From the NCBI GenBank assembly GCA_016870275.1, contig VGBZ01000006.1, positions 1-64,000 on the forward strand: 64,000 bases of DNA, in the 5' to 3' direction. This DNA comes from Actinomycetota bacterium (GTDB lineage: Bacteria; Actinomycetota; Acidimicrobiia; Acidimicrobiales; Microtrichaceae). The notes beneath the pieces are model-generated. The model searched no databases. It saw only the letters and a list, made by a program, of their open reading frames with translations, and was not told the DNA's origin. Position numbers and translations under genes: made by a program. Position 1 is the first letter of the stretch; each line of letters begins with the position of its first letter. Below are positions 1 through 64,000 of this stretch, in pieces.

Positions 1-2
1 TC

Positions 3-1427
3 CGGTCGCGGATCGTTTCCGAGGGCAGCCGCATCGACGGTCGCGGCCTCGCCGACCTCCGGCCGATCTCGGCCGAGGTGGGTGTCATCCCCACCGCCCA
101 CGGCACCGGGCTGTTCCAACGGGGCGAGACGCAGGTCCTCAACTTCTGCACGCTCGGCATGGCGAAGATGGACCAGATGATCGACGGCATCGACCCGATC
201 ACCAAGAAGCGCTACCTCCACCACTACAACTTCCCGCCGTTCTCCACCGGCGAGACCGGGTTCATGCGTGGCCCCAAGCGCCGGGAGATCGGCCACGGTG
301 CTCTCGCAGAGCGGGCGTTGTTCCCGGTGGTTCCATCGCTCGAGGACTTCCCCTACACCATCCGTGTGGTGTCCGAGGTGCTGGCGTCCAACGGCTCCAC
401 CTCAATGGCGTCGGTGTGTTCCTCCACGCTGTCGCTCATGGACGCCGGCGTGCCGATCGTGGCCCCGGTGGCGGGCATTGCCATGGGCCTCGTGTACGTC
501 GACGGCCAGTACGCAACGCTCACCGACATCCTCGGGGCTGAGGACGCCTTCGGAGACATGGACTTCAAGGTCGCCGGCACGGCGGATGCCGTGACCGCCC
601 TGCAGCTCGACACGAAGATCGACGGGATCCCCGCCGATGTGCTCGCTGCGGCGCTCAACCAGGCCAAGGACGCCCGCCTCGCCATCCTCGAGGTCATGGC
701 CACTGCCATCGCCGAGCCTCGCGACGACGTGTCGGAGACTGCACCCAAGATCGTCAGCTTCGAGATCCCCTTGGACAAGATCGGCGAGGTCATCGGACCG
801 AAGGGCAAGGTGATCAACTCGATCCAGTCCGAGACCGGCGCCAACATCTCCGTCGACGACGACGGTCTCGTCGGTGTGGTGGCCATCGCTGCGGTCGACC
901 GTGGTGCGGTCGCCGAGGCGGAGCGGCAGATCAAGTTGATCCTCGATCCGCCCACGGCGGAGGTGGGTGCCACCTACGAGGGTCGTGTGGTCAACATCAC
1001 CAAGTTCGGCGCCTTCGTCAACATCCTCCCGGGCCGTGATGGGCTCGTGCACATCTCCAAGCTCGGGGGTGGCAAGCGGATCGAGAAGGTCGAGGACGTC
1101 GTGGCACTCGGCGACCCGATCACGGTCATCGTCGACGACGTCGACCCCAACGGCAAGATCTCGCTCACGCCGGTCGGTGAAGACGGCCAACCGGTTGCTC
1201 GTTCGGGACGTGCCGGCGATGAGCGGCCCTCGGGTCGCTCATCGGGTGGCGGTTCGTCGCCGGACCGCGGTGGCAGCGGCGACAGCACCGGGGGCGAGGC
1301 GAAGTTCAGTGAGGCCTTCGACGCCGAGCTGCGGGAGGAGTTCGGAGACCTCGGACCGGCGCCGGTGCGAAACCGCGGCGGTGGTGGCGGTGGCCGTTCT
1401 CGCGGCGGCCAACGGCGTCGGGGCTGA
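3..1427 (+). CDS. pnp: Polyribonucleotide nucleotidyltransferase (PNPase), 3' part only
   Basis: The gene is cut by the left edge of the window; the reading frame is open from base 3 to a TGA at 1425-1427. PNPase degrades RNA 3' to 5' by phosphorolysis. What remains is the second RNase PH core ([14 protein letters not shown] near the left edge, then GLFQRGETQ), a KH domain around bases 750-905 with the RNA-binding GPKG loop, and an S1 domain around 960-1165 beginning [18 protein letters not shown]. The protein ends in a low-complexity tail of Gly, Arg and Ser, often seen in actinobacterial PNPases. The M16 peptidase follows 29 bases later on the same strand, a common actinobacterial pairing. 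Confidence 0.97.
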
Positions 1428-1456
1428 GCCACCGAGCGGATCTCTTCAGGGCCAGC

Positions 1457-2725
1457 GTGGACTTCCTTGACGCCGGGTCGATCCCGGGGGTGTCATCGCC
1501 GCTCGAGCGGCTGCGGCGAACCCAGCTCGACTCCGGTGTCGTGGTCCACACCGACACTGTCGAACACTCACGAACTGCCGCCATCTGCGTGTTCATCGGC
1601 GTCGGCGCACGCGATGAACCCGACCCCGACCAGGGTGTGTCACACCTCCTCGAGCACCTGCTGTTCAAGGGGACTGCTGAGGCATCGGCGTCAGCGATCG
1701 CTGCCGCCATGGATCAGGTGGGGGGTGAGCTGAACGCCTACACCACCAGCGAGTTCACGGTCTTCCATGTGCGGGTGCCGGCCACGGCTGCCGATTTCGC
1801 CCTCCGGATCCTCATCGAGGTGGTGAGTCGGGCGTCGTTGCGTGCTGAGGATCTCGACGCCGAACGGCTGGTGGTGCTCGAGGAGCTCGCCGTGGCACTC
1901 GATGATCCCGAGGACGTTGCGGCGGTGAAGTTGTTCGAGGCCGTCTTTCCTGGTCACCCGCTCGGGCGTGAGGTCCTCGGGACGAGCGAGTCGATCGAGT
2001 CGATCGAGCGTGACGTGGTGGCGGGCTTTCGTGATCGTTGGTACCGCCCCGCCAACATCGTCGTGGCCGCAGCCGGACGCATCGACCACGACGCCATCGT
2101 CGGTCGGGTCGCCGGGGCGTGGGGTCACGGTGAGCCTGGTTCCCGACCCGAGCGCATCGTGCCGGGTCCGGCGGTTGCGACCACGGTCGAGGAGTGTGGA
2201 CCCGGTGACGTGGTGCAGCTCGCTCAAGCGTGGCGGACCTGCTCGGCGCGCCACGACGACCGGGTGTCGTTGAGTGTGCTGAACCACCTGCTCGGTGGGG
2301 CGCCGTCGAGCCGCCTGTTCCAGACCGTCCGTGAGGAACGGTCGCTGTCGTACTCGATCGGGACCTCGCTCAGCCTCTACTCCGATGCCGGAGTCCTCTC
2401 GTTGCAGGGATCCACCGGGTCGGCCCGTCACTCCGAGCTCGCCGACGCCGTCGATGAGGTGGTGGGCGGGTTCGTCTCCGAAGGGCCCGAGGAGGAGGAG
2501 GTCGACCGGGCCTGTCGGTCACTGTGGGCGGGTGCGGTGCTGGCGTTCGAGGACGTCGGCGCCCGGGCCGGGAGGCTCGGCGGAGCTGAGCTGCTGCACG
2601 GATCCGTGGCGCCTGTTGCGGACTTCCGGGACCGTCTCGATCAGGTCACCGTCGACTCGGTGCGGCAGGTCGCTGCTGAGGTGTTCTCCGTGGGACCGGT
2701 GACGTCACTCGTCGTGCCCGGGTGA
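1457..2725 (+). CDS. M16 family zinc metallopeptidase
   Basis: A 422-residue single-chain M16 (pitrilysin/processing-peptidase-like) enzyme. The inverted zinc motif HLLEH lies at residues 63-67, with the downstream zinc-binding glutamate most likely in LEEL (E142 or E143). The C-terminal half carries the usual inactive second M16 lobe with the R/Y substrate-loop region (SSRLFQTVREERSLSYS). The GTG at 1457 is chosen because an AGGG lies five bases upstream and the protein then starts at normal length. It follows pnp closely and is probably cotranscribed. The physiological substrate is unknown; actinobacterial relatives in this position are annotated PepR or processing-peptidase-like. Its stop codon forms one arm of a hairpin shared with serB. 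Confidence 0.9.
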   Translation: MDFLDAGSIPGVSSPLERLRRTQLDSGVVVHTDTVEHSRTAAICVFIGVGARDEPDPDQGVSHLLEHLLFKGTAEASASAIAAAMDQVGGELNAYTTSEFTVFHVRVPATAADFALRILIEVVSRASLRAEDLDAERLVVLEELAVALDDPEDVAAVKLFEAVFPGHPLGREVLGTSESIESIERDVVAGFRDRWYRPANIVVAAAGRIDHDAIVGRVAGAWGHGEPGSRPERIVPGPAVATTVEECGPGDVVQLAQAWRTCSARHDDRVSLSVLNHLLGGAPSSRLFQTVREERSLSYSIGTSLSLYSDAGVLSLQGSTGSARHSELADAVDEVVGGFVSEGPEEEEVDRACRSLWAGAVLAFEDVGARAGRLGGAELLHGSVAPVADFRDRLDQVTVDSVRQVAAEVFSVGPVTSLVVPG

Positions 2726-2735
2726 CGCTCACCCG
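2719..2735. terminator. Compact hairpin spanning two convergent stop codons
   Basis: CGGGTGA - CGC - TCACCCG is a perfect 7-bp stem with a 3-base loop. The left arm contains the TGA of the M16 peptidase (2723-2725) and the right arm contains the reverse-strand TGA of serB (2729-2731), so the two genes end three bases apart inside the same hairpin. It could act on both transcripts, but there is no T tract, so its role as a terminator is an inference. Confidence 0.5.
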
Positions 2736-3991
2736 TCGGTCGACCCGGCCGCCTCGACCTCGTCCCTGGTGACGCCGAGGACGAACAGCACCGCATCGAG
2801 GTAGGGAACGTTGACCGTGGTGTCAGCGGCCTGTTGCACCACTGGGCGGGCGTTGAACGCCACTCCGAGTCCGGCGGCGGCGATCATGTCGAGGTCGTTC
2901 GCCCCGTCGCCCACCGCCACGGTCTGGCTGAGGGGAATCCCCTCGGCATCGGCGAATGCCCGGAGCATCCGCGCCTTGTGTGCCCGGTCGACGACGTCGC
3001 CGAGCACCTCGCCCGTGAGGACGCCGTCGCGCACCTCCAGGACGTTGGCCACGGCATGGTCCACGCCGAGCTCCCGGGCGAGCGGGTCGGTGAAGTGGGT
3101 GAAGCCCCCCGAGACGATGCCGACGCTGTAGCCCAAGCGCTTGAGGGTCCGGACGAACGTGCGGGCACCGGGAGTGAGCCGCACCCGGGCCTGCGCACGG
3201 TCAAGGGCGTCGGTGCCGAGCCCGGCGAGCCGTCGCACCCGCCTCCGCAGTGCGGCCTCGAAATCGAGTTCGCCGGCCATCGCCCGCTCGGTCACGGCAC
3301 GGATCTCCTCGCCGCAACCCGCCTCGTCGGCGAGCAACTCGATCACCTCGTCCTGAATGAGCGTCGAGTCGACGTCGAGCACGACGAGCCGTTTCGCTCG
3401 TCGCTCGAGGCCGGCGGGTTGCAGCGCCACGTCGAGGCGGTGCGCTGCGGCGGCCTGCCCGAGGCGGGTTCGCAGCGCCAGGGGGTCGGCTCCGGACACC
3501 CGGAACTCGTAGGCGAAGACCGGGTACCGGGCCAGGCGCACGATCCGGTCGATGTTCCCGCCGGCGGCTGCGATGCCCCCGGCGATCGCAGCGAGCTCCG
3601 CTGGCGACAGCGGCGTCTGGAACCCGTGGCCGAGCACGGTGACGGCGTCCTCCCGGGGCCGATTCGGATGACCTGCGGGAATGGCGGTGATGCGGACGGC
3701 GAGTTCGTGGGACTGCGCCGCTTGCTGGGCGATCTCGGTGAGCTGATCGATGTCGACCGGTTCACCCACGGCGACTGCGAGGGTGAGGGAGCCACGCACG
3801 AGCACCTGCTCGACGTCTTGAACGCTCACGTCGAGCAGGTCGAGCGTCGTCATCAGGTCAGCGGTGATACCGGGTCGATCGGCTCCGGTGAACTGCAGCA
3901 GCCAACCCGGCCCCGGTGCCACGGGACCAGCTCCTTCGGGAGACGTCCCGCTCGTCGGCGTCGCACGATCGGCTCCTGCGGACTCGTTCAC
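2729..3991 (-). CDS. serB: Phosphoserine phosphatase with N-terminal ACT domains
   Basis: SerB hydrolyses O-phosphoserine, the last step of serine synthesis. The 420-residue protein has ACT-type regulatory sequence in its first half (GWLLQFTGADRPG at about residues 29-41, second repeat near 117-195) and a HAD phosphatase domain after residue 200: nucleophile motif DVDST (D206, D208), VSGG with S294, K339, and GDGANDLD with D362 and D366. The frame stays open far upstream, but the GTG at 3989-3991 is chosen because it lies just before the ACT domain and seven bases after a reverse-strand TACCGT, the spacing seen at other leaderless starts here. The enoyl-CoA hydratase gene is divergent. Confidence 0.95.
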   Translation of the reverse strand: MNESAGADRATPTSGTSPEGAGPVAPGPGWLLQFTGADRPGITADLMTTLDLLDVSVQDVEQVLVRGSLTLAVAVGEPVDIDQLTEIAQQAAQSHELAVRITAIPAGHPNRPREDAVTVLGHGFQTPLSPAELAAIAGGIAAAGGNIDRIVRLARYPVFAYEFRVSGADPLALRTRLGQAAAAHRLDVALQPAGLERRAKRLVVLDVDSTLIQDEVIELLADEAGCGEEIRAVTERAMAGELDFEAALRRRVRRLAGLGTDALDRAQARVRLTPGARTFVRTLKRLGYSVGIVSGGFTHFTDPLARELGVDHAVANVLEVRDGVLTGEVLGDVVDRAHKARMLRAFADAEGIPLSQTVAVGDGANDLDMIAAAGLGVAFNARPVVQQAADTTVNVPYLDAVLFVLGVTRDEVEAAGSTDG

Positions 3992-3998
3992 CCGGGTT

Positions 3999-4004
3999 AC
4001 GGTA
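3999..4004 (-). promoter_or_regulatory. -10 element of serB, leaderless type
   Basis: Reverse-strand TACCGT lies seven bases before the serB GTG. This matches the TANNNT-plus-short-gap pattern found throughout the window and predicts a transcript starting at the start codon. Confidence 0.55.
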
Positions 4005-4069
4005 CGGCCACCGGGGCGCCCGTCGTGGAACCTCCATCGTTCGGGTCCGATCGGGATCGGAGGCGCGTC

Positions 4070-4960
4070 GTGGCGGTGGGGCTCGTGGAGTTGGAGACGG
4101 TGGGGGAGTCGGTACGGGTCGTGCGCCTGGCCCGGCCGGACCGCCTGAACGCACTGTCGATCGATCTGGCCGTCGAGCTCGACGAGGTACTCGCTGCCGT
4201 CGGCGCCGACAACGACGCTCGGGTCGTGGTGCTGACCGGCGCCGGCCGAGCGTTCTGCTCGGGGCTCGACCTCAAGGACTACGGGGTGATCCCCAACATC
4301 GAGGGCCTGTCGATCCACCGGATCGCCAGTCGATCGATGCGCATCTACTCCCAGCTCACCCGTCGGCTCCGAGCGATCCCACAGCCGGTGATCGCTGCGG
4401 TGAACGGGTCGGCGTACGGCGGGGGCATGTGCCTCACACTCGGTTGCGATCTGCGGATTGCGTCCGAGGACGCCATGTTCAACGCCACGGGAATCGTCAA
4501 CGGGCTGACGTCCACCGAGATGGGTGCCGGCTGGCTGCTGCCCCGTCTGATCGGTTCGGCGAACTCCAACGACCTGCTCCTGACCGGCCGCCGGATCGAC
4601 GCCGCCGAGGCGCTGCGGATCGGGCTGGTGTCCCGGGTGGTTCCTGGTGCCGAGTTGCTCGGCGAGGCCTTCTCCATTGCCGAGGCCATGTCGGCCTACT
4701 CCCACCACGGGCTCGAGGCGACCAAGCAGGCGCTGTGGGCGGAACTCGAGATCGCCAGCCTCGATGCGGCGATCGAGTTCGAGGACCGGAACCAGCTCAT
4801 GGCCGGCTTCACCGACAACCTGCCCGAGGCGATCCGGGCCTTCGACGAGGGCCGGGATCCGGTGTTCTTCGACGACGTCCGGCGCGATCTGTTCAGCGTG
4901 CCGGCGACCGACGAACCCGTCGAAGACCTCAGCGACGGCGACGAGCCCGAACCCGCCTGA
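4070..4960 (+). CDS. Enoyl-CoA hydratase/isomerase family protein
   Basis: A 296-residue crotonase-fold protein. The N-terminal half shows LARPDRLNALS, then GRAFCSGLDLKDY, and the oxyanion-hole region AVNGSAYGGGMCLTLGCD. The later segment FNATGIVNGLTSTEMGAGWLLPR carries the acidic residue expected at the catalytic loop. It probably hydrates or isomerises an acyl-CoA in fatty-acid breakdown; the exact substrate cannot be read from sequence. The GTG at 4070 is chosen because GGAGG (4058-4062) precedes it by seven bases. The acidic C-terminal tail (DEPVEDLSDGDEPEP) is not part of the fold. It is divergent from serB, with dapB 34 bases downstream behind its own promoter. Confidence 0.88.
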   Translation: MAVGLVELETVGESVRVVRLARPDRLNALSIDLAVELDEVLAAVGADNDARVVVLTGAGRAFCSGLDLKDYGVIPNIEGLSIHRIASRSMRIYSQLTRRLRAIPQPVIAAVNGSAYGGGMCLTLGCDLRIASEDAMFNATGIVNGLTSTEMGAGWLLPRLIGSANSNDLLLTGRRIDAAEALRIGLVSRVVPGAELLGEAFSIAEAMSAYSHHGLEATKQALWAELEIASLDAAIEFEDRNQLMAGFTDNLPEAIRAFDEGRDPVFFDDVRRDLFSVPATDEPVEDLSDGDEPEPA

Positions 4961-4982
4961 GGTCGACCGTCTGCAGCCTGCC

Positions 4983-4988
4983 TAGAGT
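4983..4988 (+). promoter_or_regulatory. -10 element of dapB, leaderless type
   Basis: TAGAGT ends six bases before the dapB GTG at 4995, which predicts a transcript beginning at the start codon. Confidence 0.55.
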
Positions 4989-4994
4989 GAGGCC

Positions 4995-5783
4995 GTGACG
5001 ATCAGAGTCGGTGTGTACGGGGCCGGTGGCCGCATGGGCTCCACCGTGTGCCAGGCCGTGATCGACGACCCCGACCTAGAGCTGGTCGCCGCGGTCGACC
5101 CGCACTACTCCGGACTGGATCTGCGCACGGTCATCGGGGTGGATGCCGACTTGAAGTTCTCTCGCGACGGCGCCGCCATGGCCGCCGCCGGCGTGGAGGT
5201 GGCGGTCGATTTCACCGAACGCTCGGCGTGCTGTGAGACCCTCGGCGTGCTCGCTGCGGAGGGTATCCACGCCGTGGTCGGTACCACCGGGTTCACCGAC
5301 GCCGACATGGACCGTTTCTCCGCCGAGTTCACCCGGTCGAACTGCGTGATCGCCCCGAACTTCGCGATCGGTGCGGTGCTGATGATGCACTTCGCCGCGC
5401 TGGCTGCCCCGTACTTCGAGTCCGCCGAGATCATCGAACTGCACCACGAGCACAAGGTCGACGCCCCGTCGGGCACCGCCATGCTGACGCTGCAGCGGAT
5501 GGCCGAGGCGTCGGGGGAGTGGACGCCCGACCCGACGACGTCCGAGGTCGTCGCGGGCGCCCGCGGCGGTGACGGGCCGGGCGGGATCCGTGTCCACTCG
5601 CTGCGCCTGAAGGGGCTCGTCGCCCACCAGGAGGTGCTGTTGGGCGCCACCGGGCAGACGCTCACCATCCGCCACGACTCGATCGACCGGACGAGCTTCA
5701 TGCCGGGCGTGCTGCTGGCGGTCAAGCAGGTGGCGGACCGGCCCGGCGTGACCGTAGGTCTGGACGCCCTGCTCGGCCTCTGA
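4995..5783 (+). CDS. dapB: 4-hydroxy-tetrahydrodipicolinate reductase
   Basis: DapB uses NAD(P)H to reduce the product of DapA in the diaminopimelate and lysine pathway, which also feeds peptidoglycan. The 262-residue length is normal. The dinucleotide-binding loop GVYGAGGRMGSTV is at the N terminus, GTTGF is in the middle, and the signature ELHHEHKVDAPSGTA carries the catalytic histidine and lysine. dapA lies 8 kb downstream and a dapC-like aminotransferase lies 50 kb downstream in this window. In many actinobacteria dapB and dapA are separated by only a gene or two, so the intervening 7.5 kb block looks like an insertion. Confidence 0.96.
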   Translation: MTIRVGVYGAGGRMGSTVCQAVIDDPDLELVAAVDPHYSGLDLRTVIGVDADLKFSRDGAAMAAAGVEVAVDFTERSACCETLGVLAAEGIHAVVGTTGFTDADMDRFSAEFTRSNCVIAPNFAIGAVLMMHFAALAAPYFESAEIIELHHEHKVDAPSGTAMLTLQRMAEASGEWTPDPTTSEVVAGARGGDGPGGIRVHSLRLKGLVAHQEVLLGATGQTLTIRHDSIDRTSFMPGVLLAVKQVADRPGVTVGLDALLGL

Positions 5784-5810
5784 GCCGGACTGTGTTGGGC
5801 CCCGGGCGCA

Positions 5811-6533
5811 TCAGTCGCCCAGGTCTTCCTCGAGCTCCTCGACGGCACCGATGAGCCCCTTGCGTCGGCTCGCCTGGAGGGCGACATAGCCGACGACCAG
5901 CACGATCGAACCGATCAGGAACCAGCGCTGGTAGCGGGCCACCACCTCGAGCACGTCCTCGATCTGCTCGGAGAAGATCGACCCGATCACACGCATCAGC
6001 AGGATCCGTCCGACGGTGCCGACGAGCGCCAGCGACACGAACCGCACGAACGGCACCCGGACGACTCCGGCGATCAGGCACACCGGATTGTTGGGAGCGA
6101 TGACGAGCAGCGTGCCCATGACCCACTTGAACGAGCCGTCGTCGGCCCGGGCCTGCTCGATCACCGGACCGATGCCGGGGAACACGTTGCCCGCCCAGTG
6201 CAGCGCCCGGTCGCCGTAGAGGTAGCCGATCGCGTAGAAGAGCGGGTCGGGTGCCATGAGCCGCAGCGTCGAGATGACGAGCACCGGAACGAGGTCGGTG
6301 TTGACGCTCGTGGCGAGCAGGTACTTGTTGGAGGAGTTCAGAGCGAGCAGTTGCAGCGGTTGGTCGATCACCCACTCGGCCCAGATGACGTTGCCGAAGT
6401 TGTTCGCAATGACCAGGGCGATGATGGCGGCGCCGGCGGCGGGCAGGAACCACGGCGGGTGTGTCGGTCGGTCGGGTGCGAGGTCGGCGTCGGTCACTGC
6501 GATGTCGGTTAGGTTCAACTCGGCGGCGCGCAC
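5811..6533 (-). CDS. VTT/DedA-like membrane protein
   Basis: A 240-residue integral membrane protein with about five or six hydrophobic segments: near residues 28-45, 70-90, 140-160, 165-185 and 205-225. The regions FYAIGYLYGDRALHW and VPFVRFVSLALVGTVGRILLMR resemble the glycine/arginine pattern of the VTT (SNARE-associated, DedA) family, whose members are implicated in lipid flipping and membrane homeostasis. The cytoplasmic tail is acidic (EELEEDLGD). The frame is open much further upstream; the GTG at 6531-6533 is chosen because it sits seven bases after a reverse-strand TAGGCC and leaves a normal-length protein. It is divergent from an acyl-CoA ligase through a shared promoter. Assignment to VTT is moderate. 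Confidence 0.65.
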   Translation of the reverse strand: MRAAELNLTDIAVTDADLAPDRPTHPPWFLPAAGAAIIALVIANNFGNVIWAEWVIDQPLQLLALNSSNKYLLATSVNTDLVPVLVISTLRLMAPDPLFYAIGYLYGDRALHWAGNVFPGIGPVIEQARADDGSFKWVMGTLLVIAPNNPVCLIAGVVRVPFVRFVSLALVGTVGRILLMRVIGSIFSEQIEDVLEVVARYQRWFLIGSIVLVVGYVALQASRRKGLIGAVEELEEDLGD

Positions 6534-6540
6534 TCCGATC

Positions 6541-6550
6541 GGCCTACGCT
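6541..6550. promoter_or_regulatory. Symmetric bidirectional promoter (VTT protein / acyl-CoA ligase)
   Basis: GGCCTACGCT contains TAGGCC on the reverse strand (6541-6546) and TACGCT on the forward strand (6545-6550); they share the TA at 6545-6546. The reverse element is seven bases from the VTT gene start, which would make it leaderless. The forward element would give the ligase a leader of roughly 50 bases. One of four such shared-TA promoters in the window. Confidence 0.5.
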
Positions 6551-6564
6551 GCGCACACGCTACC

Positions 6565-6588
6565 GGCGGGACCTGCGACGGTCCCGCC
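6565..6588 (+). other. 5'-leader hairpin before the acyl-CoA ligase
   Basis: GGCGGGAC (6565-6572) and GTCCCGCC (6581-6588) form a perfect 8-bp stem with an 8-base loop inside the predicted leader. A purine-rich GGGGGGA at 6600-6606 and the GTG start at 6610 follow. It could stabilise the mRNA or modulate translation; no known riboswitch class is recognised. Confidence 0.5.
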
Positions 6589-6609
6589 ACGAGCCCACCG
6601 GGGGGACAC

Positions 6610-8247
6610 GTGCAGGGCACCATGCAGGACCGACCGCTCACGCTCGACGGGTTCGTCGAGCGGGCCGAGCGGCTCTCGCCGAACAAGCAGATCGTCACCG
6701 CGACCGTCGGTGGCGTCGATCGGGTCACCCACGGCGAGTGGGCCGACCGCACCCGCCGGTTGGCCTCGGTGCTCGACACCCTCGGCATCTCCGCCGACGG
6801 CCGAGTCGCCACGTTCGCGTGGAACACCGCCCGCCACCTGGAGCTGTACTTCGCCGCACCGTGCAGCGGACGGGTGCTGCACACGCTGAACATCCGGCTG
6901 TTCCCCGAGCAGGTCACCTACATCGTCAACCACGCACAGGACGAGGTGATCTTCGTCGACCGGTCGCTGCTCGGCCTGCTCGCACCGCTGGTGCCGAGTT
7001 TCACCACGGTGCGGCATCTGGTGGTCATGGAGGACGGCGCGCCCGTGGCGGACGTGGCGGGTCTCGAGGGCGTCGAGCTGCTCGACTACGAGACGCTCCT
7101 TGCGACCGCCGAGCCGGCCGAGTTCACCGTCACCGACGAACTGCGCGCCGCGTCGATGTGTTACACGTCCGGCACCACCGGCAACCCCAAGGGGGTCGTC
7201 TACACGCACCGCAGCACCTACCTGCACACGATGGCGGCGATGTTCGCCGACTCGGTCGGCGTGTCCGAGTCCGACGTGATCATGCCGGTCGTCCCCATGT
7301 TCCACGCCAACGCCTGGGGGTTGGCCCACGCCGGTGTGGCCGCCGGGTCGACGCTCGTCATGCCCGGCCCGAACATGGTGCCGGCTGCGCTCGCCGGGCT
7401 CATCGAGTCCGAGCGGGTGACGCTCGCCGCCGGGGTGCCGACCATCTGGATGGGCGTGCTGCCGGAGCTGGCGGGCCGGGACACCTCGGCGCTGCGGGTC
7501 ATCCCCTGCGGCGGGTCCGCCGTGCCGAAGGCCCTGTCCGAGGCCTACCGCGCCCAGGTCGGCCTGCCCATCCTGCAGGCGTGGGGCATGACCGAGACGA
7601 GCCCGGTGGCCTCGGTCGCCAACGTGGTGTCGTGGCTCGCCGACGGCACCGACGACGAGCTCGCCGACCTGCGCGCCACCCAGGGCCGGCCGCTGGTGGG
7701 GGTGCAGCTGCGCATCGCCGATCAGGAGACGGGTGCCGAGTTGCCCTGGGACGGCACGAGCCGAGGTGAGCTGCAGGCCGCCGGGCCGTGGATCGCCGCC
7801 AGCTACCACGACGACCCCCGCTCGCCCGAGTCGTTCACCGACGACGGCTGGCTGCGCACCGGCGACGTCGCCGTGATCACCCCCGACGGCTACGTGCGCA
7901 TCGTGGACCGCACCAAGGACGTCGTGAAGTCCGGCGGCGAGTGGATCAGCTCCGTCGAGCTCGAGAACGAGATCATGGCGCACCCCGCCGTGGCCGAGGC
8001 CGCCGTGATCGGCGTGCCGCACCCCAAGTGGTCCGAGCGGCCGCTGGCGTGTGTGGTCGTCGCCCCCGATGCCGAACTGACCGCCGAGGACCTGCTCGCG
8101 TTCCTCGACGGCCGGGTGGCCAAGTGGTGGCTCCCCGACGACGTCGTGTTCATCGACGAGGTCCCCAAGACGAGCGTCGGCAAGTTCTCCAAGAAGGACC
8201 TGCGGGACCGCTTCGCCGACCACGTCCTGCCGACCGCAGGGGACTGA
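6610..8247 (+). CDS. Long-chain acyl-CoA synthetase (AMP-forming ligase)
   Basis: A 545-residue ANL-superfamily enzyme that should activate a fatty acid to its acyl-CoA through an acyl-AMP. Core motifs are [17 protein letters not shown] (P-loop-like A3), AWGMTETSP (A5), [13 protein letters not shown] (A7), and [13 protein letters not shown] with a final lysine in [11 protein letters not shown] (A8 and A10). The GTG at 6610 gives the N terminus [11 protein letters not shown], which resembles the usual medium/long-chain ligase start; ATG 6622 is the alternative. It ends 34 bases from the convergent heliorhodopsin gene. The exact chain length preference is not readable. Confidence 0.92.
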
Positions 8248-8249
8248 CC

Positions 8250-8266
8250 GGCCGGGCGGGCCGGCC
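8250..8266. terminator. GC hairpin between the ligase and heliorhodopsin genes
   Basis: GGCCGG (8250-8255) and CCGGCC (8261-8266) form a perfect 6-bp stem around a 5-base loop in the short gap between two convergent genes. There is no T tract. A bidirectional terminator is plausible but not shown. Confidence 0.35.
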
Positions 8267-8281
8267 ACTCGGCCGACGGGC

Positions 8282-9085
8282 TCAGTTGGCGAGCGATCCG
8301 CCGTAGATCTGCCAGGCCAGCAGGGACTTCGCCACCAGGCTCAGCACCAGGTAGATGCGCTCGCCGTGGAGGTAGTCGGCCCACTTGCCGACACGCCGAT
8401 ACTGCAGCCACTGGTTCAGGCCGAAGCTGAAGAACAGGATCTGCTCGGTCACCACGATCCCGTAGACGAACCCGGGCACCGTCTCGGCGCCGATCACGTT
8501 GATCCAGATGGCGATCCACGGTGCCATCCCGGCGATGGTGCCGAACCAGAACGCCTGCATGCTCGTGGAGGTGCGCCCCGGCGGGTTGGTGCGTTCCTGG
8601 ATCCAACCGAACAGGATCATGGCAACGTTGGCGCCGACGATCGTGACGACGGCGGTGATGTCCGTGACCCCCGAGTACGCAGCGATCAGGACGATCATCA
8701 GCGATGCGCTGAACGAATACTCGACCCAGCGGAACCGGTTGATCCCCCGGCCGAGGTCGGTCTCGTAGGTGGACCGGCCCACGGTGGCGGTCAGCAGATG
8801 GTCGACTGCGGCGAGCCCCAGGAACACCGCCACGGCGATGCCGATCGGCAGGTCGAACAGCGGCTGCGGTTCGCTCAGGCGGCTGCCCGGGGGGCCCGTC
8901 GGGAACGTCGAGGTGATGGTGATGGCGAAGCTGCCGCTGAGCACCAGGATCAGCACCGCCTGAATGGCGTGCAGTCCGGTCAGGCCGACGTTCCAGCGCC
9001 ACAGTCCGCTCAATCGTTCCGGCGAGGTGTCGACCGGCGGGACCGGCGTGGAGGTCGGGCGCACTGAGGCAGGGGAGTCGCTCAC
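8282..9085 (-). CDS. Heliorhodopsin (retinal-binding seven-helix photoreceptor family)
   Basis: A 267-residue seven-helix membrane protein (helices near 32-54, 80-101, 117-137, 140-161, 177-199, 205-228, 242-262). It carries the heliorhodopsin signatures: [18 protein letters not shown] in helix 3 with counterion Glu122, [17 protein letters not shown], and [16 protein letters not shown] in helix 7 with the retinal Schiff-base lysine at K253. Histidines 39 and 96 match the inner-pocket histidines of actinobacterial heliorhodopsin 48C12, and GPPGS lies in the long A-B loop. Helix 3 lacks the DTD-, NDQ- or NTQ-type motifs of type-1 pumps, so this is not a proton or ion pump of that kind. The first ~27 residues are an extra, Pro/Ser-rich extension. 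The GTG start follows a reverse TAGGTT by six bases. Function in the family remains unsettled (light sensing or membrane-enzyme regulation proposed). Confidence 0.95.
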
Positions 9086-9148
9086 GGAGTCAACCTAGAG
9101 CGCAGGTGCTGCGGTGGCGGCGACCTGCTCCACGTAGGGTTCCCGTTG
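9086..9148. promoter_or_regulatory. Divergent heliorhodopsin / SURF1-TetR promoter region with inverted-repeat operator
   Basis: Two opposed -10 elements face away from each other: reverse TAGGTT at 9092-9097, six bases from the heliorhodopsin GTG, and forward TAGGGT at 9135-9140, eight bases from the SURF1 GTG. Both -35 regions fall on the same stretch near 9112-9120. A perfect inverted repeat, GCAGGT (9102-9107) and ACCTGC (9123-9128), is centred at 9115, midway between the two -10s, with half-site centres 21 bp apart (two helical turns). I infer an operator, most simply for the TetR protein encoded directly after SURF1. Confidence 0.55.
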
Positions 9149-10003
9149 GTGTACGACTTCGCCCGACGGCCGGCCTGGATCGTGAGTCACGTGCTCGTGG
9201 TGGTGGGTGTGGCCGTGCTCGTGGTGCTCGGATTCTGGCAACGGGCCCGCTTCGTGGAGGAGAGCACGACCGCCGAGCAGATCGAGGCTCGCTCCACGAC
9301 CCAGCCCGTGCCCATCGACGAGGTCGTCCCGCCCACACTCGAGGTGGCGTCCGTGCCCGAAGAGGCCGAGTTCGCCCGGGTGAGCGTCTCGGGCACGTGG
9401 GATCCGGCTGCGGAGGTCTACGTCCGCAACCGGTCCTACAACGGCGCCCCGGGCTCCTGGGTCCTCACGCCGCTCGTCCAGCCCGACGGCACCGCCGTTG
9501 CGGTGGTCCGCGGCTGGATTCCCACCGTCGATCCCGATCCGCCCGGCCCACCGTTCCCCGGTGCGGAGCCACCCGCCGGCCCCGTGGAGATCGCCGGTGT
9601 GGTCCAACTCAGCCAGACCGTGGGGGGTCTCGGTGCCGCCGACCCCTCCGGAGGTCGCCTCGAGGTGTTGAACCGGGTCGACCTGCAGCGGCTCGCCGAG
9701 CAGCTTCCCTATCCGCTCGCCCCGGCGTGGGTGCTGCTCGATGCACAGTCACCGGCGCAGACCACGGCCATCCCGGCCCGGGTGAGCGTCGAGACTCCGT
9801 CGGCCAGCCAGAACTTCTCCTACATGATCCAGTGGTGGCTGTTCGCCGCCATCGCCGCCGGCGGCTACGTGCTCGTCCTCCGACGCCAGGCTCGCTCGCA
9901 GGCGGCCGGGGGAGCCACGCCGGTCGACGACGACACTGCTCCGCCGTCGCCTGACTCGCCGAGGGACTCGCCGTCGAGTGCGATCGGTTCGGGGCGTGGC
10001 TGA
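9149..10003 (+). CDS. SURF1 family cytochrome oxidase assembly protein
   Basis: SURF1 proteins assist heme insertion into cytochrome c oxidase. The 284-residue product shows the expected plan: an N-terminal membrane helix (about residues 12-30) ending in GFWQRARF, a large extracytoplasmic domain with VSGTWDP, VYVRNRSYNGAPGSWVLTPL and VVRGWIP, and a C-terminal helix starting FSYMIQWWLFAAIAAGGYVLVL. The extracytoplasmic loop and C-tail are proline-rich. GTG 9149 is used; TTG 9146 is in frame and cannot be excluded. It is divergent from the heliorhodopsin and overlaps the next TetR gene by eight bases, so the two are almost certainly cotranscribed. No oxidase subunit genes are in the window. Confidence 0.9.
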   Translation: MYDFARRPAWIVSHVLVVVGVAVLVVLGFWQRARFVEESTTAEQIEARSTTQPVPIDEVVPPTLEVASVPEEAEFARVSVSGTWDPAAEVYVRNRSYNGAPGSWVLTPLVQPDGTAVAVVRGWIPTVDPDPPGPPFPGAEPPAGPVEIAGVVQLSQTVGGLGAADPSGGRLEVLNRVDLQRLAEQLPYPLAPAWVLLDAQSPAQTTAIPARVSVETPSASQNFSYMIQWWLFAAIAAGGYVLVLRRQARSQAAGGATPVDDDTAPPSPDSPRDSPSSAIGSGRG

Positions 10004-10589
10004 GCAGAAGTCGTCGCGGGAGCGGGTCCTCGCCGCTGCGGTCCGCTGCGCCGAGCGCTCCGGGGTGAAGCGATTCTCGATGGAGGACGTCGCTGCCGTC
10101 GCCGGAGTGTCGCGCACGACGATCTACCGGCAGTTCCCCGGCGGGCGTGATCAGCTCGTCGAGGAGGCAGCGACCTGGGAGGTCGCTCGATTCTGGCGAC
10201 GCGTCGGGCGGGCGGTGACCCGTGAGGCGACGCTGGAGGACCGGCTCGTGACCGGGATCATGGTCGGCGCCGACATGATCGCCCGGAGCCGCATCATCGC
10301 CACGATCGACGACAGAGAGGTCGAGGAACTCGCCGCTGTGCTCCGACCGTCCGATCGGCTCGTCCACGGGGTGATCCGCAGTGAGCTCCGGCGCCTGCTC
10401 GAGGTGGAATCGGACGCCGGTGGGTTGCGAGCCGAGGTGGATCTGGACCGGGCGGCGGACTACCTCACCCGGATGACTCTGTCGGTGCTCGCCAGCCCCG
10501 CCGGGACCGACCTCGCCGACCGCGAGGCGACCGCCCATCTCGTCCGCACCCAGTTCCTCGGTGGCATCGTCCCGGCCGCACCGGGTTGA
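9996..10589 (+). CDS. TetR family transcriptional regulator (linked to SURF1)
   Basis: A 197-residue regulator. The N-terminal helix-turn-helix is clear: RVLAAAVRCAERSGVKRFSMEDVAAVAGVSRTTIYRQFPGGRDQLVEEA (about residues 8-56, read in pieces), followed by an all-helical ligand-binding and dimerisation domain. GTG 9996 lies within the last eight bases of SURF1, which indicates translational coupling; GTG 9978 is an alternative. Its likely target is the inverted repeat between heliorhodopsin and SURF1, which would give autoregulation plus control of the photoreceptor. The inducer is unknown. The last nine codons form the left arm of a strong hairpin that spans the stop codon. Confidence 0.9.
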   Translation: MAEQKSSRERVLAAAVRCAERSGVKRFSMEDVAAVAGVSRTTIYRQFPGGRDQLVEEAATWEVARFWRRVGRAVTREATLEDRLVTGIMVGADMIARSRIIATIDDREVEELAAVLRPSDRLVHGVIRSELRRLLEVESDAGGLRAEVDLDRAADYLTRMTLSVLASPAGTDLADREATAHLVRTQFLGGIVPAAPG

Positions 10590-10608
10590 GCGGCCGGGAC
10601 GATGCCGC
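10561..10608 (+). terminator. Long perfect hairpin spanning the TetR stop codon
   Basis: Bases 10563-10579 (starting GGCATCGTCC) and 10590-10606 pair perfectly over 17 bp, with one wobble and one more GC pair extending outward to 10561/10608. The 10-base loop holds the TGA stop (10587-10589). The left arm is therefore coding sequence. There is no T tract, but the stem strength makes it a credible terminator or 3'-end protector for the SURF1-TetR transcript. Confidence 0.65.
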
Positions 10609-10705
10609 CGCACACGTTCCCGGTGCACTCACACCCGCCCGTGGGGACTGGTTGCACCGGAAACGGCCGCAGGCGACGGTGGCCGATGTCACACCGAGTA
10701 GGTGG

Positions 10706-10735
10706 TTGCCAGTGAGACACTTTCGGTCTTATTGT
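10706..10735 (+). promoter_or_regulatory. Promoter and likely operator of the second TetR gene
   Basis: TTGCCA (10706-10711) and TATTGT (10730-10735) are 18 bases apart, and the -10 ends seven bases before the GTG at 10743, which suggests a leaderless mRNA. An imperfect inverted repeat, CAGTGAGAC (10710-10718) and GTCTTATTG (10726-10734), matches at 7 of 9 positions and covers the spacer and -10. It is a good candidate autoregulatory TetR operator. Confidence 0.55.
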
Positions 10736-10742
10736 TCCACCC

Positions 10743-11462
10743 GTGAGTGCAGTGGCCGTCCTCAGTCTCACGCCCGCTGACCGGGCGCTCGACGCCCTCG
10801 TGGACTGCGCCATGCGCTGGGGTCTTGCCAAGACGACCGTCGATGACATCGCCCGGGCCGCCGGGATGTCCCGTGCCACGCTCTACCGCCTCTTCCCCGG
10901 GGGGAAGTCCGCCATGGTCCAAGCGGGCACCCACCGCATGGTCACCCAACTCGCCGAGACGGTCTCCGATGACCTCGGCGGCGCCTCCGACCTCGCCGAT
11001 GCGCTGAGCCGGGCGATCGTCACCGCCCGGCGGGTCCTCTCCGACGACGACGCGCTGCAGTTCCTGCTCGAACACGACCCGGCGGCGATCAAGGCCCAGC
11101 TCGCACTCGGCGGCTACGACCAGGTGCTCGATGCAGCTGCCGGCGCCATCGGCCCGGCGCTGGCGCCGTTCGCCGGCTCGCCCGAGAGGGGCGCCACCGC
11201 TGCGGTGTGGGCCGCACGCCTGCTGGTGTCGTACCTCACCGATCCGGCCGACGAGGACCTCGCCGATCCAGCGGTGGCCACGGCGCTCGTCGAGGACTTC
11301 TTCATCCCGGGGTTCGCACGGTCCGGCGAGACATCCGCGACGGCGAACCGCACCTCGGGCCCGGCACCGACCACCGATCCCGAAATCGATCCGAACAGCC
11401 ATTCGACCACCGACCCAGATACCCAACCGACCGGCACCCGGTCACAGGAGGACCTGACATGA
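10743..11462 (+). CDS. TetR family regulator coupled to a diiron oxidase gene
   Basis: A 239-residue TetR protein. The helix-turn-helix region reads ALVDCAMRWGLAKTTVDDIA then AAGMSRATLYRLFPGGKSAM, roughly residues 15-60. The C-terminal ligand domain is followed by a disordered Thr/Pro/Asp-rich tail (about residues 200-239) that TetR proteins normally lack. GTG 10743 is supported by the -10 seven bases upstream. The gene overlaps the ferritin-like gene by ATGA, so regulator and enzyme form an operon and the operator candidate upstream would autoregulate both. It is related in layout, but not closely in sequence, to the TetR gene just upstream. Confidence 0.9.
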   Translation: MSAVAVLSLTPADRALDALVDCAMRWGLAKTTVDDIARAAGMSRATLYRLFPGGKSAMVQAGTHRMVTQLAETVSDDLGGASDLADALSRAIVTARRVLSDDDALQFLLEHDPAAIKAQLALGGYDQVLDAAAGAIGPALAPFAGSPERGATAAVWAARLLVSYLTDPADEDLADPAVATALVEDFFIPGFARSGETSATANRTSGPAPTTDPEIDPNSHSTTDPDTQPTGTRSQEDLT

Positions 11463-12589
11463 GCATCAACGACGACCTGATCGGCCGCTCTGACGTCAAC
11501 GACCTCGAGGCGATCCTCGCCGTGTCGAACACCGAGCGTGACGAGGTCATCTCCTGTGTGTCCCAGAACGCCGAGGCGATCTTCACCTGGGACTACACCA
11601 AGGGCGCCCGACCCTCACTCGACAAGCTCTACGAGAAGGCCAAGGTCTCCATGTGGAACGGTGAGACCGATCTGCCGTGGGACACGCCAGTGGACCAGGA
11701 GAAGCTGATCGCCGAACAGGCGATGGCCAACTCGGCTGCGGGTATCGGACTCGCCGATTTCGACATCTCCGGCACCTCGTTCGAGAAGTGGACCGAGAAG
11801 CAGTGGGTGGCGTTTGCGGTCGAGTCGGAGAACTGGACCCTGAGCCAGTTCATGCACGGAGAACAGGGCGCCCTGATCTGCACCGCCAAGATCGTCGAGA
11901 CGGTGCCGTGGATCGACGCCAAGTACTACGCCTCGACCCAGGTGATGGACGAGGCTCGTCACGTCGAGGTGTTCGCCAAGTACCTCGACACCAAGCTCTC
12001 GGGCTACTACCCGGTCAACGCTCATCTCAAGATGCTGCTCGACGACATCGTGTCCGACAGCCATTGGGACATGACGTACCTCGGCATGCAGATCATGGTC
12101 GAGGGGCTCGCCCTGGCGGCGTTCGGCTTCATGCACCAGATGAGCATCGAACCGCTCCTCAAGCAGCTGCTGCGCTACGTGATGAGCGACGAGGCCCGCC
12201 ACGTGGCCTTCGGCGTGTTGTCGCTCAGGGAGTATTACGAGCAACTCTCCGACGCCGAGATGTTCGAGCGCCAGCAGTTCGCCTACGAGGCCGCCGTGCG
12301 CATGCGGGACCGCTTCCTGCAGCAGGAGGTCTGGGAGCGGATGGACGTCCCCGTCAAGGAGGCCATCGAGCTGGTCATGCGCACGCCGACCCGGCAGCTG
12401 TTCCAGATGATGCTCTTCTCCAAGATCGTCCCGAACTGCAAGAAGCTCGGTCTGCTGGATCGCAACGACCAGTGGCTGCGTAGGCGGTTCGAGGAGATCG
12501 GTGTGATCCAGTTCGAGGACTGGGTCGACACGAGCGACGAGTACGAGCGCTTCGCCCTGGGCGAGGAACTCGAGCCCACTGCCGGCTGA
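11459..12589 (+). CDS. Ferritin-like diiron oxidase/oxygenase (R2-like fold)
   Basis: A 376-residue helical protein with a complete set of diiron ligands of the ribonucleotide-reductase-R2/ferritin-like type: E135 in HGEQGA, E165 and H168 in DEARH, E215 in MVEGLA, and E245 and H248 in a second DEARH. Such proteins activate O2 at a carboxylate-bridged di-iron centre. Which substrate is oxidised is not readable; relatives include AurF-type N-oxygenases and acyl desaturase-like enzymes. GGAGG at 11447-11451 lies seven bases before ATG 11459, and the start overlaps the TetR stop (ATGA). Coupling to its own regulator suggests an inducible stress or catabolic function. Confidence 0.8.
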   Translation: MSINDDLIGRSDVNDLEAILAVSNTERDEVISCVSQNAEAIFTWDYTKGARPSLDKLYEKAKVSMWNGETDLPWDTPVDQEKLIAEQAMANSAAGIGLADFDISGTSFEKWTEKQWVAFAVESENWTLSQFMHGEQGALICTAKIVETVPWIDAKYYASTQVMDEARHVEVFAKYLDTKLSGYYPVNAHLKMLLDDIVSDSHWDMTYLGMQIMVEGLALAAFGFMHQMSIEPLLKQLLRYVMSDEARHVAFGVLSLREYYEQLSDAEMFERQQFAYEAAVRMRDRFLQQEVWERMDVPVKEAIELVMRTPTRQLFQMMLFSKIVPNCKKLGLLDRNDQWLRRRFEEIGVIQFEDWVDTSDEYERFALGEELEPTAG

Positions 12590-12631
12590 ACCGGTTCGTC
12601 GCCGGTTGAGCCGGTTCTCCCATCCGTGGCA

Positions 12632-12637
12632 TAGCCT
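12632..12637 (+). promoter_or_regulatory. -10 element of the winged-helix gene, leaderless type
   Basis: TAGCCT ends seven bases before the GTG at 12645 and fixes the choice of that start over an in-frame TTG 39 bases upstream. Confidence 0.55.
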
Positions 12638-12644
12638 CACGGCC

Positions 12645-13274
12645 GTGTCCGACGGCGCCCCCACCCTGTTGGTGCTCCACGCGCTGCGGCTCCGTAGCCT
12701 CGCCTCGGCCGTCGACGTCGCAGACCGTTACCGGCTCTCGGCGGAAGCCGTGGGCGAGCGACTCGCCGAACTCGACGTCGACGGTCTCGTCGCCCACCGG
12801 GACGGCCGGGTCAGCGGTTGGCGGCTCACCGCAGAGGGCCGAACGCTGGGTGAGGCCATGCTCGCTGAGGAACTCGACCTCGCCGACGCCCGGGAGTCGG
12901 TCACCGTCCTCTACGAGAGGTTCCTGGCTCTGAACGCTCCATTTCTCGGTGTGTGCACCGACTGGCAGGTCGTCGAGAGCCCCGGTGGGCCGATCGTCAA
13001 CGACCACAGCGATCCTGTGCGGGACGCCGAGGTGCTCGACCGCCTCACTGGGATCCACGAGATCGCCCTGCCGGTCACGGAGTCGTTGGCAGCTACGCTC
13101 GGGCGCTTCGACGGCTACACGATCCGACTCGAGCAGGCCCAGCGGCGAATCACCGCTGGGGAGCACGAGTGGATCACCGCCGTCGGAGTCGACTCCTACC
13201 ACACGGTGTGGTTCGAGTTGCACGAGGATCTCCTCGCCACTCTCGGCCGGGAGCGGAGCACGGAGCGAACGTGA
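12645..13274 (+). CDS. Winged-helix domain protein of unknown function
   Basis: A 209-residue protein. Residues about 6-75 look like a winged helix: helical LLVLHALRLRSLASAVDVAD, recognition-helix-like LSAEAVGERLAELDVDGLV, then a wing GRVSGWRLTAEGRTLGE. The C-terminal two thirds contain FLGVCTDWQVV and a helical region with repeated acidic residues, ending HTVWFELHEDLLATLG; I do not recognise that part. MarR-like regulation is possible but unproven. The start codon follows a TAGCCT by seven bases. The gene overlaps dapA by GTGA, so it is in the same transcription unit as a lysine/cell-wall gene; that link may be structural rather than functional. Confidence 0.65.
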   Translation: MSDGAPTLLVLHALRLRSLASAVDVADRYRLSAEAVGERLAELDVDGLVAHRDGRVSGWRLTAEGRTLGEAMLAEELDLADARESVTVLYERFLALNAPFLGVCTDWQVVESPGGPIVNDHSDPVRDAEVLDRLTGIHEIALPVTESLAATLGRFDGYTIRLEQAQRRITAGEHEWITAVGVDSYHTVWFELHEDLLATLGRERSTERT

Positions 13275-14167
13275 ACAGAGCACAGAACGGGCCCCGCTTC
13301 GGCCGGGTGGTGACGGCGATGGTCACGCCGTTCGACGAACGCGGTGACCTCGACCTCGACGCCGCTGCTGAGTTGGCGGACTGGTTGGTCACCACCGGGA
13401 CCGACGGGTTGGTGCTCGCCGGAACGACGGGCGAGGGTCCGACGCTCAGCGACGCAGAGGCCCTGGCGCTGTTCCGCCGGGTCCGTGCTGCCGTCGACGT
13501 CCCGATCCTGGCCGGGACCGGCTCCAACTCCACCGCACACGCCGTGGAGTTGACCAAGCAGGCCGCAGCTGCAGGTGTCGACGGGATCCTCTCGGTGACG
13601 CCGTACTACAACCGTCCGTCCCAGGCCGGCATCGAGGCCCACTTCAGGGCCGTGGCCGCAGCGAGCGGTCTTCCGGTGGTCATCTACGACATCCCGGTGC
13701 GCACCGGTCGCAAGGTGGCCACCGAGACGATCGTGCGACTCGCTCGTGAGGTGGACAACATCGTCGCGCTCAAGGACGCAGCGGGCGACGTGACCGAAAC
13801 GGCTCGGGTCGTCGCCGGGGCACCCTCCGATTTCGAGGTCTACAGCGGCGACGACGCCATGACGCTGCCGCTCGTGGCCGTGGGCGCCGTCGGAGTCATC
13901 TCGGTGGCATCGCACTGGGTGGCGCGTCAGTTCGGCGAACTCTTCGACGCCGCCGAACGCGGAGACCTCGGCACGGCGCGGAAGGTCAACGAGCGGCTGA
14001 TCCCCTCCTATGACTTCGAGTCCGGCGACGCTGCACCCAATCCCGTGCCAACCAAGGTCCTCCTTGAGGTGCTCGGACTTCACGTCGGCTCCTGTCGCCC
14101 ACCCATGGGCCCGCCGCCGGCCGGACTCGAGAGCCGGGCCCGCGCCGTTCTCGACGGGCTCGGCTGA
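13271..14167 (+). CDS. dapA: 4-hydroxy-tetrahydrodipicolinate synthase
   Basis: DapA condenses pyruvate with aspartate semialdehyde in the diaminopimelate pathway. The 298-residue TIM barrel has the expected residues: GTTGEGPTLS near the N terminus with the catalytic Thr, SVTPYYNRPSQ with the catalytic Tyr, and NIVALKDAAGD with the Schiff-base lysine. GVISVASHW and PVPTKVLLEVLG follow in the C-terminal part. GTG 13271 overlaps the upstream stop as GTGA. RNase J starts two bases after its stop, an arrangement shared with many actinobacteria. dapB lies 8 kb upstream. Confidence 0.96.
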   Translation: MNRAQNGPRFGRVVTAMVTPFDERGDLDLDAAAELADWLVTTGTDGLVLAGTTGEGPTLSDAEALALFRRVRAAVDVPILAGTGSNSTAHAVELTKQAAAAGVDGILSVTPYYNRPSQAGIEAHFRAVAAASGLPVVIYDIPVRTGRKVATETIVRLAREVDNIVALKDAAGDVTETARVVAGAPSDFEVYSGDDAMTLPLVAVGAVGVISVASHWVARQFGELFDAAERGDLGTARKVNERLIPSYDFESGDAAPNPVPTKVLLEVLGLHVGSCRPPMGPPPAGLESRARAVLDGLG

Positions 14168-14168
14168 C

Positions 14169-15836
14169 GTGGCCGAGCCCGTCCACATCACGTTCCTCGG
14201 TGGCCTCGGCGACATCGGTCGCAACTGTGCCGTGCTCGAGCAGGAGGGGGCGCTGCTCCTGATCGACTGCGGAATCATGTTCCCCGACAACGACATGCTC
14301 GGAGTCGACGTGGTCCTCCCGGACTTCACGTTCCTGCTCGAGCGCGCCGACGACATCGTCGGGTGCGTCGCCACCCACGGGCACGAGGACCACGTCGGTG
14401 GCTTTTCGTACCTGTTGCGAGAAGCGACCTTCCCCGTGTTCGGCTCGGAACTCACGCTCGGGCTCGCCCGGGGCCGCATCGAGGAGGCGGGGCTGCTCAA
14501 GCGCACCGAGCTCACTCCCGTGGCCGACGGCGAGACGTGGACCATCGGCCCGTTCGACGTGGAGTTCATCCCGACGACCCACTCGGTGCCGGAGGCGTTC
14601 GCCACGGCGTACCACACGGCGCAGGGAACGATCCTCCACTCCGGCGACTTCAAGATCGACCTCAGCCCCGTCGACGGTCGGCTGACCGACCTCGCCCACA
14701 TCGGGGCGCTCGCCGACACCGACGGCATCCGTCTCCTGCTCGCCGATTCCACCAACGCCGACCAGCCCGGCCACGCCCGGTCCGAGTCGAGCGTCGGCGA
14801 GGTCCTCTACAACCTGCTCCACCACGAGGAGGGCCGCCGCGTCATCGTGGCGTGCTTCGCCAGCCACATCCACCGGATCCAGCAGCTCGCCGACGCCGCC
14901 GGGGCGTTCGGTCGGGTCGTGGCCCCGCTCGGTCGGTCCATGCGCCGCAACGTCACGATGGCCCGGGAACTCGGCCTCCTCCACATACCGGACTCGGCAC
15001 TCATCTCCTCCGACGACATCACCGACCACGATCCGGGCGACGTCATGGTGATCTGCACCGGATCGCAGGGGGAGCCGATGTCGGCCCTGGCGCAACTCTC
15101 CACGGGCGATAACCGATGGCTGAAGGTGACCGACAGCGACACCGTGATCCTCAGTTCCCATCCGATCCCCGGCAACGAGCACGCCGTGACCCGGGTCATC
15201 GACAACCTGATGCGTTCCGGCGCCGATGTCGTCCACTCGGGCATCTCCGACGTCCACGCCACCGGCCATGCCAAGCGTGAGGAGCTCAAGCTCTACCAGT
15301 CGATCGTCCAGCCCGAGTGGTTCGTGCCGGTCCACGGTGAGTACCACCACATGGTCGCCCACGCCCGGATCGCCGAGAGCATGGGCATGTCCGAGGACCG
15401 GATCATCGTCGCCGAGGACGGCGACCGCCTGGTGCTCGACGACGACGGACTCCGCAAGGTCGGGCGGGTCCCCTCGGAGTACGTCTACGTCCATGGAACC
15501 GTCGGCGACGTCAGCTCCGGGGTGCTGGCGGACCGGCAGGTGCTCTCACAGGAGGGACTCGTGTCGGTGATCGTGTGCGTGGATCTGTCCCGGGGTCGTC
15601 TGGTCGCCGGCCCGGAGATCGCCACTCGGGGGTGGGTGCCACCCGAGGAGTCCGCCGACCTGCTCGCAGACCTCGCCGGGCGCGTTGCCGACACTCTCAC
15701 GCAGGCGCTCGCCGACGGCACGCGGGAGCGTCCGGCGCTCGCCAAGGTCATCCGGCGTGCCGCTGGGGGATTCGTGGCGGATCGGACCCGCCGGCGCCCG
15801 ATGATCGTCCCGGTAGTGCTCGAGACCCGGGCCTGA
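14169..15836 (+). CDS. rnj: Ribonuclease J
   Basis: A 555-residue metallo-beta-lactamase/beta-CASP ribonuclease with endo- and 5' exonuclease roles in RNA processing and decay. The zinc-binding motif THGHEDHVGG is at residues 69-78, further ligands lie in ILHSGDFKID and the C-terminal VPVHGEYHHM, and the beta-CASP part shows ICTGSQGEPMSAL. The start GTG 14169 is one base after the dapA stop, so the two are translationally coupled. It sits in an RNA-decay neighbourhood with pnp at the left edge of the window. Confidence 0.95.
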   Translation: MAEPVHITFLGGLGDIGRNCAVLEQEGALLLIDCGIMFPDNDMLGVDVVLPDFTFLLERADDIVGCVATHGHEDHVGGFSYLLREATFPVFGSELTLGLARGRIEEAGLLKRTELTPVADGETWTIGPFDVEFIPTTHSVPEAFATAYHTAQGTILHSGDFKIDLSPVDGRLTDLAHIGALADTDGIRLLLADSTNADQPGHARSESSVGEVLYNLLHHEEGRRVIVACFASHIHRIQQLADAAGAFGRVVAPLGRSMRRNVTMARELGLLHIPDSALISSDDITDHDPGDVMVICTGSQGEPMSALAQLSTGDNRWLKVTDSDTVILSSHPIPGNEHAVTRVIDNLMRSGADVVHSGISDVHATGHAKREELKLYQSIVQPEWFVPVHGEYHHMVAHARIAESMGMSEDRIIVAEDGDRLVLDDDGLRKVGRVPSEYVYVHGTVGDVSSGVLADRQVLSQEGLVSVIVCVDLSRGRLVAGPEIATRGWVPPEESADLLADLAGRVADTLTQALADGTRERPALAKVIRRAAGGFVADRTRRRPMIVPVVLETRA

Positions 15837-15940
15837 CGGCGGCCGCCGGGCGACGGATGTCACGCCCCGGACGGTCGAAACAGGGATGGACGTCCGCGAT
15901 GCTGACGTTGACAGCGGAGATCCTGTGTTTCTGGAGGTCT

Positions 15941-18304
15941 GTGTTGTTCGCTCGAGTCGGTCGGTCGTGCGTACGTCGGCGTTGGTGGGTGGTCGTGGTG
16001 TGGCTGGCGGTGCTGGTCCTCGGCGGGGTCGCCTCCGGCGCGGTCGGGGACGACTTCCGCAGCGAGTTCTCGCTGCCCGACGTGGAGAGTCGTGCCGGGT
16101 TCGAGACGCTGGAGGAGTCCTTCGACGGCCTCGGGGCGGGGGAGCGCGGGACCATCGTGATGGAATCGGCCGACGGCTTCTCCGACGAGGAGCGCGACGT
16201 TGCCTCCGAGTACCTCGATCGGATCGCCGCCCGGCCCGGGGTCACCCTGGTCTCGCCGTTCGCCCCGGGCGGTGAGCTGCAGATCTCTCCGCTGCCCGGT
16301 CGCGCTGGGACGATCGCGTTTGCATCCATCGAGCTCACCGGCGTCGAGGAACGACGGGCCATCGAGGAGTTCGGGGCGCAGGTCGTCGCAGAGGCGCCTC
16401 AGGTGGACGGGCTGAGGTTCGAGTTCGGCGGTCAGATGTTCTCGGAGTTCGCTGCGCCCGAGTCCGAGTTGCTCGGGCTGGCGTTTGCGATCGTCATCCT
16501 GATCCTGGCGTTCGGATCGGTGCTCGCCATGGGGCTGCCGATCGGCGTGGCGCTCGGCGGAATCGGTGTGGGCACGGTCACGCTCCTGCTCCTGTCGAAC
16601 GTCGTCACGATGCCCGATTTCGCCACCACCCTCGGCATCATGATCGGGCTCGGGGTCGGGATCGACTACGCCCTGTTCATCGTGACCCGCTACCGGGAGG
16701 AACTGCGCAGCGGGCACGGCGTCGAATCGGCAGTCGGTGCCGCGCTCGACACGTCGGGCCGGGCCGTGGCGTTCGCTGCGATCACCGTGGTCGTGTCCCT
16801 CCTCGGGATGCTCCTCATGGGTGTCGGGTTCGTCTCGGGTCTGGGCATCGGGGCAGCGGTCGTGGTGACCGTGACGATGATCGCCTCGCTCACGCTGCTG
16901 CCGGCTCTGCTCGGCTTCGTCGGCGATCGGGTGGAGCGCACCCGGTGGCGCGGCCTCATCGCCGCCGGTCTGGTGGCCGTCGGCCTGGTCGGCGCCGGCC
17001 TCGCCCTGGCGCCGCTGATGGTGGCGTTCCCGTTGGCGCTGATCGTCCTCGTGGCTGGATTCGTCGTCCCGCCGCTGCGGCGGGAGGTGCCCCGCAGGCC
17101 GGAACGTCCCCTCGAGACCACCGCCGCCTACCGCTGGAGTCGTCTGGTCCAGCGCCGTCCCGTCGTGATGGCCGCCGCTTCCGCCGCGGTGCTGTTGTTG
17201 CTGGCGATTCCCGTGTTCGACCTGCGACTCGGATTCGCCGATGAGAGCAACAACCCACCCGAGTCGACCACTCGCCAGGCCTACGACCTGCTCGCCGCCG
17301 GGTTCGGTCCCGGGTTCAACGGGCCGTTGACGTTGGTCGCTGAGCTCCCCGAAGGCGTCGGCGCCGCCGACATGGCCCCGGTGACAGCAGCGGTCGGTGC
17401 TGATGAGAACGTCGCCTTCGCCACCCCGGCGGTCCCGAACGATCCTGCAGCGGCCACGGCCGTGGTCTGGCAGGTGTTCCCGCGAACGGCTCCCCAGGAC
17501 GCCGCCACGACCGAACTGGTGGAGCGACTGCGCTCCGAGGTCCTCCCTGCCGCCGCTCCGCCCGGTGTCGAGGTGCTGGTCACCGGTTTCGTCGCAGTGT
17601 CGGTGGACTTCTCGAGTTACCTCGCCGGCCGCCTGTTCCTGTTCTTCGCCGTGGTGCTCGGTCTGTCGTTCCTGTTGTTGATGGTCGTGTTCCGCTCGGT
17701 GCTCGTGCCGCTCAAGGCCGTCATGATGAACCTGTTGAGCATCGCTGCGGCCTACGGCGTCATCGTTGCGGTCTTCCAGTGGGGCTGGCTCAGTTCGGTC
17801 GTCGGGGTGGAGCCGGGTCCCATCGAGCCATTCGTCCCGATGATGCTCTTCGCCATCGTGTTCGGGCTGTCGATGGACTACGAGGTCTTCCTGCTCTCAC
17901 GTGTCCGTGAGGAGTGGCTCCGCACCGGTGACAGCAGCCGGTCCGTCGCCGACGGGTTGGCCGCCACGGCTCGGGTCATCACCGCTGCTGCGGCGATCAT
18001 GGTGTTCGTCTTCGGATCCTTCGTGCTCGAGGACACACGGGCCATCAAGCTGTTCGGACTCGGTCTGGCCGTTGCGGTGTTCCTCGACGCCACCATCATC
18101 CGGATGCTGCTGGTCCCGGCGACCATGGAACTCCTCGGCGAACGCAACTGGTGGATGCCACGCTGGCTCGACCGGATCCTCCCGACGCTTTCCGTCGAGG
18201 GCCCGTCGGCGGGTGCGGCGCCGGCCGCACCCGGCCAGGGCGACGGCGAGGTCGACGGCGTCGGCGAACCCTCCGACGAGCGGGAACTCGAACCGACCCG
18301 GTAG
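15941..18304 (+). CDS. MMPL/RND family membrane transporter
   Basis: A 787-residue exporter with the MMPL plan of two halves: one N-terminal helix (WWVVVVWLAVLVLGGVAS), a large extracytoplasmic loop, then five helices containing GLGVGIDYALFIVTRYREEL, and the same again in the second half with FGLSMDYEVFLLSRVREEW. The conserved Asp-Tyr pairs in these two segments are the proton-relay signature of MMPL/RND transporters. Substrate is unknown; relatives export lipids or hydrophobic compounds. GTG 15941 has GGAGG just upstream (spacing three, or six for the next TTG); ATG 15899 is an in-frame alternative. The 104-base gap before it shows no other feature I can support. Confidence 0.9.
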   Translation: MLFARVGRSCVRRRWWVVVVWLAVLVLGGVASGAVGDDFRSEFSLPDVESRAGFETLEESFDGLGAGERGTIVMESADGFSDEERDVASEYLDRIAARPGVTLVSPFAPGGELQISPLPGRAGTIAFASIELTGVEERRAIEEFGAQVVAEAPQVDGLRFEFGGQMFSEFAAPESELLGLAFAIVILILAFGSVLAMGLPIGVALGGIGVGTVTLLLLSNVVTMPDFATTLGIMIGLGVGIDYALFIVTRYREELRSGHGVESAVGAALDTSGRAVAFAAITVVVSLLGMLLMGVGFVSGLGIGAAVVVTVTMIASLTLLPALLGFVGDRVERTRWRGLIAAGLVAVGLVGAGLALAPLMVAFPLALIVLVAGFVVPPLRREVPRRPERPLETTAAYRWSRLVQRRPVVMAAASAAVLLLLAIPVFDLRLGFADESNNPPESTTRQAYDLLAAGFGPGFNGPLTLVAELPEGVGAADMAPVTAAVGADENVAFATPAVPNDPAAATAVVWQVFPRTAPQDAATTELVERLRSEVLPAAAPPGVEVLVTGFVAVSVDFSSYLAGRLFLFFAVVLGLSFLLLMVVFRSVLVPLKAVMMNLLSIAAAYGVIVAVFQWGWLSSVVGVEPGPIEPFVPMMLFAIVFGLSMDYEVFLLSRVREEWLRTGDSSRSVADGLAATARVITAAAAIMVFVFGSFVLEDTRAIKLFGLGLAVAVFLDATIIRMLLVPATMELLGERNWWMPRWLDRILPTLSVEGPSAGAAPAAPGQGDGEVDGVGEPSDERELEPTR

Positions 18305-18340
18305 ATCAGCGGGCTCCGCCACCACCACCCGGTGGGCCGG

Positions 18341-18346
18341 TAGGTT
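18341..18346 (+). promoter_or_regulatory. -10 element of ftsK
   Basis: TAGGTT, identical to the hexamer before heliorhodopsin, cinA and the SDR gene, lies nine bases before the ftsK GTG at 18356. Confidence 0.45.
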
Positions 18347-18355
18347 GGAATAGCC

Positions 18356-21097
18356 GTGTCCACCAGAACCCCCCAGTCAGCCCGGTCGACCAAGAAACCC
18401 TCGGCCCAGAGCGGACCGAACCGGTCGAACCGTCAACCCCCCAGATCGGCAACAGCCGGATCCAAGCGGTCCGCTGGTGCGCCGGCGTCCCGTCAGGGAC
18501 GCGGGGTCACCAACTCCTCGACGCCGTGGGGCCTGCTGTTCGACGGCCACGGCCACGATGTGCTCGGGATCGCCTGCATTCTCCTCGCTGTGCTCGTGGC
18601 GCTCGGCGTGTGGTTCGGCGCCGCCGGGCCGGTCGGATCGGCTCTCGACGCCGCAGCCCGAGGACTCGTGGGTCTCTTCGCCGTCGTGGCGCCGGTCGGC
18701 CTCGCAGTCACCGGGGTGCTGCTCATCCGGGGTCGTCGCCAACCCGGTGCCGCCCCGACGAGACGGTCAGGAGGTGCCCGCACGGCACGGTCCGGTGTTG
18801 CTGATCCCGCCGAGGCCTCTGAACCGGCCGAGGAGCCGACCGACCGCCTGCCCGCTCGGATCGCCGGGGCGGTGCTCGCCCTGATCGTGGCGCTCCTCGC
18901 AGCCCACCTGCTCGCCGGGACCGACGCGTCGATCTCACAGGACGGCCTCGACGCCTACGGATCCGCCGGCGGGTTGCTCGGAGCGGGGTTCGGTTGGCCG
19001 GTGTTCCGTCTGATCGGACCGTGGGGGGCGTGGGCCGTGGTGTTGACGCTCGGCCTCCTCGCTGCCGGACTCCTGAGTGGCCGGCCGATCCGTTCGATCG
19101 TGGGTGCTGCCGCTCGTCGCGTCAGACCCGCTGCGCAGGCCTGCCTTCGCTGGGTGCGTGGCCTGTTCGTCGTGGGCGCCGCAACGCCACCGCCGAGGGT
19201 CGCTCTCTACGATCAGGATGCGGCCGCTGAGACCACGGCGCCCCCCGGATCCCGCCGTCGACGCAGAACCCGTGACGACATCGATCCGGCATCTCCGCAG
19301 GAGAGCCCCGCATCGCCGCAGGCGACACCGGGTGCCGCTGAGCCAACCGGATCGACGCCGGCCGTTGCAGACGACGCCACGCCACCGGGCCCGCCCGAAC
19401 AGCTCCAGATCGGACTGCCTCCCGGTGCTGGGCCGTCCAACTGGAAGCTCCCGGCGGCCACGTCGCTGTCGATGTCGGAACGAACTGCGATCGACACCGA
19501 GGCCGTCGAGCAGCGGGGCCGGCAGCTCGAGGCCGCACTCGCCGAGCACGGCGTCGAGACCCGGCTCGTCGGGATGGTCGTCGGTCCCACCGTCACCCGT
19601 TACGAACTCGAACTCGGCGTCGGCGTCAAGGTGGCTCGGGTCACCTCGCTCAACAAGGACATTGCGTACGCACTCGCAGCCCCGGACGTGCGGATCCTCG
19701 CTCCGATCCCCGGTCGGCAGGCGATCGGCATCGAGGTGCCCAACGCTCGACGTCAGGTCGTGAACCTCGGCGACATCCTGGCCTCGCCCGAGGCGCGGGC
19801 GGCGGTGCACCCTCTCCAGGTGGGCGTCGGCCGGGACATCACCGGCGCTGCGGTGATGATGGACCTCGCCGCAATGCCCCACCTGCTCATCGCCGGCCAG
19901 ACGGGAGCGGGCAAGTCGAGCTGCATCAACTCGATCATCACATCGATCATGATGCGAACCACGCCCGACGACGTGCGCATGATTCTCATCGACCCCAAGC
20001 GTGTCGAGCTCACCCAGTACAACCGGATTCCGCACCTGCTCACTCAGGTCGTGACCGACCCCCGCAAGGCGTCCAACGCATTGAACTGGGCCGTCAAGGA
20101 GATGGAGCGGCGCTACGACATCCTCGAGAGAACCGGCGCCCGGGACATCGGCATCTACAACGCCGCATTCGACAGCGGCGAACTCGTCGCCGGACCCGGC
20201 GAGGAGAGCGACTTCGAACGCCTCTCGCACATCCTCATCGTGATCGACGAGCTCAACGACCTGATGATGACCGCACCCCGGGACGTCGACGACGCCATCT
20301 GCCGTATCGCCCAGAAGGCCCGGGCCGTCGGGATCCACCTCGTCATCGCCACGCAGCGACCCTCGGTCAACGTCATCACCGGAACGATCAAGGCCAACGT
20401 CCCGGCCAGGCTGGCGTTCGCCGTGGCATCAGCGGTCGACTCGAAGGTCATCCTCGATCAGCCCGGTGCCGAGCGGCTCGTCGGCAAGGGCGACATGTTG
20501 TTGTTGACGCAGGGCTCCTCGGTGCCGCACCGGATCCAGGGGGCGTGGGTCGACGAGAAGGAGGTCGCCCGGATCGCTGCGTTCTGGAGGCGCCAGACGC
20601 CGGCGGTCGCTGCGGTTCTCGACGACGTCCAAAGTGAGCAGAACACCTCGCTGCCCGGTACCGGCTCCGACGGTGGCTCCGATGACGACGCTCTGCTCGA
20701 ACAGGCCATGGATCTCGTCGTCGGCGATCAGATCGGATCCACCTCCATGCTGCAGCGTCGACTCAAGGTCGGCTTCGCCCGGGCCGGCCGCCTCATGGAC
20801 CTGCTCGAGGAGCGTGGGGTGGTCGGACCCTCGGAGGGTTCCAAGGCCCGGGTCGTCCTGATCACCCCGGACGAACTCGCCGCCATGCGTGCGAGCACCG
20901 GCGCGCCGACGCCGGGCACCGGTGATCCCACCGGTGCCATCGCCGGTGATCCCACCGGTGCCATCGCCGGTGATCCCACCGGTGCCATCGCCGGTGATCC
21001 CACCGGTGCCATCGCCGGTGATCCCTGGGCGGATGCCACGGACGCCCCCGCCGCCGGACCTCCCGGTGTCACGGGCGACACGAGATCGACGACCTGA
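18356..21097 (+). CDS. ftsK: DNA translocase FtsK
   Basis: A 913-residue DNA motor that segregates chromosome ends during division. The N-terminal third holds several membrane helices (near residues 60-85, 100-125, 165-190, 205-235). A proline/alanine-rich linker follows, then the motor with Walker A GQTGAGKS near residue 514 and Walker B-like ILIVIDELNDLM. Residues about 778-845 form the winged-helix gamma domain that reads KOPS-type sequences (DQIGSTSMLQRRLKVGFARA). After gamma, where FtsK normally ends, there is a tail with four exact copies of GDPTGAIA. GTG 18356 is nine bases after TAGGTT. An Fe-S protein gene follows 38 bases later. Confidence 0.96.
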   Translation: MSTRTPQSARSTKKPSAQSGPNRSNRQPPRSATAGSKRSAGAPASRQGRGVTNSSTPWGLLFDGHGHDVLGIACILLAVLVALGVWFGAAGPVGSALDAAARGLVGLFAVVAPVGLAVTGVLLIRGRRQPGAAPTRRSGGARTARSGVADPAEASEPAEEPTDRLPARIAGAVLALIVALLAAHLLAGTDASISQDGLDAYGSAGGLLGAGFGWPVFRLIGPWGAWAVVLTLGLLAAGLLSGRPIRSIVGAAARRVRPAAQACLRWVRGLFVVGAATPPPRVALYDQDAAAETTAPPGSRRRRRTRDDIDPASPQESPASPQATPGAAEPTGSTPAVADDATPPGPPEQLQIGLPPGAGPSNWKLPAATSLSMSERTAIDTEAVEQRGRQLEAALAEHGVETRLVGMVVGPTVTRYELELGVGVKVARVTSLNKDIAYALAAPDVRILAPIPGRQAIGIEVPNARRQVVNLGDILASPEARAAVHPLQVGVGRDITGAAVMMDLAAMPHLLIAGQTGAGKSSCINSIITSIMMRTTPDDVRMILIDPKRVELTQYNRIPHLLTQVVTDPRKASNALNWAVKEMERRYDILERTGARDIGIYNAAFDSGELVAGPGEESDFERLSHILIVIDELNDLMMTAPRDVDDAICRIAQKARAVGIHLVIATQRPSVNVITGTIKANVPARLAFAVASAVDSKVILDQPGAERLVGKGDMLLLTQGSSVPHRIQGAWVDEKEVARIAAFWRRQTPAVAAVLDDVQSEQNTSLPGTGSDGGSDDDALLEQAMDLVVGDQIGSTSMLQRRLKVGFARAGRLMDLLEERGVVGPSEGSKARVVLITPDELAAMRASTGAPTPGTGDPTGAIAGDPTGAIAGDPTGAIAGDPTGAIAGDPWADATDAPAAGPPGVTGDTRSTT
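20921..21025 (+). repeat. 24-bp perfect tandem repeat in the ftsK tail
   Basis: Four identical 24-bp units beginning GGTGATCCCACCGGTGCC start at 20921, 20945, 20969 and 20993, followed by a 9-bp partial copy (21017-21025). Each unit encodes GDPTGAIA. The length is a multiple of three, so copy-number change would keep the frame. Perfect identity at the DNA level points to recent slippage or gene-conversion rather than old protein-level selection. Confidence 0.95.
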
Positions 21098-21135
21098 CCG
21101 CTGGGCCACCCAGGTCGGAGGATCGGAGCATCAAG

Positions 21136-21591
21136 GTGAGCCGGGACTATCGAGGTGAGGGAATCACCATCCACTGGGCGGGCGACCTCTGCATCCACTC
21201 GGCGAACTGTCTGCGGGCTCTCCCACAGGTGTTCGACACCTCCGCTCGTCCATGGATCCAACCCGAGGACGTCTCCGCTGATGCCCTCGCTGCTGCAGTC
21301 GACACCTGTCCGAGTCGGGCGCTCACCTACACCCGGTCCGATGGCGGGCCGGACGGGCCCGGTGCCCGCGCTCTCGGATCGGACGAGCAGTCCGGGGGGA
21401 CCGGCGATGCAGCAGTGACGGTCCACGTGAAGCCGGCCGGCCCGCTCGCCGTGGTCGGCCCGGCCCGGGTGGTCGACGCCGATGGCGAGGAACTCGCCGC
21501 CGGAGGCCGACTGTTCCTGTGTCGGTGCGGTCACTCGAACAACAAGCCGTTGTGTGACGGGTCGCACAAGCCGGTCGCCTTCGACGAATGA
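21136..21591 (+). CDS. Iron-sulfur protein: monocluster ferredoxin-like domain plus CDGSH domain
   Basis: A 151-residue two-part Fe-S protein. The N-terminal 65 residues (GDLCIHSANC, then VDTCPSRAL) match the divergent 4Fe-4S mono-cluster domain. The C-terminal part has CRCGHSNNKPLCDGSH, the CDGSH iron-sulfur motif with three Cys and one His that binds a redox-labile 2Fe-2S cluster. A glycine-rich linker joins them. GTG 21136 is preceded by GGAGG about 15 bases upstream and AAG immediately before. It lies 38 bases after ftsK and is followed by a strong hairpin, so it is probably the last gene of that transcript. Partner and function are unknown. Confidence 0.88.
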   Translation: MSRDYRGEGITIHWAGDLCIHSANCLRALPQVFDTSARPWIQPEDVSADALAAAVDTCPSRALTYTRSDGGPDGPGARALGSDEQSGGTGDAAVTVHVKPAGPLAVVGPARVVDADGEELAAGGRLFLCRCGHSNNKPLCDGSHKPVAFDE

Positions 21592-21621
21592 CAGCGGCGC
21601 TCTGCATCCGGAGCGCCGCTG
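21592..21621 (+). terminator. Hairpin after the Fe-S protein gene
   Basis: CAGCGGCGCTC (21592-21602) and GAGCGCCGCTG (21611-21621) form a perfect 11-bp stem with an 8-base loop directly after the stop codon. There is no T tract. It ends six bases before the rimO -10, so it would insulate rimO from ftsK transcription. Confidence 0.75.
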
Positions 21622-21626
21622 ACCCG

Positions 21627-21632
21627 TAACCT
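21627..21632 (+). promoter_or_regulatory. -10 element of rimO, leaderless type
   Basis: TAACCT ends seven bases before the rimO GTG at 21640 and just after the preceding hairpin. Confidence 0.55.
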
Positions 21633-21639
21633 CTCGACC

Positions 21640-22917
21640 GTGCCGTCGTACTGGATCGAGACCCTCGGCTGTCCCAAGAACGAGGTCGACTCCGACGTCA
21701 TCATCGGATCGCTCCAGGCGGACGGCATGGTTCCGGCGAGCGGCCCGGACCAGGCCGACCTGGTCGTCGTCAACACGTGTGCGTTCATCGCTGCCGCCCG
21801 TGAGGAGAGCGTGGCCGTCACGCTCGAACTCGCAGACGTCCGGCGTGAGGGCGCGTCGTTGGTGGTGACCGGGTGCATGGCTGAGCGCTACGCCGGCGAG
21901 CTCGCCGACGCACTCCCGGAGGTCGACGCCGTGGTGGGCTTCTCCGGTCAGGCCGCTCTGGCTGACCTCGCCGCCGCAACACCCGTCGCAGCCCCCTCCC
22001 GGCGCCCGCCGGCGCCGGTTCTCGACCTGGCCCACGTGCTCCGTCCCGCATCCGGGCGGCCGTGGGCGTACGTGAAGGTGGCCGAGGGTTGCGACAAGGC
22101 CTGCGGCTTCTGTGCCATCCCGACGTTCCGCGGGCCGCAGCGCTCACGCAGCATCGACGATGTCCTCGCCGAGGTCGAGCGACTCGCAGTACGAGAGGTC
22201 GTCCTCGTCGCCCAGGACCTCGCCGCCTACGGTCGGGACCGCACAGCGGCCGAGCCGGGGGAGCGCCGCATCGTCGAACTCGTCACCGCCGTGGCCGAGC
22301 GTGTGCCGTGGGTGCGACTGCTCTACCTGTATCCGTCCGAGCTGACCGACGAACTGCTCGAGGTGATCGCCACTGGTCCGGTGCCGTACTTCGACCTCTC
22401 CCTCCAGCACGTGTCGGCCCCGTTGGTGCGGGCCATGCGGCGCTGGGGTGACGGAGCCCGGTTCCTCGACCGGATCCGGACCATCCGGGAGCTCAGACCG
22501 GACGCTGCACTGCGGTCCAACTTCATCGTCGGCTACCCCGGCGAGACCGAACGTGACCACGCCGAGCTCCTCGAGTTCGTCGAGGCCGCCCAACTCGACT
22601 GGTGCGGGTTCTTTGCGTGGTCGCCCGAGGAGGGCACGCCGGCGGCGACACTCGACGGTCGGGTCGGCGACGAGGTGGTACAGCTCCGGCTCCGGGAGCT
22701 AAGCGAGATCCAGGACCGCATCACGGCATCGCGCCGCGACGATCTCATCGGTGACGTCATCGAGGTGCTCGTGGACGAGGTCGGCGTCGCTCGGAGCCAC
22801 CGCGAGGCGCCGTCGATCGACGGGGTCGTCCACGTTCCGGATTCGCTCGCAGTGGGGGAGTTCCATCAGGTTTGCGTCGTCGAGGCCACCGGCCCCGACC
22901 TGGTTGCTGAGCCGTGA
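21640..22917 (+). CDS. rimO: Ribosomal protein S12 methylthiotransferase
   Basis: RimO attaches a methylthio group to an aspartate of ribosomal protein S12 using two 4Fe-4S clusters and S-adenosylmethionine. The 425-residue protein has the N-terminal cluster domain (ETLGCPKNEVDSD, VVNTCAFI, VTGCMAERY), the radical SAM core with CDKACGFC (CxxxCxxC), and a C-terminal TRAM-like region. YLYPSELTDELLEVI and DLSLQHVSAPLVRAM are typical of the family. GTG 21640 follows a TAACCT by seven bases. It overlaps pgsA by GTGA, so the two are an operon. Confidence 0.94.
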   Translation: MPSYWIETLGCPKNEVDSDVIIGSLQADGMVPASGPDQADLVVVNTCAFIAAAREESVAVTLELADVRREGASLVVTGCMAERYAGELADALPEVDAVVGFSGQAALADLAAATPVAAPSRRPPAPVLDLAHVLRPASGRPWAYVKVAEGCDKACGFCAIPTFRGPQRSRSIDDVLAEVERLAVREVVLVAQDLAAYGRDRTAAEPGERRIVELVTAVAERVPWVRLLYLYPSELTDELLEVIATGPVPYFDLSLQHVSAPLVRAMRRWGDGARFLDRIRTIRELRPDAALRSNFIVGYPGETERDHAELLEFVEAAQLDWCGFFAWSPEEGTPAATLDGRVGDEVVQLRLRELSEIQDRITASRRDDLIGDVIEVLVDEVGVARSHREAPSIDGVVHVPDSLAVGEFHQVCVVEATGPDLVAEP

Positions 22918-23489
22918 GCGAGCCCGAGGCCGAGCGGACCTTCGGGCCCTCGGCCCTCCTGACTCCGGCCAACGCCATCACCGTGGTGCGACTGCTGTTG
23001 GCGCCGTTGGTGTTCTGGTTGATCTACGACCGGGGTTCCGGTTGGTTGCTGTTCGCCCTGTGGCTCGGCATCACCGCCTCGGACAGCGTGGACGGGTGGC
23101 TGGCCCGAAAGCAGGGGACGACACGCTCCGGGGCGTTCCTCGATCCGCTCGCCGACAAGGTCCTGGCCCTCGGAGGGCTCTGGGCCGTCGTGTTGAACGG
23201 CCGCTTCTGGTGGCTGCCGGTGGCCCTCATCACCGCCCGTGAGGTGCTCATCAGTGGGTTCCGCAGCTACTGGGGCCGCCAGGGGCTCGCCGTTCCGGCG
23301 TCGCAGATCGCCAAGTTCAAGACCTTCCTGCAGTTCACCGCCGTGACATTCGTGGTCTGGCCGTGGACGACGTCGACGACCTGGCTGGCGGACGTCACCG
23401 TCTGGTCGGCCGTGGCGGTGGCGTGGGTCAGCGCTGCGCAGTACGTCGTCGCCGGTTCCCGATCCACTTCGGTCACCGGCTCGGCCTGA
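22914..23489 (+). CDS. pgsA: CDP-diacylglycerol-glycerol-3-phosphate phosphatidyltransferase
   Basis: A 191-residue membrane enzyme of the CDP-alcohol phosphatidyltransferase family, probably making phosphatidylglycerol phosphate. The signature DGWLARKQGTTRSGAFLDPL ADK, preceded by SDSV, contains all the conserved Asp, Gly and Arg positions that bind CDP and the metal ions. Four or five hydrophobic segments surround it. GTG 22914 overlaps the rimO stop as GTGA. Another phospholipid headgroup is possible, but the position rimO-pgsA-cinA is the usual pgsA context in actinobacteria. Confidence 0.9.
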   Translation: MSEPEAERTFGPSALLTPANAITVVRLLLAPLVFWLIYDRGSGWLLFALWLGITASDSVDGWLARKQGTTRSGAFLDPLADKVLALGGLWAVVLNGRFWWLPVALITAREVLISGFRSYWGRQGLAVPASQIAKFKTFLQFTAVTFVVWPWTTSTTWLADVTVWSAVAVAWVSAAQYVVAGSRSTSVTGSA

Positions 23490-23524
23490 TGGGTCGAGCG
23501 TCCCGGGGGCCTGATCGGGCCGGT

Positions 23525-23530
23525 TAGGTT
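23525..23530 (+). promoter_or_regulatory. -10 element of cinA, leaderless type
   Basis: TAGGTT ends six bases before the GTG at 23537. Confidence 0.55.
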
Positions 23531-23536
23531 CACCCC

Positions 23537-24814
23537 GTGCGCTGCGAGGTCGTCGCCATCGGAACCGAGTTGCTCCTCGGCCAGATCACCGACACCAACT
23601 CGAGTTGGATCGGGGAACAACTCGCCCTCGCCGGGATCGACTCGTTGTTCCAGACCAAGGTCGGCGACAACCTCGACCGGATCGTGGACACCCTCGAGCT
23701 CGCCCTCTCGAGGAGCGATGCGGTCATCTGTTGCGGCGGACTCGGCCCCACGCAGGACGATCTGACCCGCACCGCCCTCGCTGCGGTCATGGGCGTGCCG
23801 CTGGTCGCCGACGAGGAGATGGAGGAGCACATCATCGGGCTCTTCTCCGGTCGGGGTCGGTCGATGCCGGCGAACAACCTGCGCCAGGCCGAGCTGCCGG
23901 AGGGAGCGTCGTTCATCGAGCAGATGCCCGGCACCGCCCCGGGCCTGATCTGTCCGCTCCAGCGCCCCGGGGCGGGTGCCACGACGCGGGACCTGGTCAT
24001 CTACGCCGTTCCGGGTGTTCCGTGGGAGATGAAGGAGATGATGCTCGCCACGGTGGTGCCCGACCTGCAACTCCGGGCCGGCATCACGTCGGTGATCCGC
24101 AGCCGGACGCTGCGCACCTGGGGGGAGTCGGAGTCCGGGCTCGCCGAGTTGCTCGCCGGCCGGATCGATCATCTCGACGGGACGGGCAACCCGACCCTAG
24201 CGTTCCTCGCATCCGGGATCGAGGGGCTCAAGGTCCGCATCACCGCCAAGGCCGACACCGACGTGGCGGCCGAAGCACTCCTCGCCGCTGAGGAGGCCGA
24301 GGTGCGGGGTCTGCTCGGGCCGCTCGTGTTCGGTGTCGACGACGACACCATGGAGTCGGTCGTGTTGGATCTCCTGCGAGCGGACGGACGCACGCTCGCC
24401 GTGGCCGAGTCCCTCACCGGCGGAATGATCGGATCCCGGCTCTGTGACGTGCCGGGTGCGAGCGACGTGTTCCGGGGCGCTGTTGTGTCCTACGCATCCG
24501 AGGTGAAGTTCGACGTGCTCGGCGTGGATCCCGGTCCGGTCGTGACGACCGATGCCGCCGTGGCCATGGCCGAGGGGGTCCGCCGGATGCTCGGTGCGGA
24601 CATCGGGATCGCCGCCACCGGGGTCGCCGGACCCGACGAGCAGGAGGGCCGCCCCGTGGGCACGGTCTGTCTGGCTGTGATCTCCTCCACGGGGGAAGAT
24701 GCCGAACCGGTCGTCGAGTCACTCGAGATCCACCTCCCGGGAGGTCGGCGCCAGATCCGGGAGTTCACCGTCATCACGCTCCTCGGGCTGCTCCGGCGCC
24801 ACCTGCTCAGCTGA
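23537..24814 (+). CDS. cinA: CinA family protein (NMN amidohydrolase / nucleotide-pyrophosphatase type)
   Basis: A 425-residue full-length CinA. The N-terminal half is the MoCF-like COG1058 domain (CEVVAIGTELLLGQITDTNS, then ICCGGLGPTQDDLTRTALA), often linked to ADP-ribose pyrophosphatase activity. The C-terminal 160 residues form the CinA/PncC nicotinamide-mononucleotide deamidase domain (AVAESLTGGMIGSRL, GVAGPDEQEGRPVGTV). The gene is commonly near pgsA and recA; no recA is in this window, dnaE follows instead. Start GTG is six bases after TAGGTT. Confidence 0.93.
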   Translation: MRCEVVAIGTELLLGQITDTNSSWIGEQLALAGIDSLFQTKVGDNLDRIVDTLELALSRSDAVICCGGLGPTQDDLTRTALAAVMGVPLVADEEMEEHIIGLFSGRGRSMPANNLRQAELPEGASFIEQMPGTAPGLICPLQRPGAGATTRDLVIYAVPGVPWEMKEMMLATVVPDLQLRAGITSVIRSRTLRTWGESESGLAELLAGRIDHLDGTGNPTLAFLASGIEGLKVRITAKADTDVAAEALLAAEEAEVRGLLGPLVFGVDDDTMESVVLDLLRADGRTLAVAESLTGGMIGSRLCDVPGASDVFRGAVVSYASEVKFDVLGVDPGPVVTTDAAVAMAEGVRRMLGADIGIAATGVAGPDEQEGRPVGTVCLAVISSTGEDAEPVVESLEIHLPGGRRQIREFTVITLLGLLRRHLLS

Positions 24815-25018
24815 CGGTGCTGGTGGTGCCGATGTTGCTGATGTCGACAAAACCCGTCCCGCCACGGTGCACGGGTGTGTTGCGCCGCGCGATACTCGAC
24901 CGAATCACAATGGTGTCGTTCGTTCGGGTCGGGGGACCTGTCCGGCCGGGTTGAGGGCCGAGACCCACCAGCGAGACCCACCAGCGAGACCCACCAGCGA
25001 GAGAGGCAGAACGGGTTC
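24815..25018 (+). other. dnaE upstream region with triple 13-bp repeat and complementary arm
   Basis: This 204-base gap is the longest in the window. It holds three perfect tandem copies of GAGACCCACCAGC (24960-24972, 24973-24985, 24986-24998) ending 20 bases before the dnaE start. GCTGGTGG at 24819-24826, just after the cinA stop, is complementary to CCACCAGC in each copy, so three alternative hairpins are possible if the RNA includes both. No convincing TANNNT at leaderless distance is seen before dnaE, so its promoter probably lies within this gap. A weak AGAGG lies about 12 bases before the start. Confidence 0.6.
24960..24998 (+). repeat. Three tandem 13-bp repeats before dnaE
   Basis: GAGACCCACCAGC occurs three times without a mismatch. 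Because the unit is not a multiple of three and the copies lie outside any supported gene, they are not coding repeats. They may be a protein-binding cluster or a 5'-leader element. Confidence 0.9.
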
Positions 25019-28000
25019 GTGCCGAGTTCATTCGTCCACCTGCACCAGCACACCGAGTACTCCATGCTCGATGGCGCCTCCCGCATCGGCGAGGTCGTGG
25101 CCGCTGCTGTGCGCGACGGCCAGCCGGCGCTCGGGATCACCGACCACGGCAACATGTACGGAGTCCTCGACTTCTACAAGGAGTGCCGGGCGCAGGACAT
25201 CAAGCCGATCATCGGCAGCGAGCTCTACATGGCCTACGAGGACCGCACCGAGCGCTTCCAGCAGCGGGGGAGCCGGGTCGACGACTCGGGTGGTTCGGTC
25301 GAGGGTGGACGCAAGGCCTACTACCACCTCACCACGCTCGTTGAGAGCCAGGTCGGCTACCGCAACCTGATCCAGTTGTCGTCCCGGGCGTTCCTCGAGG
25401 GCTACTACCGCAAGCCCAAGGTCGACTGGGACCTCCTCGCCGAGCACTCCGAGGGGTTGATCGTCACCACCGGCTGCCTGGGCGGCCACGTCCTCCAGGC
25501 CATGATGAACGAAGGGTTCGACGCCGCCTGCGAGCGGGCAGGTCGCCTCCTCGACATCTTCGGCCGGGACCACCTCTTCGTCGAGCTCCAGGACCACGGC
25601 ATCGATGAGCAACAGCAGACCAACCCGCTGCTGTTGCAACTCGCCAACCGTCTGCACCTGCCGCTGCTCGCCACCAACGACAGCCACTACGTCCACCAGC
25701 ACGATGCGGTGTCGCACGATGCCCTGTTGTGCGTGCAGACGGGATCCCTGCGCAGCGACCCGGACCGCTTCAAGTTCAAGGGCGACCAGCACTACCTGAA
25801 GTCCGCAGCGGAGATGCGCTCGGTGTTCGGCGAGATCCCCTCGGCGTGCGACAACACACTCTGGGTGGCCGAACGTTGCGAGCTCGAGATCGAGTTCAAC
25901 AAGCCCCAGCTCCCGGCGTTCCCGCTCCCGGAGGGCTTCGCCGACGACGCCGCCTACCTCGAGTACCTGACGCTGGCCGGGGCCCGTGAGCGGTGGGGTG
26001 ACCACCTCTCCGACGACGTCGTCGAGCGGCTCGCATACGAGCTACGGATCATCTCCGACATGGGCTTCAGCGCGTACTTCCTGATCGTCTGGGACCTGAT
26101 CCGTCACGCCCGGTCCTCGGGGATCCGGGTCGGCCCGGGTCGCGGTTCGGCAGCGGGTTGTGCGGTGGCGTACTGCCTGCGGATCACCGACCTCGACCCG
26201 ATCCGTTACGACCTGCTCTTCGAACGGTTCCTCAATCCGAGCCGGATCTCCATGCCCGACATCGACATGGACTTCGACTCCCGTTACCGGGACGAGATGA
26301 TCCGTTACGCCGCTGAGCGTTACGGCCGGGACCACGTGGCCCAGATCGTCACCTTCTCGACCATCAAGGCCCGGGCGGCCGTGCGTGACGCCGCCCGGGT
26401 GCTCGGTTTCCCGTACGCGCTCGGTGACCGGGTGGCCAAGGCCATGCCGCCCCTCGTCATGGGCCGCGACACCCCGTTGCACGCGTGCCTCGAACGGAAC
26501 GACGCCTACGCCGAGGGCTACGCCATGGCCGCAGAACTGCGGTCCATGTACTCCGCCGACCCCGACGCCAAGGAGGTGATCGACGTCGCCCGTGGTCTCG
26601 AGGGGCTTCGACGCGGCGACGGCATCCACGCTGCTGCGGTCGTCATCACCCGGGAGCCGCTGACGGAGTACCTCCCGATCCAGCGCAAACCCGAGGCCGG
26701 ACAGGACCCCGAGGACGCACCGGTCGTCACGCAGTACGAGATGCACGGGGTCGAGGATCTCGGTCTGCTCAAGATGGACTTCCTCGGCCTGCGCAACCTC
26801 GACGTGATCACCGACACCCTCGAGTTGGTCCGGTCCCGCCGAGGCGTCGACGTCGACATCGACTCGGTGCCGCTCGACGATCCGGCCACCTTCGAGCTGC
26901 TCCGACGGGCCGAGACCGTGGGTGTGTTCCAGCTCGAGGGCACAGCCATGCGGGCACTCATCAAGTCCTTGGCGCCCACGACGTTCGAGGACGTTGCTGC
27001 GCTCGTCGCCCTGTACCGACCGGGACCGATGGCAGCGAACATGCACACCGACTTCGCCGACCGCAAGAACGGCCGCCAGGAGGTCAGCTACCTCCACCCC
27101 GACGCCGAGGACATCCTCGGTGAGACCTACGGACTGTGCATCTACCAGGAGGGAATCATGCGGATCGCTCAGCGCTTCGCGTCGTACTCCCTCGCCGACG
27201 CTGACAACCTCCGAAAGGCCTGCGGCAAGAAGGACCGAGCCAAGATCGCCGCCGAGCGCGTGAAGTTCGTCGAGGGCTGCGACCGCACCGGTTATGGCCG
27301 TGACCTCGGTGAGCAGTGGTTCAACATCATCGAGCCGTTCGCCGACTACGCATTCAACAAATCCCACAGCTACGGCTACGGGTTCGTGGCGTTCCAGACG
27401 GCGTACCTCAAGGCCAACTACCCCGCTGAGTACCTCTCGGCGCTGCTCACCAGCGTCAAGGACAAGCTCGAGAAGGCAGCGGTGTACCTCGCCGAGTGCC
27501 GAACCTCCGGGATCGAGGTGCTCGTTCCCGATGTGAACCGCTCAGCGTCGGACTTCACGCCCGTGTCGGCCGTCGGCGATGACGGCGACGAGCGGGATCA
27601 GATCCTCTTCGGGCTGTCGGCGATCCGCAACGTCGGCACGGCGCTCGTCGACCTGATCGTGGCCGAGCGGAGTGCCAACGGGCCCTTCGTGGACTTCTGG
27701 GACTTCGCCGAGCGGGTCAACACGATGGTCCTCAACCGCAAGACGATCGAGTCGCTCATCAAGGCTGGTGCGTTCGACTCCCTCGGGCATCCCCGGCAGG
27801 GGCTGCTCGCCGTCTGCCCCCAGATCATCGATGCGACCGTCGCCCGCCGCAAGGAGCACGACATGGGCGTGATGTCGTTGTTCGGTTCATCCGATGACGG
27901 CCCGGTGTTCGACGAGCGGGTCGGCATCCCCGACGTCGAGTTCGACAAGTCCCAGCGACTCGCTTTCGAAAAGGAGATGCTCGGGTTGTACGTCTCCGAC

Positions 28001-28561
28001 CATCCCATGCTCGGGGCGGAACAGGCGCTCGCCCGGCGCACCGACTGCGGGTTGGGCGATCTCGAGGACGTCCCCGACGGCGAGCGCCGGACGCTCGGAG
28101 GAGTGGTGACCAATCTCAACAAGCGCTGGACCCGTCGCGGCGAACTCATGGCGACGTTCACGCTCGAGGACCTCCGGGCCAGCGTGGAGGTCATGGTGTT
28201 CCCCAAGATGATGGCCGAGGTGGGCCACCTCCTCGACGACGACGTGATCATCATCACCAGTGGGCGGGTGGATCGTCGGGACGACGCCCTCAAGTTCATC
28301 CCCGCCGAGGTCTCGGTGTTCGAACCCGTCATCGACGAGTCGCCCCCGCTGCGACTGCATCTCTCCTCCCGGCGGCTCGACGAAGGGACGCTCGAGCAGC
28401 TCAAGACGTTGTTCGCCGACTTTCCCGGCGACAGTGAGGTGCTGATCGTGCTCGACGAGGCATCGTTGGTGCGTCTCCCCGACGACTATCAGGTCAGCAC
28501 GCAGAGTGGGCTCGTCGGTGAACTCCGGGCCCTCCTCGGCCACGCCGCAGTGACGGTCTGA
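25019..28561 (+). CDS. dnaE: DNA polymerase III alpha subunit
   Basis: The replicative polymerase, 1180 residues, normal for DnaE1. The PHP domain begins at once (HLHQHTEYSMLDGASRIGEV), the palm carries the catalytic aspartates in MPDIDMDFDSRYRD, and the fingers region reads AFNKSHSYGYGFVAFQTAYLK. A helix-hairpin-helix region and an OB fold (LGGVVTNLNKRWTRRGELMATFTLED, read in parts) follow. GTG 25019 is chosen because it leads directly into the PHP domain; in-frame sequence further upstream crosses the repeats and is not protein-like. No intein is present. Confidence 0.97.
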   Translation: MPSSFVHLHQHTEYSMLDGASRIGEVVAAAVRDGQPALGITDHGNMYGVLDFYKECRAQDIKPIIGSELYMAYEDRTERFQQRGSRVDDSGGSVEGGRKAYYHLTTLVESQVGYRNLIQLSSRAFLEGYYRKPKVDWDLLAEHSEGLIVTTGCLGGHVLQAMMNEGFDAACERAGRLLDIFGRDHLFVELQDHGIDEQQQTNPLLLQLANRLHLPLLATNDSHYVHQHDAVSHDALLCVQTGSLRSDPDRFKFKGDQHYLKSAAEMRSVFGEIPSACDNTLWVAERCELEIEFNKPQLPAFPLPEGFADDAAYLEYLTLAGARERWGDHLSDDVVERLAYELRIISDMGFSAYFLIVWDLIRHARSSGIRVGPGRGSAAGCAVAYCLRITDLDPIRYDLLFERFLNPSRISMPDIDMDFDSRYRDEMIRYAAERYGRDHVAQIVTFSTIKARAAVRDAARVLGFPYALGDRVAKAMPPLVMGRDTPLHACLERNDAYAEGYAMAAELRSMYSADPDAKEVIDVARGLEGLRRGDGIHAAAVVITREPLTEYLPIQRKPEAGQDPEDAPVVTQYEMHGVEDLGLLKMDFLGLRNLDVITDTLELVRSRRGVDVDIDSVPLDDPATFELLRRAETVGVFQLEGTAMRALIKSLAPTTFEDVAALVALYRPGPMAANMHTDFADRKNGRQEVSYLHPDAEDILGETYGLCIYQEGIMRIAQRFASYSLADADNLRKACGKKDRAKIAAERVKFVEGCDRTGYGRDLGEQWFNIIEPFADYAFNKSHSYGYGFVAFQTAYLKANYPAEYLSALLTSVKDKLEKAAVYLAECRTSGIEVLVPDVNRSASDFTPVSAVGDDGDERDQILFGLSAIRNVGTALVDLIVAERSANGPFVDFWDFAERVNTMVLNRKTIESLIKAGAFDSLGHPRQGLLAVCPQIIDATVARRKEHDMGVMSLFGSSDDGPVFDERVGIPDVEFDKSQRLAFEKEMLGLYVSDHPMLGAEQALARRTDCGLGDLEDVPDGERRTLGGVVTNLNKRWTRRGELMATFTLEDLRASVEVMVFPKMMAEVGHLLDDDVIIITSGRVDRRDDALKFIPAEVSVFEPVIDESPPLRLHLSSRRLDEGTLEQLKTLFADFPGDSEVLIVLDEASLVRLPDDYQVSTQSGLVGELRALLGHAAVTV

Positions 28562-28615
28562 GCGGCTCGTCACCGTGAGCGGCGCGAGTTGCAGCCGTCG
28601 CCCAAAACCGCTGGA

Positions 28616-28673
28616 CTAGGGGGGTCGTCCGGCATCGTCGGACGGTTGCGGAACCGAGGCGAGGAGAGCACGT
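28616..28673 (+). promoter_or_regulatory. Possible promoter and leader of the unknown gene at 28674
   Basis: CTAGGGGGG near 28615-28623 offers a weak -10-like TAGGGG. A small hairpin GTCCG-N7-CGGAC follows, and GAGGAGA lies a few bases before the ATG, a proper ribosome-binding site. This gene therefore looks leadered, unlike many others here. Confidence 0.3.
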
Positions 28674-29348
28674 ATGGCGCTAGAGGTGACGACGATCGAC
28701 AGCGTGGCCTTGGGGGATGCCGAACTGGCCGAACTCGCAGATCTCTGTGCCGAGGCCGGCTTCCCGCACGAGGTCGGGACGCTCTCGAAACTCCGTGACA
28801 ACCCGGACTGGGTGCTCGTCAGCCGGGTGCGCGAGGGCAACCACCTGCGCGGTTTCTCGGTCTCCTCGCTGGTTCGCCTCGGTGGGACCCCGTCGATCGT
28901 CTACGCCCTCGCCGTGGTGAAGCGGTCGTCCCGTCGTGACGCCATCTTGAAGTCGATCATCACCGAGAACTTCCGCCGGGCGCTCGCAGCGTTCCCCGAC
29001 GAGGACATCCTCGTCGGGGCCCGGTTCAGCGACCCGGGCGCCACCGAGGCGTTCAAGGCCGTCGTCGACATCGTCCCCCGACCGGGACACAAGGCATCGG
29101 GCGAGGAGCGGGCCTGGGGCAAGCGTCTCGCCCGGCGCTACGAGGTGAGCGCCTCGGCCTACGACGAGGTGTCCTTCACCGTGACCGGTGACGGATCGCT
29201 GCCCATGGTCGTGGACCACGAGACCTCCAAGCCGGCCTCAATTCCCGCCGACATCGCTGCTCTGTTCGACCACCTCGACGCCGACCGGGGCGACCACTTG
29301 ATCCTCTGTGGTTGGGTGATGGCCGAGGACCTGTTGAAGTACGGGTGA
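28674..29348 (+). CDS. Unrecognised conserved-looking protein
   Basis: A 224-residue soluble protein I cannot assign. The first 110 residues alternate strands and helices in a way that recalls acetyltransferase-like folds: VTTIDSVALGDAELAELADLC, GFSVSSLVRLGGTPSIVYALAV, then a basic helix RSSRRDAILKSIITENFRRAL. No acetyl-CoA loop motif (R/QxxGxG/A) is present. The middle reads DIVPRPGHKASGEERAWGKRLARRY, and the protein ends in a hydrophobic LILCGWVMAEDLLKYG. The ATG at 28674 has a good GAGGAGA site. It overlaps the nitroreductase-like gene by GTGA, so the two belong to one operon. Confidence 0.6.
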   Translation: MALEVTTIDSVALGDAELAELADLCAEAGFPHEVGTLSKLRDNPDWVLVSRVREGNHLRGFSVSSLVRLGGTPSIVYALAVVKRSSRRDAILKSIITENFRRALAAFPDEDILVGARFSDPGATEAFKAVVDIVPRPGHKASGEERAWGKRLARRYEVSASAYDEVSFTVTGDGSLPMVVDHETSKPASIPADIAALFDHLDADRGDHLILCGWVMAEDLLKYG

Positions 29349-29956
29349 CCCGGAGCCTGAGCGACCTGCTCGCCTCCCGGCGGATGTGCCGGGATTTCTC
29401 GCCCGAACCCATCAGCTCCGACATCCTCGACCCGGTGCTCGCTGCGGCGTTCGCAGGACCGAGGGCCGGGAACACCCACGGGATCCACCTCGTCGTTCTC
29501 GAGGACGCCGAGTGCGCTCGGTACTGGGACGTGACCCTCCCCGAGGAGCGGCGATCCGGGTTCCGATGGCCGGGCCTGCTGCGGGCCCCGGTCCTCGCTG
29601 TGGTCGTCGTCGACGTCGAGGCCTACGTCCGCCGCTACGGCGAGTCGGACAAGGTCGGCTCCGGACTGGGGTCGTCCGCTGAGGCATGGGCGGTCCCGTA
29701 CTGGTTCGTCGACGCCGGATCGGCGGCCATGGCGGTGCTGCTCGCCGCCGAGGCTGCTGGACTCGGTGCTCTCTGGTTCGCCCTGTTCGACCACGAGGCG
29801 GCCGTCGCCGAGGAGTTCGGCGTCCCCGCCGGGTTCCGTGCGGTCGGGACCTTGGCGCTCGGGCGTCGGGCGCCGGGCCCGTCGGAGGCGTCCCGCTCGG
29901 CCACTCGGGGCCGGCCGGACCCGTTGGAGTTCCTCCACCGGGGCGGCTGGGCCTGA
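29345..29956 (+). CDS. Nitroreductase family protein
   Basis: A 203-residue flavin-binding-fold protein. The N terminus SDLLASRRMCRDFSPEPISSDIL matches the FMN phosphate-binding start of nitroreductases, followed by AAFAGPRAGNTHGIHLVVLED. The central part VDAGSAAMAVLLAAEAAGLGALWF and the late VPAGFRAVGTLALG fit the dimeric nitroreductase fold. Substrate unknown; relatives reduce nitro groups, quinones or F420-type substrates. GTG 29345 overlaps the upstream stop (GTGA). It ends ten bases before the convergent YyaL-type gene. Confidence 0.85.
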   Translation: MTRSLSDLLASRRMCRDFSPEPISSDILDPVLAAAFAGPRAGNTHGIHLVVLEDAECARYWDVTLPEERRSGFRWPGLLRAPVLAVVVVDVEAYVRRYGESDKVGSGLGSSAEAWAVPYWFVDAGSAAMAVLLAAEAAGLGALWFALFDHEAAVAEEFGVPAGFRAVGTLALGRRAPGPSEASRSATRGRPDPLEFLHRGGWA

Positions 29957-29966
29957 CAGCGTGCGA

Positions 29967-31994
29967 TCAGCCGAGTTCGGCGAGCAGGCCCTCCACATCG
30001 TCGACGGGCGAGCGGCACGCACGATTGCGGCACACGTAGGCCCGGCCGTCGCCACCCGTCTCGTCTCGGCCCTCCCACAGCGGGCCGTCGCCGCGTTCAC
30101 CGGCGGCGAGCACCACGGTTGGCAGGAACCGTCGGTGGACCGCAGCCACCAGGTCCGGCCGCTCGCCGGTGATGACGACCTCGGTGATGCCGACCGCTTC
30201 GAGCTCCACCGCCCACAGGAGCATCCCGAATCCGGTGGGGTGACGGGCGGCGAGCGGTCCGAGTGACCGCAGGAGCGACCGGGCCATCTCGCCGTAGCGG
30301 GTCTCACCGGTCAGCGCCTCGAGCCGGAGGAATCCGACGGCGGTCTGGCTGGCCCCGGACGGGGTCGCCTCGTCGGCGAGTTCCCGGGGTCTGGTGAGCA
30401 GCTCCTCGGCATCGTCTGCGGTGGTGAACACGCCCCCGTCGGGGTCCCAGTAGTGCTCGGCGATCTGCTCGGCCACGGCGGTGGCCTCGTCGAGCCAGCG
30501 CAGCAGCCCAGTCGCCTGGTACAACGCCAGGAAGGCGTCGAGGAGCGCTCCGTGGTCGGCGGCGTAGGCCAGGTGCTGGGCCCGGCCGGCACCTCCTGCG
30601 GACTGCCATGAGCGCAGCCAGCGGCCATCGTCCCGACGCAGTCGCTCACAGAGGAACAGCGCCGTGAGCTCGGCCTGGATCACCCACTCCCGGTTACCGG
30701 TCGCCGCACCGGCCTCGGCGAGCGCTGTGATCATCAGAGCGTTCCACTCGCACAGCACCTTGTCGTCGAGGCCGGGACGCGGCCGCTGTGAACGAACCGC
30801 AGCGAGTGCCCGCCGGGTCTCGGTGATCTCCGTCGGACGATCGAGATCCGTGCGGTGCCGGATCCGGTTGGGGATCGAGCGGCCCTCGAAGTTCCCCGCC
30901 GAGGTGATGTCGAAGAACGAACAGCAGGCCTCGGTGTGCGCACCGAGGCCCTGTGACTCGAGGGCCTCCGCCACCTGCTCCGGCGTCCACAGGTAGTACT
31001 CGCCTTCCTCGGCCTGTTCGCTGCCGGGCTCAGCGAGGCTGTCGGCGTCCTCGGCGGAGAAGCGCCCGCCCGCACTGTGCGACAGGTCCCGCAGGACGTA
31101 GGTGATCGCCTCGGTCAGGGTCTGGAGGTGGCGCTCAGCGCCCGTGACCTGCCACGTGTGTGTGAGCAGTCGGATCAACAGCGCATTGTCGTAGAGCATC
31201 TTCTCGAAGTGCGGGACGAGCCACTGCCGATCGACGGAGTAGCGGGAGAATCCGCCCCCGAGGTGGTCGTGGATCCCGCCGGCGCTCATGGCGTCGACGG
31301 ACGTCACCACGGCGTCGAGCGCTGCGGTCGAACCGGTCCGCACGTGGGTACGCAGGAGGTGGTCCAGGGTGAGGGTCTGGGGGAACTTGGGGGCCTGACC
31401 GAAGCCGCCCCAGGCGGCGTCGAAGGAAGCGAGAGCCGCCAGGGTCGCCTCGTCGAGCACCTCGATGGCGGGGAGGTCGTTCCCCGACGGCACTGCGTCA
31501 CGACGAACCAGTTCGGTGAGCTGGCCGGCCTGTTCGAGGAGCTCATCACGCCGGTCGGTCCACGCCTCGTGGACGGCGGTGAGGACCTGGGCGAACGAGG
31601 CCTGGCCGCCCCGGGGCCGGTCCGGGAAGTATGTGCCGCAGAAGAACGGTCGACCGTCGGGCGTGGCGAACACGGTCATGGGCCAGCCGCCGTGGCCGGT
31701 CATGGCCTGCGTGGCCTCCATGTAGATCCGGTCGACGTCGGGCCGCTCCTCCCGATCGACCTTGATGTTGACGAACCACTGGTTCATCAACTCGGCGGTG
31801 GCGACGTTCTCGAAGGACTCGTGTGCCATGACGTGGCACCAGTGACAGGACGAGTAGCCGACCGAGAGCAGCAACGGACGGTCGGTCGACCTGGCCAACT
31901 CGAAGGCCTCCTCACCCCACGGGAACCAGTCGACGGGGTTGTCGGCGTGTTGACGCAGATAGGGACTGGTCTGGTCGAGGAGACGGTTGGACAT
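29967..31994 (-). CDS. YyaL-type thioredoxin-domain protein (DUF255/spermatogenesis-associated protein 20 family)
   Basis: A 675-residue cytosolic protein. The N-terminal thioredoxin-like domain starts [21 protein letters not shown] and has the redox motif SSCHWCH, followed by [13 protein letters not shown] and [13 protein letters not shown]. The remaining 500 residues form an (alpha/alpha)6 barrel like those of glycosyl hydrolases or epimerases. The family is widespread, but the reaction is not established. The ATG at 31992-31994 is six bases after a reverse TAGCTT. The SDR gene is divergent. Confidence 0.9.
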
Positions 31995-32054
31995 GGGGGC
32001 AAGCTAACGCCACGGAGTGGGCTCGCCGTCCTGTCGAGCCGGTAGGTTCGGCCC
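31995..32054. promoter_or_regulatory. Divergent leaderless promoters of the YyaL-type and SDR genes
   Basis: Reverse TAGCTT (32001-32006) is six bases from the YyaL-type ATG, and forward TAGGTT (32043-32048) is six bases from the SDR GTG. The two elements are 36 bases apart, so their -35 zones must overlap, as at the heliorhodopsin/SURF1 gap. Confidence 0.5.
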
Positions 32055-32801
32055 GTGGACTGCAGACTCGACAACAAGGTGGCGCTCGTGACGGGGGCCT
32101 CCCGTGGGATCGGCCAGGCGATCGCTGCGGCGTACGCGGCGGCGGGAGCCTCGGTGATGCTCTCGTCGCGCAAGGCCGAAGCGCTCGACGAGGCGGTGCG
32201 GGCGATCGGCTCCACCGGCGGCGAACTCGCCACGTTCGTCGCCAACGCCGGCGACCCCGAGGCCGCAGCGGCGTGCGTCGCAGCGACCGTCGAGCGTTTC
32301 GGTGCGCTGGACATCCTGGTGAACAACGCCGCCACGAGTCCCTACATGGGGCCCATGATCGACATCGACCTGCCGCGGCTCGACAAGACCTACGACGTCA
32401 ATCTGCGGGGTGCGTTCGTCTGGACCCAGGAGGCGTGGCGTCAGTCGATGAGTGACCGTGGGGGAGTGGTGATCAACATCTCCTCCATCGGAGGGATGTC
32501 CGTCGAGACGTCGATCGGTCACTACAACGTCACCAAGGCGGCGCTCATCCACCTCACCCGCTCCCTCGCAGCTGACCTGGCGCCCGGCGTCCGGGTGGTG
32601 GCGTTGTGTCCCGGCCTTGTCAAGACCGACATGGCTCGAGCCCTGTGGGAGCGCAACGAGGATGCAGTGGCGCAGATGGTTCCCCTCAAGCGGCTCGGGG
32701 AACCGAGCGACATCGCCGACGCCGCCGTGTTCCTTGCGAGCGACTCCGCCTCGTGGATCACCGGGACGACCCTCGTCGTCGACGGTGGGATGCTCCTGTA
32801 G
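32055..32801 (+). CDS. Short-chain dehydrogenase/reductase
   Basis: A 248-residue classical SDR. The nucleotide-binding motif GASRGIG is at residues 13-19, NNAAT follows strand 4, the catalytic Ser lies in NISSIGG and the Tyr-Lys pair in YNVTKAAL. The C-terminal part LGEPSDIADAAVFLASDSASWITG is typical of the 3-oxoacyl-reductase-like group. Cofactor preference and substrate are not clear. GTG 32055 is six bases after TAGGTT. It converges on the VOC gene, with 21 bases between stops. Confidence 0.92.
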   Translation: MDCRLDNKVALVTGASRGIGQAIAAAYAAAGASVMLSSRKAEALDEAVRAIGSTGGELATFVANAGDPEAAAACVAATVERFGALDILVNNAATSPYMGPMIDIDLPRLDKTYDVNLRGAFVWTQEAWRQSMSDRGGVVINISSIGGMSVETSIGHYNVTKAALIHLTRSLAADLAPGVRVVALCPGLVKTDMARALWERNEDAVAQMVPLKRLGEPSDIADAAVFLASDSASWITGTTLVVDGGMLL

Positions 32802-32822
32802 GTCGAATGTGGGCGAAGACGG

Positions 32823-33647
32823 TCAGTGGACCGTGCTGTTCAACACGATCCGGGTGCCGCACGCCGATTCGATGACCCACCGGCCCTCGGCCACCTCGAC
32901 CGCCCCGGGCACCGTCGCCGGCTCGTCGTAGCTGAAGTACAGGTGACGCAAGCGGCCGTGACGGTCGCCGACCCACGACGCCGCCTCGCCGTGGGCCGCC
33001 TCGAGAAGCCGGAGCCGGCCGCCTCCACCCCAGCTGAGCTCCACCCAGTGGTTACCGTCGACGGCTGCGCCCCGGGAGGTCACGACGCCTCCGAGCAACT
33101 CGCCGAAGAGTCGAACGGCGCCGGGGAGGTCGGCGACGGCGTGGACCACTCGGCCGAGGGACGCCACGGGACGGTCGTAGGCGACGTCGGGGAACCCTTC
33201 GGGCGGCTCCTGTGTGCGTCTCGCTCCGATGTGGGACTCCGCCACCTGCACCACGATGCCGTGGGCCTCGGACGGGTGGATGAACACCTCCCGCCACATC
33301 GGATCGTGTCGATCCTCCTCGATCGGGTTGATCCCGGCGGCGCGCAGCGTGGCGATCGTACGATCGAGGTCGGCGACGTTGAAGGTCAGGTGGTGCGGCC
33401 CGGGCCCGGAGCGGGCGAGGAAATTGCGCAGGAAGTCCCGGCCGGCCTCCGGATGGATCCCCTCGACCACGAAGCCGTTGGCGAACCGGAGCTGTGTCCA
33501 CCCGAACCCGTCGTTCAGGCCCCGATCGAGGTACTGCCCGCCGAGAGCGCTCGCAAACAGCGGCCACGGATCGGTGATCTGATCGACGGCGATCGCCACG
33601 TGTGTGAAGGTGGCGTCCGAGGCCTGTTCGGTGTGGGGAGGGTTCAC
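32823..33647 (-). CDS. Two-domain VOC (glyoxalase/epimerase-fold) protein
   Basis: A 274-residue protein with two vicinal-oxygen-chelate modules. The first begins TFTHVAIAVDQI and continues through PHHLTFNVADLDRTIATLRAAGI to HPSEAHGIVVQ, resembling methylmalonyl-CoA epimerase. The second begins LGRVVHAVADLPGAVRLFGELL. Metal-binding histidines and glutamates can be placed in the first module. The reaction is unknown. GTG 33645-33647 overlaps the menE stop as GTGA, so it is cotranscribed with menE although no menaquinone step is known for such a protein. Confidence 0.8.
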   Translation of the reverse strand: MNPPHTEQASDATFTHVAIAVDQITDPWPLFASALGGQYLDRGLNDGFGWTQLRFANGFVVEGIHPEAGRDFLRNFLARSGPGPHHLTFNVADLDRTIATLRAAGINPIEEDRHDPMWREVFIHPSEAHGIVVQVAESHIGARRTQEPPEGFPDVAYDRPVASLGRVVHAVADLPGAVRLFGELLGGVVTSRGAAVDGNHWVELSWGGGGRLRLLEAAHGEAASWVGDRHGRLRHLYFSYDEPATVPGAVEVAEGRWVIESACGTRIVLNSTVH

Positions 33648-34843
33648 GGACGGGACGCTCCGGTGTCGGGGGTTCGCAGCCGGTATCGCTCGATCTTGCC
33701 CAACGTCGTGCGGGGGAGGCAATCGCGCAACTCCATCTCCCGCGGGGCACAGGCGCTCGGGAGCACGGCGCGCACTGCGGCGCGCAGCGCCTCGAGGGTC
33801 GGTGGACGAGACCGTTCGGCCGGCACCACCACGGCCACCACCCGCTCGCCCCACTCCGGGTCACTGCGACCGACGATCGCCACCTCCTCGATGGAGTCCA
33901 TCGATGCGAGCACGTCCTCCACGGGCTGCGGCCACACGTTCTCGCCCCCGCTGACGATCACGTCGTCAGCTCGTCCGGTGACGCTGAGCCGGCCGGTGTC
34001 GGGATCGATCATCCCGAGATCGCCGGTGCGGAACCACCCGTCGTCCGCAACGGGATCGGTCCCGCTCCGGTAGGCCCGCAGCAGCGACGGCGTCCGTAGC
34101 TCGATCGGAGCTGGGACGCTCCAGTGCTCGCCGGGTTCGAGCGTGACCCGGACCGACACGCCATTGAGTGCCAGCCCGTCGTAGACCACGCCGCCGTAGG
34201 TCTCGGTGCAACCGTAGGTCGCAACGGTGTTGGCCGGACGGTCGGTGGGGGCTGCGGCTCCACCGAGGAGGATCACTCGCCACGGTGTCGGATCGATGCG
34301 GTGCAGCAGCGTCGGGACGAGCGACACGTGGGTGCACCCGGCCAGAGCGGCACGCTCGACCACCTCTGGTGTTGCCCGGGGCACGATCTCCAGGCCTGCT
34401 GCGGTGTGCCACGCCCTCGTCAGGACCGAACACCCACCGACGTGGTGCAGCGGGAGGCACGCCAACCAGCGCACATCGGGAGCCACCCCGAGAGCCGTGG
34501 AGGTGGCGAACGCCGCAGCCTCCACGCCGGCGTGGGTGTGGATCGCCGCTCGCGGACGACCCGTCGTGCCGGAGGTGCAGATGACGAGCGCATCGCCGTC
34601 GATCAACTCGGTTCGTTCCGCCTCGACGGGTGTCCGGGGGTGGCCGTCGGCTGGTTGGTAACGGGTCGTGCCCTCCGGGGTGAGGACCCAGTCAGGGTCG
34701 ACGGCGGCGAGCAGCGACTCGAGGTGCGCTGCGGGGGCGTCCCACGGCAGCGGAGCTGCGACGTCGCCCCGGTCCCAGATGGACCGCAGCGCCCGGGCGA
34801 ACTCCGGCCCGCCCGGCAGGACCAGTCCGACGAGCTCAGGCAC
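33644..34843 (-). CDS. menE: o-Succinylbenzoate-CoA ligase
   Basis: A 399-residue ANL enzyme, shorter than fatty acyl ligases as expected for MenE. Motifs: VICTSGTTGRPRAAIHTH, the substrate region LPLHHVGG, TYGCTETYGG, DDGWFRTGDLGMID, and the C-terminal lysine in LPRTTLGKIERYRLR. Together with menA, menD, menF, menG and menH nearby this supports activation of o-succinylbenzoate in menaquinone synthesis. GTG 34841-34843 lies inside a short upstream reading frame, which may couple its translation. The N terminus is slightly short compared with other MenE proteins. Confidence 0.88.
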   Translation of the reverse strand: MPELVGLVLPGGPEFARALRSIWDRGDVAAPLPWDAPAAHLESLLAAVDPDWVLTPEGTTRYQPADGHPRTPVEAERTELIDGDALVICTSGTTGRPRAAIHTHAGVEAAAFATSTALGVAPDVRWLACLPLHHVGGCSVLTRAWHTAAGLEIVPRATPEVVERAALAGCTHVSLVPTLLHRIDPTPWRVILLGGAAAPTDRPANTVATYGCTETYGGVVYDGLALNGVSVRVTLEPGEHWSVPAPIELRTPSLLRAYRSGTDPVADDGWFRTGDLGMIDPDTGRLSVTGRADDVIVSGGENVWPQPVEDVLASMDSIEEVAIVGRSDPEWGERVVAVVVPAERSRPPTLEALRAAVRAVLPSACAPREMELRDCLPRTTLGKIERYRLRTPDTGASRP

Positions 34844-34871
34844 AAGTCACGATCCGCTCGGCCACGCTCAT
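34836..34871 (-). CDS. Possible 9-11 residue leader peptide overlapping the menE start
   Basis: Reverse-strand ATG at 34869-34871 (or GTG at 34863-34865) opens a frame reading MSVAERIVTCA and closing with TGA at 34836-34838, which is past the menE GTG (34841-34843). The GTG lies seven bases after the -10 TACCGT, so the leaderless transcript would begin with this mini-frame, and menE would be reached by re-initiation. No amino-acid bias suggests attenuation. Function is inferred from layout only. Confidence 0.35.
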   Translation of the reverse strand: MSVAERIVTCA

Positions 34872-34872
34872 C

Positions 34873-34882
34873 ACGGTACCGT
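34873..34882. promoter_or_regulatory. Symmetric bidirectional promoter (menE / PH-like protein)
   Basis: ACGGTACCGT is a perfect 10-bp palindrome containing TACCGT on each strand with a shared central TA (34877-34878). The forward element ends eight bases before the GTG at 34891. The reverse element ends seven bases before the GTG of the mini-frame leading into menE. Confidence 0.55.
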
Positions 34883-34890
34883 CGGTCCCC

Positions 34891-35352
34891 GTGGACACTG
34901 TCGTCGCACTACGGGCCGGGTCGCCCGGTCGGATCCTCGCACTCGGAGCTCCGCTCGGCGCCGTGGCGCTCGTGCTGCTCGGCGCCCAGCGGGACAGCCT
35001 CGTTGCGAGTTCGACCGACGTGGTTGCGCCGAGCGTGGTCGCCGTGGTGACCGTCATTGCGGGTCTGGTGCTCGGCTGGCGGGCGTGGACCCAACGAGCG
35101 GAGTTGGACGAATCGGGCGTCCGCTGCCGGAACCTGCTCGTCACCTTCGACGTGGACTGGGGGCTCGTCGAGTCGCTGCGGGTGGAACGCCGCGGACCGC
35201 TGGTCCTGCTCGAACTCGTTCTGGTTCATCAGCGTCGGTCCCACCGGATCGGTGCCGCCACACGACGCAGTGGACCATCGTCCGAGGCGGTGCTCGCTGC
35301 GGTCTCGCAGGTCGCTCCGGCATCGCTCAGGCTCGACCGCACGGCGTCGTAG
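34891..35352 (+). CDS. Small membrane protein with PH-like domain
   Basis: A 153-residue protein. Two hydrophobic helices (about residues 16-31 and 43-62) with a short loop are followed by an arginine-rich stretch and then a beta-rich segment ELDESGVRCRNLLVTFDVDWGLVESLRVERRGPLVLLELVLVH (read in parts) typical of small actinobacterial bacterial-PH-domain proteins. Function unknown; it may anchor a peripheral domain at the membrane. GTG 34891 follows TACCGT by eight bases. Its TAG stop is also the start of the menA -10 hexamer. Confidence 0.7.
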   Translation: MDTVVALRAGSPGRILALGAPLGAVALVLLGAQRDSLVASSTDVVAPSVVAVVTVIAGLVLGWRAWTQRAELDESGVRCRNLLVTFDVDWGLVESLRVERRGPLVLLELVLVHQRRSHRIGAATRRSGPSSEAVLAAVSQVAPASLRLDRTAS

Positions 35353-35355
35353 GCT
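35350..35355 (+). promoter_or_regulatory. -10 element of menA built on the previous stop codon
   Basis: TAGGCT begins with the TAG stop of the PH-like gene and ends nine bases before the menA ATG at 35365. Confidence 0.5.
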
Positions 35356-35364
35356 CAGCGAGTC

Positions 35365-36318
35365 ATGAGCGAGCCCCGACCTGTTCCTGCCGGAGCGGGT
35401 CCAGCAGCATCCCTGCCCACCGGCTGGCGGAAGTGGGTCCTCGGTGCCCGGCCCCGAACCCTGCCCGCTGCGGTGGCTCCGGTGATCGTCGGGACCGCCG
35501 CCGCTGCCGGTCCATCATCGCTCGGCGTGGCCCGTGGCCTGTCGTGGTGGATCGCCGGGTGTGCGCTCGGCGTGGCGATCTCGGTTCAGGTGGCCACGAA
35601 CTACGCCAACGACTACGCGGATGGCCGACGAGGCACCGACGACCCGTCCTCACGTGTCGGACCGCCCCGGCTCGTCGGCAACGGACTGGCCTCTCCGGAG
35701 GAGGTGAAGACGGCCACGATCGCTGCGTTCGTCATCACGGCGCTGTTCGGCCTGCCGCTCGTCGTGTTCGTCGAACCGTGGCTGGTGGTCGTCGGTATCG
35801 CAGCCATGGCTGCTGGATGGTTCTACACGGGCGGTCCCCGTCCCTACGGTTACGCCGGATTCGGCGAGGCCTTCGTCTTCGTGTTCTTCGGTCTGGTGGC
35901 CACCACCGGCTCCACCTACGTCCAGATCCTCGGCGTTCCGTGGATCTCGTGGGTTGCAGCGGTGATCGTCGGTTCGTTCGCCACTGCACTGCTCGTGGTC
36001 AACAACCTCCGTGACATCCCCGGGGACACCCGCTCCGGAAAGCGGACGCTGGCGGTCCATCTGGGCGACCGGGGAACCCGCTGGCTGTACCTCGCCCTGC
36101 TGGTCCTCCCCTTCCTGCTGCTACCGATCGTGGCCGGTCTGGGCGGGCGACCGCTCGCCGCACTCGGCCTGGTCGGGGTGGTGCTCGCTCGTCGTCCGGT
36201 GATCACGGTCCTCAGCGGGGCTCAGGGCCCGGCCTTGATCCCGGTGCTCGCCGCCACGGCGCAGGTGCAGATCGTCACGTGCGCACTGGTGGCGCTGGGC
36301 CTGTTCGTCGGGGGCTGA
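35365..36318 (+). CDS. menA: 1,4-dihydroxy-2-naphthoate polyprenyltransferase
   Basis: MenA prenylates dihydroxynaphthoate at the membrane, giving demethylmenaquinone. The 317-residue UbiA-family protein has about eight or nine helices and both Asp-rich motifs: NDYADGRRGTDD and NLRDIPGDTRSGKRTLAVHLG. KWVLGARPRTLPAAVAPVIVG is the usual MenA N terminus. The ATG at 35365 follows a TAGGCT by nine bases. It converges on menH, with six bases between the stops, inside the menaquinone gene group. Confidence 0.95.
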   Translation: MSEPRPVPAGAGPAASLPTGWRKWVLGARPRTLPAAVAPVIVGTAAAAGPSSLGVARGLSWWIAGCALGVAISVQVATNYANDYADGRRGTDDPSSRVGPPRLVGNGLASPEEVKTATIAAFVITALFGLPLVVFVEPWLVVVGIAAMAAGWFYTGGPRPYGYAGFGEAFVFVFFGLVATTGSTYVQILGVPWISWVAAVIVGSFATALLVVNNLRDIPGDTRSGKRTLAVHLGDRGTRWLYLALLVLPFLLLPIVAGLGGRPLAALGLVGVVLARRPVITVLSGAQGPALIPVLAATAQVQIVTCALVALGLFVGG

Positions 36319-36324
36319 GCCCGC

Positions 36325-37128
36325 TCACCGAGCGCCGAGGAACCCGATGACGGCCTCGACGCACTCCTCGGGGCGCTCGAGGTGGACGGCGTGGCCGGCG
36401 CCGGGGACGATCCGTGCCGTTCCGCCGAGGCTTGCTGCGATCCGTTCGGCGTGGCCGACGAACGTCGGGTCGGCCTCGCCGGCGATGGCCAGAACCGACA
36501 CCGGGTCGGTGGAGCGGCCCACGTCAGCGAGTTGGCTCCACAGCGGCCGCATGGCCCCGGTGCCTGCGTGTCGCAGCGAACCCGCCAGTCCCGCAGCGGT
36601 GTTGGAGCGTCGTTCCTCGTCGAAGTGCGCCCAGTCGGGCAGTCGGGCGAACATCTCCTGGCCCAGCCACCACTCGACGAAGGCGTCGACGCCGTCGTGT
36701 TCGACCGCAGCAGCGCGTCGCTCGTCGATCGTTCGACGTTCGGCTCGTTGCCGGGCATCCTCGATGCCTCCTGTGGCACCGATCGTGACGAGCCGACCGA
36801 TGCGCTCCGGGCGGGCACAGAGCCAGGTGAGTGCGACACGCCCGCCCATCGAATAGCCGACCACGTCCAGCGGGTCCGGCACGTCGACCAACGTGGCGTC
36901 GAGGAGTTCGACGGTGCGGTCGAGGTCGGCGTGTGCGAATGCGGCCGATGCGCCGTGGCCGGGCAGGTCCACCGTCACCACGGTCCGACCGGCCGACAGT
37001 GCCGGAGCGAGCGGCCCCCAGCAACGTCGGTCCTGTGCGAAACCGTGGAGGAGCACCACGGTCGGGCCTTCGCCGGAGCCGTGACGATCCGCTCCGAGTA
37101 CGTCGGAGGTTCCCATGTCGGATCGCAC
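36325..37128 (-). CDS. menH: Alpha/beta hydrolase, probable SHCHC synthase
   Basis: A 267-residue alpha/beta hydrolase. The N-terminal VVLLHGFAQDRRCWGPL gives the oxyanion hole, GYSMGGR carries the nucleophilic serine, GEADPTF the acid, and GAGHAVHLERPEE the catalytic histidine. These, and its position between menA and menD, support MenH (2-succinyl-6-hydroxy-2,4-cyclohexadiene-1-carboxylate synthase), which acts on the MenD product. The GTG at 37126-37128 lies six bases after reverse TACGGT; an internal ATG four codons later is less favoured. Hydrolases of this type are easily misnamed, so the symbol rests partly on context. Confidence 0.8.
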   Translation of the reverse strand: MRSDMGTSDVLGADRHGSGEGPTVVLLHGFAQDRRCWGPLAPALSAGRTVVTVDLPGHGASAAFAHADLDRTVELLDATLVDVPDPLDVVGYSMGGRVALTWLCARPERIGRLVTIGATGGIEDARQRAERRTIDERRAAAVEHDGVDAFVEWWLGQEMFARLPDWAHFDEERRSNTAAGLAGSLRHAGTGAMRPLWSQLADVGRSTDPVSVLAIAGEADPTFVGHAERIAASLGGTARIVPGAGHAVHLERPEECVEAVIGFLGAR

Positions 37129-37134
37129 CCCGCC

Positions 37135-37144
37135 ACCGTAGGCT
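37135..37144. promoter_or_regulatory. Symmetric bidirectional promoter (menH / menD)
   Basis: ACCGTAGGCT holds TACGGT on the reverse strand (37135-37140), six bases from the menH GTG, and TAGGCT on the forward strand (37139-37144), ten bases from the menD ATG. They share the TA at 37139-37140. The two start codons are only 26 bases apart. Confidence 0.6.
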
Positions 37145-37154
37145 GCGTCGGCTC

Positions 37155-38951
37155 ATGGGTACTCCACCGTCACCACCGGGTGATCCGCCGGCCGCTGAAC
37201 TCGGTACCGCTGATCTGAACTCGACGTTCTGTGCCGCGCTCGTCGACCAGTGGTCGCGTCTCGGCCTCCGTCACGCCTTCGTCTCACCCGGGTCACGCTC
37301 CACCCCGTTGGCGCTCGCCCTCGTGACCGATCCCCGATGGCACGTCGAGGTCGTCATCGACGAACGTTCCGCCTCCTTCGCCGCCGTCGGCTGTGGTGCC
37401 CTCACCGGCGTCCCGGCGGTGCTGCTCTGCACGAGCGGCACGGCCGCAGCGGAGTTCCACGCCGCTGTGGTCGAGGCCCACCAGTCAGCTGTCCCGTTGC
37501 TGGTGGTCACCGCCGACCGCCCTCCGGAGCTCCAGGGCGTCTGGGCACCCCAGACCATCGACCAGCGGCGGCTCTACGGCAGCGCCGTCCGTTGGTACTG
37601 CGAGCCGGGTCCCCCGATGGAGGCCGGTCGGAGCAGTTGGCGGGCCCTGGCCACCGACGCCTACCTGCGGACGCTGGGCGTGACGCCGGGACCAGTCCAT
37701 CTGGATCTGGCGTTCCGCGAACCACTCGCAGGTGAGGCCGGCGACCTGCCACCCGTGGACCCATCGCTCTCCGCACCGCCACCAGAGACCCGCCGGGGCG
37801 CACAGTGGGGCCTGACCGACGAGGAACGAGCGCGCCTCGTGCCGGCCCTCGCCGGCCGACGCGGAGTCGTCGTGGCCGGGGTGCGAGCAGCTGTCGAGCC
37901 CGGGGACAGCGATGCCATCATCGAGTTGGCCCACCTCCTCGGTTGGCCGCTCCTCGCTGATGCCCAATCGGGCTGCCGGCTGCCGGACCCGGCTGTGGTC
38001 ACCACGTCCGACGCTGCGTTGCGTTCGGTTGATGTTGCAGAACGCCTGCGACCGGAGTTCGTCCTCCGGATCGGCGGCCTGCTCGCCTCCAAGGTGCTCG
38101 CCGGGTGGTTGCGCTCCTCCGGAGCGCTGCAGATCGGCCTCGACCGCTCGGATCGGATTCCCGATCCGGACCGTCAGCTCACGCGGTCGATCGTGGCGGA
38201 CCCCGCAACGGTGGCCGCGCAGATTGCAGCGCTCGCCCCAGCACCGGCCCCCATCGACTGGACTCGGGACTGGGCGGCGGTCGAAGTGATCTCCCGGGCA
38301 GCGATCGACGCCACGCTCGACCGTCACGGTGAGGTCACCGAGCCCGCCGTGGCCGGTGACGTGCTCAGCGCTCTCCCCGACGGTGCGGCACTCGTGGTGG
38401 CGTCGTCCATGCCCGTGCGAGACCTGGAGTGGTACGCCGCTGCCCGTGGTGGCGTCACCGTGTGGTCCAACCGCGGAGCCAACGGGATCGACGGCGTGGT
38501 CTCCACGGCGATCGGTGTGGCCGCCACCGGTCGGACGACGGCGGCGCTGGTCGGCGATCTCGCCTTCCTGCACGACGCCTCGGCCCTGACCGCCCTCCGG
38601 TCCCGTCATCTCGACCTGGTGATCGTCGTCGTCGACAACAACGGGGGAGGGATCTTCTCGTTCCTGCCCCAGCGTTCCGTCGTGGAGTCCGCCACGTTCG
38701 AGCGGGTGTTCGCCACGCCCCACGGCGTCGACCTCGCCGCACTCGCCGGAGCCCACGGTATCGACGCCCTGGTGGCCGAGACCCGAGCGGGTGTCCGCTC
38801 GGGGGTCTCCGGTGCGCTGGCGAGGCGGGGCACTCGGGTCGTGGTCGCCCGCAGCGAACGGGATCACAACGTCTCCGTCCACGACGAGATCAACGCTGCG
38901 GTCGCCGCAGCGCTCGGGTCCGCCGGGCTCGGCGACGCCGGCTGCGGCTAG
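37155..38951 (+). CDS. menD: 2-Succinyl-5-enolpyruvyl-6-hydroxy-3-cyclohexene-1-carboxylate synthase
   Basis: MenD is a thiamine-diphosphate enzyme that joins isochorismate and 2-oxoglutarate. The 598-residue protein begins the conserved part with FVSPGSRSTPLALAL, then the activating glutamate region VVIDERSASFAAVG, and carries the ThDP/metal motif GDLAFLHDASAL...NNNGGGIFSFLPQ in the C-terminal third. The ATG at 37155 lies ten bases after TAGGCT. Its TAG stop forms the first three bases of the -10 hexamer of the next gene. menF, its substrate supplier, is 1 kb away on the other strand. Confidence 0.95.
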   Translation: MGTPPSPPGDPPAAELGTADLNSTFCAALVDQWSRLGLRHAFVSPGSRSTPLALALVTDPRWHVEVVIDERSASFAAVGCGALTGVPAVLLCTSGTAAAEFHAAVVEAHQSAVPLLVVTADRPPELQGVWAPQTIDQRRLYGSAVRWYCEPGPPMEAGRSSWRALATDAYLRTLGVTPGPVHLDLAFREPLAGEAGDLPPVDPSLSAPPPETRRGAQWGLTDEERARLVPALAGRRGVVVAGVRAAVEPGDSDAIIELAHLLGWPLLADAQSGCRLPDPAVVTTSDAALRSVDVAERLRPEFVLRIGGLLASKVLAGWLRSSGALQIGLDRSDRIPDPDRQLTRSIVADPATVAAQIAALAPAPAPIDWTRDWAAVEVISRAAIDATLDRHGEVTEPAVAGDVLSALPDGAALVVASSMPVRDLEWYAAARGGVTVWSNRGANGIDGVVSTAIGVAATGRTTAALVGDLAFLHDASALTALRSRHLDLVIVVVDNNGGGIFSFLPQRSVVESATFERVFATPHGVDLAALAGAHGIDALVAETRAGVRSGVSGALARRGTRVVVARSERDHNVSVHDEINAAVAAALGSAGLGDAGCG

Positions 38952-38954
38952 CGT
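38949..38954 (+). promoter_or_regulatory. -10 element of the alpha/beta hydrolase gene built on the menD stop codon
   Basis: TAGCGT begins with the menD TAG stop. The start codon at 38980 is 25 bases further on with GGGAGG between, so this transcript would have a short leader with a ribosome-binding site. Confidence 0.4.
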
Positions 38955-38979
38955 GGAATGGACCGGGAGGTCTCAACGG

Positions 38980-39981
38980 GTGCCGGATGAGTTCGATGAC
39001 AGCGAGGTGATCGGCCTGGGGTCGGTCGAGGTCGAGTGGTGCGCTCCTCTCGATCGTGACGAACCACCGGTACCCCGGGATCTCGGTCACGTCGATCTCC
39101 CCGACGGGCGGTCACTCGCCTGGGCCGAGTACGGCCACCCGGAAGGCGATCCGGTCCTGTGGTTCCACGGGACTCCCGGTGGTCGTCATCAGGTCCCGCC
39201 CGCTGTCGACGAGGTGGCGCTGCGGTCCGGGTTCCGGGTGATCGCCGTCGAGCGACCCGGGACCGGGATGTCCTCCGACCACCGTTACGGCCGGGTGGCA
39301 GAGTTCGCACCCGACGTCACGGCCCTCGTCGATGAACTCGGCATCGACCGGTTCGCCATCGTCGGCCTCTCCGGCGGAGGCCCGTACACGCTCGCTGTGG
39401 CCCACGAACTCCCCGATCGGGTCGTGGTCGCCACGCTGCTCGGTGGCTTCGGCCCGGTGCGGGGCGTCGATGCGGTACACAGCTACACGAGGGTGTTCCG
39501 GTTCTTCGCCCCCGGACTCGAGTTGCTCCGAGGGCCGCTCGGCGCTGCGTTCTCCGCAGTGATCCGCATCGCCGACCCGATCGCCGCTCCTGCGTTCAAC
39601 GTGTACGCCAACGTGTTCGGCTTCGCCGATCGGAGCGTGCTGCGGCGCACCGGCATGCGGGCGATGTTCCTCCACGATCTGCTGACCGCTGACGACGTGC
39701 GCGCCGCCGCCCACGACCTGGCGCTGTTCACCCGGCACTGGGGCTTCGAACTGGCCGACGTCGAGCCGCCGGTGGTCATCTGGCAGGGCCTCGCCGACGT
39801 GATCGTCCCCCCGAGCCACGGACACCACCAAGCCGCACGGCTGCAGCGTGGAGAGCTGCACGTCCGACCCGGCGAGGGGCACTTCGCCGGATTCGTGGAG
39901 GTCGAGTCGGTCCTCGGCCGGGTCCGGGAGGTGTGGGCCGGCGAGACCGCCGCCCCCCTCAGCACCACCCGCGACGACTGA
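38980..39981 (+). CDS. Alpha/beta hydrolase of unknown substrate
   Basis: A 333-residue hydrolase. After ~45 leader residues the fold begins with VDLPDGRSLAWAEYG and LWFHGTPGGRHQVPP (oxyanion region HGTPGG). The nucleophile elbow is GLSGGGPYTLA, the acid is in WQGLADVIVPP, and the histidine in PGEGHFAGF. The cap is hydrophobic and helical. GTG 38980 has GGGAGG nine bases upstream. Position between menD and menF hints at a menaquinone-linked role, but menH is already assigned to another gene, so no function is claimed. Confidence 0.82.
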   Translation: MPDEFDDSEVIGLGSVEVEWCAPLDRDEPPVPRDLGHVDLPDGRSLAWAEYGHPEGDPVLWFHGTPGGRHQVPPAVDEVALRSGFRVIAVERPGTGMSSDHRYGRVAEFAPDVTALVDELGIDRFAIVGLSGGGPYTLAVAHELPDRVVVATLLGGFGPVRGVDAVHSYTRVFRFFAPGLELLRGPLGAAFSAVIRIADPIAAPAFNVYANVFGFADRSVLRRTGMRAMFLHDLLTADDVRAAAHDLALFTRHWGFELADVEPPVVIWQGLADVIVPPSHGHHQAARLQRGELHVRPGEGHFAGFVEVESVLGRVREVWAGETAAPLSTTRDD

Positions 39982-39990
39982 GCCGACCGC

Positions 39991-41172
39991 TCAGGGGCGC
40001 CCGAGGGCGTCGAGGATGGCCCGGGCCTTGGACTGGGTCTCTGCGAGCTCGGCTGCGGGATCTGAGTCCGCAACCACGCCGACGCCGGCGAACACCCGGG
40101 CAGATGGCCCATCGAGCTCGGCGCTGCGGATCCCCACGGCGAAGGCCCCGTTGCCGGCCGCATCGACCCAGCCGACCGGTCCGGCGTAACGACCCCGATC
40201 GGCCTGCTCGAGCGTCGCCTGGAGTTGGAGCGCCTCGTCCTGCGGCCAACCGCCGACCGCCGGCGTCGGATGCAGCGCCGCGACGAGGTCCAGCACCGAC
40301 GGTACCGGGGCCGAGAGCCGCCCCTCGACCAGCGTGGCGAGATGCTGGACCGGCCCGGCGTCGACGACGCTCGGTGCCGGCTCGGCGTCGAGGTAGGAAC
40401 ACCAGCCCAGGATGGCGTCGTGTACGGCGTCGATGGTGATCTGGTGCTCCCAACGGTCCTTCGTTGATGCCGCCAGCGCCGCTGCCACCCGCCGGTCGGT
40501 CTCCGGGTCGCCGGTACGGGGAGCGGTCCCCGCCATGGGCTGGGCCCGGACGACGTCGCCTAGCCGCGACACGAGCAGCTCGGGCGATGCCCCCACGAAC
40601 CCGTCGACGCAGAAGGTGAACGCATGGGGGGCTGATTCGCACAAGCGGAGGAACACCGTGGCCGGATCGAAGGGCGCATCGGCGCGGAGGGAGAGCTCAC
40701 GAGCGAGGACCACCTTGACCAACCGGCCATCAGTGATGTGCTTGGTGGCCGTTCGCACGTCGTCGCACCATGCATCAGGGTCGCGTACGGCACGCACCTC
40801 GAGTCGTTGCGGCGCCGGGGGAGTGGCACCGTCGACGGTGCGCTCGGCGCCGACGTGGGTCACCCACCGGCGACCGTCGGGTGAGCAGCCGTGGATCACG
40901 GCGGGAACGACGAGCGATGCGGCAACGGACCGGTCGTAGGGGAGGGCACCGAAGGCCACTGGACCTGTTCCCGGTTCGGCGACCCCATCTCCGTCGACGA
41001 GGCTGGCGAGTACCTCCCCGACGCGGCCGACGTGTTCAGGCCAGGGTGCGGGGAGCTCGATTCGTTGCGCTGTGCCCGTGCCCCAGAGCCGCCGACGGGG
41101 TGAGGAGAACGCCACGAGGTCGTCGCCGGGCTGCGGGGCGGCGTCGGGCCGGTCGGGCTGGACGCTGGTCAC
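39991..41172 (-). CDS. menF: Isochorismate synthase
   Basis: A 393-residue chorismate-utilising enzyme. The C-terminal catalytic domain has KVVLARELSLRADAPFD, FVGASPELLVSR, MAGTAPRTGDPE, and the late HPTPAVGGWPQDEAL with FAVGIRSAELDG and ARVFAGVGVVADSDP. These match isochorismate synthases rather than anthranilate synthase, which is encoded separately at 57.8 kb. It supplies isochorismate to MenD. GTG 41170-41172 overlaps the menG stop (GTGA), making a menG-menF transcript. The N terminus is divergent, as usual. Confidence 0.93.
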   Translation of the reverse strand: MTSVQPDRPDAAPQPGDDLVAFSSPRRRLWGTGTAQRIELPAPWPEHVGRVGEVLASLVDGDGVAEPGTGPVAFGALPYDRSVAASLVVPAVIHGCSPDGRRWVTHVGAERTVDGATPPAPQRLEVRAVRDPDAWCDDVRTATKHITDGRLVKVVLARELSLRADAPFDPATVFLRLCESAPHAFTFCVDGFVGASPELLVSRLGDVVRAQPMAGTAPRTGDPETDRRVAAALAASTKDRWEHQITIDAVHDAILGWCSYLDAEPAPSVVDAGPVQHLATLVEGRLSAPVPSVLDLVAALHPTPAVGGWPQDEALQLQATLEQADRGRYAGPVGWVDAAGNGAFAVGIRSAELDGPSARVFAGVGVVADSDPAAELAETQSKARAILDALGRP

Positions 41173-41894
41173 GGGCGGTCCCGGGTGGCGGTCACGAGCT
41201 GCGCAATCCCGCCGGAGAGCAGGGTCCGCTCCGGATCCCGGAATCCGTGGCGTTCGAACGTCGCCCGAAGCTCTGGCCAGTCCGGGAGGTACGCCACCGA
41301 TCGAGGCAGGTAGCGGTAGGCCGACGAATCCGAGAGCCATCCTCCGATCACCGGGACGACCCGACCGAAGTACACCGAGTGACCGGCCCGCAACACGGGG
41401 TTGGGCGGTTCGGACACCTCGAGCACAGCGAGCCGTCCCCCGTGACGCAGGACCCGGGCGACCTCGCCGATCGTGGCGTCGAGGTCGGTGAAGTTGCGGA
41501 GGGCGAACCCGCACGTCGCGCCGTCGAACGCACCGTCGCTGAACGGGAGCGCCGACCCGTCGCACTGCGTCCGGTCGAACGGTCGGGCGGCGGCGTCGAG
41601 CATCCCGTAGGACAGGTCCGCGCCGACTGGAACGAGTCGTCTCGAGGCGAGTTCACCGGCGATGTCGCCCGTCCCGCACGCCAGGTCCAACACCAGTGAC
41701 CCCGGTGCCAGACCGAGCGAACCGACGGTGCGCCGCCGCCAGCCGACATCCATGCGGAACGTCATGACCCGGTTCACCATGTCGTAGCGCGGAGCGATCA
41801 CGTCGAACATCGCCTGGACCGATCGGGTCTTCGCCTCTCCCGTCGGGAGTGGCTCGCCGGGTGAAGGGATCAGACTCCTCAGGTCATCGCTCAC
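41169..41894 (-). CDS. menG: Demethylmenaquinone methyltransferase
   Basis: The final step of menaquinone synthesis (MenG/UbiE). The 241-residue SAM-dependent enzyme shows MFDVIAPRYDMVNRVMTF, the SAM motif VLDLACGTGDIAGEL, DGATCGFALRNFTDLDATIGE and RVLRHGGRLAVLEVSEPPNP. The GTG at 41892-41894 lies six bases after reverse TAGTCT, whose TAG is the stop codon of the upstream HAD gene. It overlaps menF by GTGA. Confidence 0.93.
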   Translation of the reverse strand: MSDDLRSLIPSPGEPLPTGEAKTRSVQAMFDVIAPRYDMVNRVMTFRMDVGWRRRTVGSLGLAPGSLVLDLACGTGDIAGELASRRLVPVGADLSYGMLDAAARPFDRTQCDGSALPFSDGAFDGATCGFALRNFTDLDATIGEVARVLRHGGRLAVLEVSEPPNPVLRAGHSVYFGRVVPVIGGWLSDSSAYRYLPRSVAYLPDWPELRATFERHGFRDPERTLLSGGIAQLVTATRDRP

Positions 41895-41900
41895 CGGCTC

Positions 41901-41906
41901 AGACTA
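41901..41906 (-). promoter_or_regulatory. -10 element of menG built on the HAD stop codon
   Basis: Reverse-strand TAGTCT starts with the TAG stop of the HAD phosphatase (41904-41906) and ends six bases before the menG GTG. Confidence 0.5.
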
Positions 41907-42530
41907 CGGCCCGGTCGTCGCCGTCAGGAGGCCGCGACGCTCGAGTTCGCGTCGGGCCGTCGCCGGTGACGTGAAGACCAACGCATCCCAGCCCACAGCG
42001 AGAGCGCCGGCGACGTTGCCCTCGTTGTCATCGAGGAAGATCGCCTGATCCGGGCCGAATCCGAACCGTTCCTCGCACCGGCGGTAGATCTCGGGTTCGG
42101 GTTTGCACACGCCCTCGTGCCCAGAGATCATCACGCCGTCGAGCAGATCGAGGACGGGGTAGTCCTCGGGGATGCCCTCGAAGCACACCGCCGACCAGTT
42201 CGACAGTCCGACGCAGCGCACGCCGGCGTGGCGCAGATCCTCGATGATTGACTGCGTGCCGGGATCGGTCTCTCCCAGGCTGTGGCGGAAGTGCTCGACG
42301 TACCCGTCGACCACCCAGCCGTGTCCGGGGTGACGGGCCTCCATGACGCCTCGGACCTCCTCCACGCCGGCGCCGCGGTCGAGGTGCAGGTTCGCCTCGA
42401 GGTCGAACACCTCCTCGGCGAGACGTTCGACCTCGAGTGGATCATCGACGAACCGGGCGATGGCCCGACGTCGGTCCCACGGGATCACCACGTTGCCCAG
42501 GTCGAACACGACCACCGGCTCGGCGTTCAC
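41904..42530 (-). CDS. HAD-superfamily phosphatase (YihX-like)
   Basis: A 208-residue HAD subfamily IA protein. Motif I is FDLGNVV with nucleophile D10; the second aspartate of the usual DxD is glycine, as in the YihX/epoxide-hydrolase-N subgroup. LSNWSAV gives motif II, KPEPEIYRRCEERFG motif III, and IFLDDNEGNV motif IV. The substrate is probably a sugar phosphate or other small phosphate ester, not determined. GTG 42528-42530 overlaps the upstream ligase stop (GTGA). Confidence 0.88.
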   Translation of the reverse strand: MNAEPVVVFDLGNVVIPWDRRRAIARFVDDPLEVERLAEEVFDLEANLHLDRGAGVEEVRGVMEARHPGHGWVVDGYVEHFRHSLGETDPGTQSIIEDLRHAGVRCVGLSNWSAVCFEGIPEDYPVLDLLDGVMISGHEGVCKPEPEIYRRCEERFGFGPDQAIFLDDNEGNVAGALAVGWDALVFTSPATARRELERRGLLTATTGP

Positions 42531-44173
42531 GCACCGACCGCCTGTGCCCGGGCCCAGCGGTAGTCGGCCTTGCCCGAGGGCGAGCGCACCATCGCCTCGC
42601 AGCGCAGCAGCGCCTTGGGGAGCTTGAAGCGGGCCACGTGCCGGCCGGCCTCTGCGAGCAGTTCCTCGTCGCTCGGGTCGTCACCGGAGCGGAGTTGGAC
42701 CACTGCGACCACCTCGTCACCCCAACGCAGCGATGGGCGACCCACCACGACGCAGTCCACGACCGCCGGGTGCTGCAGCAGCGCCTGTTCCACCTCCTCG
42801 GCGAAGACCTTCTCGCCACCGGTGTTGATCGTTGCGGCGTCACGGCCGAGCAGTTCGATGCTCCCGTCCCGAAGCCGCCTCACCCGGTCACCGGGAACCG
42901 CGTAACGGACGCCGTCGATCGACGGGAAGGTGGCGGCGCTGCGTTCGGCATCACCGAGGTAGCCGAGCGGGATCCGGCCTGTCTGAGCCAGCCAGCCGAT
43001 GCCGTCGTGGCCGGGTTCAGCGACCGCCTCGAGTCCGTCGTCGAGCACCACCGCAGTGGTCATCGGGATGAAGTAGCGATCGTTACGCACCGAGCCGACG
43101 GTCGACACCCGACTCGCCTGCTGCCCGCTCTCCGACGCCCCCAGGCCGTCGAGGAGGACCGCCGAGGGCGCTGCGGCGAGCAGTCGTTCCGCCACTCCCG
43201 TCGAGAGCGCTGCCCCTCCTGAGACGATCGCCAGCAGCGAGGACACCTCGTGGTCCCGTCGTTCGAGCGCATCGGCGAGTGGTCGGCCGAATGCGTCGCC
43301 GACGATCAGGAGCACCTCCACGTCGTGCTCCTCGACGGAGTCGAGCAGCGCGTCGGCGTCGAAGTGCTCGAAGTTGCTCCCGATGACCACGGTGTCGCCG
43401 TTGGTGAGGGCGCTGAAGGCCAGCCAGTGTGCGGCTCCGTGCATGAACGGTGACGCCGGCATGACCGACGTGTGGTGATCCGCAGCGGCACCGGCGATGT
43501 CGCTCAGCGCAGCCCACTCGGTGGCGTCGTCACGTCGGCGCCCACCGAGTGATGTGACGAAGATGTCTGCCTGGCGCCACAGAACGCCCTTCGGCCGTCC
43601 GGTCGTCCCGCCGGTGTAGAGCAGGTAGAGGTCGTCGGGGCACCGTGCCGCCCGCACCGCAGGGTCGATCTGTGTCGGCCGGGCGTCACGGGCGGTGTGG
43701 TACCACTCGGCGCCGGGGAGGAGATCGACACCGCTGCCGTCGTCGACCTGGAGCAACAACTCGAGGTCGACGAGTCGGTCGCGCACCTCTGCCATGACCG
43801 GAGCGAACGCCGAGTGGTAGACGACGCCGCGGGTACCGGCGTCACAGAGGAGGTACTCGAGTTCCTCGGCCACGTATCTGTAGTTGACGTTGAACGGGAC
43901 GACACGGGCAGCGAACGCACCGAGCATCACCTCGAGGTACTCCGCTGAGTTGTGGAGGTAGACCGCAACGTGATCCTGCCCGGATTCGTGGTCGGCGAGC
44001 TCGCTCCGAGGAGTGGATCGTCCGAGTCCGGCGTCCAACAACACGTTGGCGAACTGCCGGCTGCGATCACCGAACTCCCTGTAGGTCAGGACCTGCGTGT
44101 CGCAGACGATGCAGGGCCGATCCTTGACAGCGGACTCGACCGCCTCGAACACCGAGGCGATGTTGTGTTCCAC
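42527..44173 (-). CDS. Acyl-CoA synthetase (AMP-forming ligase, FadD-like)
   Basis: A 548-residue ANL enzyme, distinct from the ligase at 6.6 kb. Motifs: YLLYTGGTTGRPKGVLWRQ (A3, with Gly in place of Ser), a substrate region MPASPFMHGAAHWLAF, GASESGQQASR in the A5 position where the usual GMTE is altered, and INTGGEKVFAEEVEQAL with a final lysine in SPSGKADYRWARA. The variant A3 and A5 are characteristic of a group of actinobacterial acyl-CoA ligases. GTG 44171-44173 has GGAGG six bases upstream. A reverse TAACAT near 44211 may be its -10. Confidence 0.88.
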   Translation of the reverse strand: MEHNIASVFEAVESAVKDRPCIVCDTQVLTYREFGDRSRQFANVLLDAGLGRSTPRSELADHESGQDHVAVYLHNSAEYLEVMLGAFAARVVPFNVNYRYVAEELEYLLCDAGTRGVVYHSAFAPVMAEVRDRLVDLELLLQVDDGSGVDLLPGAEWYHTARDARPTQIDPAVRAARCPDDLYLLYTGGTTGRPKGVLWRQADIFVTSLGGRRRDDATEWAALSDIAGAAADHHTSVMPASPFMHGAAHWLAFSALTNGDTVVIGSNFEHFDADALLDSVEEHDVEVLLIVGDAFGRPLADALERRDHEVSSLLAIVSGGAALSTGVAERLLAAAPSAVLLDGLGASESGQQASRVSTVGSVRNDRYFIPMTTAVVLDDGLEAVAEPGHDGIGWLAQTGRIPLGYLGDAERSAATFPSIDGVRYAVPGDRVRRLRDGSIELLGRDAATINTGGEKVFAEEVEQALLQHPAVVDCVVVGRPSLRWGDEVVAVVQLRSGDDPSDEELLAEAGRHVARFKLPKALLRCEAMVRSPSGKADYRWARAQAVGA

Positions 44174-44264
44174 GGCGGTCCTCCGGGGTCCCACGAACGG
44201 CGCTCGGATGTTAGAACTCGGCCCCGGCCCCGGCCGATTCCGTCCGGCCTCGCCGATCCGCTGC

Positions 44265-45833
44265 TCAGCAGCTCGTTCCGGGGGACGGCACGGTCAGGTC
44301 GATCAGGTACCGGTCCACGATCCGGTCCACGCACGGCGTTCCACCGTAGGCCGTGTGCCCGTCTGAGTTGACCGTGACGAGCACGGCGTTGGGGATGCGC
44401 GCCGCAACGGCCTGGGCATTGCGGAATGGTGTGGCTGGATCTCCGGTGCTCCCGACGACGACGATCGGCGGTGTGGCCGGATCGTACGGCGGTGCCGTGT
44501 CGGAACTGGGCCCGACGGGCCACGTGGCGCACGGGAGCATCTCGTTGGCGACACCGGCCCCGAAACGCGGTGCTGCAGCAGCTGCGTCGTTGGCGAATGC
44601 CCGGAACTGTTCGGGGTCGGCCGGAGGCGTGTCGTCGGTGCACACCACAGCGGCGTACGCCGGGTAGCCGCCGAAGTCGTAGTAGTTCTGGGCCAGGGAC
44701 TCGAGTTCGGAACCGTCTCCCTGTTCAGCGGCGGCGAGCGCCGGCCCGAGGCGTCGCCAGCCGTCGTTGAGGTAGCCGGTGAACGTCGCAGCGACCACCA
44801 CGTCGTTCGGTCCGAACGTGCCCCCCGTCGTCCCGAGTGTCCCGGCCTCCGCCGCCGCCATCACCCGGTCGTAGCTCGCAGCGAGGTCATCTACGCCGCA
44901 CTCCGCTCGCCCGCCGGCGGCGCACTGGGCCGCAGCAGCATCGAACGCCCGCTCGAAGCCGACCGCCTGTTCGGTCAGGAACTCGGTGAAGCCGAGTGCC
45001 GGATCGACGACCCCGTCGAGCGCCATCGATCGGATGTGCTCACCGAAGCGTGCGGCGTACTCCTGCCCGATCCGGGTGCCGTAGGAGAACCCGACGTAGT
45101 TGAGCGGCCCCTCGTTCAGCGCCCGGCGGATCGCCTCGAGGTCCCGGGCCACCTCGGCGGTCGCCACGTGAGCGAGCAGATCCCCGTGGTCCGCAGCGCA
45201 CTCGGCGCTGATCGCAGCCGCAGCGGTGTCGAGTGCAGCCTGTTCCGCCGGGTCGTCGGGACTCGAGTCGAGCGTCTGGAACTCCGACACTCCCGAGTCG
45301 CAGTCGATCACCGCCGACTCGCCCACGCCGCGTGGATCCCAACTCACCGTGTCGAAGCGTCGTCCCGTCGCCGGTGTCAGCGGCAGGCCAGCGAGGAACT
45401 CCAGTCCCGATCCGCCGGGACCGCCGGGGTTGGTGACGAGCGAGCCGATCCGATCTCCGGTGGCCGGGATGCGACCGAGGACCAGGTCGATGGTCCGACC
45501 GCCGGGGTCGGCCCAATCGAGCGGCACGGCCATGGTGGCGCACTCGATCTCCGGAGGTGCGTTCCGGCACGGACCCCACTCGAGTCGGGGTGGCTCCCAG
45601 CCCTCGGGGAACTCCACCCCGGTGGTTGCCGACGGTTCCCCGCTGGTGCTCGGCTCGGTGCTCGGCGCGGTGCCCGGTGCAGAGTCCGGTGCGGCGCTGG
45701 GGTCCTCGGACGTCGTCGAGCACGCCGAGACGAGGACCGCAACGACGCACCCCACGACCAGACCCGTGCGGGCGGCCGTCCGACGTCTCGATGCCCAAGG
45801 GCGCCGACGTCGGTCGGTCAAGTCGTTCTTCAC
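44265..45833 (-). CDS. TAP-like alpha/beta hydrolase lipoprotein
   Basis: A 522-residue exported hydrolase. A twin-basic N terminus and helix (ARTGLVVGCVVAVLVSACST) end in a lipobox, so the cysteine near residue 38 is likely lipid-modified. A Ser/Pro/Thr-rich linker follows, then the hydrolase with NPGGPGGSG (oxyanion hole), GFSYGTRIGQEYA (nucleophile), GSTGDPATPF (acid) and NSDGHTAYGG (His). The C-terminal TAP-like domain is typical of secreted tripeptidyl aminopeptidases and related mycobacterial esterases/peptidases. GTG 45831-45833 is six bases after reverse TACGCT. Confidence 0.9.
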   Translation of the reverse strand: MKNDLTDRRRRPWASRRRTAARTGLVVGCVVAVLVSACSTTSEDPSAAPDSAPGTAPSTEPSTSGEPSATTGVEFPEGWEPPRLEWGPCRNAPPEIECATMAVPLDWADPGGRTIDLVLGRIPATGDRIGSLVTNPGGPGGSGLEFLAGLPLTPATGRRFDTVSWDPRGVGESAVIDCDSGVSEFQTLDSSPDDPAEQAALDTAAAAISAECAADHGDLLAHVATAEVARDLEAIRRALNEGPLNYVGFSYGTRIGQEYAARFGEHIRSMALDGVVDPALGFTEFLTEQAVGFERAFDAAAAQCAAGGRAECGVDDLAASYDRVMAAAEAGTLGTTGGTFGPNDVVVAATFTGYLNDGWRRLGPALAAAEQGDGSELESLAQNYYDFGGYPAYAAVVCTDDTPPADPEQFRAFANDAAAAAPRFGAGVANEMLPCATWPVGPSSDTAPPYDPATPPIVVVGSTGDPATPFRNAQAVAARIPNAVLVTVNSDGHTAYGGTPCVDRIVDRYLIDLTVPSPGTSC

Positions 45834-45839
45834 CGGCCG

Positions 45840-45845
45840 AGCGTA
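45840..45845 (-). promoter_or_regulatory. -10 element of the TAP-like hydrolase gene, leaderless type
   Basis: Reverse TACGCT is six bases from the GTG. The 10-mer AGCGTAGGCC also contains forward TAGGCC sharing the TA, but no forward gene follows. The rest of this 91-base gap holds a 12-bp direct repeat ATTCTCCGCAGC at 45863-45874 and 45905-45916. Confidence 0.5.
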
Positions 45846-45924
45846 GGCCGGTTCGTCTTCGCATTCTCCGCAGCCACGAAGCGGGACTCGCTCTGCGACG
45901 CCGAATTCTCCGCAGCGGTTCGAT

Positions 45925-46386
45925 TCACTCTGCGTAGCGGTAGATGACCTCGGCGATGCACGCCGGCTTGTCGATGCCTTCGATCTCGAAGGTGAACGTC
46001 ATGTGGATCTGAGCCCATCCGCCGTCGAGTGGGCGGACATCGTCGAGCACCGCTCCGAGGCGCAGGTTCGACCCGACCGGAACGGGATTGATGAACCGCA
46101 CCCTGTCGAGGCCGTAGTTGATGCCCAGCGACACTCCCGAGACGATGAGGATCTGCGGCATGAGCACCGGGCCGAGTGAGAGGGTCAGGTAGCCGTGGGC
46201 GATCGGTCCGCCGAACGGCGACTCGGCGGTGGCCCGCTCGACGTCGACGTGGATCCACTGATGGTCCCCGGTGGCATCGGCGAAGGTGTTGACGCGGTCC
46301 TGTGTCACCTCCAGCCAGTCGGAGTACCCGAGGTGGGTCCCGATGAGTTCGGTGAGTCCTGCGATTCCATTCACCTGCGTCGCCAT
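45925..46386 (-). CDS. MaoC-like hot-dog dehydratase
   Basis: A 153-residue single hot-dog protein of the R-specific enoyl-CoA hydratase (MaoC) family. The hydratase-2 motif is complete in FADATGDHQWIHVDVERA, with catalytic Asp and His, followed by PFGGPIAHGYLTLSL. It probably hydrates 2-enoyl-CoA; the exact chain length is unknown. The ATG at 46384-46386 is preceded at six bases by CATGAT, a -10-like element, and an in-frame ATG six codons upstream is possible. Confidence 0.9.
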   Translation of the reverse strand: MATQVNGIAGLTELIGTHLGYSDWLEVTQDRVNTFADATGDHQWIHVDVERATAESPFGGPIAHGYLTLSLGPVLMPQILIVSGVSLGINYGLDRVRFINPVPVGSNLRLGAVLDDVRPLDGGWAQIHMTFTFEIEGIDKPACIAEVIYRYAE

Positions 46387-46413
46387 GGCGCGATCATGGC
46401 CCACGTGGACGGC

Positions 46414-46833
46414 TCAGGCGAAGTACGACTGCTGGTAGTCCCGCGACTGCCGGTGCAGAACCAGAGCGATCAAGGCGTAGACGAAGATCGCGTTGAGGAT
46501 TCCGCCGGGGAGCAGGTAGAAAGTCGCGTTGGCGATCACCGACCCGTACAGCACCACGATCACGAAGCGCACTGCGATCGGGAGGAACGACGCCACCACG
46601 GCCACCTGGTAGCCACGCTTCATCTCGTTGGCCACACCGAAGGCACCGAAGGCGTTGGCTGCCGCTGCAGCGAGGAACACGAGCCGAGCGAACATGCCGT
46701 CGGTGGGGAAGTCGTAGTCGTTGTTCCACCCGAGCGCAGCGAGCGCCAGGAAGACCGCGTCGAAGTACAGGAGGAACTGGGCGATCACCAGCGTCTGCGG
46801 CTGACGGCTGTTGAACCAGCGTCGTTCGTTCAT
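46414..46833 (-). CDS. Small four-helix membrane protein of unknown function
   Basis: A 139-residue protein with four predicted helices (about 15-35, 46-66, 78-98, 104-124) and short loops. The N terminus MNERRWFNSRQPQTLVIAQFLLYFDAV and the C terminus RQSRDYQQSYFA are polar and likely cytoplasmic. No family is recognised with confidence. Its ATG (46831-46833) overlaps the ATG of the divergent nucleotidyltransferase (46832-46834), giving a shared CATG. A reverse CAGACT seven bases upstream resembles a -10 and would lie inside the neighbouring coding sequence. Confidence 0.7.
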   Translation of the reverse strand: MNERRWFNSRQPQTLVIAQFLLYFDAVFLALAALGWNNDYDFPTDGMFARLVFLAAAAANAFGAFGVANEMKRGYQVAVVASFLPIAVRFVIVVLYGSVIANATFYLLPGGILNAIFVYALIALVLHRQSRDYQQSYFA

Positions 46834-47611
46834 GACTGACAGTCTGGCAGGAGTGTGCCTGGCTGCTGGTGCCGGGACCCGACTGCGGCCCCTCACGGAC
46901 CTGCTGGCGAAGCCCCTGTGTCCGGTCGGGAACCGGCCGCTGCTCGACTGGGCGGTCGAGGCGCTGTCCGGCGCGACGTCGGACCTGGCCGTCAACGTGT
47001 GCCACCACCCGGAGCGGATGCGCGCCCATCTGGCGGCGCACCACCCGTCGGTGCACGTGTCGCTCGAGTCGCCGGTGGCGCTCGGCACCGCCGGGGCGAT
47101 CGGCCGGCTGCGGACGTGGCTCGACGGACGGGCGGCGCTGGTGGTCAACGCCGACACGTGGCATCGGGTCGACCTGCGCCCGTTCGTCCACGACTGGGAC
47201 GGCGAGCGGGTGCGTCTGGTGACATCGACGCCGGGGCCGTTCGGTCCGGGCAGCGGGGTCGTCGCCTCGCTGCTGCCCCCCTGGGCCGTCGATCGCTGCG
47301 CCCCGGAGCCGAGCGGACTCTGGAAACAGATCTGGAGTCCGGCCATCGACGCCGGCCGGGCCGAGACCGTCCACGTGGTCGACGGTGACGGCCCGGTCGT
47401 CGACTGCGGGACACCGTCGGACTACCTGCGGGCGAACCTGATCGTCTCGGGCGGCGAGTCGGTGATCGGCGAGGGGGCGGTCGTGGAGGGCGCCGTCGAG
47501 CGGTGCGTGGTGTGGCCCGGATCGGTGGTCGGCCCCGATGAGCACCTCGTCGAGGTGATCCGTGCCGACGGTCTCACCGTCGCTGCGGATCAGTCAGGCC
47601 GTCGGATCTGA
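46832..47611 (+). CDS. Sugar-nucleotidyltransferase-like protein
   Basis: A 259-residue NTP-transferase-fold protein. The nucleotide-binding signature LAAGAGTRLRPLTDLLAKPLCPVGNRPLLDW is at residues 10-40 (read in parts), ALGTAGAIGRL lies further on, and VVNADTWH holds the metal-binding Asp. Relatives transfer NMP to sugar phosphates (for example mannose- or glucose-1-phosphate). ATG 46832 is needed to include the first beta strand; GTG 46853 would remove it. Its 3' end overlaps the convergent rlmN by 22 bases. Confidence 0.85.
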   Translation: MTDSLAGVCLAAGAGTRLRPLTDLLAKPLCPVGNRPLLDWAVEALSGATSDLAVNVCHHPERMRAHLAAHHPSVHVSLESPVALGTAGAIGRLRTWLDGRAALVVNADTWHRVDLRPFVHDWDGERVRLVTSTPGPFGPGSGVVASLLPPWAVDRCAPEPSGLWKQIWSPAIDAGRAETVHVVDGDGPVVDCGTPSDYLRANLIVSGGESVIGEGAVVEGAVERCVVWPGSVVGPDEHLVEVIRADGLTVAADQSGRRI

Positions 47612-48621
47612 ACCTCGACTCCAGCCCGGAGCTGTCCGCAGGCGGCGTCGATGTCGCGGCCGCGAGTGTCCCGGATGGTGACGGCCACGCCGGCGTCGGC
47701 GAGGCGGTCGCGGAAGGCGTGGACCCGGTTGCGCGACGATCCGACCACCGGGTAGCCGGGCGTGGGGTTGAGCGGGATCAGGTTGACGTGGGCGCCGCGG
47801 TGCCGGGTGATGACGGCGAGCCGCTCGGCGTCGGCGAACCGATCGTTCACACCGTCGATCAGCGCCCACTCGAACGTCACCCGCCGCCCGGTCCGCGACC
47901 GGTGCTCGTCGCAGGCGTCGAGCAGGTCGGCGAGCGGGTAGCGACGGTTGATCGGGACGAGCTCGTTGCGCAGTTCGTCGTCGGCAGCGTGCAGCGACAC
48001 GGCGAGGCCGACGGGCAGACCCCCGGCGGTGAGCCGCCGGATGCCGGGCACGATCCCGACGGTGGACACCGTGAGGTGCCGGGCGCCGATCCCCAGGTCG
48101 TCGTGCAGTCGTCGCACGGCCCCCCACGTGGCGTCGAAGTTGGCGAGCGGCTCGCCCATCCCCATGAACACCACGTTGGACACCCGGCGCTCCCCGGATG
48201 CCCATCGGGCCCTGACGACCTGCTCCACGATCTCGCCGACGGACAGGTGCCGTTCGAAGCCGGCTTGGCCGGTGGCGCAGAACCTGCAGGCCATGGCGCA
48301 GCCCGCCTGGGTGGACACGCAGACCGTCGTCCGGTCGTCGTAGTGCATCAACACGGTCTCGACAGCGGCGCCGTCACGGAGTCGCCACAGCCACTTCGTG
48401 GTCGCCCCGTCGTCGGCCCGCTGCTCGGCCGCAGCCCCGAGGGCCGTCGGCAGCGACTCGGCGAGCCGGTCCCGGAGCGCGGCGGGGAGTCCGGTCACGT
48501 CCTCCAACGGGCGACCCTGTCGGTAGAGGCCGTCCCAGAGCTGCTCGATCCGGTAGGCGGGTTCGCCGCCGAGCAGTTCGGCGAGCTCGGCGCGATCGGG
48601 GTCGTAGCGGCTCGAACCCAT
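47590..48621 (-). CDS. rlmN: 23S rRNA/tRNA adenine-C2 methyltransferase
   Basis: RlmN methylates A2503 of 23S rRNA and A37 of some tRNAs by a ping-pong radical SAM mechanism. The 343-residue protein has the cluster motif CAMACRFC (CxxxCxxC), FMGMGEPLANFDA and, near the C terminus, the second catalytic cysteine in DIDAACGQL. ATG 48619-48621 is used; GTG 48628-48630 overlaps the upstream stop (GTGA) and would add three residues. It follows the mshD-like gene by five bases and is cotranscribed with it. Confidence 0.94.
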   Translation of the reverse strand: MGSSRYDPDRAELAELLGGEPAYRIEQLWDGLYRQGRPLEDVTGLPAALRDRLAESLPTALGAAAEQRADDGATTKWLWRLRDGAAVETVLMHYDDRTTVCVSTQAGCAMACRFCATGQAGFERHLSVGEIVEQVVRARWASGERRVSNVVFMGMGEPLANFDATWGAVRRLHDDLGIGARHLTVSTVGIVPGIRRLTAGGLPVGLAVSLHAADDELRNELVPINRRYPLADLLDACDEHRSRTGRRVTFEWALIDGVNDRFADAERLAVITRHRGAHVNLIPLNPTPGYPVVGSSRNRVHAFRDRLADAGVAVTIRDTRGRDIDAACGQLRAGVEVQIRRPD

Positions 48622-48626
48622 GGCGG

Positions 48627-49292
48627 TCACGGCGCGGTCCCGTCCGGGTGCCTTGTCGAAGCCCTCGCCGTCGTGGGCCCACCGGTCACGTACCCGACCT
48701 GTCGGCGATGGAGCGTGAAGCCCATGGACGCGTAGAGCTGCTGGGCGGGTGCGTTGTCCCGCTCGACGTACAGCATCGCCACGGTCGCCCCGCGCTGCGT
48801 CTGATGGTCCAGGCCGGCGACGGCGAGCGCCCGCCCCAGCCCCCGGCTCGGACGGTGCGGGTCGGTGGCGATCGCGAAGATCTCGCCGAACGCAGGGGAG
48901 TCGTCGGTCGCCGGGTGGAACCGCGTCCAGCAGAACCCGTCGATCCCGCTGCCGTCGTCCGCGTCGTGCACCAACAGGTCCTCGGCGCGGAACCAGTCCG
49001 CCGCCGTCCGGTCGGCGAGGTCCTCGGCGTCCCAACCCCCCTGATCGGCGTGCCAGGAGAAGGCCCGGTTGTTGACGGCGAGCAACCCGGCATCGTCGTC
49101 ACCCGGCCGGTACGAACGGAACCCGCTTCCGGTCCAACGCCCCGACTGCTCGCGCTCCAGCGGGAGCGGCCGACGGAGCTCGTCGAGGTGCCGGGCAGGG
49201 TCGCCGGCGCCGGCGGGCGGCGGTTCGGCCGCGTCGCACCACAGGAGTGCGTCGGCGCGGTGCTCGGCCGGGATCCGTCGGGGTTCGTCCAC
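48627..49292 (-). CDS. mshD: Mycothiol-synthase-like GNAT acetyltransferase
   Basis: MshD acetylates Cys-GlcN-Ins in the last step of mycothiol synthesis. The C-terminal ~150 residues match MshD well: VNNRAFSWHADQGGW, FRAEDLLVHD, GFCWTRFH, GEIFAIATDPHRPSRGLGRAL (acetyl-CoA loop) and VERDNAPAQQLYASMGF. The protein is only 221 residues, whereas MshD usually has about 300 with two GNAT domains; here the first ~55 residues are a reduced, proline/alanine-rich remnant of the N-terminal domain. GTG 49290-49292 is nine bases after reverse TAGCCT. Mycothiol itself is an actinobacterial marker. Confidence 0.75.
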   Translation of the reverse strand: MDEPRRIPAEHRADALLWCDAAEPPPAGAGDPARHLDELRRPLPLEREQSGRWTGSGFRSYRPGDDDAGLLAVNNRAFSWHADQGGWDAEDLADRTAADWFRAEDLLVHDADDGSGIDGFCWTRFHPATDDSPAFGEIFAIATDPHRPSRGLGRALAVAGLDHQTQRGATVAMLYVERDNAPAQQLYASMGFTLHRRQVGYVTGGPTTARASTRHPDGTAP

Positions 49293-49301
49293 CAGCGGCG
49301 G

Positions 49302-49311
49302 AGGCTACCGT
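49302..49311. promoter_or_regulatory. Symmetric bidirectional promoter (mshD-like / nth)
   Basis: AGGCTACCGT contains reverse TAGCCT (49302-49307), nine bases from the mshD-like GTG, and forward TACCGT (49306-49311), six bases from the nth GTG. They share the TA at 49306-49307. Start codons are 25 bases apart. Confidence 0.6.
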
Positions 49312-49317
49312 GCGCCC

Positions 49318-49992
49318 GTGTCCGACCTCCCGAGCGAGCCGCCTCGTCGCCGGGTCCGACCTCGCACTCCGGCCGGTCGCGCCCGGACGGTGGACCGCCT
49401 CCTCTCCGAGGAGTACCCCGATGCAGTGTGTGAACTTGACCACCGCAACGCCTTCGAGCTGCTCGCCGCAACGATTCTCTCGGCTCAGTGCACCGACGCC
49501 CGGGTGAACCTGGTGACCCCGGCGTTGTTCGAGCGCTACCCGGATGCCGCTGCGCTCGCCGTTGCGGATCCGGAGCAGGTCGAGGAGATGATCCACTCCA
49601 CCGGGTTCTACCGCTCCAAGGCGAAGAACCTCATCGGCATGGCCGCCGGTCTCATCGACCGGTTCGACGGGGAGGTTCCCACCCGGGTCGAGGACCTGAC
49701 CTCGTTGCCCGGGGTGGGACGCAAGACCGCCAACGTCGTGCGGAGCGTGGCGCTCGGCCTGCCCGGTCTGCCGGTGGACACCCACGTCCTGCGACTCTCC
49801 CGCCTGCTGCACCTCACCAGCTCCGAGGACCCGGTCCGTGTCGAACACGAGTTGAACCCGATGGTTCCGGCCATGGGGCGAGGCGACTTCAGCCTCCGTC
49901 TGATCCTCCACGGCAGGCGTGTCTGTGTCGCCAGGCGACCGGATTGCGGTCGTTGCGTACTCGCCTGGATGTGCCCGTCCGCAGGACCGTGA
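49318..49992 (+). CDS. nth: Endonuclease III
   Basis: A 224-residue DNA glycosylase/AP lyase for oxidised pyrimidines. The helix-hairpin-helix LPGVGRKTANVV contains the catalytic lysine and VDTHVLRLS the catalytic aspartate. The C terminus carries the 4Fe-4S cluster cysteines in the spacing C-x6-C-x2-C-x5-C (CVARRPDCGRCVLAWMC). GTG 49318 is six bases after TACCGT. The N-terminal ~20 residues are Arg/Pro rich. A UUCG-loop terminator lies downstream. Confidence 0.96.
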   Translation: MSDLPSEPPRRRVRPRTPAGRARTVDRLLSEEYPDAVCELDHRNAFELLAATILSAQCTDARVNLVTPALFERYPDAAALAVADPEQVEEMIHSTGFYRSKAKNLIGMAAGLIDRFDGEVPTRVEDLTSLPGVGRKTANVVRSVALGLPGLPVDTHVLRLSRLLHLTSSEDPVRVEHELNPMVPAMGRGDFSLRLILHGRRVCVARRPDCGRCVLAWMCPSAGP

Positions 49993-50047
49993 ACCGAGGT
50001 TTCGAAGCGGTGGACGGAGAGTGACGAGTTGTGGTGGACTCACCGGA

Positions 50048-50066
50048 CCAGGTTCCCGCCACCTGG
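50048..50066 (+). other. Small perfect hairpin downstream of nth
   Basis: CCAGGT (50048-50053) and ACCTGG (50061-50066) pair around a 7-base loop. It is the first of three hairpins in the 172-base gap after nth. Confidence 0.5.
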
Positions 50067-50102
50067 TAGTGGCGCTCGGGCTCCCGCCGCCCGACGCGCC
50101 CG

Positions 50103-50137
50103 CCCGGCGTCCCTTCGGGGGCGCCGGGTGTCGTTTT
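50103..50137 (+). terminator. Rho-independent-type terminator of nth with UUCG loop
   Basis: CCCGGCGTCCC (50103-50113) pairs with GGGGCGCCGGG (50118-50128) over 11 positions with one G-T wobble, closed by the very stable TTCG tetraloop (50114-50117). TTTT follows at 50134-50137. It is the only hairpin in the window with both a strong stem and a T run. Confidence 0.85.
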
Positions 50138-50146
50138 GGAGCCGCT

Positions 50147-50162
50147 CGCCGGAGACCCGGCG
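50147..50162. terminator. Hairpin after the 62-residue protein gene
   Basis: CGCCGG (50147-50152) and CCGGCG (50157-50162) form a 6-bp stem with an AGAC loop just past the reverse-strand stop at 50165. Together with the UUCG hairpin it separates two convergent transcripts. Confidence 0.45.
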
Positions 50163-50164
50163 GC

Positions 50165-50353
50165 TCAGTCGAGTTCGTTGATGGTCCGAGCGAGCCGGCG
50201 GGCTGCGGCGCGGAGGTGGCGCTCGATCTCGTAGAGGTCGCCCACCATGTCGTCGAGTTGCGTGCCACGCACCGAGTCGACCGACTCGCTGAGACGCTCG
50301 AGCGCCTGATCCAAGGTCGACTGCAGCGATGCCAGATCGGCGCTCAGACTCAC
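50165..50353 (-). CDS. Small helical protein of unknown function
   Basis: A 62-residue protein that looks all-helical and coiled-coil prone, with hydrophobic residues spaced in heptad fashion: LADLASLQSTLDQALERL-type N-terminal half and YEIERHLRAAARRLARTINEL C-terminal half, acidic in the middle and basic toward the end. No homologue is recognised. The GTG at 50351-50353 lies six bases after reverse TAGGAA, the leaderless spacing of other genes here, and hairpins follow its stop, which supports it as a real gene. It is divergent from hisD. Confidence 0.65.
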   Translation of the reverse strand: MSLSADLASLQSTLDQALERLSESVDSVRGTQLDDMVGDLYEIERHLRAAARRLARTINELD

Positions 50354-50396
50354 AATGCCTTCCTATCACCTGCGGGTCGGCGGGTACGTTGAGTCG
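50354..50396. promoter_or_regulatory. Divergent leaderless promoters (small helical protein / hisD)
   Basis: Reverse TAGGAA (50360-50365) is six bases from the small gene's GTG; forward TACGTT (50385-50390) is six bases from the hisD GTG at 50397. The elements are 19 bases apart, so one promoter's -35 zone covers the other's -10. Confidence 0.5.
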
Positions 50397-51701
50397 GTGC
50401 TCACCCGGCTCGACCTGCGCGGCGTCGCCGATCCGACCATCGGACTCCCACGACCAGAACGCCTTGATGTCGATGTGCTCGAGTCCGTGCGCAGCACCCT
50501 CGAAGCGGTGCGGACCCGTGGTGACGCCGCACTGCTGGACCTGACCGAGCAGTTCGATGGTGTCCGACTGGAGCAGTCCCGTGTGCCCGGGGCGCAGATC
50601 GCAGCGGCGCTGGCCGCTCAACCCCCGGGGGTGCGCAGTGCCCTGGAGCAGGCGGCCGAGCGGATCCGTGCCCACCACGTCGGACAGTTGCGGCCAGAGG
50701 TCACCCACGACGCCGACGGTGTCAGCATCCGCTCCTACTGGATGCCGGTCGACCGGGTCGGCTGCTACGTGCCCGGCGGTCGTGCCGCCTACCCCTCGAC
50801 GCTGCTGATGACCGCCGTACCAGCCCAGGTGGCCGGTGTCGGCGACGTCGTCGTGTGTGTTCCCCCCGACCGCACGACGGGTCAGGTCGCCCCGGTCACG
50901 CTGGCCGCTGCTGCGGTCGCCGGGATCGAGGAGGTCCACGCCGTCGGTGGCGCCCAGGCCGTCGCAGCGCTCGCCTACGGGACCGAGTCGATCCGTCCCG
51001 TCGACGTCGTGTGCGGTCCGGGCAACATCTACGTCGCCACAGCCAAGCGGGAGGTGGCTGACACCGTGGGCGTGGCGGCCGCCTTCGCCGGCCCGAGCGA
51101 GGTCGTCGTGATCGCTGACGGCTCCAGTCCTGCGGAGTTCGCTGCGGTGGACGTGATCCTCCAGGCCGAGCACGGCCCTGACGGACTGGCGTGGTTCATC
51201 ACCTGGGACGCCGACGTCGCCGAGTCGGTCACCGTCGAGATCGAACGCCTCACCCGGGCCGCTCCCCGGCGCACCGAGATCGCCGCCACGCTGAGTCGGA
51301 GCGGCTACGTCGTCCTGGTCGACTCCCCGGCAGCGGCGCTCGCCGTGGCCAACGCAGTGGCTCCGGAGCACCTCGAGTTGCAGGTGGCCGACCCCGCACC
51401 GCTCATCGCATCGATCCGCAACGCCGGTGCGGTGTTCGTCGGACCGTGGTCCACAGCGGCGATCGGCGACTACATCGCCGGACCGAGTCACGTCCTGCCG
51501 ACCGACGGTTCGGCTCGGTTCGCTTCGGCGCTGACCGTCGACGACTTCGTCAAGCAGCACCACATCGTGACGGTGAGCGGTGATGGATTCGATGCGCTCG
51601 CACCGGCCGTCGAGGCGCTCGCAGAGGCCGAGGGCCTCGACGCCCATGCCGAGAGCGTCCGGCTCCGGCGAGCCGCTCGCCGCACGGGCGGGTGGTCGTG
51701 A
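50397..51701 (+). CDS. hisD: Histidinol dehydrogenase
   Basis: HisD oxidises histidinol to histidine in two NAD-dependent steps. The 434-residue protein has YVPGGRAAYPSTLLMTAVPA, GGAQAVAALAYGTESI, VCGPGNIYV, GPSEVVVIAD, and zinc/catalytic residues in the QAEHGPDG region plus GPSHVLPT near the C terminus. GTG 50397 is preferred over an in-frame upstream ATG because TACGTT ends six bases before it and the product then begins at the normal family start. It opens the his cluster and overlaps hisC. Confidence 0.96.
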   Translation: MLTRLDLRGVADPTIGLPRPERLDVDVLESVRSTLEAVRTRGDAALLDLTEQFDGVRLEQSRVPGAQIAAALAAQPPGVRSALEQAAERIRAHHVGQLRPEVTHDADGVSIRSYWMPVDRVGCYVPGGRAAYPSTLLMTAVPAQVAGVGDVVVCVPPDRTTGQVAPVTLAAAAVAGIEEVHAVGGAQAVAALAYGTESIRPVDVVCGPGNIYVATAKREVADTVGVAAAFAGPSEVVVIADGSSPAEFAAVDVILQAEHGPDGLAWFITWDADVAESVTVEIERLTRAAPRRTEIAATLSRSGYVVLVDSPAAALAVANAVAPEHLELQVADPAPLIASIRNAGAVFVGPWSTAAIGDYIAGPSHVLPTDGSARFASALTVDDFVKQHHIVTVSGDGFDALAPAVEALAEAEGLDAHAESVRLRRAARRTGGWS

Positions 51702-52804
51702 TGGGTCGGCCGCTGATCCGGGATGACCTGACGCTCGTCGAGGGGTATCACTCACCGCAGCTCGATGTGCGGGTTCGACTCAACACCAACGAGGCCCCGG
51801 TTCCACCGCCGCCGGAGTTCATCGAGACCTTCCTCACCGTTGCCCGGGGCGTCTCCTGGAACCGATACCCGGAGCGATCCGCCGCCCCCCTGCGGGCACG
51901 GATCGCCGAGGTCGAGTCCGACGGTTCGCCCTGGTCGTTCACCGCCGCCAACGTGCTCGCCGCCAACGGATCCAACGAGGTGCTGCAATCGCTCGTCCTC
52001 ACCTACGCAGGTGCCGGTCGATCGGTGTTGTGCTTCGAGCCCACCTATGCGTTGCACGCACACATCAGCCGGGTGTGCGGGAGCGCAGTCAACGAATTCG
52101 ACCGCCGTGACGACTTCACGCTCGATGTCGATGCCGCTGTCGAGACGATCAGCCGAAGCCGCCCATCGGTGGTGTTCCTGTGCTCGCCCAACAACCCCAC
52201 CGGCCGCGAGGAGGAGCCGCCGACCGTCGAGGCGTTGCTCGCCGCCACCGAGGCCGTCGGCGGTCTGCTCATCGTCGATGAGGCCTACGGCCAGTTCGCC
52301 GGTTTCTCGGCGCTGTCGCTCGTGGCCGAGGACCGCAACGTGGTCGTGACCCGGACGTTCTCCAAGACCTGGTCAGCAGCGGCGCTCCGGCTCGGGTATC
52401 TGATCGGACCCACGTGGGCCGTCTCCGCAGTCGAGCAGGTCGTCCTGCCGTACCACCTCGATGCGCTGACCCAGCTCGCAGGGACGGTGGCGCTCGACTT
52501 CGATGGCGCCATGCGTGACCGGGTCGCTGCGCTCGTCAGCGAACGCGAACGGCTGGTGGCTGCGCTCGCCGAAATCGGTGTGACGCAGTGGCCGAGTGGC
52601 GCCAACTTTGTGCTCTTCCGGCCACCCGATGGTGATGGTGACGCCGTTTGGCAGGGGCTCGTGGATCGCTCGGTGCTGGTACGGAACTGCTCGTCGTGGC
52701 CCCGGCTGTCCGGGTGCCTGCGGGTCACGGTGGGGACTCCCGAGGAGAACGACGCCTTTCTCGGAGCGCTCAGCGAGGTGCTCGGCTCGTCGACGGATCG
52801 GTGA
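51698..52804 (+). CDS. hisC: Histidinol-phosphate aminotransferase
   Basis: A 368-residue PLP aminotransferase. LNTNEAPVPPP at the N terminus, CSPNNPTGRE in the middle, and TRTFSKTWSAAALRLGYLIG with the PLP lysine are diagnostic. GTG 51698 overlaps the hisD stop as GTGA; ATG 51701 is an equally possible start one codon later. It lies between hisD and hisB, so the assignment is secure. Confidence 0.95.
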   Translation: MMGRPLIRDDLTLVEGYHSPQLDVRVRLNTNEAPVPPPPEFIETFLTVARGVSWNRYPERSAAPLRARIAEVESDGSPWSFTAANVLAANGSNEVLQSLVLTYAGAGRSVLCFEPTYALHAHISRVCGSAVNEFDRRDDFTLDVDAAVETISRSRPSVVFLCSPNNPTGREEEPPTVEALLAATEAVGGLLIVDEAYGQFAGFSALSLVAEDRNVVVTRTFSKTWSAAALRLGYLIGPTWAVSAVEQVVLPYHLDALTQLAGTVALDFDGAMRDRVAALVSERERLVAALAEIGVTQWPSGANFVLFRPPDGDGDAVWQGLVDRSVLVRNCSSWPRLSGCLRVTVGTPEENDAFLGALSEVLGSSTDR

Positions 52805-52855
52805 GGTTCGGATTCGGTGTCCGGCTACGCGACTGAGTGTGCGAACCTTTCCACC

Positions 52856-53461
52856 GTGAGCAGCACACCGACACCGCGCACCGCCACGGGGGAGCGCAGC
52901 ACCGCTGAGACCTCGATCACCATCACCCTCGACGTCGACGGAACGGGCACGACCGAGTGCACGACCGGCTTGCCCTTCTTCGATCACATGCTCGATCAGC
53001 TCGGCCGGCACGGGGGCTTCGATCTTCGGATCGAGGCGGTCGGTGACCTCGCCATCGATGCCCACCACACCGTTGAGGACACGGGAATCCTGCTCGGCAG
53101 GGTGTTCGCCGAGGCACTCGGTGACAAGCGCGGCGTGCGCCGCTTCGCATCCATCCGGGTTCCGCTCGATGAGGCCGTCGTGGAGGCCGTGCTCGACCTC
53201 TCCGGCCGGCCGTACCTGCACTACGAGGTCGCACCGCCCGGCGAGCGCATCCTCGGGGACCCGCCGTTCGACCCGCAGCTCATGGAGGAGTTCTGGCGGG
53301 CATTCGTGACCTCTGCGGGGATCACCCTGCACCTCAGCCTGATCCGGGGACGCAACACCCATCACGTGGTGGAGGCGTCGGTCAAGGCCACGGCACGGGC
53401 GTTACGGGACGCAGTTCGGATCGAGTCGACGGAGCTCCCGTCGACCAAGGGCACCCTGTGA
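52856..53461 (+). CDS. hisB: Imidazoleglycerol-phosphate dehydratase
   Basis: HisB dehydrates imidazole glycerol phosphate. The 201-residue enzyme has FFDHMLDQLGRHGGFDL, the metal ligands in AHHTVED and a second set in NTHHVVEASVKA, as in monofunctional IGPD. GTG 52856 gives the normal length; an in-frame GTG 39 bases upstream would add a non-family tail. GAACCT, seven bases upstream, looks like a weakened -10 (G instead of T). Confidence 0.94.
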   Translation: MSSTPTPRTATGERSTAETSITITLDVDGTGTTECTTGLPFFDHMLDQLGRHGGFDLRIEAVGDLAIDAHHTVEDTGILLGRVFAEALGDKRGVRRFASIRVPLDEAVVEAVLDLSGRPYLHYEVAPPGERILGDPPFDPQLMEEFWRAFVTSAGITLHLSLIRGRNTHHVVEASVKATARALRDAVRIESTELPSTKGTL

Positions 53462-53477
53462 ATCGCAGGCGTCACCG

Positions 53478-54095
53478 GTGAGTCGACCGGCGATCGCCGT
53501 CCTCGACTACGGCATCGGCAACCTGCGATCCGCCGAGAAGGCCCTCGAGCACGTGGGTGCCGACGCTGCGCTGACAGCTGATCCGGCGCAGGTCGCCGCC
53601 GCCGACGCCGTCGTCCTGCCGGGAGTCGGTGCGTTCGGTCCGTGCGCCGCAGCGCTCGCCGACAGCGGACTCGATCGCGTCGCTCGTGACGCGGTGGCCG
53701 CCGGGACCCCGTTCCTCGGGATCTGCGTCGGGATGCAACTCCTGTACTCCTCCTCCGAGGAGTCACCCGGCGCCGTCGGCCTCGGTGTGCTCCCCGGTGT
53801 GGTCCGGCGACTCCCGCCCCGCGTGAAGCATCCGCAGATGCAGTGGAACACCGTGGAGAGCGACGACGAGCTCTTTGCGGGCCTCGGGCCGGCGCCGTGG
53901 ATGTACTTCGTGCACTCCTACGCCGCCGAGCCGACCGGTCACGTCGTGGCCACGTGCGACTACGGCGGTCCGGTGGTCGCCGCCGCTCGGAACGGGTCGG
54001 TGTGGGCGGTGCAGTTCCACCCCGAGAAGTCGGGTCGGCCCGGGCTCGGCCTGCTCGCCAACTTCGTGCGGATCGCCGGCGGAGGTGTGCGCTGA
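53478..54095 (+). CDS. hisH: Imidazole glycerol phosphate synthase, glutaminase subunit
   Basis: HisH releases ammonia from glutamine for HisF. The 205-residue class I amidotransferase has VLDYGIGNLRSAEKAL, the nucleophile in FLGICVGMQLLY, and the His-Glu pair in AVQFHPEKSG. It overlaps hisA by one base in TGATG. GTG 53478 is the only sensible start. Confidence 0.95.
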   Translation: MSRPAIAVLDYGIGNLRSAEKALEHVGADAALTADPAQVAAADAVVLPGVGAFGPCAAALADSGLDRVARDAVAAGTPFLGICVGMQLLYSSSEESPGAVGLGVLPGVVRRLPPRVKHPQMQWNTVESDDELFAGLGPAPWMYFVHSYAAEPTGHVVATCDYGGPVVAAARNGSVWAVQFHPEKSGRPGLGLLANFVRIAGGGVR

Positions 54096-54826
54096 TGGAC
54101 CTCTACCCGGCCATCGACCTGCGCAGCGGTCGCTGCGTGCGGCTGTACCAGGGCGACTACGACCGGGAGACGCACTACGGCGACGACCCCGTCGGCCAGG
54201 CCCGGGCCTTCGCCGAGGCCGGCGCAGCGTGGATCCACGTCGTCGATCTCGATGCGGCGCGCTCGGGTGAGGCCACCAACGGAAAGGTGATCGCCGACAT
54301 CTGCGCTGCGGTCGACGTGCCCGTCCAGTCCGGTGGCGGCGTGCGGACGGTCGACGCCGCTGCGGCGCTCGCCGATGCGGGGGTGGCCCGCGTGGTGATC
54401 GGGACCGCAGCGCTGGAGCGCCCCGAACTGGTGGCCCAGGTGGCGGCACGCCAGCCGGTTGCGGTCGGCCTGGACGCCCGGGGGACCGACCTGGCCACCC
54501 ACGGCTGGGAGGTCAGCTCCGGACTGGACCTCTGCGAGGTGGCGGCCCGGTTCGCGGGTCAGGGCGTGACGGCGTTCGTGGTCACCGAGATTGCCCGCGA
54601 CGGCACGCTCGAGGGTCCGTCGATCGACCAGCTCAGCGCCGTGCTCGCCGCCGTCGGCGGTTCCGGCGTCGACCTGATCGCATCGGGCGGGGTCGGGACG
54701 GTGGACGACCTGCTCGAGCTGGCGGCGCTGTCCGTCGACGGGGCGACGCTGGCCGGAGCGATCATGGGTCGGGCCCTCTACGAGGGGGCCTTCACCCTGA
54801 CCCAGGCCCTGGACGCCGTCGGCTGA
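54095..54826 (+). CDS. hisA: ProFAR isomerase
   Basis: A 243-residue (beta/alpha)8 isomerase with catalytic Asp in [20 protein letters not shown] and the second in [15 protein letters not shown], plus SGGGVRT and SGGVGT phosphate loops. In many actinobacteria this enzyme (PriA) also does the TrpF reaction; here a separate trpF lies 7 kb downstream, so a dedicated HisA is expected. The ATG overlaps the hisH stop. hisF has its own -10 further on. Confidence 0.94.
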
Positions 54827-54862
54827 GATCGACGACCCGCGGCTGGCCGCCGACCCAACCGC

Positions 54863-54868
54863 TACCGT
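54863..54868 (+). promoter_or_regulatory. -10 element of hisF, leaderless type
   Basis: TACCGT ends seven bases before the GTG at 54876, within the 49-base gap after hisA. Confidence 0.5.
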
Positions 54869-54875
54869 CGCCGTC

Positions 54876-55658
54876 GTGAACGTCGCCCGGGTCATTCCGT
54901 GTCTGGACGTCGACGCAGGTCGGGTCGTGAAGGGGACCAACTTCGTCAACCTGCGTGACGCCGGAGATCCGGTCGAGCTCGCTGCTCGCTACGGCTCAGA
55001 GGGTGCCGACGAGCTCGTCTTCCTGGACATCACGGCATCCTCGGACCGGCGTGACACCACCATCGAGATGGTCCGCCACGTCGCCGAGCAGGTGTTCATC
55101 CCGTTCACCGTCGGCGGCGGAGTGCGGTCGGTCGACGACGCCCGTCGCCTCCTCCGGGAAGGTGCTGACAAGGTCGGGGTCAACACCGCAGCGGTCGACC
55201 GGCCGGAGCTCGTCGCCGAGATCGCAGACGAGTTCGGCGCCCAGTGCGTGGTGGTCGCCATCGACAGTCGTCGCCGGCAGATCGACCGGCTCGGTCCGGA
55301 GCACGAGGTGCTCACGCACGGCGGGCGGACGGAGACCGGTCTCGACACCGTCGAGTGGGCGGCGCAGGTGGTGGAGCTCGGTGCCGGCGAGATCCTGCTC
55401 ACGTCCATGGACCGGGACGGAACGCGGGACGGCTTCGATGTGGACCTCACCGGGGCCGTGGTGGCGGCCACCACCGTGCCCGTGATCGCATCGGGCGGCG
55501 TCGGGACGCTGCAGCACCTCGTCGAGGGCGTCACCGTCGCCGGCGCCGATGCGGTGCTCGCAGCGTCGATCTTCCACTTCGGCGAGCACACCGTCGCCGA
55601 GGCGAAGGCTGCGCTCATCGCCGCCGGCGTGCGGGTCCGGCCGGTGGGGGAGTCGTGA
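54876..55658 (+). CDS. hisF: Imidazole glycerol phosphate synthase, cyclase subunit
   Basis: HisF cyclises PRFAR with ammonia from HisH. The 260-residue barrel begins [22 protein letters not shown] with the first catalytic Asp, and [11 protein letters not shown] holds the second; [14 protein letters not shown] and IASGGVGT are also typical. GTG start is seven bases after TACCGT. Overlaps the next gene by GTGA. Confidence 0.96.
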
Positions 55659-56818
55659 CCTGCGATCCGCTCGTCGAGCGCATGCAGCCGTACCGGTCGT
55701 CGATCTTCGCCGAGATGAGCGCCCTCGCACAGCGCACCGGGGCAATCAACCTGGGCCAGGGATTCCCCGACACCGATCCACCGTCCGCCGTGCTCGATGC
55801 AGCCGTCGTGGCCCTCCGCAGCGGGCACAACCAGTATCCGCCCGGTGCCGGACTCGCCGAACTCCGAGCGGCCGTGGCCCGCCACCAGCGCCGGGCCTAC
55901 GGCATCGATCTCGATTCGGACTCCGGGGTGCAGATCACCGTGGGCGCCTCCGAGGCGCTCGCAGCCACGATCCTCGCCACCTGTGGTCCCGGCGACGAGG
56001 TCGTCGTCTTCGAGCCCTACTTCGACCTCTACGCCGCAGTGGTGGCGCTCGCCGGTGCCACGCTCCGAACGGTCACGCTCCGGGCACCCGAGTACACCTT
56101 CGATCCGCAGCAGCTCCGGGCCGCCGTCGGTCCCCGGACCAGACTCGTCGTCGTCAACACCCCGCACAATCCCACCGGTCGGGTGTTCACTACCGCCGAA
56201 CTCACCGAGATCGCAGTGGTGTGCTGTGACGCCGACGTACTCGCCGTCACCGACGAGGTCTACGAGCACCTGACCTTCGACGACTGCGCCCACGTGCCAC
56301 TCGCGACGCTCCCCGGCATGTTCGAGCGCACCTTCACCATCTCATCGGCCGGGAAGACGTTCTCTGCGACCGGGTGGAAGATCGGTTGGGTGAGTGGCCC
56401 GCCGGAACTCGTTGCCGCCACGCGAGCTGTCAAGCAGCACCTCTCCTACTCGGGTGGCACTCCGTTCCAGGCAGCGCTGGCGACGGTGCTCGACGACGTC
56501 GAACCGATCATCTCCGACCTCCGGGTCGACCTCTCCCGACAACGGGACCTGCTCTGTGCGGGTCTGGCAACCCTCGGCCTCGAGGTGCGCCGGCCGGCCG
56601 GCACGTACTTCGTCGTCGCCGACGTCGCGCCGCTCGGCGCCTCCGACGGTGTTGCGTTCTGCCGTTCGCTGCCCGAGCGGGCCGGGGTGGTCGCGGTCCC
56701 GACGCAGGTCTTCTACGCCGATCCGGACGACGGCCGGACGCTGGTCCGTTTCGCATTCTGCAAACGGCCGCAGGTCCTCGCCGAGGCGGTCGATCGCCTC
56801 CAGAAGGCGTTCTGCTGA
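55655..56818 (+). CDS. dapC: Class I/II aminotransferase, probable N-succinyldiaminopimelate aminotransferase
   Basis: A 387-residue fold-type I PLP aminotransferase. [45 protein letters not shown]-type [21 protein letters not shown] and [16 protein letters not shown] (PLP lysine) closely resemble mycobacterial Rv0858c-type DapC enzymes. That would make it the transaminase of the dapA-dapB lysine pathway in this window. Kynurenine-type aminotransferases share these motifs, so the specific reaction is moderate confidence. It overlaps hisF by GTGA. Confidence 0.75.
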
Positions 56819-56839
56819 GCCGGGGCGAGCGGGTCGCGG

Positions 56840-56845
56840 TACGTT
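56840..56845 (+). promoter_or_regulatory. -10 element of the groES-like gene, leaderless type
   Basis: TACGTT ends seven bases before the ATG at 56853. Confidence 0.5.
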
Positions 56846-56852
56846 GAGACTC

Positions 56853-57278
56853 ATGGCCGACACCGAGGTCCCGGACACAACCAACAGCGATCCGGAACCC
56901 GACCCGGTGCCTGAATCGACACCGGTGGAGGCGTCACCGGCGGTCGGGGCCATGGGTCGCAGCGACAAGTTGCCCGTCCGGATGCTCAACGACCGTCTGC
57001 TCGTGCAACTCGACACGGCGGACGCCGAGCGTCGTTCCGCCGGGGGGATCCTGATCCCCGCCACGGCCCAGCTCGGCCGGCGCCTCACGTGGGCCGAGGT
57101 CCGCGCCGCCGGTCCGAACGTGCGTGCAGTCGAGGAGGGCGATCAGGTGCTGTTCAACCCCGAGGACGTCTACGAGGTCGAGGTCCGGGGTGAGACGTTC
57201 ATCATCCTCCGGGAACGTGACATCCACGCCGTGGCCGCCGAGCGCCTCGACGACGGCCTCACCGGCCTCTATCTCTGA
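56853..57278 (+). CDS. GroES-like co-chaperonin with acidic N-terminal extension
   Basis: A 141-residue protein whose residues 40-127 are a GroES fold (PVRMLNDRLLVQLDTADAER, mobile-loop GGILIPATAQ, then GDQVLFNPEDVYEVEVRGETFIILRERDI). The first ~38 residues are an acidic, Pro/Thr/Ser-rich extension absent from ordinary ~100-residue GroES, and the segment after the mobile loop (LGRRLTWAEVRAAGPN) differs from the usual KPQxGxVVAVGxG. No groEL is adjacent; the gene sits among his genes. It may be a secondary or specialised co-chaperonin. ATG 56853 is seven bases after TACGTT. Confidence 0.8.
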   Translation: MADTEVPDTTNSDPEPDPVPESTPVEASPAVGAMGRSDKLPVRMLNDRLLVQLDTADAERRSAGGILIPATAQLGRRLTWAEVRAAGPNVRAVEEGDQVLFNPEDVYEVEVRGETFIILRERDIHAVAAERLDDGLTGLYL

Positions 57279-57305
57279 GCCCGGGCCGGAGTCGCTGTGC
57301 CGGGA

Positions 57306-57328
57306 GCCCGAGGGCGGCCCGTTCGGGC
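57306..57328 (+). terminator. Possible hairpin between the groES-like gene and hisI
   Basis: GCCCGA and TCGGGC flank an 11-base GC-rich spacer, followed shortly by a short T run (GTCGTTTCGG). It would separate the groES-like transcript from hisI, which has its own -10. The stem is short, so confidence is low. Confidence 0.35.
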
Positions 57329-57359
57329 ATGTCGTTTCGGGTCCGGGCCCACCCCCTCC

Positions 57360-57365
57360 TACGAT
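57360..57365 (+). promoter_or_regulatory. -10 element of hisI, leaderless type
   Basis: TACGAT ends six bases before the ATG at 57372. Confidence 0.5.
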
Positions 57366-57371
57366 GACACC

Positions 57372-57770
57372 ATGGCCGGCGCCCCAGCAGTGACACCCGT
57401 CGAGATCCGGGTCGAGGACCTGGAGCGGGTCCGCTACAACGACGACGGACTGGTGGCGGCCATCGTCCAGGACGTCGAGACGCGGGCGGTGCTGATGATG
57501 GCGTGGATGAACGCCGAGACCCTCCTCATGAGCCTGGAGCAGGGTCGGACCGTGTTCTGGTCCCGATCTCGCCAGGAGGTCTGGCGCAAGGGCGACACCT
57601 CCGGCGATCGTCAGTTCATTCGTTCGGCGTGGGTCGACTGCGACGGCGACACCTTGTTGTTTCTCGTCGAGCAGGAGGGAACCGGTGCGTGCCACACCGG
57701 CACCTACACGTGTTTCGCCCAGCCGTTCGGTTCCGATGATCGTGCCCCTGACCGGCCCGGGCCGGTCTGA
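57372..57770 (+). CDS. hisI: Phosphoribosyl-AMP cyclohydrolase
   Basis: A 132-residue zinc enzyme opening the adenine ring of [26 protein letters not shown]-type region, [18 protein letters not shown], and zinc cysteines in VDCDGDTL and [11 protein letters not shown] are present. No hisE domain is fused or adjacent, and hisG is also missing from the window. It is 40 bases upstream of trpE with no clear promoter between, so both may share a transcript. Confidence 0.95.
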
Positions 57771-57810
57771 GCGCAGCTCGAGTCCGACCCGAGTCCGAGC
57801 CGACTCCGTC

Positions 57811-59367
57811 ATGCCCTACCCCACCCGCAGCGAGTTCCACCGTCTGGTCGCCGACCACTCCGTCGTACCGGTGTGTGAGACGCTGCTCGCCGACCTGACT
57901 ACTCCGCTCGCCGCCTTCGCCCGCCTCTGCGGTGACGACGACTCCGGCGGGTCGGGGTTCCTGCTCGAGTCGGTCGATCACGGGGGACGGTGGAGTCGCT
58001 GGTCGTTCATCGGCCGATCACCGCTGGCGCGCCTCGTCGCCCGAGGTCCACAGGTGCACCTGAGCGGTGACCTCCCGCTCGACGTTCCCACCGACCACGG
58101 GGTGCTGGCCGCGCTCGAGGTGCTGCTCGAGCAGTACACCGCACCGGACGAGGCGGCGTTCGGCCACCCGCTCCCGCCGCTGCACTCCGGGCTCGTCGGC
58201 CATCTCGGCTACGACGTCGTCCGAGAGGTGGAGCGCCTCCCCGATGCACCCGACGACGACCGCAGCTTCCCCGACGCCGTGCTCTCGTTCATCGGCGAGC
58301 TCGCCGCCTACGACCACTGGTCCCAACAGGTGACGCTCGTCGCCAACGCCGTGGTGCCGTCCGGGTCGGACACCGCGGCGATCGACGCCGCCTACGACGG
58401 TGCGCTCGAACGGCTCGAGCGCCTCGCCGCCGACGGGGCCAACCCGCTCGACGAACCGCTCGTCACGCCCCCGGAGCGCACTGACGAGGTCGTCGATGTG
58501 ACGTCCTCCATGAATCCGGGCGACTACGTCGCTGCGGTGCGCGCCGCTCAGGAGCACATCCTCGCCGGCGACATCTTCCAGGTGGTGCTCTCGCAGCGGT
58601 TCACGTTCACCACCATGGCCGAGCCGCTGGACATCTACCGCACCCTGCGCCAGATCAACCCGTCGCCGTACATGTACTTCGTCCGGGAGGATGACCTCAC
58701 GCTCGTCGGATGCTCCCCCGAGCCGATGGTGCAGCTGCTCGGAGGCCAGGTCATCTCCAGGCCGATCGCCGGGACGCGCTTTCGGGGCCGTGACGACGAG
58801 CACGATCGGCTGCTCGCTGCTGAATTGCTCGAGCACCCCAAGGAGCGCTCCGAGCACCTGATGCTCGTGGACCTCGCTCGCAACGACGTCGGCCGGGTCG
58901 TCGAGTTCGGGACCTGTGGAGTCGACGAGTTCATGACGCTCGAGCGCTATAGCCACGTGATGCACCTGACCTCGCAGGTGTCGGGCACTCTGGCACCCGG
59001 CCGCACCCCGATCGACGTGCTCCGGGCCACGCTCCCCGCGGGAACGGTGTCAGGGGCACCCAAGGTGCGGGCCATGGAGATCATCGACGCCCTCGAGCCC
59101 ACCCGCCGGGGTCCGTACGCCGGTGTCGTGGGCTACCTCGACTTCTCCGGAAACATCGACACGGCGATCGCCATCCGAACGATGATCGTGGAGCCACCCG
59201 GCCCGGATGGCCGTCGGCGGGCGTCGGTACAGGCGGGCGCCGGGGTCGTTGCCGACTCGGACCCGGCGGACGAGGAACTCGAGACCCGCAACAAGGCCAA
59301 GGCGCTGCTCAGCGCCGTGCCGCTCGCCGAGCGCATCACCGCCCAGCGCCGCGCTGCGCCAGACTGA
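57811..59367 (+). CDS. trpE: Anthranilate synthase component I
   Basis: TrpE makes anthranilate from chorismate. The 518-residue protein has the tryptophan-feedback motif LLESx10S exactly at residues 51-65, which predicts inhibition by tryptophan, and the catalytic domain IFQVVLSQRF, GCSPEPMVQLLGG, RPIAGTRFRGRD, HLMLVDLARNDVGRV and FPAGTVSGAPK-type LPAGTVSGAPKVRAMEII. ATG 57811 gives a normal start (YPTRSEFHRLVAD). No leader rich in Trp codons is seen upstream. The glutaminase partner trpG is not in the window. Confidence 0.96.
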   Translation: MPYPTRSEFHRLVADHSVVPVCETLLADLTTPLAAFARLCGDDDSGGSGFLLESVDHGGRWSRWSFIGRSPLARLVARGPQVHLSGDLPLDVPTDHGVLAALEVLLEQYTAPDEAAFGHPLPPLHSGLVGHLGYDVVREVERLPDAPDDDRSFPDAVLSFIGELAAYDHWSQQVTLVANAVVPSGSDTAAIDAAYDGALERLERLAADGANPLDEPLVTPPERTDEVVDVTSSMNPGDYVAAVRAAQEHILAGDIFQVVLSQRFTFTTMAEPLDIYRTLRQINPSPYMYFVREDDLTLVGCSPEPMVQLLGGQVISRPIAGTRFRGRDDEHDRLLAAELLEHPKERSEHLMLVDLARNDVGRVVEFGTCGVDEFMTLERYSHVMHLTSQVSGTLAPGRTPIDVLRATLPAGTVSGAPKVRAMEIIDALEPTRRGPYAGVVGYLDFSGNIDTAIAIRTMIVEPPGPDGRRRASVQAGAGVVADSDPADEELETRNKAKALLSAVPLAERITAQRRAAPD

Positions 59368-59371
59368 CGCC

Positions 59372-60328
59372 GTGGCATCAGAGGTCGAACCGGGAACGAC
59401 GAGACGGGCGACCGTGGCGCTCGTCGGCGAGCGGGACGTCGTGACCGTCTCGGGTGTCGACGCTGCGACGTTCCTGCAGGGCCAGCTGTCCGCCGATGTG
59501 GCAGGGCTCGCCACGGGCGACTCGACCTGGTCGCTGCTGCTCGAACCCCAGGGCAAGGTCGACGCCTGGCTGCGCGTCTGGCGCTCCGAGCCCGACCGGT
59601 TCCTGCTCGACGTCGACGCCGGGTGGGGTGACCCGGTCCTCACCCGGCTCCGCCGTTTCCTCATGCGAGTCGAGGTGGCACTCGAAGCGGTGCGCTGGTC
59701 GTGGGTCGGCCTCCGTGGCCCGGACGCCGCAACGCTCGCAGGGCACGTCGACGGTGCGGTGCTCGTGGCCCCTGTCGACTGGCGCGGGGTGGCTGGTGCA
59801 GACGTTCTCGGCCCGGAGCTCGCTGTTTCCGACAAGGTGTCCGTGCTCACACCCGAGGCCGCCGAGGCACTCCGGATCCGTTGCGGCTGGCCCGCCATGG
59901 GCCGCGAGCTCGACGACACGGTGATCCCCGCCGAGGCCGGAACCTGGTTGGTGGAGAACTCCGTGAGCTTCACCAAGGGCTGCTACACCGGCCAGGAACT
60001 CGTCGCCCGTGTCGACAGTCGCGGCAGCAACACGCCGCGACGGCTCCGTGGGGTGGTGATCGAGGCTGCACCTGCGCCACCAGCTGGGGCCGAGGTGGTC
60101 CACAACGGTGAGGTCCGCGGGACGCTCAGCTCGGTTGCGGTCACCGACGACGGCACCGTTGTGGCGCTGTCACTCCTGCACCGCTCCATCGAGGATGGCG
60201 AACCGATCGACCTGCGTTGGGCCGGTGGGTCCGCCGTGGCCATCGTGCGTGACCTGCCCATGCAGGAACCTCTGCTCCCCGTGCCCGAATCGTCGCCGGT
60301 CGGTCCCTCGGGGCAGGGGTCGGGTTGA
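59372..60328 (+). CDS. ygfZ: Folate-binding YgfZ/GcvT-like protein
   Basis: A 318-residue tetrahydrofolate-dependent protein of the GcvT fold that helps maintain Fe-S enzymes. The family signature KGCYTGQE is in the middle (SFTKGCYTGQELVARVDSRG), with FLQGQLSADVAGL near the N terminus and a C-terminal barrel. GTG 59372 is four bases after the trpE stop. The Fe-S proteins RimO, RlmN, Nth and the CDGSH protein elsewhere in this window are potential clients by family knowledge only. Confidence 0.9.
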   Translation: MASEVEPGTTRRATVALVGERDVVTVSGVDAATFLQGQLSADVAGLATGDSTWSLLLEPQGKVDAWLRVWRSEPDRFLLDVDAGWGDPVLTRLRRFLMRVEVALEAVRWSWVGLRGPDAATLAGHVDGAVLVAPVDWRGVAGADVLGPELAVSDKVSVLTPEAAEALRIRCGWPAMGRELDDTVIPAEAGTWLVENSVSFTKGCYTGQELVARVDSRGSNTPRRLRGVVIEAAPAPPAGAEVVHNGEVRGTLSSVAVTDDGTVVALSLLHRSIEDGEPIDLRWAGGSAVAIVRDLPMQEPLLPVPESSPVGPSGQGSG

Positions 60329-60885
60329 GCTCCACCGACCCAGATCCGTATCTGGTGCTCGGCGTGGCCCCCGAGGCCACTGCTGCGGAGATTCGGGCTG
60401 CGTACCTGGAGTTGGCCCGTTCCGCCCACCCGGATCGACACGCCACCGATCCGGCGGCGCAACGTTCAGCAGAGGAGCGGATGCGACGGATCAACGCCGC
60501 CTGGGCGGTCCTCGGTGATCCGCAGCGGCGTGCAGAACACGATCGGCGCGCCGGGACCGGGCCGCTCGAGGGCGTCCTGATCACCCGGCCGTCACGTTCG
60601 TTCACCCCGCATCACCCCGATGACCCCGATACCTCCGACGCCGACGACTGGCACCACGAACCCGACCCGTACGATCCGCGAACGGCCGTGGGCCGGGTCC
60701 TCGGTGCGGGTCCGCCGTTGTTGTTCGTTGCGGGGCTCGTGTTCCTCGCCGCATCGACGGTGACCGGGATCCGGACGCTCTTCGCCGTGGCGCTCGCGAT
60801 GATGATCCTCGCTGCGTTCGCATTCGTCGGTGTGCCGATCATCGCCGTGGCCCGGAGCAAGGCCAACGACTCGGACCGCAGGTGA
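60325..60885 (+). CDS. J-domain protein with C-terminal membrane helices
   Basis: A 186-residue protein. The J domain is at residues about 7-70 with the HPD tripeptide in ARSAHPDRHA and DPQRRAEHD at its end. An acidic linker follows (HHPDDPDTSDADDW). The last ~70 residues hold two hydrophobic helices (PLLFVAGLVFLAASTV and LFAVALAMMILAAFAFVGVPII), so it is a membrane-anchored Hsp70 co-chaperone, not a full DnaJ (no zinc domain). TTG 60325 overlaps the ygfZ stop (TTGA). Confidence 0.85.
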   Translation: MSSTDPDPYLVLGVAPEATAAEIRAAYLELARSAHPDRHATDPAAQRSAEERMRRINAAWAVLGDPQRRAEHDRRAGTGPLEGVLITRPSRSFTPHHPDDPDTSDADDWHHEPDPYDPRTAVGRVLGAGPPLLFVAGLVFLAASTVTGIRTLFAVALAMMILAAFAFVGVPIIAVARSKANDSDRR

Positions 60886-60912
60886 GCCATCCCTGTCGCC
60901 GGCCGCAGTCGT

Positions 60913-60918
60913 TACGCT
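60913..60918 (+). promoter_or_regulatory. -10 element of trpC, leaderless type
   Basis: TACGCT ends seven bases before the GTG at 60926. Confidence 0.5.
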
Positions 60919-60925
60919 TGCTCCC

Positions 60926-61747
60926 GTGGCGACCTACCTCGATGAGATCCTCCGGGCACACCGAGCCGCAGCTGCAGCCGACGACCGACCGATGGACGAG
61001 TTGTTCGCTGCGGCCGCCGACGCCCCGCCGACCCGGGGGTTTCTGAGCGCCATCCGCAGCGACCCCGGGTTGGCCGTCATCGCCGAGGTGAAGCGCCGCT
61101 CACCGTCCAAGGGTGCACTCGCTGAGGACCTCGACCCGGCGGTCGTCGCCGCCGCCTACCGGGACGGCGGCGCTGCGTGCCTGTCGGTGCTCACCGACGA
61201 GGACTTCTTCGGAGGGTCCGTCGAGGACCTCGCCACAGCACGACGGGCCTCCGGTCTCCCGGTGCTTCGCAAGGACTTCACCGTCTCGGAGCGGGATGTG
61301 CTCGACGCCCGGATCATGGGGGCTGACTGCGTGTTGCTGATCGCCGCTGCGCTCGATGACGACGAACTCGCCTCGTTCGCCGCCGTGGCCGTAGACGTCG
61401 GACTCGATGTCCTCGTGGAGGTGCATGACGAAGCCGAGGTGGCCCGAGCCCTCGTAGCAGTCGAGCTCCGCGAGGACAGCGGCACGGGCGTGGCGATCGG
61501 GGTCAACCAGCGCGACCTGGTGACGTTCAGGGTCGACTCCCAACGGGCGGTGCGAGTCGTCGACGCCATTCCGGCGGGATTCGTCCGGGTGGGGGAGTCG
61601 GGAGTCAGCGGCCCCGATGACGCTGCGGCGCTGCATGCCGCGGGATACGACGCAGTGCTCGTCGGCGAGCATCTCGTGACCTCGGGGGACCCGAGCGCAT
61701 CGGTGGCGGCGCTTCGTTCGGCCGCACCGGTGAACCGAGGCCTCTGA
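60926..61747 (+). CDS. trpC: Indole-3-glycerol phosphate synthase
   Basis: A 273-residue barrel. VIAEVKRRSPSKGALAED contains the catalytic Glu and Lys, VLTDEDFFGGSVEDL and LRKDFTVSERDVLDAR follow, then LVEVHDEAEV, IGVNQRDLVTF and GESGVSGPDD. All positions expected for indole-glycerol phosphate synthase are there. It starts a trpC-F-B-A series that is interrupted by short gaps with their own -10 elements. Confidence 0.96.
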   Translation: MATYLDEILRAHRAAAAADDRPMDELFAAAADAPPTRGFLSAIRSDPGLAVIAEVKRRSPSKGALAEDLDPAVVAAAYRDGGAACLSVLTDEDFFGGSVEDLATARRASGLPVLRKDFTVSERDVLDARIMGADCVLLIAAALDDDELASFAAVAVDVGLDVLVEVHDEAEVARALVAVELREDSGTGVAIGVNQRDLVTFRVDSQRAVRVVDAIPAGFVRVGESGVSGPDDAAALHAAGYDAVLVGEHLVTSGDPSASVAALRSAAPVNRGL

Positions 61748-61777
61748 AAGTCCCCCGACGTGGAGGGGCACCGGCGT

Positions 61778-61783
61778 TAGCCT
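61778..61783 (+). promoter_or_regulatory. -10 element of trpF, leaderless type
   Basis: TAGCCT ends seven bases before the GTG at 61791. A short CCCC/GGGG hairpin (61751-61768) lies between trpC and this element. Confidence 0.5.
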
Positions 61784-61790
61784 GCGGGCA

Positions 61791-62456
61791 GTGTTCGTGA
61801 AGATCTGCGGGATCACCAGCGCCGAGGACGCCCTCATGGCCGCCGCCCTCGGTGCCGACGCCGTCGGGTTCGTCTTTGCCCCGAGCCCCCGGCAGGTCAC
61901 CGTCGGGACCGTGCGCGACATCACTCGACGGCTCCCGCCGAATCTGGTCACCGTCGGCGTCTTCCGGGATCAGGAGCCACGTTTCGTGATCGACACCCTG
62001 CTCGGTGCCGGTCTCCGAGCGGCGCAGTTGCACGGACACGAGACAGCCGATGACGCCGCTGCGATCCGTCCGTACTGTCAGGCGTTGATCGTGGCGCTCT
62101 CGGCCGGTGAGTCCCGGTGGGAAGCCGTGGCCGACTACGGCGCCGACGCCGTGCTGGTCGACGGGCCGTCGCCCGGATCCGGCCGGGTGTTCGACTGGTC
62201 GGTCGTGGAGGGCGCACCGGCCTCGGGTCGTTTGATCCTGGCCGGGGGACTGACCCCCGACAACGTCGGTGAGGCTGTCCGCTCGGTTCACCCCTGGGGA
62301 GTCGACACCTCCTCTGGGGTCCAGGTCGACGGTGATCCAACCCGAAAGGATCCCCGTCGGGTCCAGGCGTTCATCCGTGCGGCCCGAGCAGCGGCTCCCG
62401 AACCGCACCACGCCTCCGGCCACGGGCCGTTCGACTGGGCCGAGGACGGACTGTGA
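61791..62456 (+). CDS. trpF: Phosphoribosylanthranilate isomerase
   Basis: A 221-residue isomerase. It begins with the diagnostic [17 protein letters not shown], has [18 protein letters not shown], a catalytic Asp in [11 protein letters not shown] and [14 protein letters not shown] at the C-terminal phosphate site. Presence of a separate TrpF means HisA upstream need not be bifunctional. GTG 61791 follows TAGCCT by seven bases. Confidence 0.95.
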
Positions 62457-62505
62457 CGAGCGCTGTCCGCTGGAGCAGTGTTGTGGCCGGGAGTCCGGCC
62501 GGGGG

Positions 62506-62511
62506 TACCTT
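62506..62511 (+). promoter_or_regulatory. -10 element of trpB, leaderless type
   Basis: TACCTT ends six bases before the GTG at 62518 and decides that start over an in-frame sequence open much further upstream. Confidence 0.55.
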
Positions 62512-62517
62512 GCGCAG

Positions 62518-63723
62518 GTGAGTACCGCAGCTGAGCATCATGTGTCCGGAGAGCATCCGGTGATGGGCGAGCCCGATGCCACCGGCCGGTTCGGCGAGTA
62601 CGGCGGCCGCTTCGTGCCCGAGACGCTCGTCCCGGCCCTCGCCGAGCTCGATCGGGGCTTCCGTTCGGCCTGGGCCGATCCGGCGTTCCGCTCCGAGCTC
62701 GACGGTCTCCTCGCCGACTACGCCGGTCGACCGAGCCCGTTGACCGAGTGCCATCGTCTCTCAGCGGAGCTCGGTGTGCGGGTGTTGTTCAAGCGCGAGG
62801 ACCTGAACCACACCGGGAGCCACAAGATCAACAACGTGCTCGGTCAGGCGTTGCTCGCCCGGAGGATGGGAAAGACCCGCCTGCTCGCTGAGACCGGAGC
62901 CGGGCAGCACGGCGTCGCCACGGCCACCGCCGCTGCGCTGCTCGGGATGGAGTGCCTCGTCTACATGGGTGAGGTCGACATGGCCCGCCAGGAACTGAAC
63001 GTGTTCCGTATGCGCCTTCTCGGTGCGGAGGTCACGCCGGCGATGTCGGGCAGCCGTACGCTCAAGGACGCCGTCAACGAGGCCATGCGGGACTGGGTGG
63101 CCACCGTCGAGCACAGTCACTACTGCCTCGGTTCGGTCATGGGTCCGCACCCGTATCCGTGGATGGTCCGGGAGTTCCACCGGGTGATCGGGTCCGAGGC
63201 GGCGGTGCAGTGCCGGGACCTGCTCGGCGGCCCGCCCGATGTGGTCGTCGCCTGCGTGGGCGGCGGATCGAACGCCGCGGGGATCTTCTCCGGGTTCGCC
63301 GAGGACCCGTCCGTCGAACTCGTCGGCGTGGAACCCGCCGGCGGAGCCGCAGTCGGGCGAGGTGTCCCCGGCATCGTGCACGGCATGCGCTCCTACCTGA
63401 TGCAGGACGAGTTCGGTCAGGTCCTCGAGGCACACTCGATCTCTGCCGGACTCGACTACCCGGGGGTCGGCCCGGAGCACTCCCACCTAGCGACCAGCGG
63501 CCGGGCGACCTACCACCAGGTCGACGACGGCGAGGTGGTCGAGGCGTTCGTGCTGACCTCTCGCACCGAGGGGATCATTCCGGCGCTCGAACCGGCGCAC
63601 GCCTTGGCCTGGGTCGCCAGGGAGCGGGCTTCACTCGCCGGTCGAACCGTGCTCATCAACATGTCCGGTCGGGGCGACAAGGATGTCGCCCAGATGATGG
63701 ACGTTCTCGCCGACCGGATCTGA
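62518..63723 (+). CDS. trpB: Tryptophan synthase beta chain
   Basis: The 401-residue PLP enzyme joins indole and serine. [15 protein letters not shown] is the TrpB N terminus, the PLP lysine is in [14 protein letters not shown], and [29 protein letters not shown] (phosphate loop) and GPEHSHLA are present. GTG 62518 is six bases after TACCTT. trpA follows after two bases. Confidence 0.97.
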
Positions 63724-63725
63724 AC

Positions 63726-64000
63726 GTGGCTCCCGGGGCGCTCGAACGAGCTCTGCGCCAACGTCGCTCCGCCGGTCAGAAGTGCGTCGTTCCGTATCTG
63801 ACGGGCGGCCTGGGGTCGTGGGGCGCCTACGTGCAGGCGGCGTCTGCGGCCGGAGCGGATGCCGTGGAGGTGGGGATCCCCTTCTCGGATCCGGTCATGG
63901 ACGGGCCGGTCATCCAGGAGGCCTCGGAACGGGCGCTTCGTGCCGGGACCACTCCGTCGGCGATCGTCGACGAACTCGGCCGAACCGATGTTGGAGTGCC
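63726..64000 (+). CDS. trpA: Tryptophan synthase alpha chain, 5' part only
   Basis: The gene is cut by the right edge. GTG 63726 lies two bases after the trpB stop. The readable 91 residues include [15 protein letters not shown] and the catalytic region [17 protein letters not shown], with the Glu and Asp that cleave indole-glycerol phosphate. It forms the channelling complex with TrpB; overlap-free tight spacing implies cotranslation. Confidence 0.93.

Follow-up and report, generated by a model that had tools for sequence, protein, structure and literature searches.

An intact heliorhodopsin gene, most likely inserted between already adjacent ligase and SURF1 genes, in a genus of the Microtrichaceae

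The function of the heliorhodopsins (HeRs) is still debated, and the proposals made for it rest largely on the genes found next to them. Three proteins have been reported as HeR partners bound through charges in the cytoplasmic loops: a glutamine synthetase (PMC9529153), a class II CPD (CPDII) photolyase (PMC9769723) and an ABC transporter (PMC11109279). The last of these reports gives the proportion of HeR genes predicted to lie in a shared transcription unit as 38.6%, and as 18.8% in the class Actinobacteria. The HeR described here belongs to the remainder that has no shared transcription unit. It is a member of the same protein family as the operon-linked HeRs of the three reports, and differs from them in having no same-strand neighbour with which a common transcript could be formed.

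Among HeRs of known structure, 48C12 (6su3, 6su4, 6uh3) is 44-46% identical to this protein in Foldseek comparisons, with TM-scores of 0.82-0.87 over the query for six chains. TaHeR from a Thermoplasmatales archaeon (6is6, 7u55) has the same fold (39% identity, TM-score 0.84) and is, as an archaeal protein, further removed. In the following, "window" designates the whole stretch of DNA that was analysed (64,000 nucleotides), and "genus", "family" and "class" are those of the genome to which it belongs. The coordinates of the features discussed are collected in Table 1.

Table 1. Features at the HeR locus of the window, with the evidence for each.
Feature	Coordinates	Strand	Evidence and remarks
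Heliorhodopsin (HeR), 267 aa, GTG start	8282..9085	minus	PF18761, NF038020, 48C12 alignment, AlphaFold/Foldseek
HeR codons 1-27, Pro/Ser/Thr-rich tail ahead of the conserved domain	9005..9085	minus	Alignment, model, dN
SURF1-family cytochrome oxidase assembly protein, divergent neighbour	9149..10003	plus	Pfam PF02104, E 6e-36; start inferred from relatives (the ORF list has TTG 9146)
AMP-binding acyl-CoA ligase, convergent neighbour	6619..8247	plus	Pfam PF00501, E 4.2e-70; NCBIfam PRK06187 subfamily above cut-off; assumed start (the open frame extends farther upstream)
TAGGTT, TANNNT-type -10-like element, 6 nt before the GTG	9092..9097	minus	Genus alignment

The gene, its product and the retinal pocket

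The gene is a genuine, intact and ordinary heliorhodopsin, of a family that was already known. The original prediction, made from the sequence, had recognized it as such and had placed it at the correct coordinates while leaving its strand unstated; the frame is on the minus strand, with a GTG start at 9085 and the stop codon at 8284-8282. The profile search that it proposed gave a full-domain match: Pfam PF18761 (Heliorhodopsin) spans residues 28-265 of the 267 with an E-value of 3.3e-97 and a score of 325 bits, the curated cut-off being 26.7. The NCBIfam model NF038020 "heliorhodopsin HeR" is matched with 273.7 bits (cut-off 100) and the PDB sequence of 48C12 (6su3) aligns to the protein with an E-value of 4.9e-66. 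The AlphaFold model (mean pLDDT 91.1) has the seven-helix HeR fold, with helices 1 and 2 separated by two strands (residues 54-59 and 74-80), and every one of its top ten Foldseek hits in the PDB is a heliorhodopsin (TM-score 0.82-0.87 over the query, rmsd 1.6-2.1). HeR was the only family returned by the Pfam scan of the protein. The profile of the type-1 pumps, PF01036 (Bac_rhodopsin), gave no match to it, in line with the absence of pump motifs noted originally; the sole PF01036 match of this genome is to a different gene, on contig C33. The core of HeR is under purifying selection, as shown by dN/dS values of 0.053-0.119 in all ten pairs formed by five members of the genus.

Residues H39, H96, E122 and K253, found exactly at the positions given in the original prediction, align with 48C12 positions 23, 80, 107 and 241 and are invariant in the 43 aligned HeRs. 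S249, which forms with K253 the SxxxK retinal lysine motif of helix 7 (S249-x3-K253), is also invariant in the 43 rows. We take H23 and H80 of 48C12 to be the pocket histidines, E107 the helix-3 counterion and K241 the retinal lysine. The two proteins thus share the same pocket histidines, counterion glutamate and retinal lysine, and the pocket is intact.

The N-terminal tail had been described as carrying about 27 extra residues relative to 48C12 and as a possible site for binding a partner. The first figure is wrong and the second idea is unsupported. Residue 28 of the protein aligns with residue 12 of 48C12, which gives a tail exceeding that of 48C12 by 16 residues. Its residues 1-9 have a pLDDT under 50 in the AlphaFold model. 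In the five genus members dN of the tail (first 27 residues) is 0.10-0.39, against 0.011-0.061 for the core, and exceeds it about 3.6-10 times in 10 of 10 pairs, those with L033 and L035 being compared over just 26 and 20 tail residues. Tail dS is likewise above core dS in nine of the ten pairs. The tail dN/dS is roughly 0.2-0.5, and this value below 1 leaves room for some constraint. As a rough description, the tail is loosely constrained rather than free, partly unstructured and fast-changing. Ser/Thr-rich tails of variable length are found in many relatives and, given also the low pLDDT and the fast dN, the tail is unremarkable. The topology would be the inverted one of the family, with a cytoplasmic N terminus.

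Retinal supply, photolyase and glutamine synthetase

A search of this genome (96.3% complete) for Blh (PF15461) gave no match. Blh is present in 3 of the 296 class genomes, each time with no more than about 1.1 kb separating it from a type-1 rhodopsin. The search for retinal genes suggested by the original prediction did return a carotenoid (crt) cluster and RPE65-family oxygenases. Polyprenyl synthetase (PF00348), CrtI-family, phytoene synthase (PF00494) and lycopene-cyclase-domain genes lie side by side on contig C35 (L127:5539-10588 (G000:C35), minus strand, with an adjoining NUDIX gene). There are four RPE65-family matches, among them genes on C5 and C86; the NCBIfam matches of two of these proteins are below the curated cut-offs, and the gene on C5 codes for a product 50% identical to the RPE65-family protein encoded directly before the type-1 rhodopsin of genome G092. 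In the latter genome the RPE65-family oxygenase gene lies 18 bp before the rhodopsin gene, on the same strand (L166:3129-5279 (G092:C12)), and is a candidate for a Blh-free retinal source in the class. Retinal is probably supplied in the present genome by its own crt cluster together with an RPE65-family oxygenase. Across the class, Blh and RPE65 are both absent from 102 of the 142 genomes with HeR, and the distribution of HeR thus follows that of no known retinal-forming enzyme. This agrees with the report on Ca. Actinomarinales, in which both rhodopsins are described as present without retinal synthesis genes (PMC7771536).

The second rhodopsin of the genome is xanthorhodopsin-like (268 aa; L120:9171-9977 (G000:C33:18170-18976), minus strand) and has psXR, Gloeobacter Gll0198 and Kin4B8 as its best PDB matches. 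It carries D93/T97/E104, K230 and G151, the last at what is presumably the position of the carotenoid-antenna window glycine in xanthorhodopsins, and is a candidate DTE-type proton pump. Neither of the genus mates G095 and G289 has a match to it.

HeR is common in the class, being found in 142 of the 296 genomes (141 above cut-off; G195, below it, was kept, and the 142 include fragments) and in 68 of 148 genera. In tallies uncorrected for kinship and sunlit habitat, both of which are confounders, photolyase occurs in 60 of the 68 HeR genera and in 32 of the 80 others (all families, all 173 matches used). By genome, and equally uncorrected, the figures are 88 of 106 with HeR against 45 of 148 without it; these leave aside 42 listed rows of family f29, whose unlisted genomes would count as lacking both genes and inflate the contrast, and were obtained after the weak matches of G223 and G245 and 38 weak f29 matches had been dropped (173 to 133). 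With the same two confounders ignored, HeR is found in 20 of the 23 genera that have a type-1 rhodopsin and in 48 of the 125 other genera (removal of G055 and G233, whose matches were below cut-off and fell on HeR genes, took the type-1 rhodopsin count from 62 to 60). RPE65 is found in 40 of 142 HeR genomes and 53 of 154 without HeR (p = 0.26; kinship and habitat ignored; G118, below cut-off, dropped, 94 to 93). The association is negative for PF00494, a profile that takes in squalene synthases too, with 22 of 142 against 51 of 154 (p = 0.0004, again regardless of kinship and habitat). Within flanks of 1.5-6 kb or less, HeR has a photolyase gene as neighbour at 4 of 110 loci, those of G101, G109, G183 and G098; G194 is a further case. 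In other families the two genes are convergent in L171 (G101:C33), L005 (G183) and L172 (G194) and divergent in L173 (G098).

These counts bear on the possibility that HeR is a helper of photolyase in trans, widening its action spectrum, as in Trichococcus flocculiformis, where TfHeR is reported to bind the CPDII photolyase and to bring repair up about 3-fold (PMC9769723). The strong association by genus and by genome, the adjacency in the five genomes just named and the photolyase of the present genome (contig C11) are in its favour, but this photolyase and HeR lie on different contigs, and both genes are perhaps just markers of sunlit habitats. Moreover, the 80 best of 214 relatives show no case of the two side by side, as far as the flanks (1.5-6 kb or less) extend, and the T. 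flocculiformis enzyme is a class II CPD photolyase whereas that of this genome is identified at the level of the photolyase family. Photolyase is the best-supported partner candidate in the class, on weak evidence, and the helper role as such seems to us unlikely, if worth keeping in view.

Regulation of glutamine synthetase, as in Actinobacteria bacterium IMCC26103, is an improbable role. AbHeR of that organism is reported to bind AbGS and to raise its activity in the light; loss of positive charges in an intracellular loop affects binding (K216Q, "no binding"; K217 and K220 were also mutated) (PMC9529153). In the present HeR, R230, R231 and K234 of the putative third cytoplasmic loop have the spacing seen in AbHeR. 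However, basic residues are frequent in this loop among the aligned HeRs, so that these three single out no partner, and no glutamine synthetase gene lies next to HeR here.

The ligase-SURF1 junction and the origin of the gene

The strand of HeR is opposite to that of both its neighbours. The end of the ligase gene is 34 bp from the HeR stop codon, and the start codons of HeR and SURF1 are 63 bp apart. The same-strand partner in one transcription unit that characterizes operon-linked HeRs is therefore lacking, and an operon partner was rejected. A promoter shared with SURF1 was rejected as well: no sigma-70 consensus site was found. TANNNT, which we take to be a class of -10-like element, is followed by 6 nt and the GTG in all four aligned genus members, a weak hint of a leaderless promoter and a transcript of its own for HeR. 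The conservation seen close to the start of SURF1 probably marks the ribosome site of that gene.

Ligase and SURF1 are part of a block found family-wide, which in the window (6619-12589) also includes two TetR regulators and an AurF-like diiron oxygenase (PF11583). Both TetR genes are present in 19 of the 20 family loci read, and AurF was seen in seven, where the locus extends far enough. Farther along the window, ORF 18356-21097, FtsK-like by eye, has the peptide "GAIAGDPT" repeated about four times near its C terminus (about 20900-21020).

A search for SURF1 in 33 family genomes gave matches in 28; the 20 loci returned were read, eight further genomes with a weaker match being left out. HeR lies between ligase and SURF1 at four of them, all from the genus (L131, L132, L133, L135), and at the genus locus L134 the contig end falls inside HeR. 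Fourteen of the 20 loci, from seven other genera, have ligase next to SURF1 on one strand and no HeR between them, the tblastn hit ends being 10-246 bp apart; at L150 no ligase was seen. Ten of the 14 genomes with such an empty junction carry HeR or a fragment of it elsewhere. Within the genus HeR is present in five of six genomes, the sixth (G318) being 66% complete. The HeR-free adjacency of the two genes indicates that HeR was most likely inserted into a pre-existing ligase-SURF1 junction in the ancestor of the genus. The neighbours of HeR at this site thus carry little functional signal, and the importance attached to them by the original prediction finds no support.

Loci farther afield give a similar picture. 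Outside the genus, 76 HeR loci (L036-L111) gave no SURF1 match, and eight of them gave a ligase-family match, with just 27-32% identity to the ligase of the window. Clustering of the ORFs of 78 loci gave, beyond HeR and shadow frames, widest clusters of 13 and 11 loci, mostly Nocardioides; the 13-locus cluster includes the genus ligase (L035). No link between HeR and the ligase is claimed, since the ligase adjoins SURF1 with or without HeR.

The closest among the best 80 of 214 relatives are four MAGs named "uncultured actinobacterium" (88-93% identity), whose HeR segments are identical to those of the genus mates G319, G289, G320 and G095. HeRs of aquatic actinobacterial MAGs (Ilumatobacteraceae, Acidimicrobiaceae, Actinomycetota; e.g., L037, L055, L053) are 71-74% identical to the one described here and have other gene neighbourhoods. 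They belong with it to a starred 19-row clade (95) of mostly aquatic-named MAGs in a 104-row tree, within which the genus HeRs form one clade (100, starred); the other HeRs of the same family are placed at four other positions. Left out of this tree were eleven rows from Nocardioides, four that were short fragments, seven that were duplicates, and the genus's own repeat loci. AU tests, on groups chosen after the tree had been seen, did not reject holding the genus HeRs together with L153 and L155 (p = 0.161) or with L153, L155 and L154 (p = 0.122). Horizontal gain of HeR in the genus is favoured by the tree; as the AU alternatives were not rejected, HeR may instead have been relocated within the genome.

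Coupling of HeR to SURF1 and respiration, or to the acyl-CoA ligase, via a shared intergenic promoter region is very improbable. The short distance to the SURF1 start, the ligase-HeR-SURF1 order kept in the genus and a HeR reported between nuo (complex I) operons in Ca. Actinomarinales (PMC7771536) would fit such coupling, but HeR is read in the direction opposite to both genes, they adjoin without it in most family loci read, ten genomes keep it or a fragment elsewhere, and the loci outside the genus lack SURF1 and have at best a distant ligase. Ion transport driven or gated by light, as by the viral V2HeR3, which moves protons (PMC9448325), is scarcely credible for a HeR that groups with actinobacterial HeRs (in a tree without viral HeR), given that bacterial HeRs are described as devoid of ion pumping (PMC11109279) and that the genome already has a separate candidate proton pump.

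A proposed light sensor and its meaning for the family

The most likely reading, and one that we consider reasonably probable, is that HeR is a retinal-bound sensor whose partner is encoded at another place in the genome. The seven-helix membrane protein would hold retinal on K253, with E122 as its counterion, and light would isomerise the bound retinal. The ensuing slow photocycle would alter the cytoplasmic face of HeR, which could then modulate the partner protein. Retinal binding, topology, slow photocycle and partner signalling are here those expected of the family. A narrower form, in which the HeR of the genus is a horizontally acquired single-gene light sensor with its partner elsewhere, perhaps photolyase, is speculative and rather unlikely.

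The additions made here are modest: a comparison of filled and empty sites, and class-wide tallies. The locus is a clean counter-example to function assignment from gene neighbours. Filled and empty sites are found in one family and suggest that HeR was put between already adjacent genes, so that neighbour-based inference fails here. The tallies, in which HeR goes with photolyase and with type-1 rhodopsin and is not positively associated with carotenoid genes, offer a small testable lead. If the narrower form were true, HeR would function as a "plug-in" module regardless of its gene neighbourhood, and neighbour-based partner assignments would be wrong for stand-alone HeRs.
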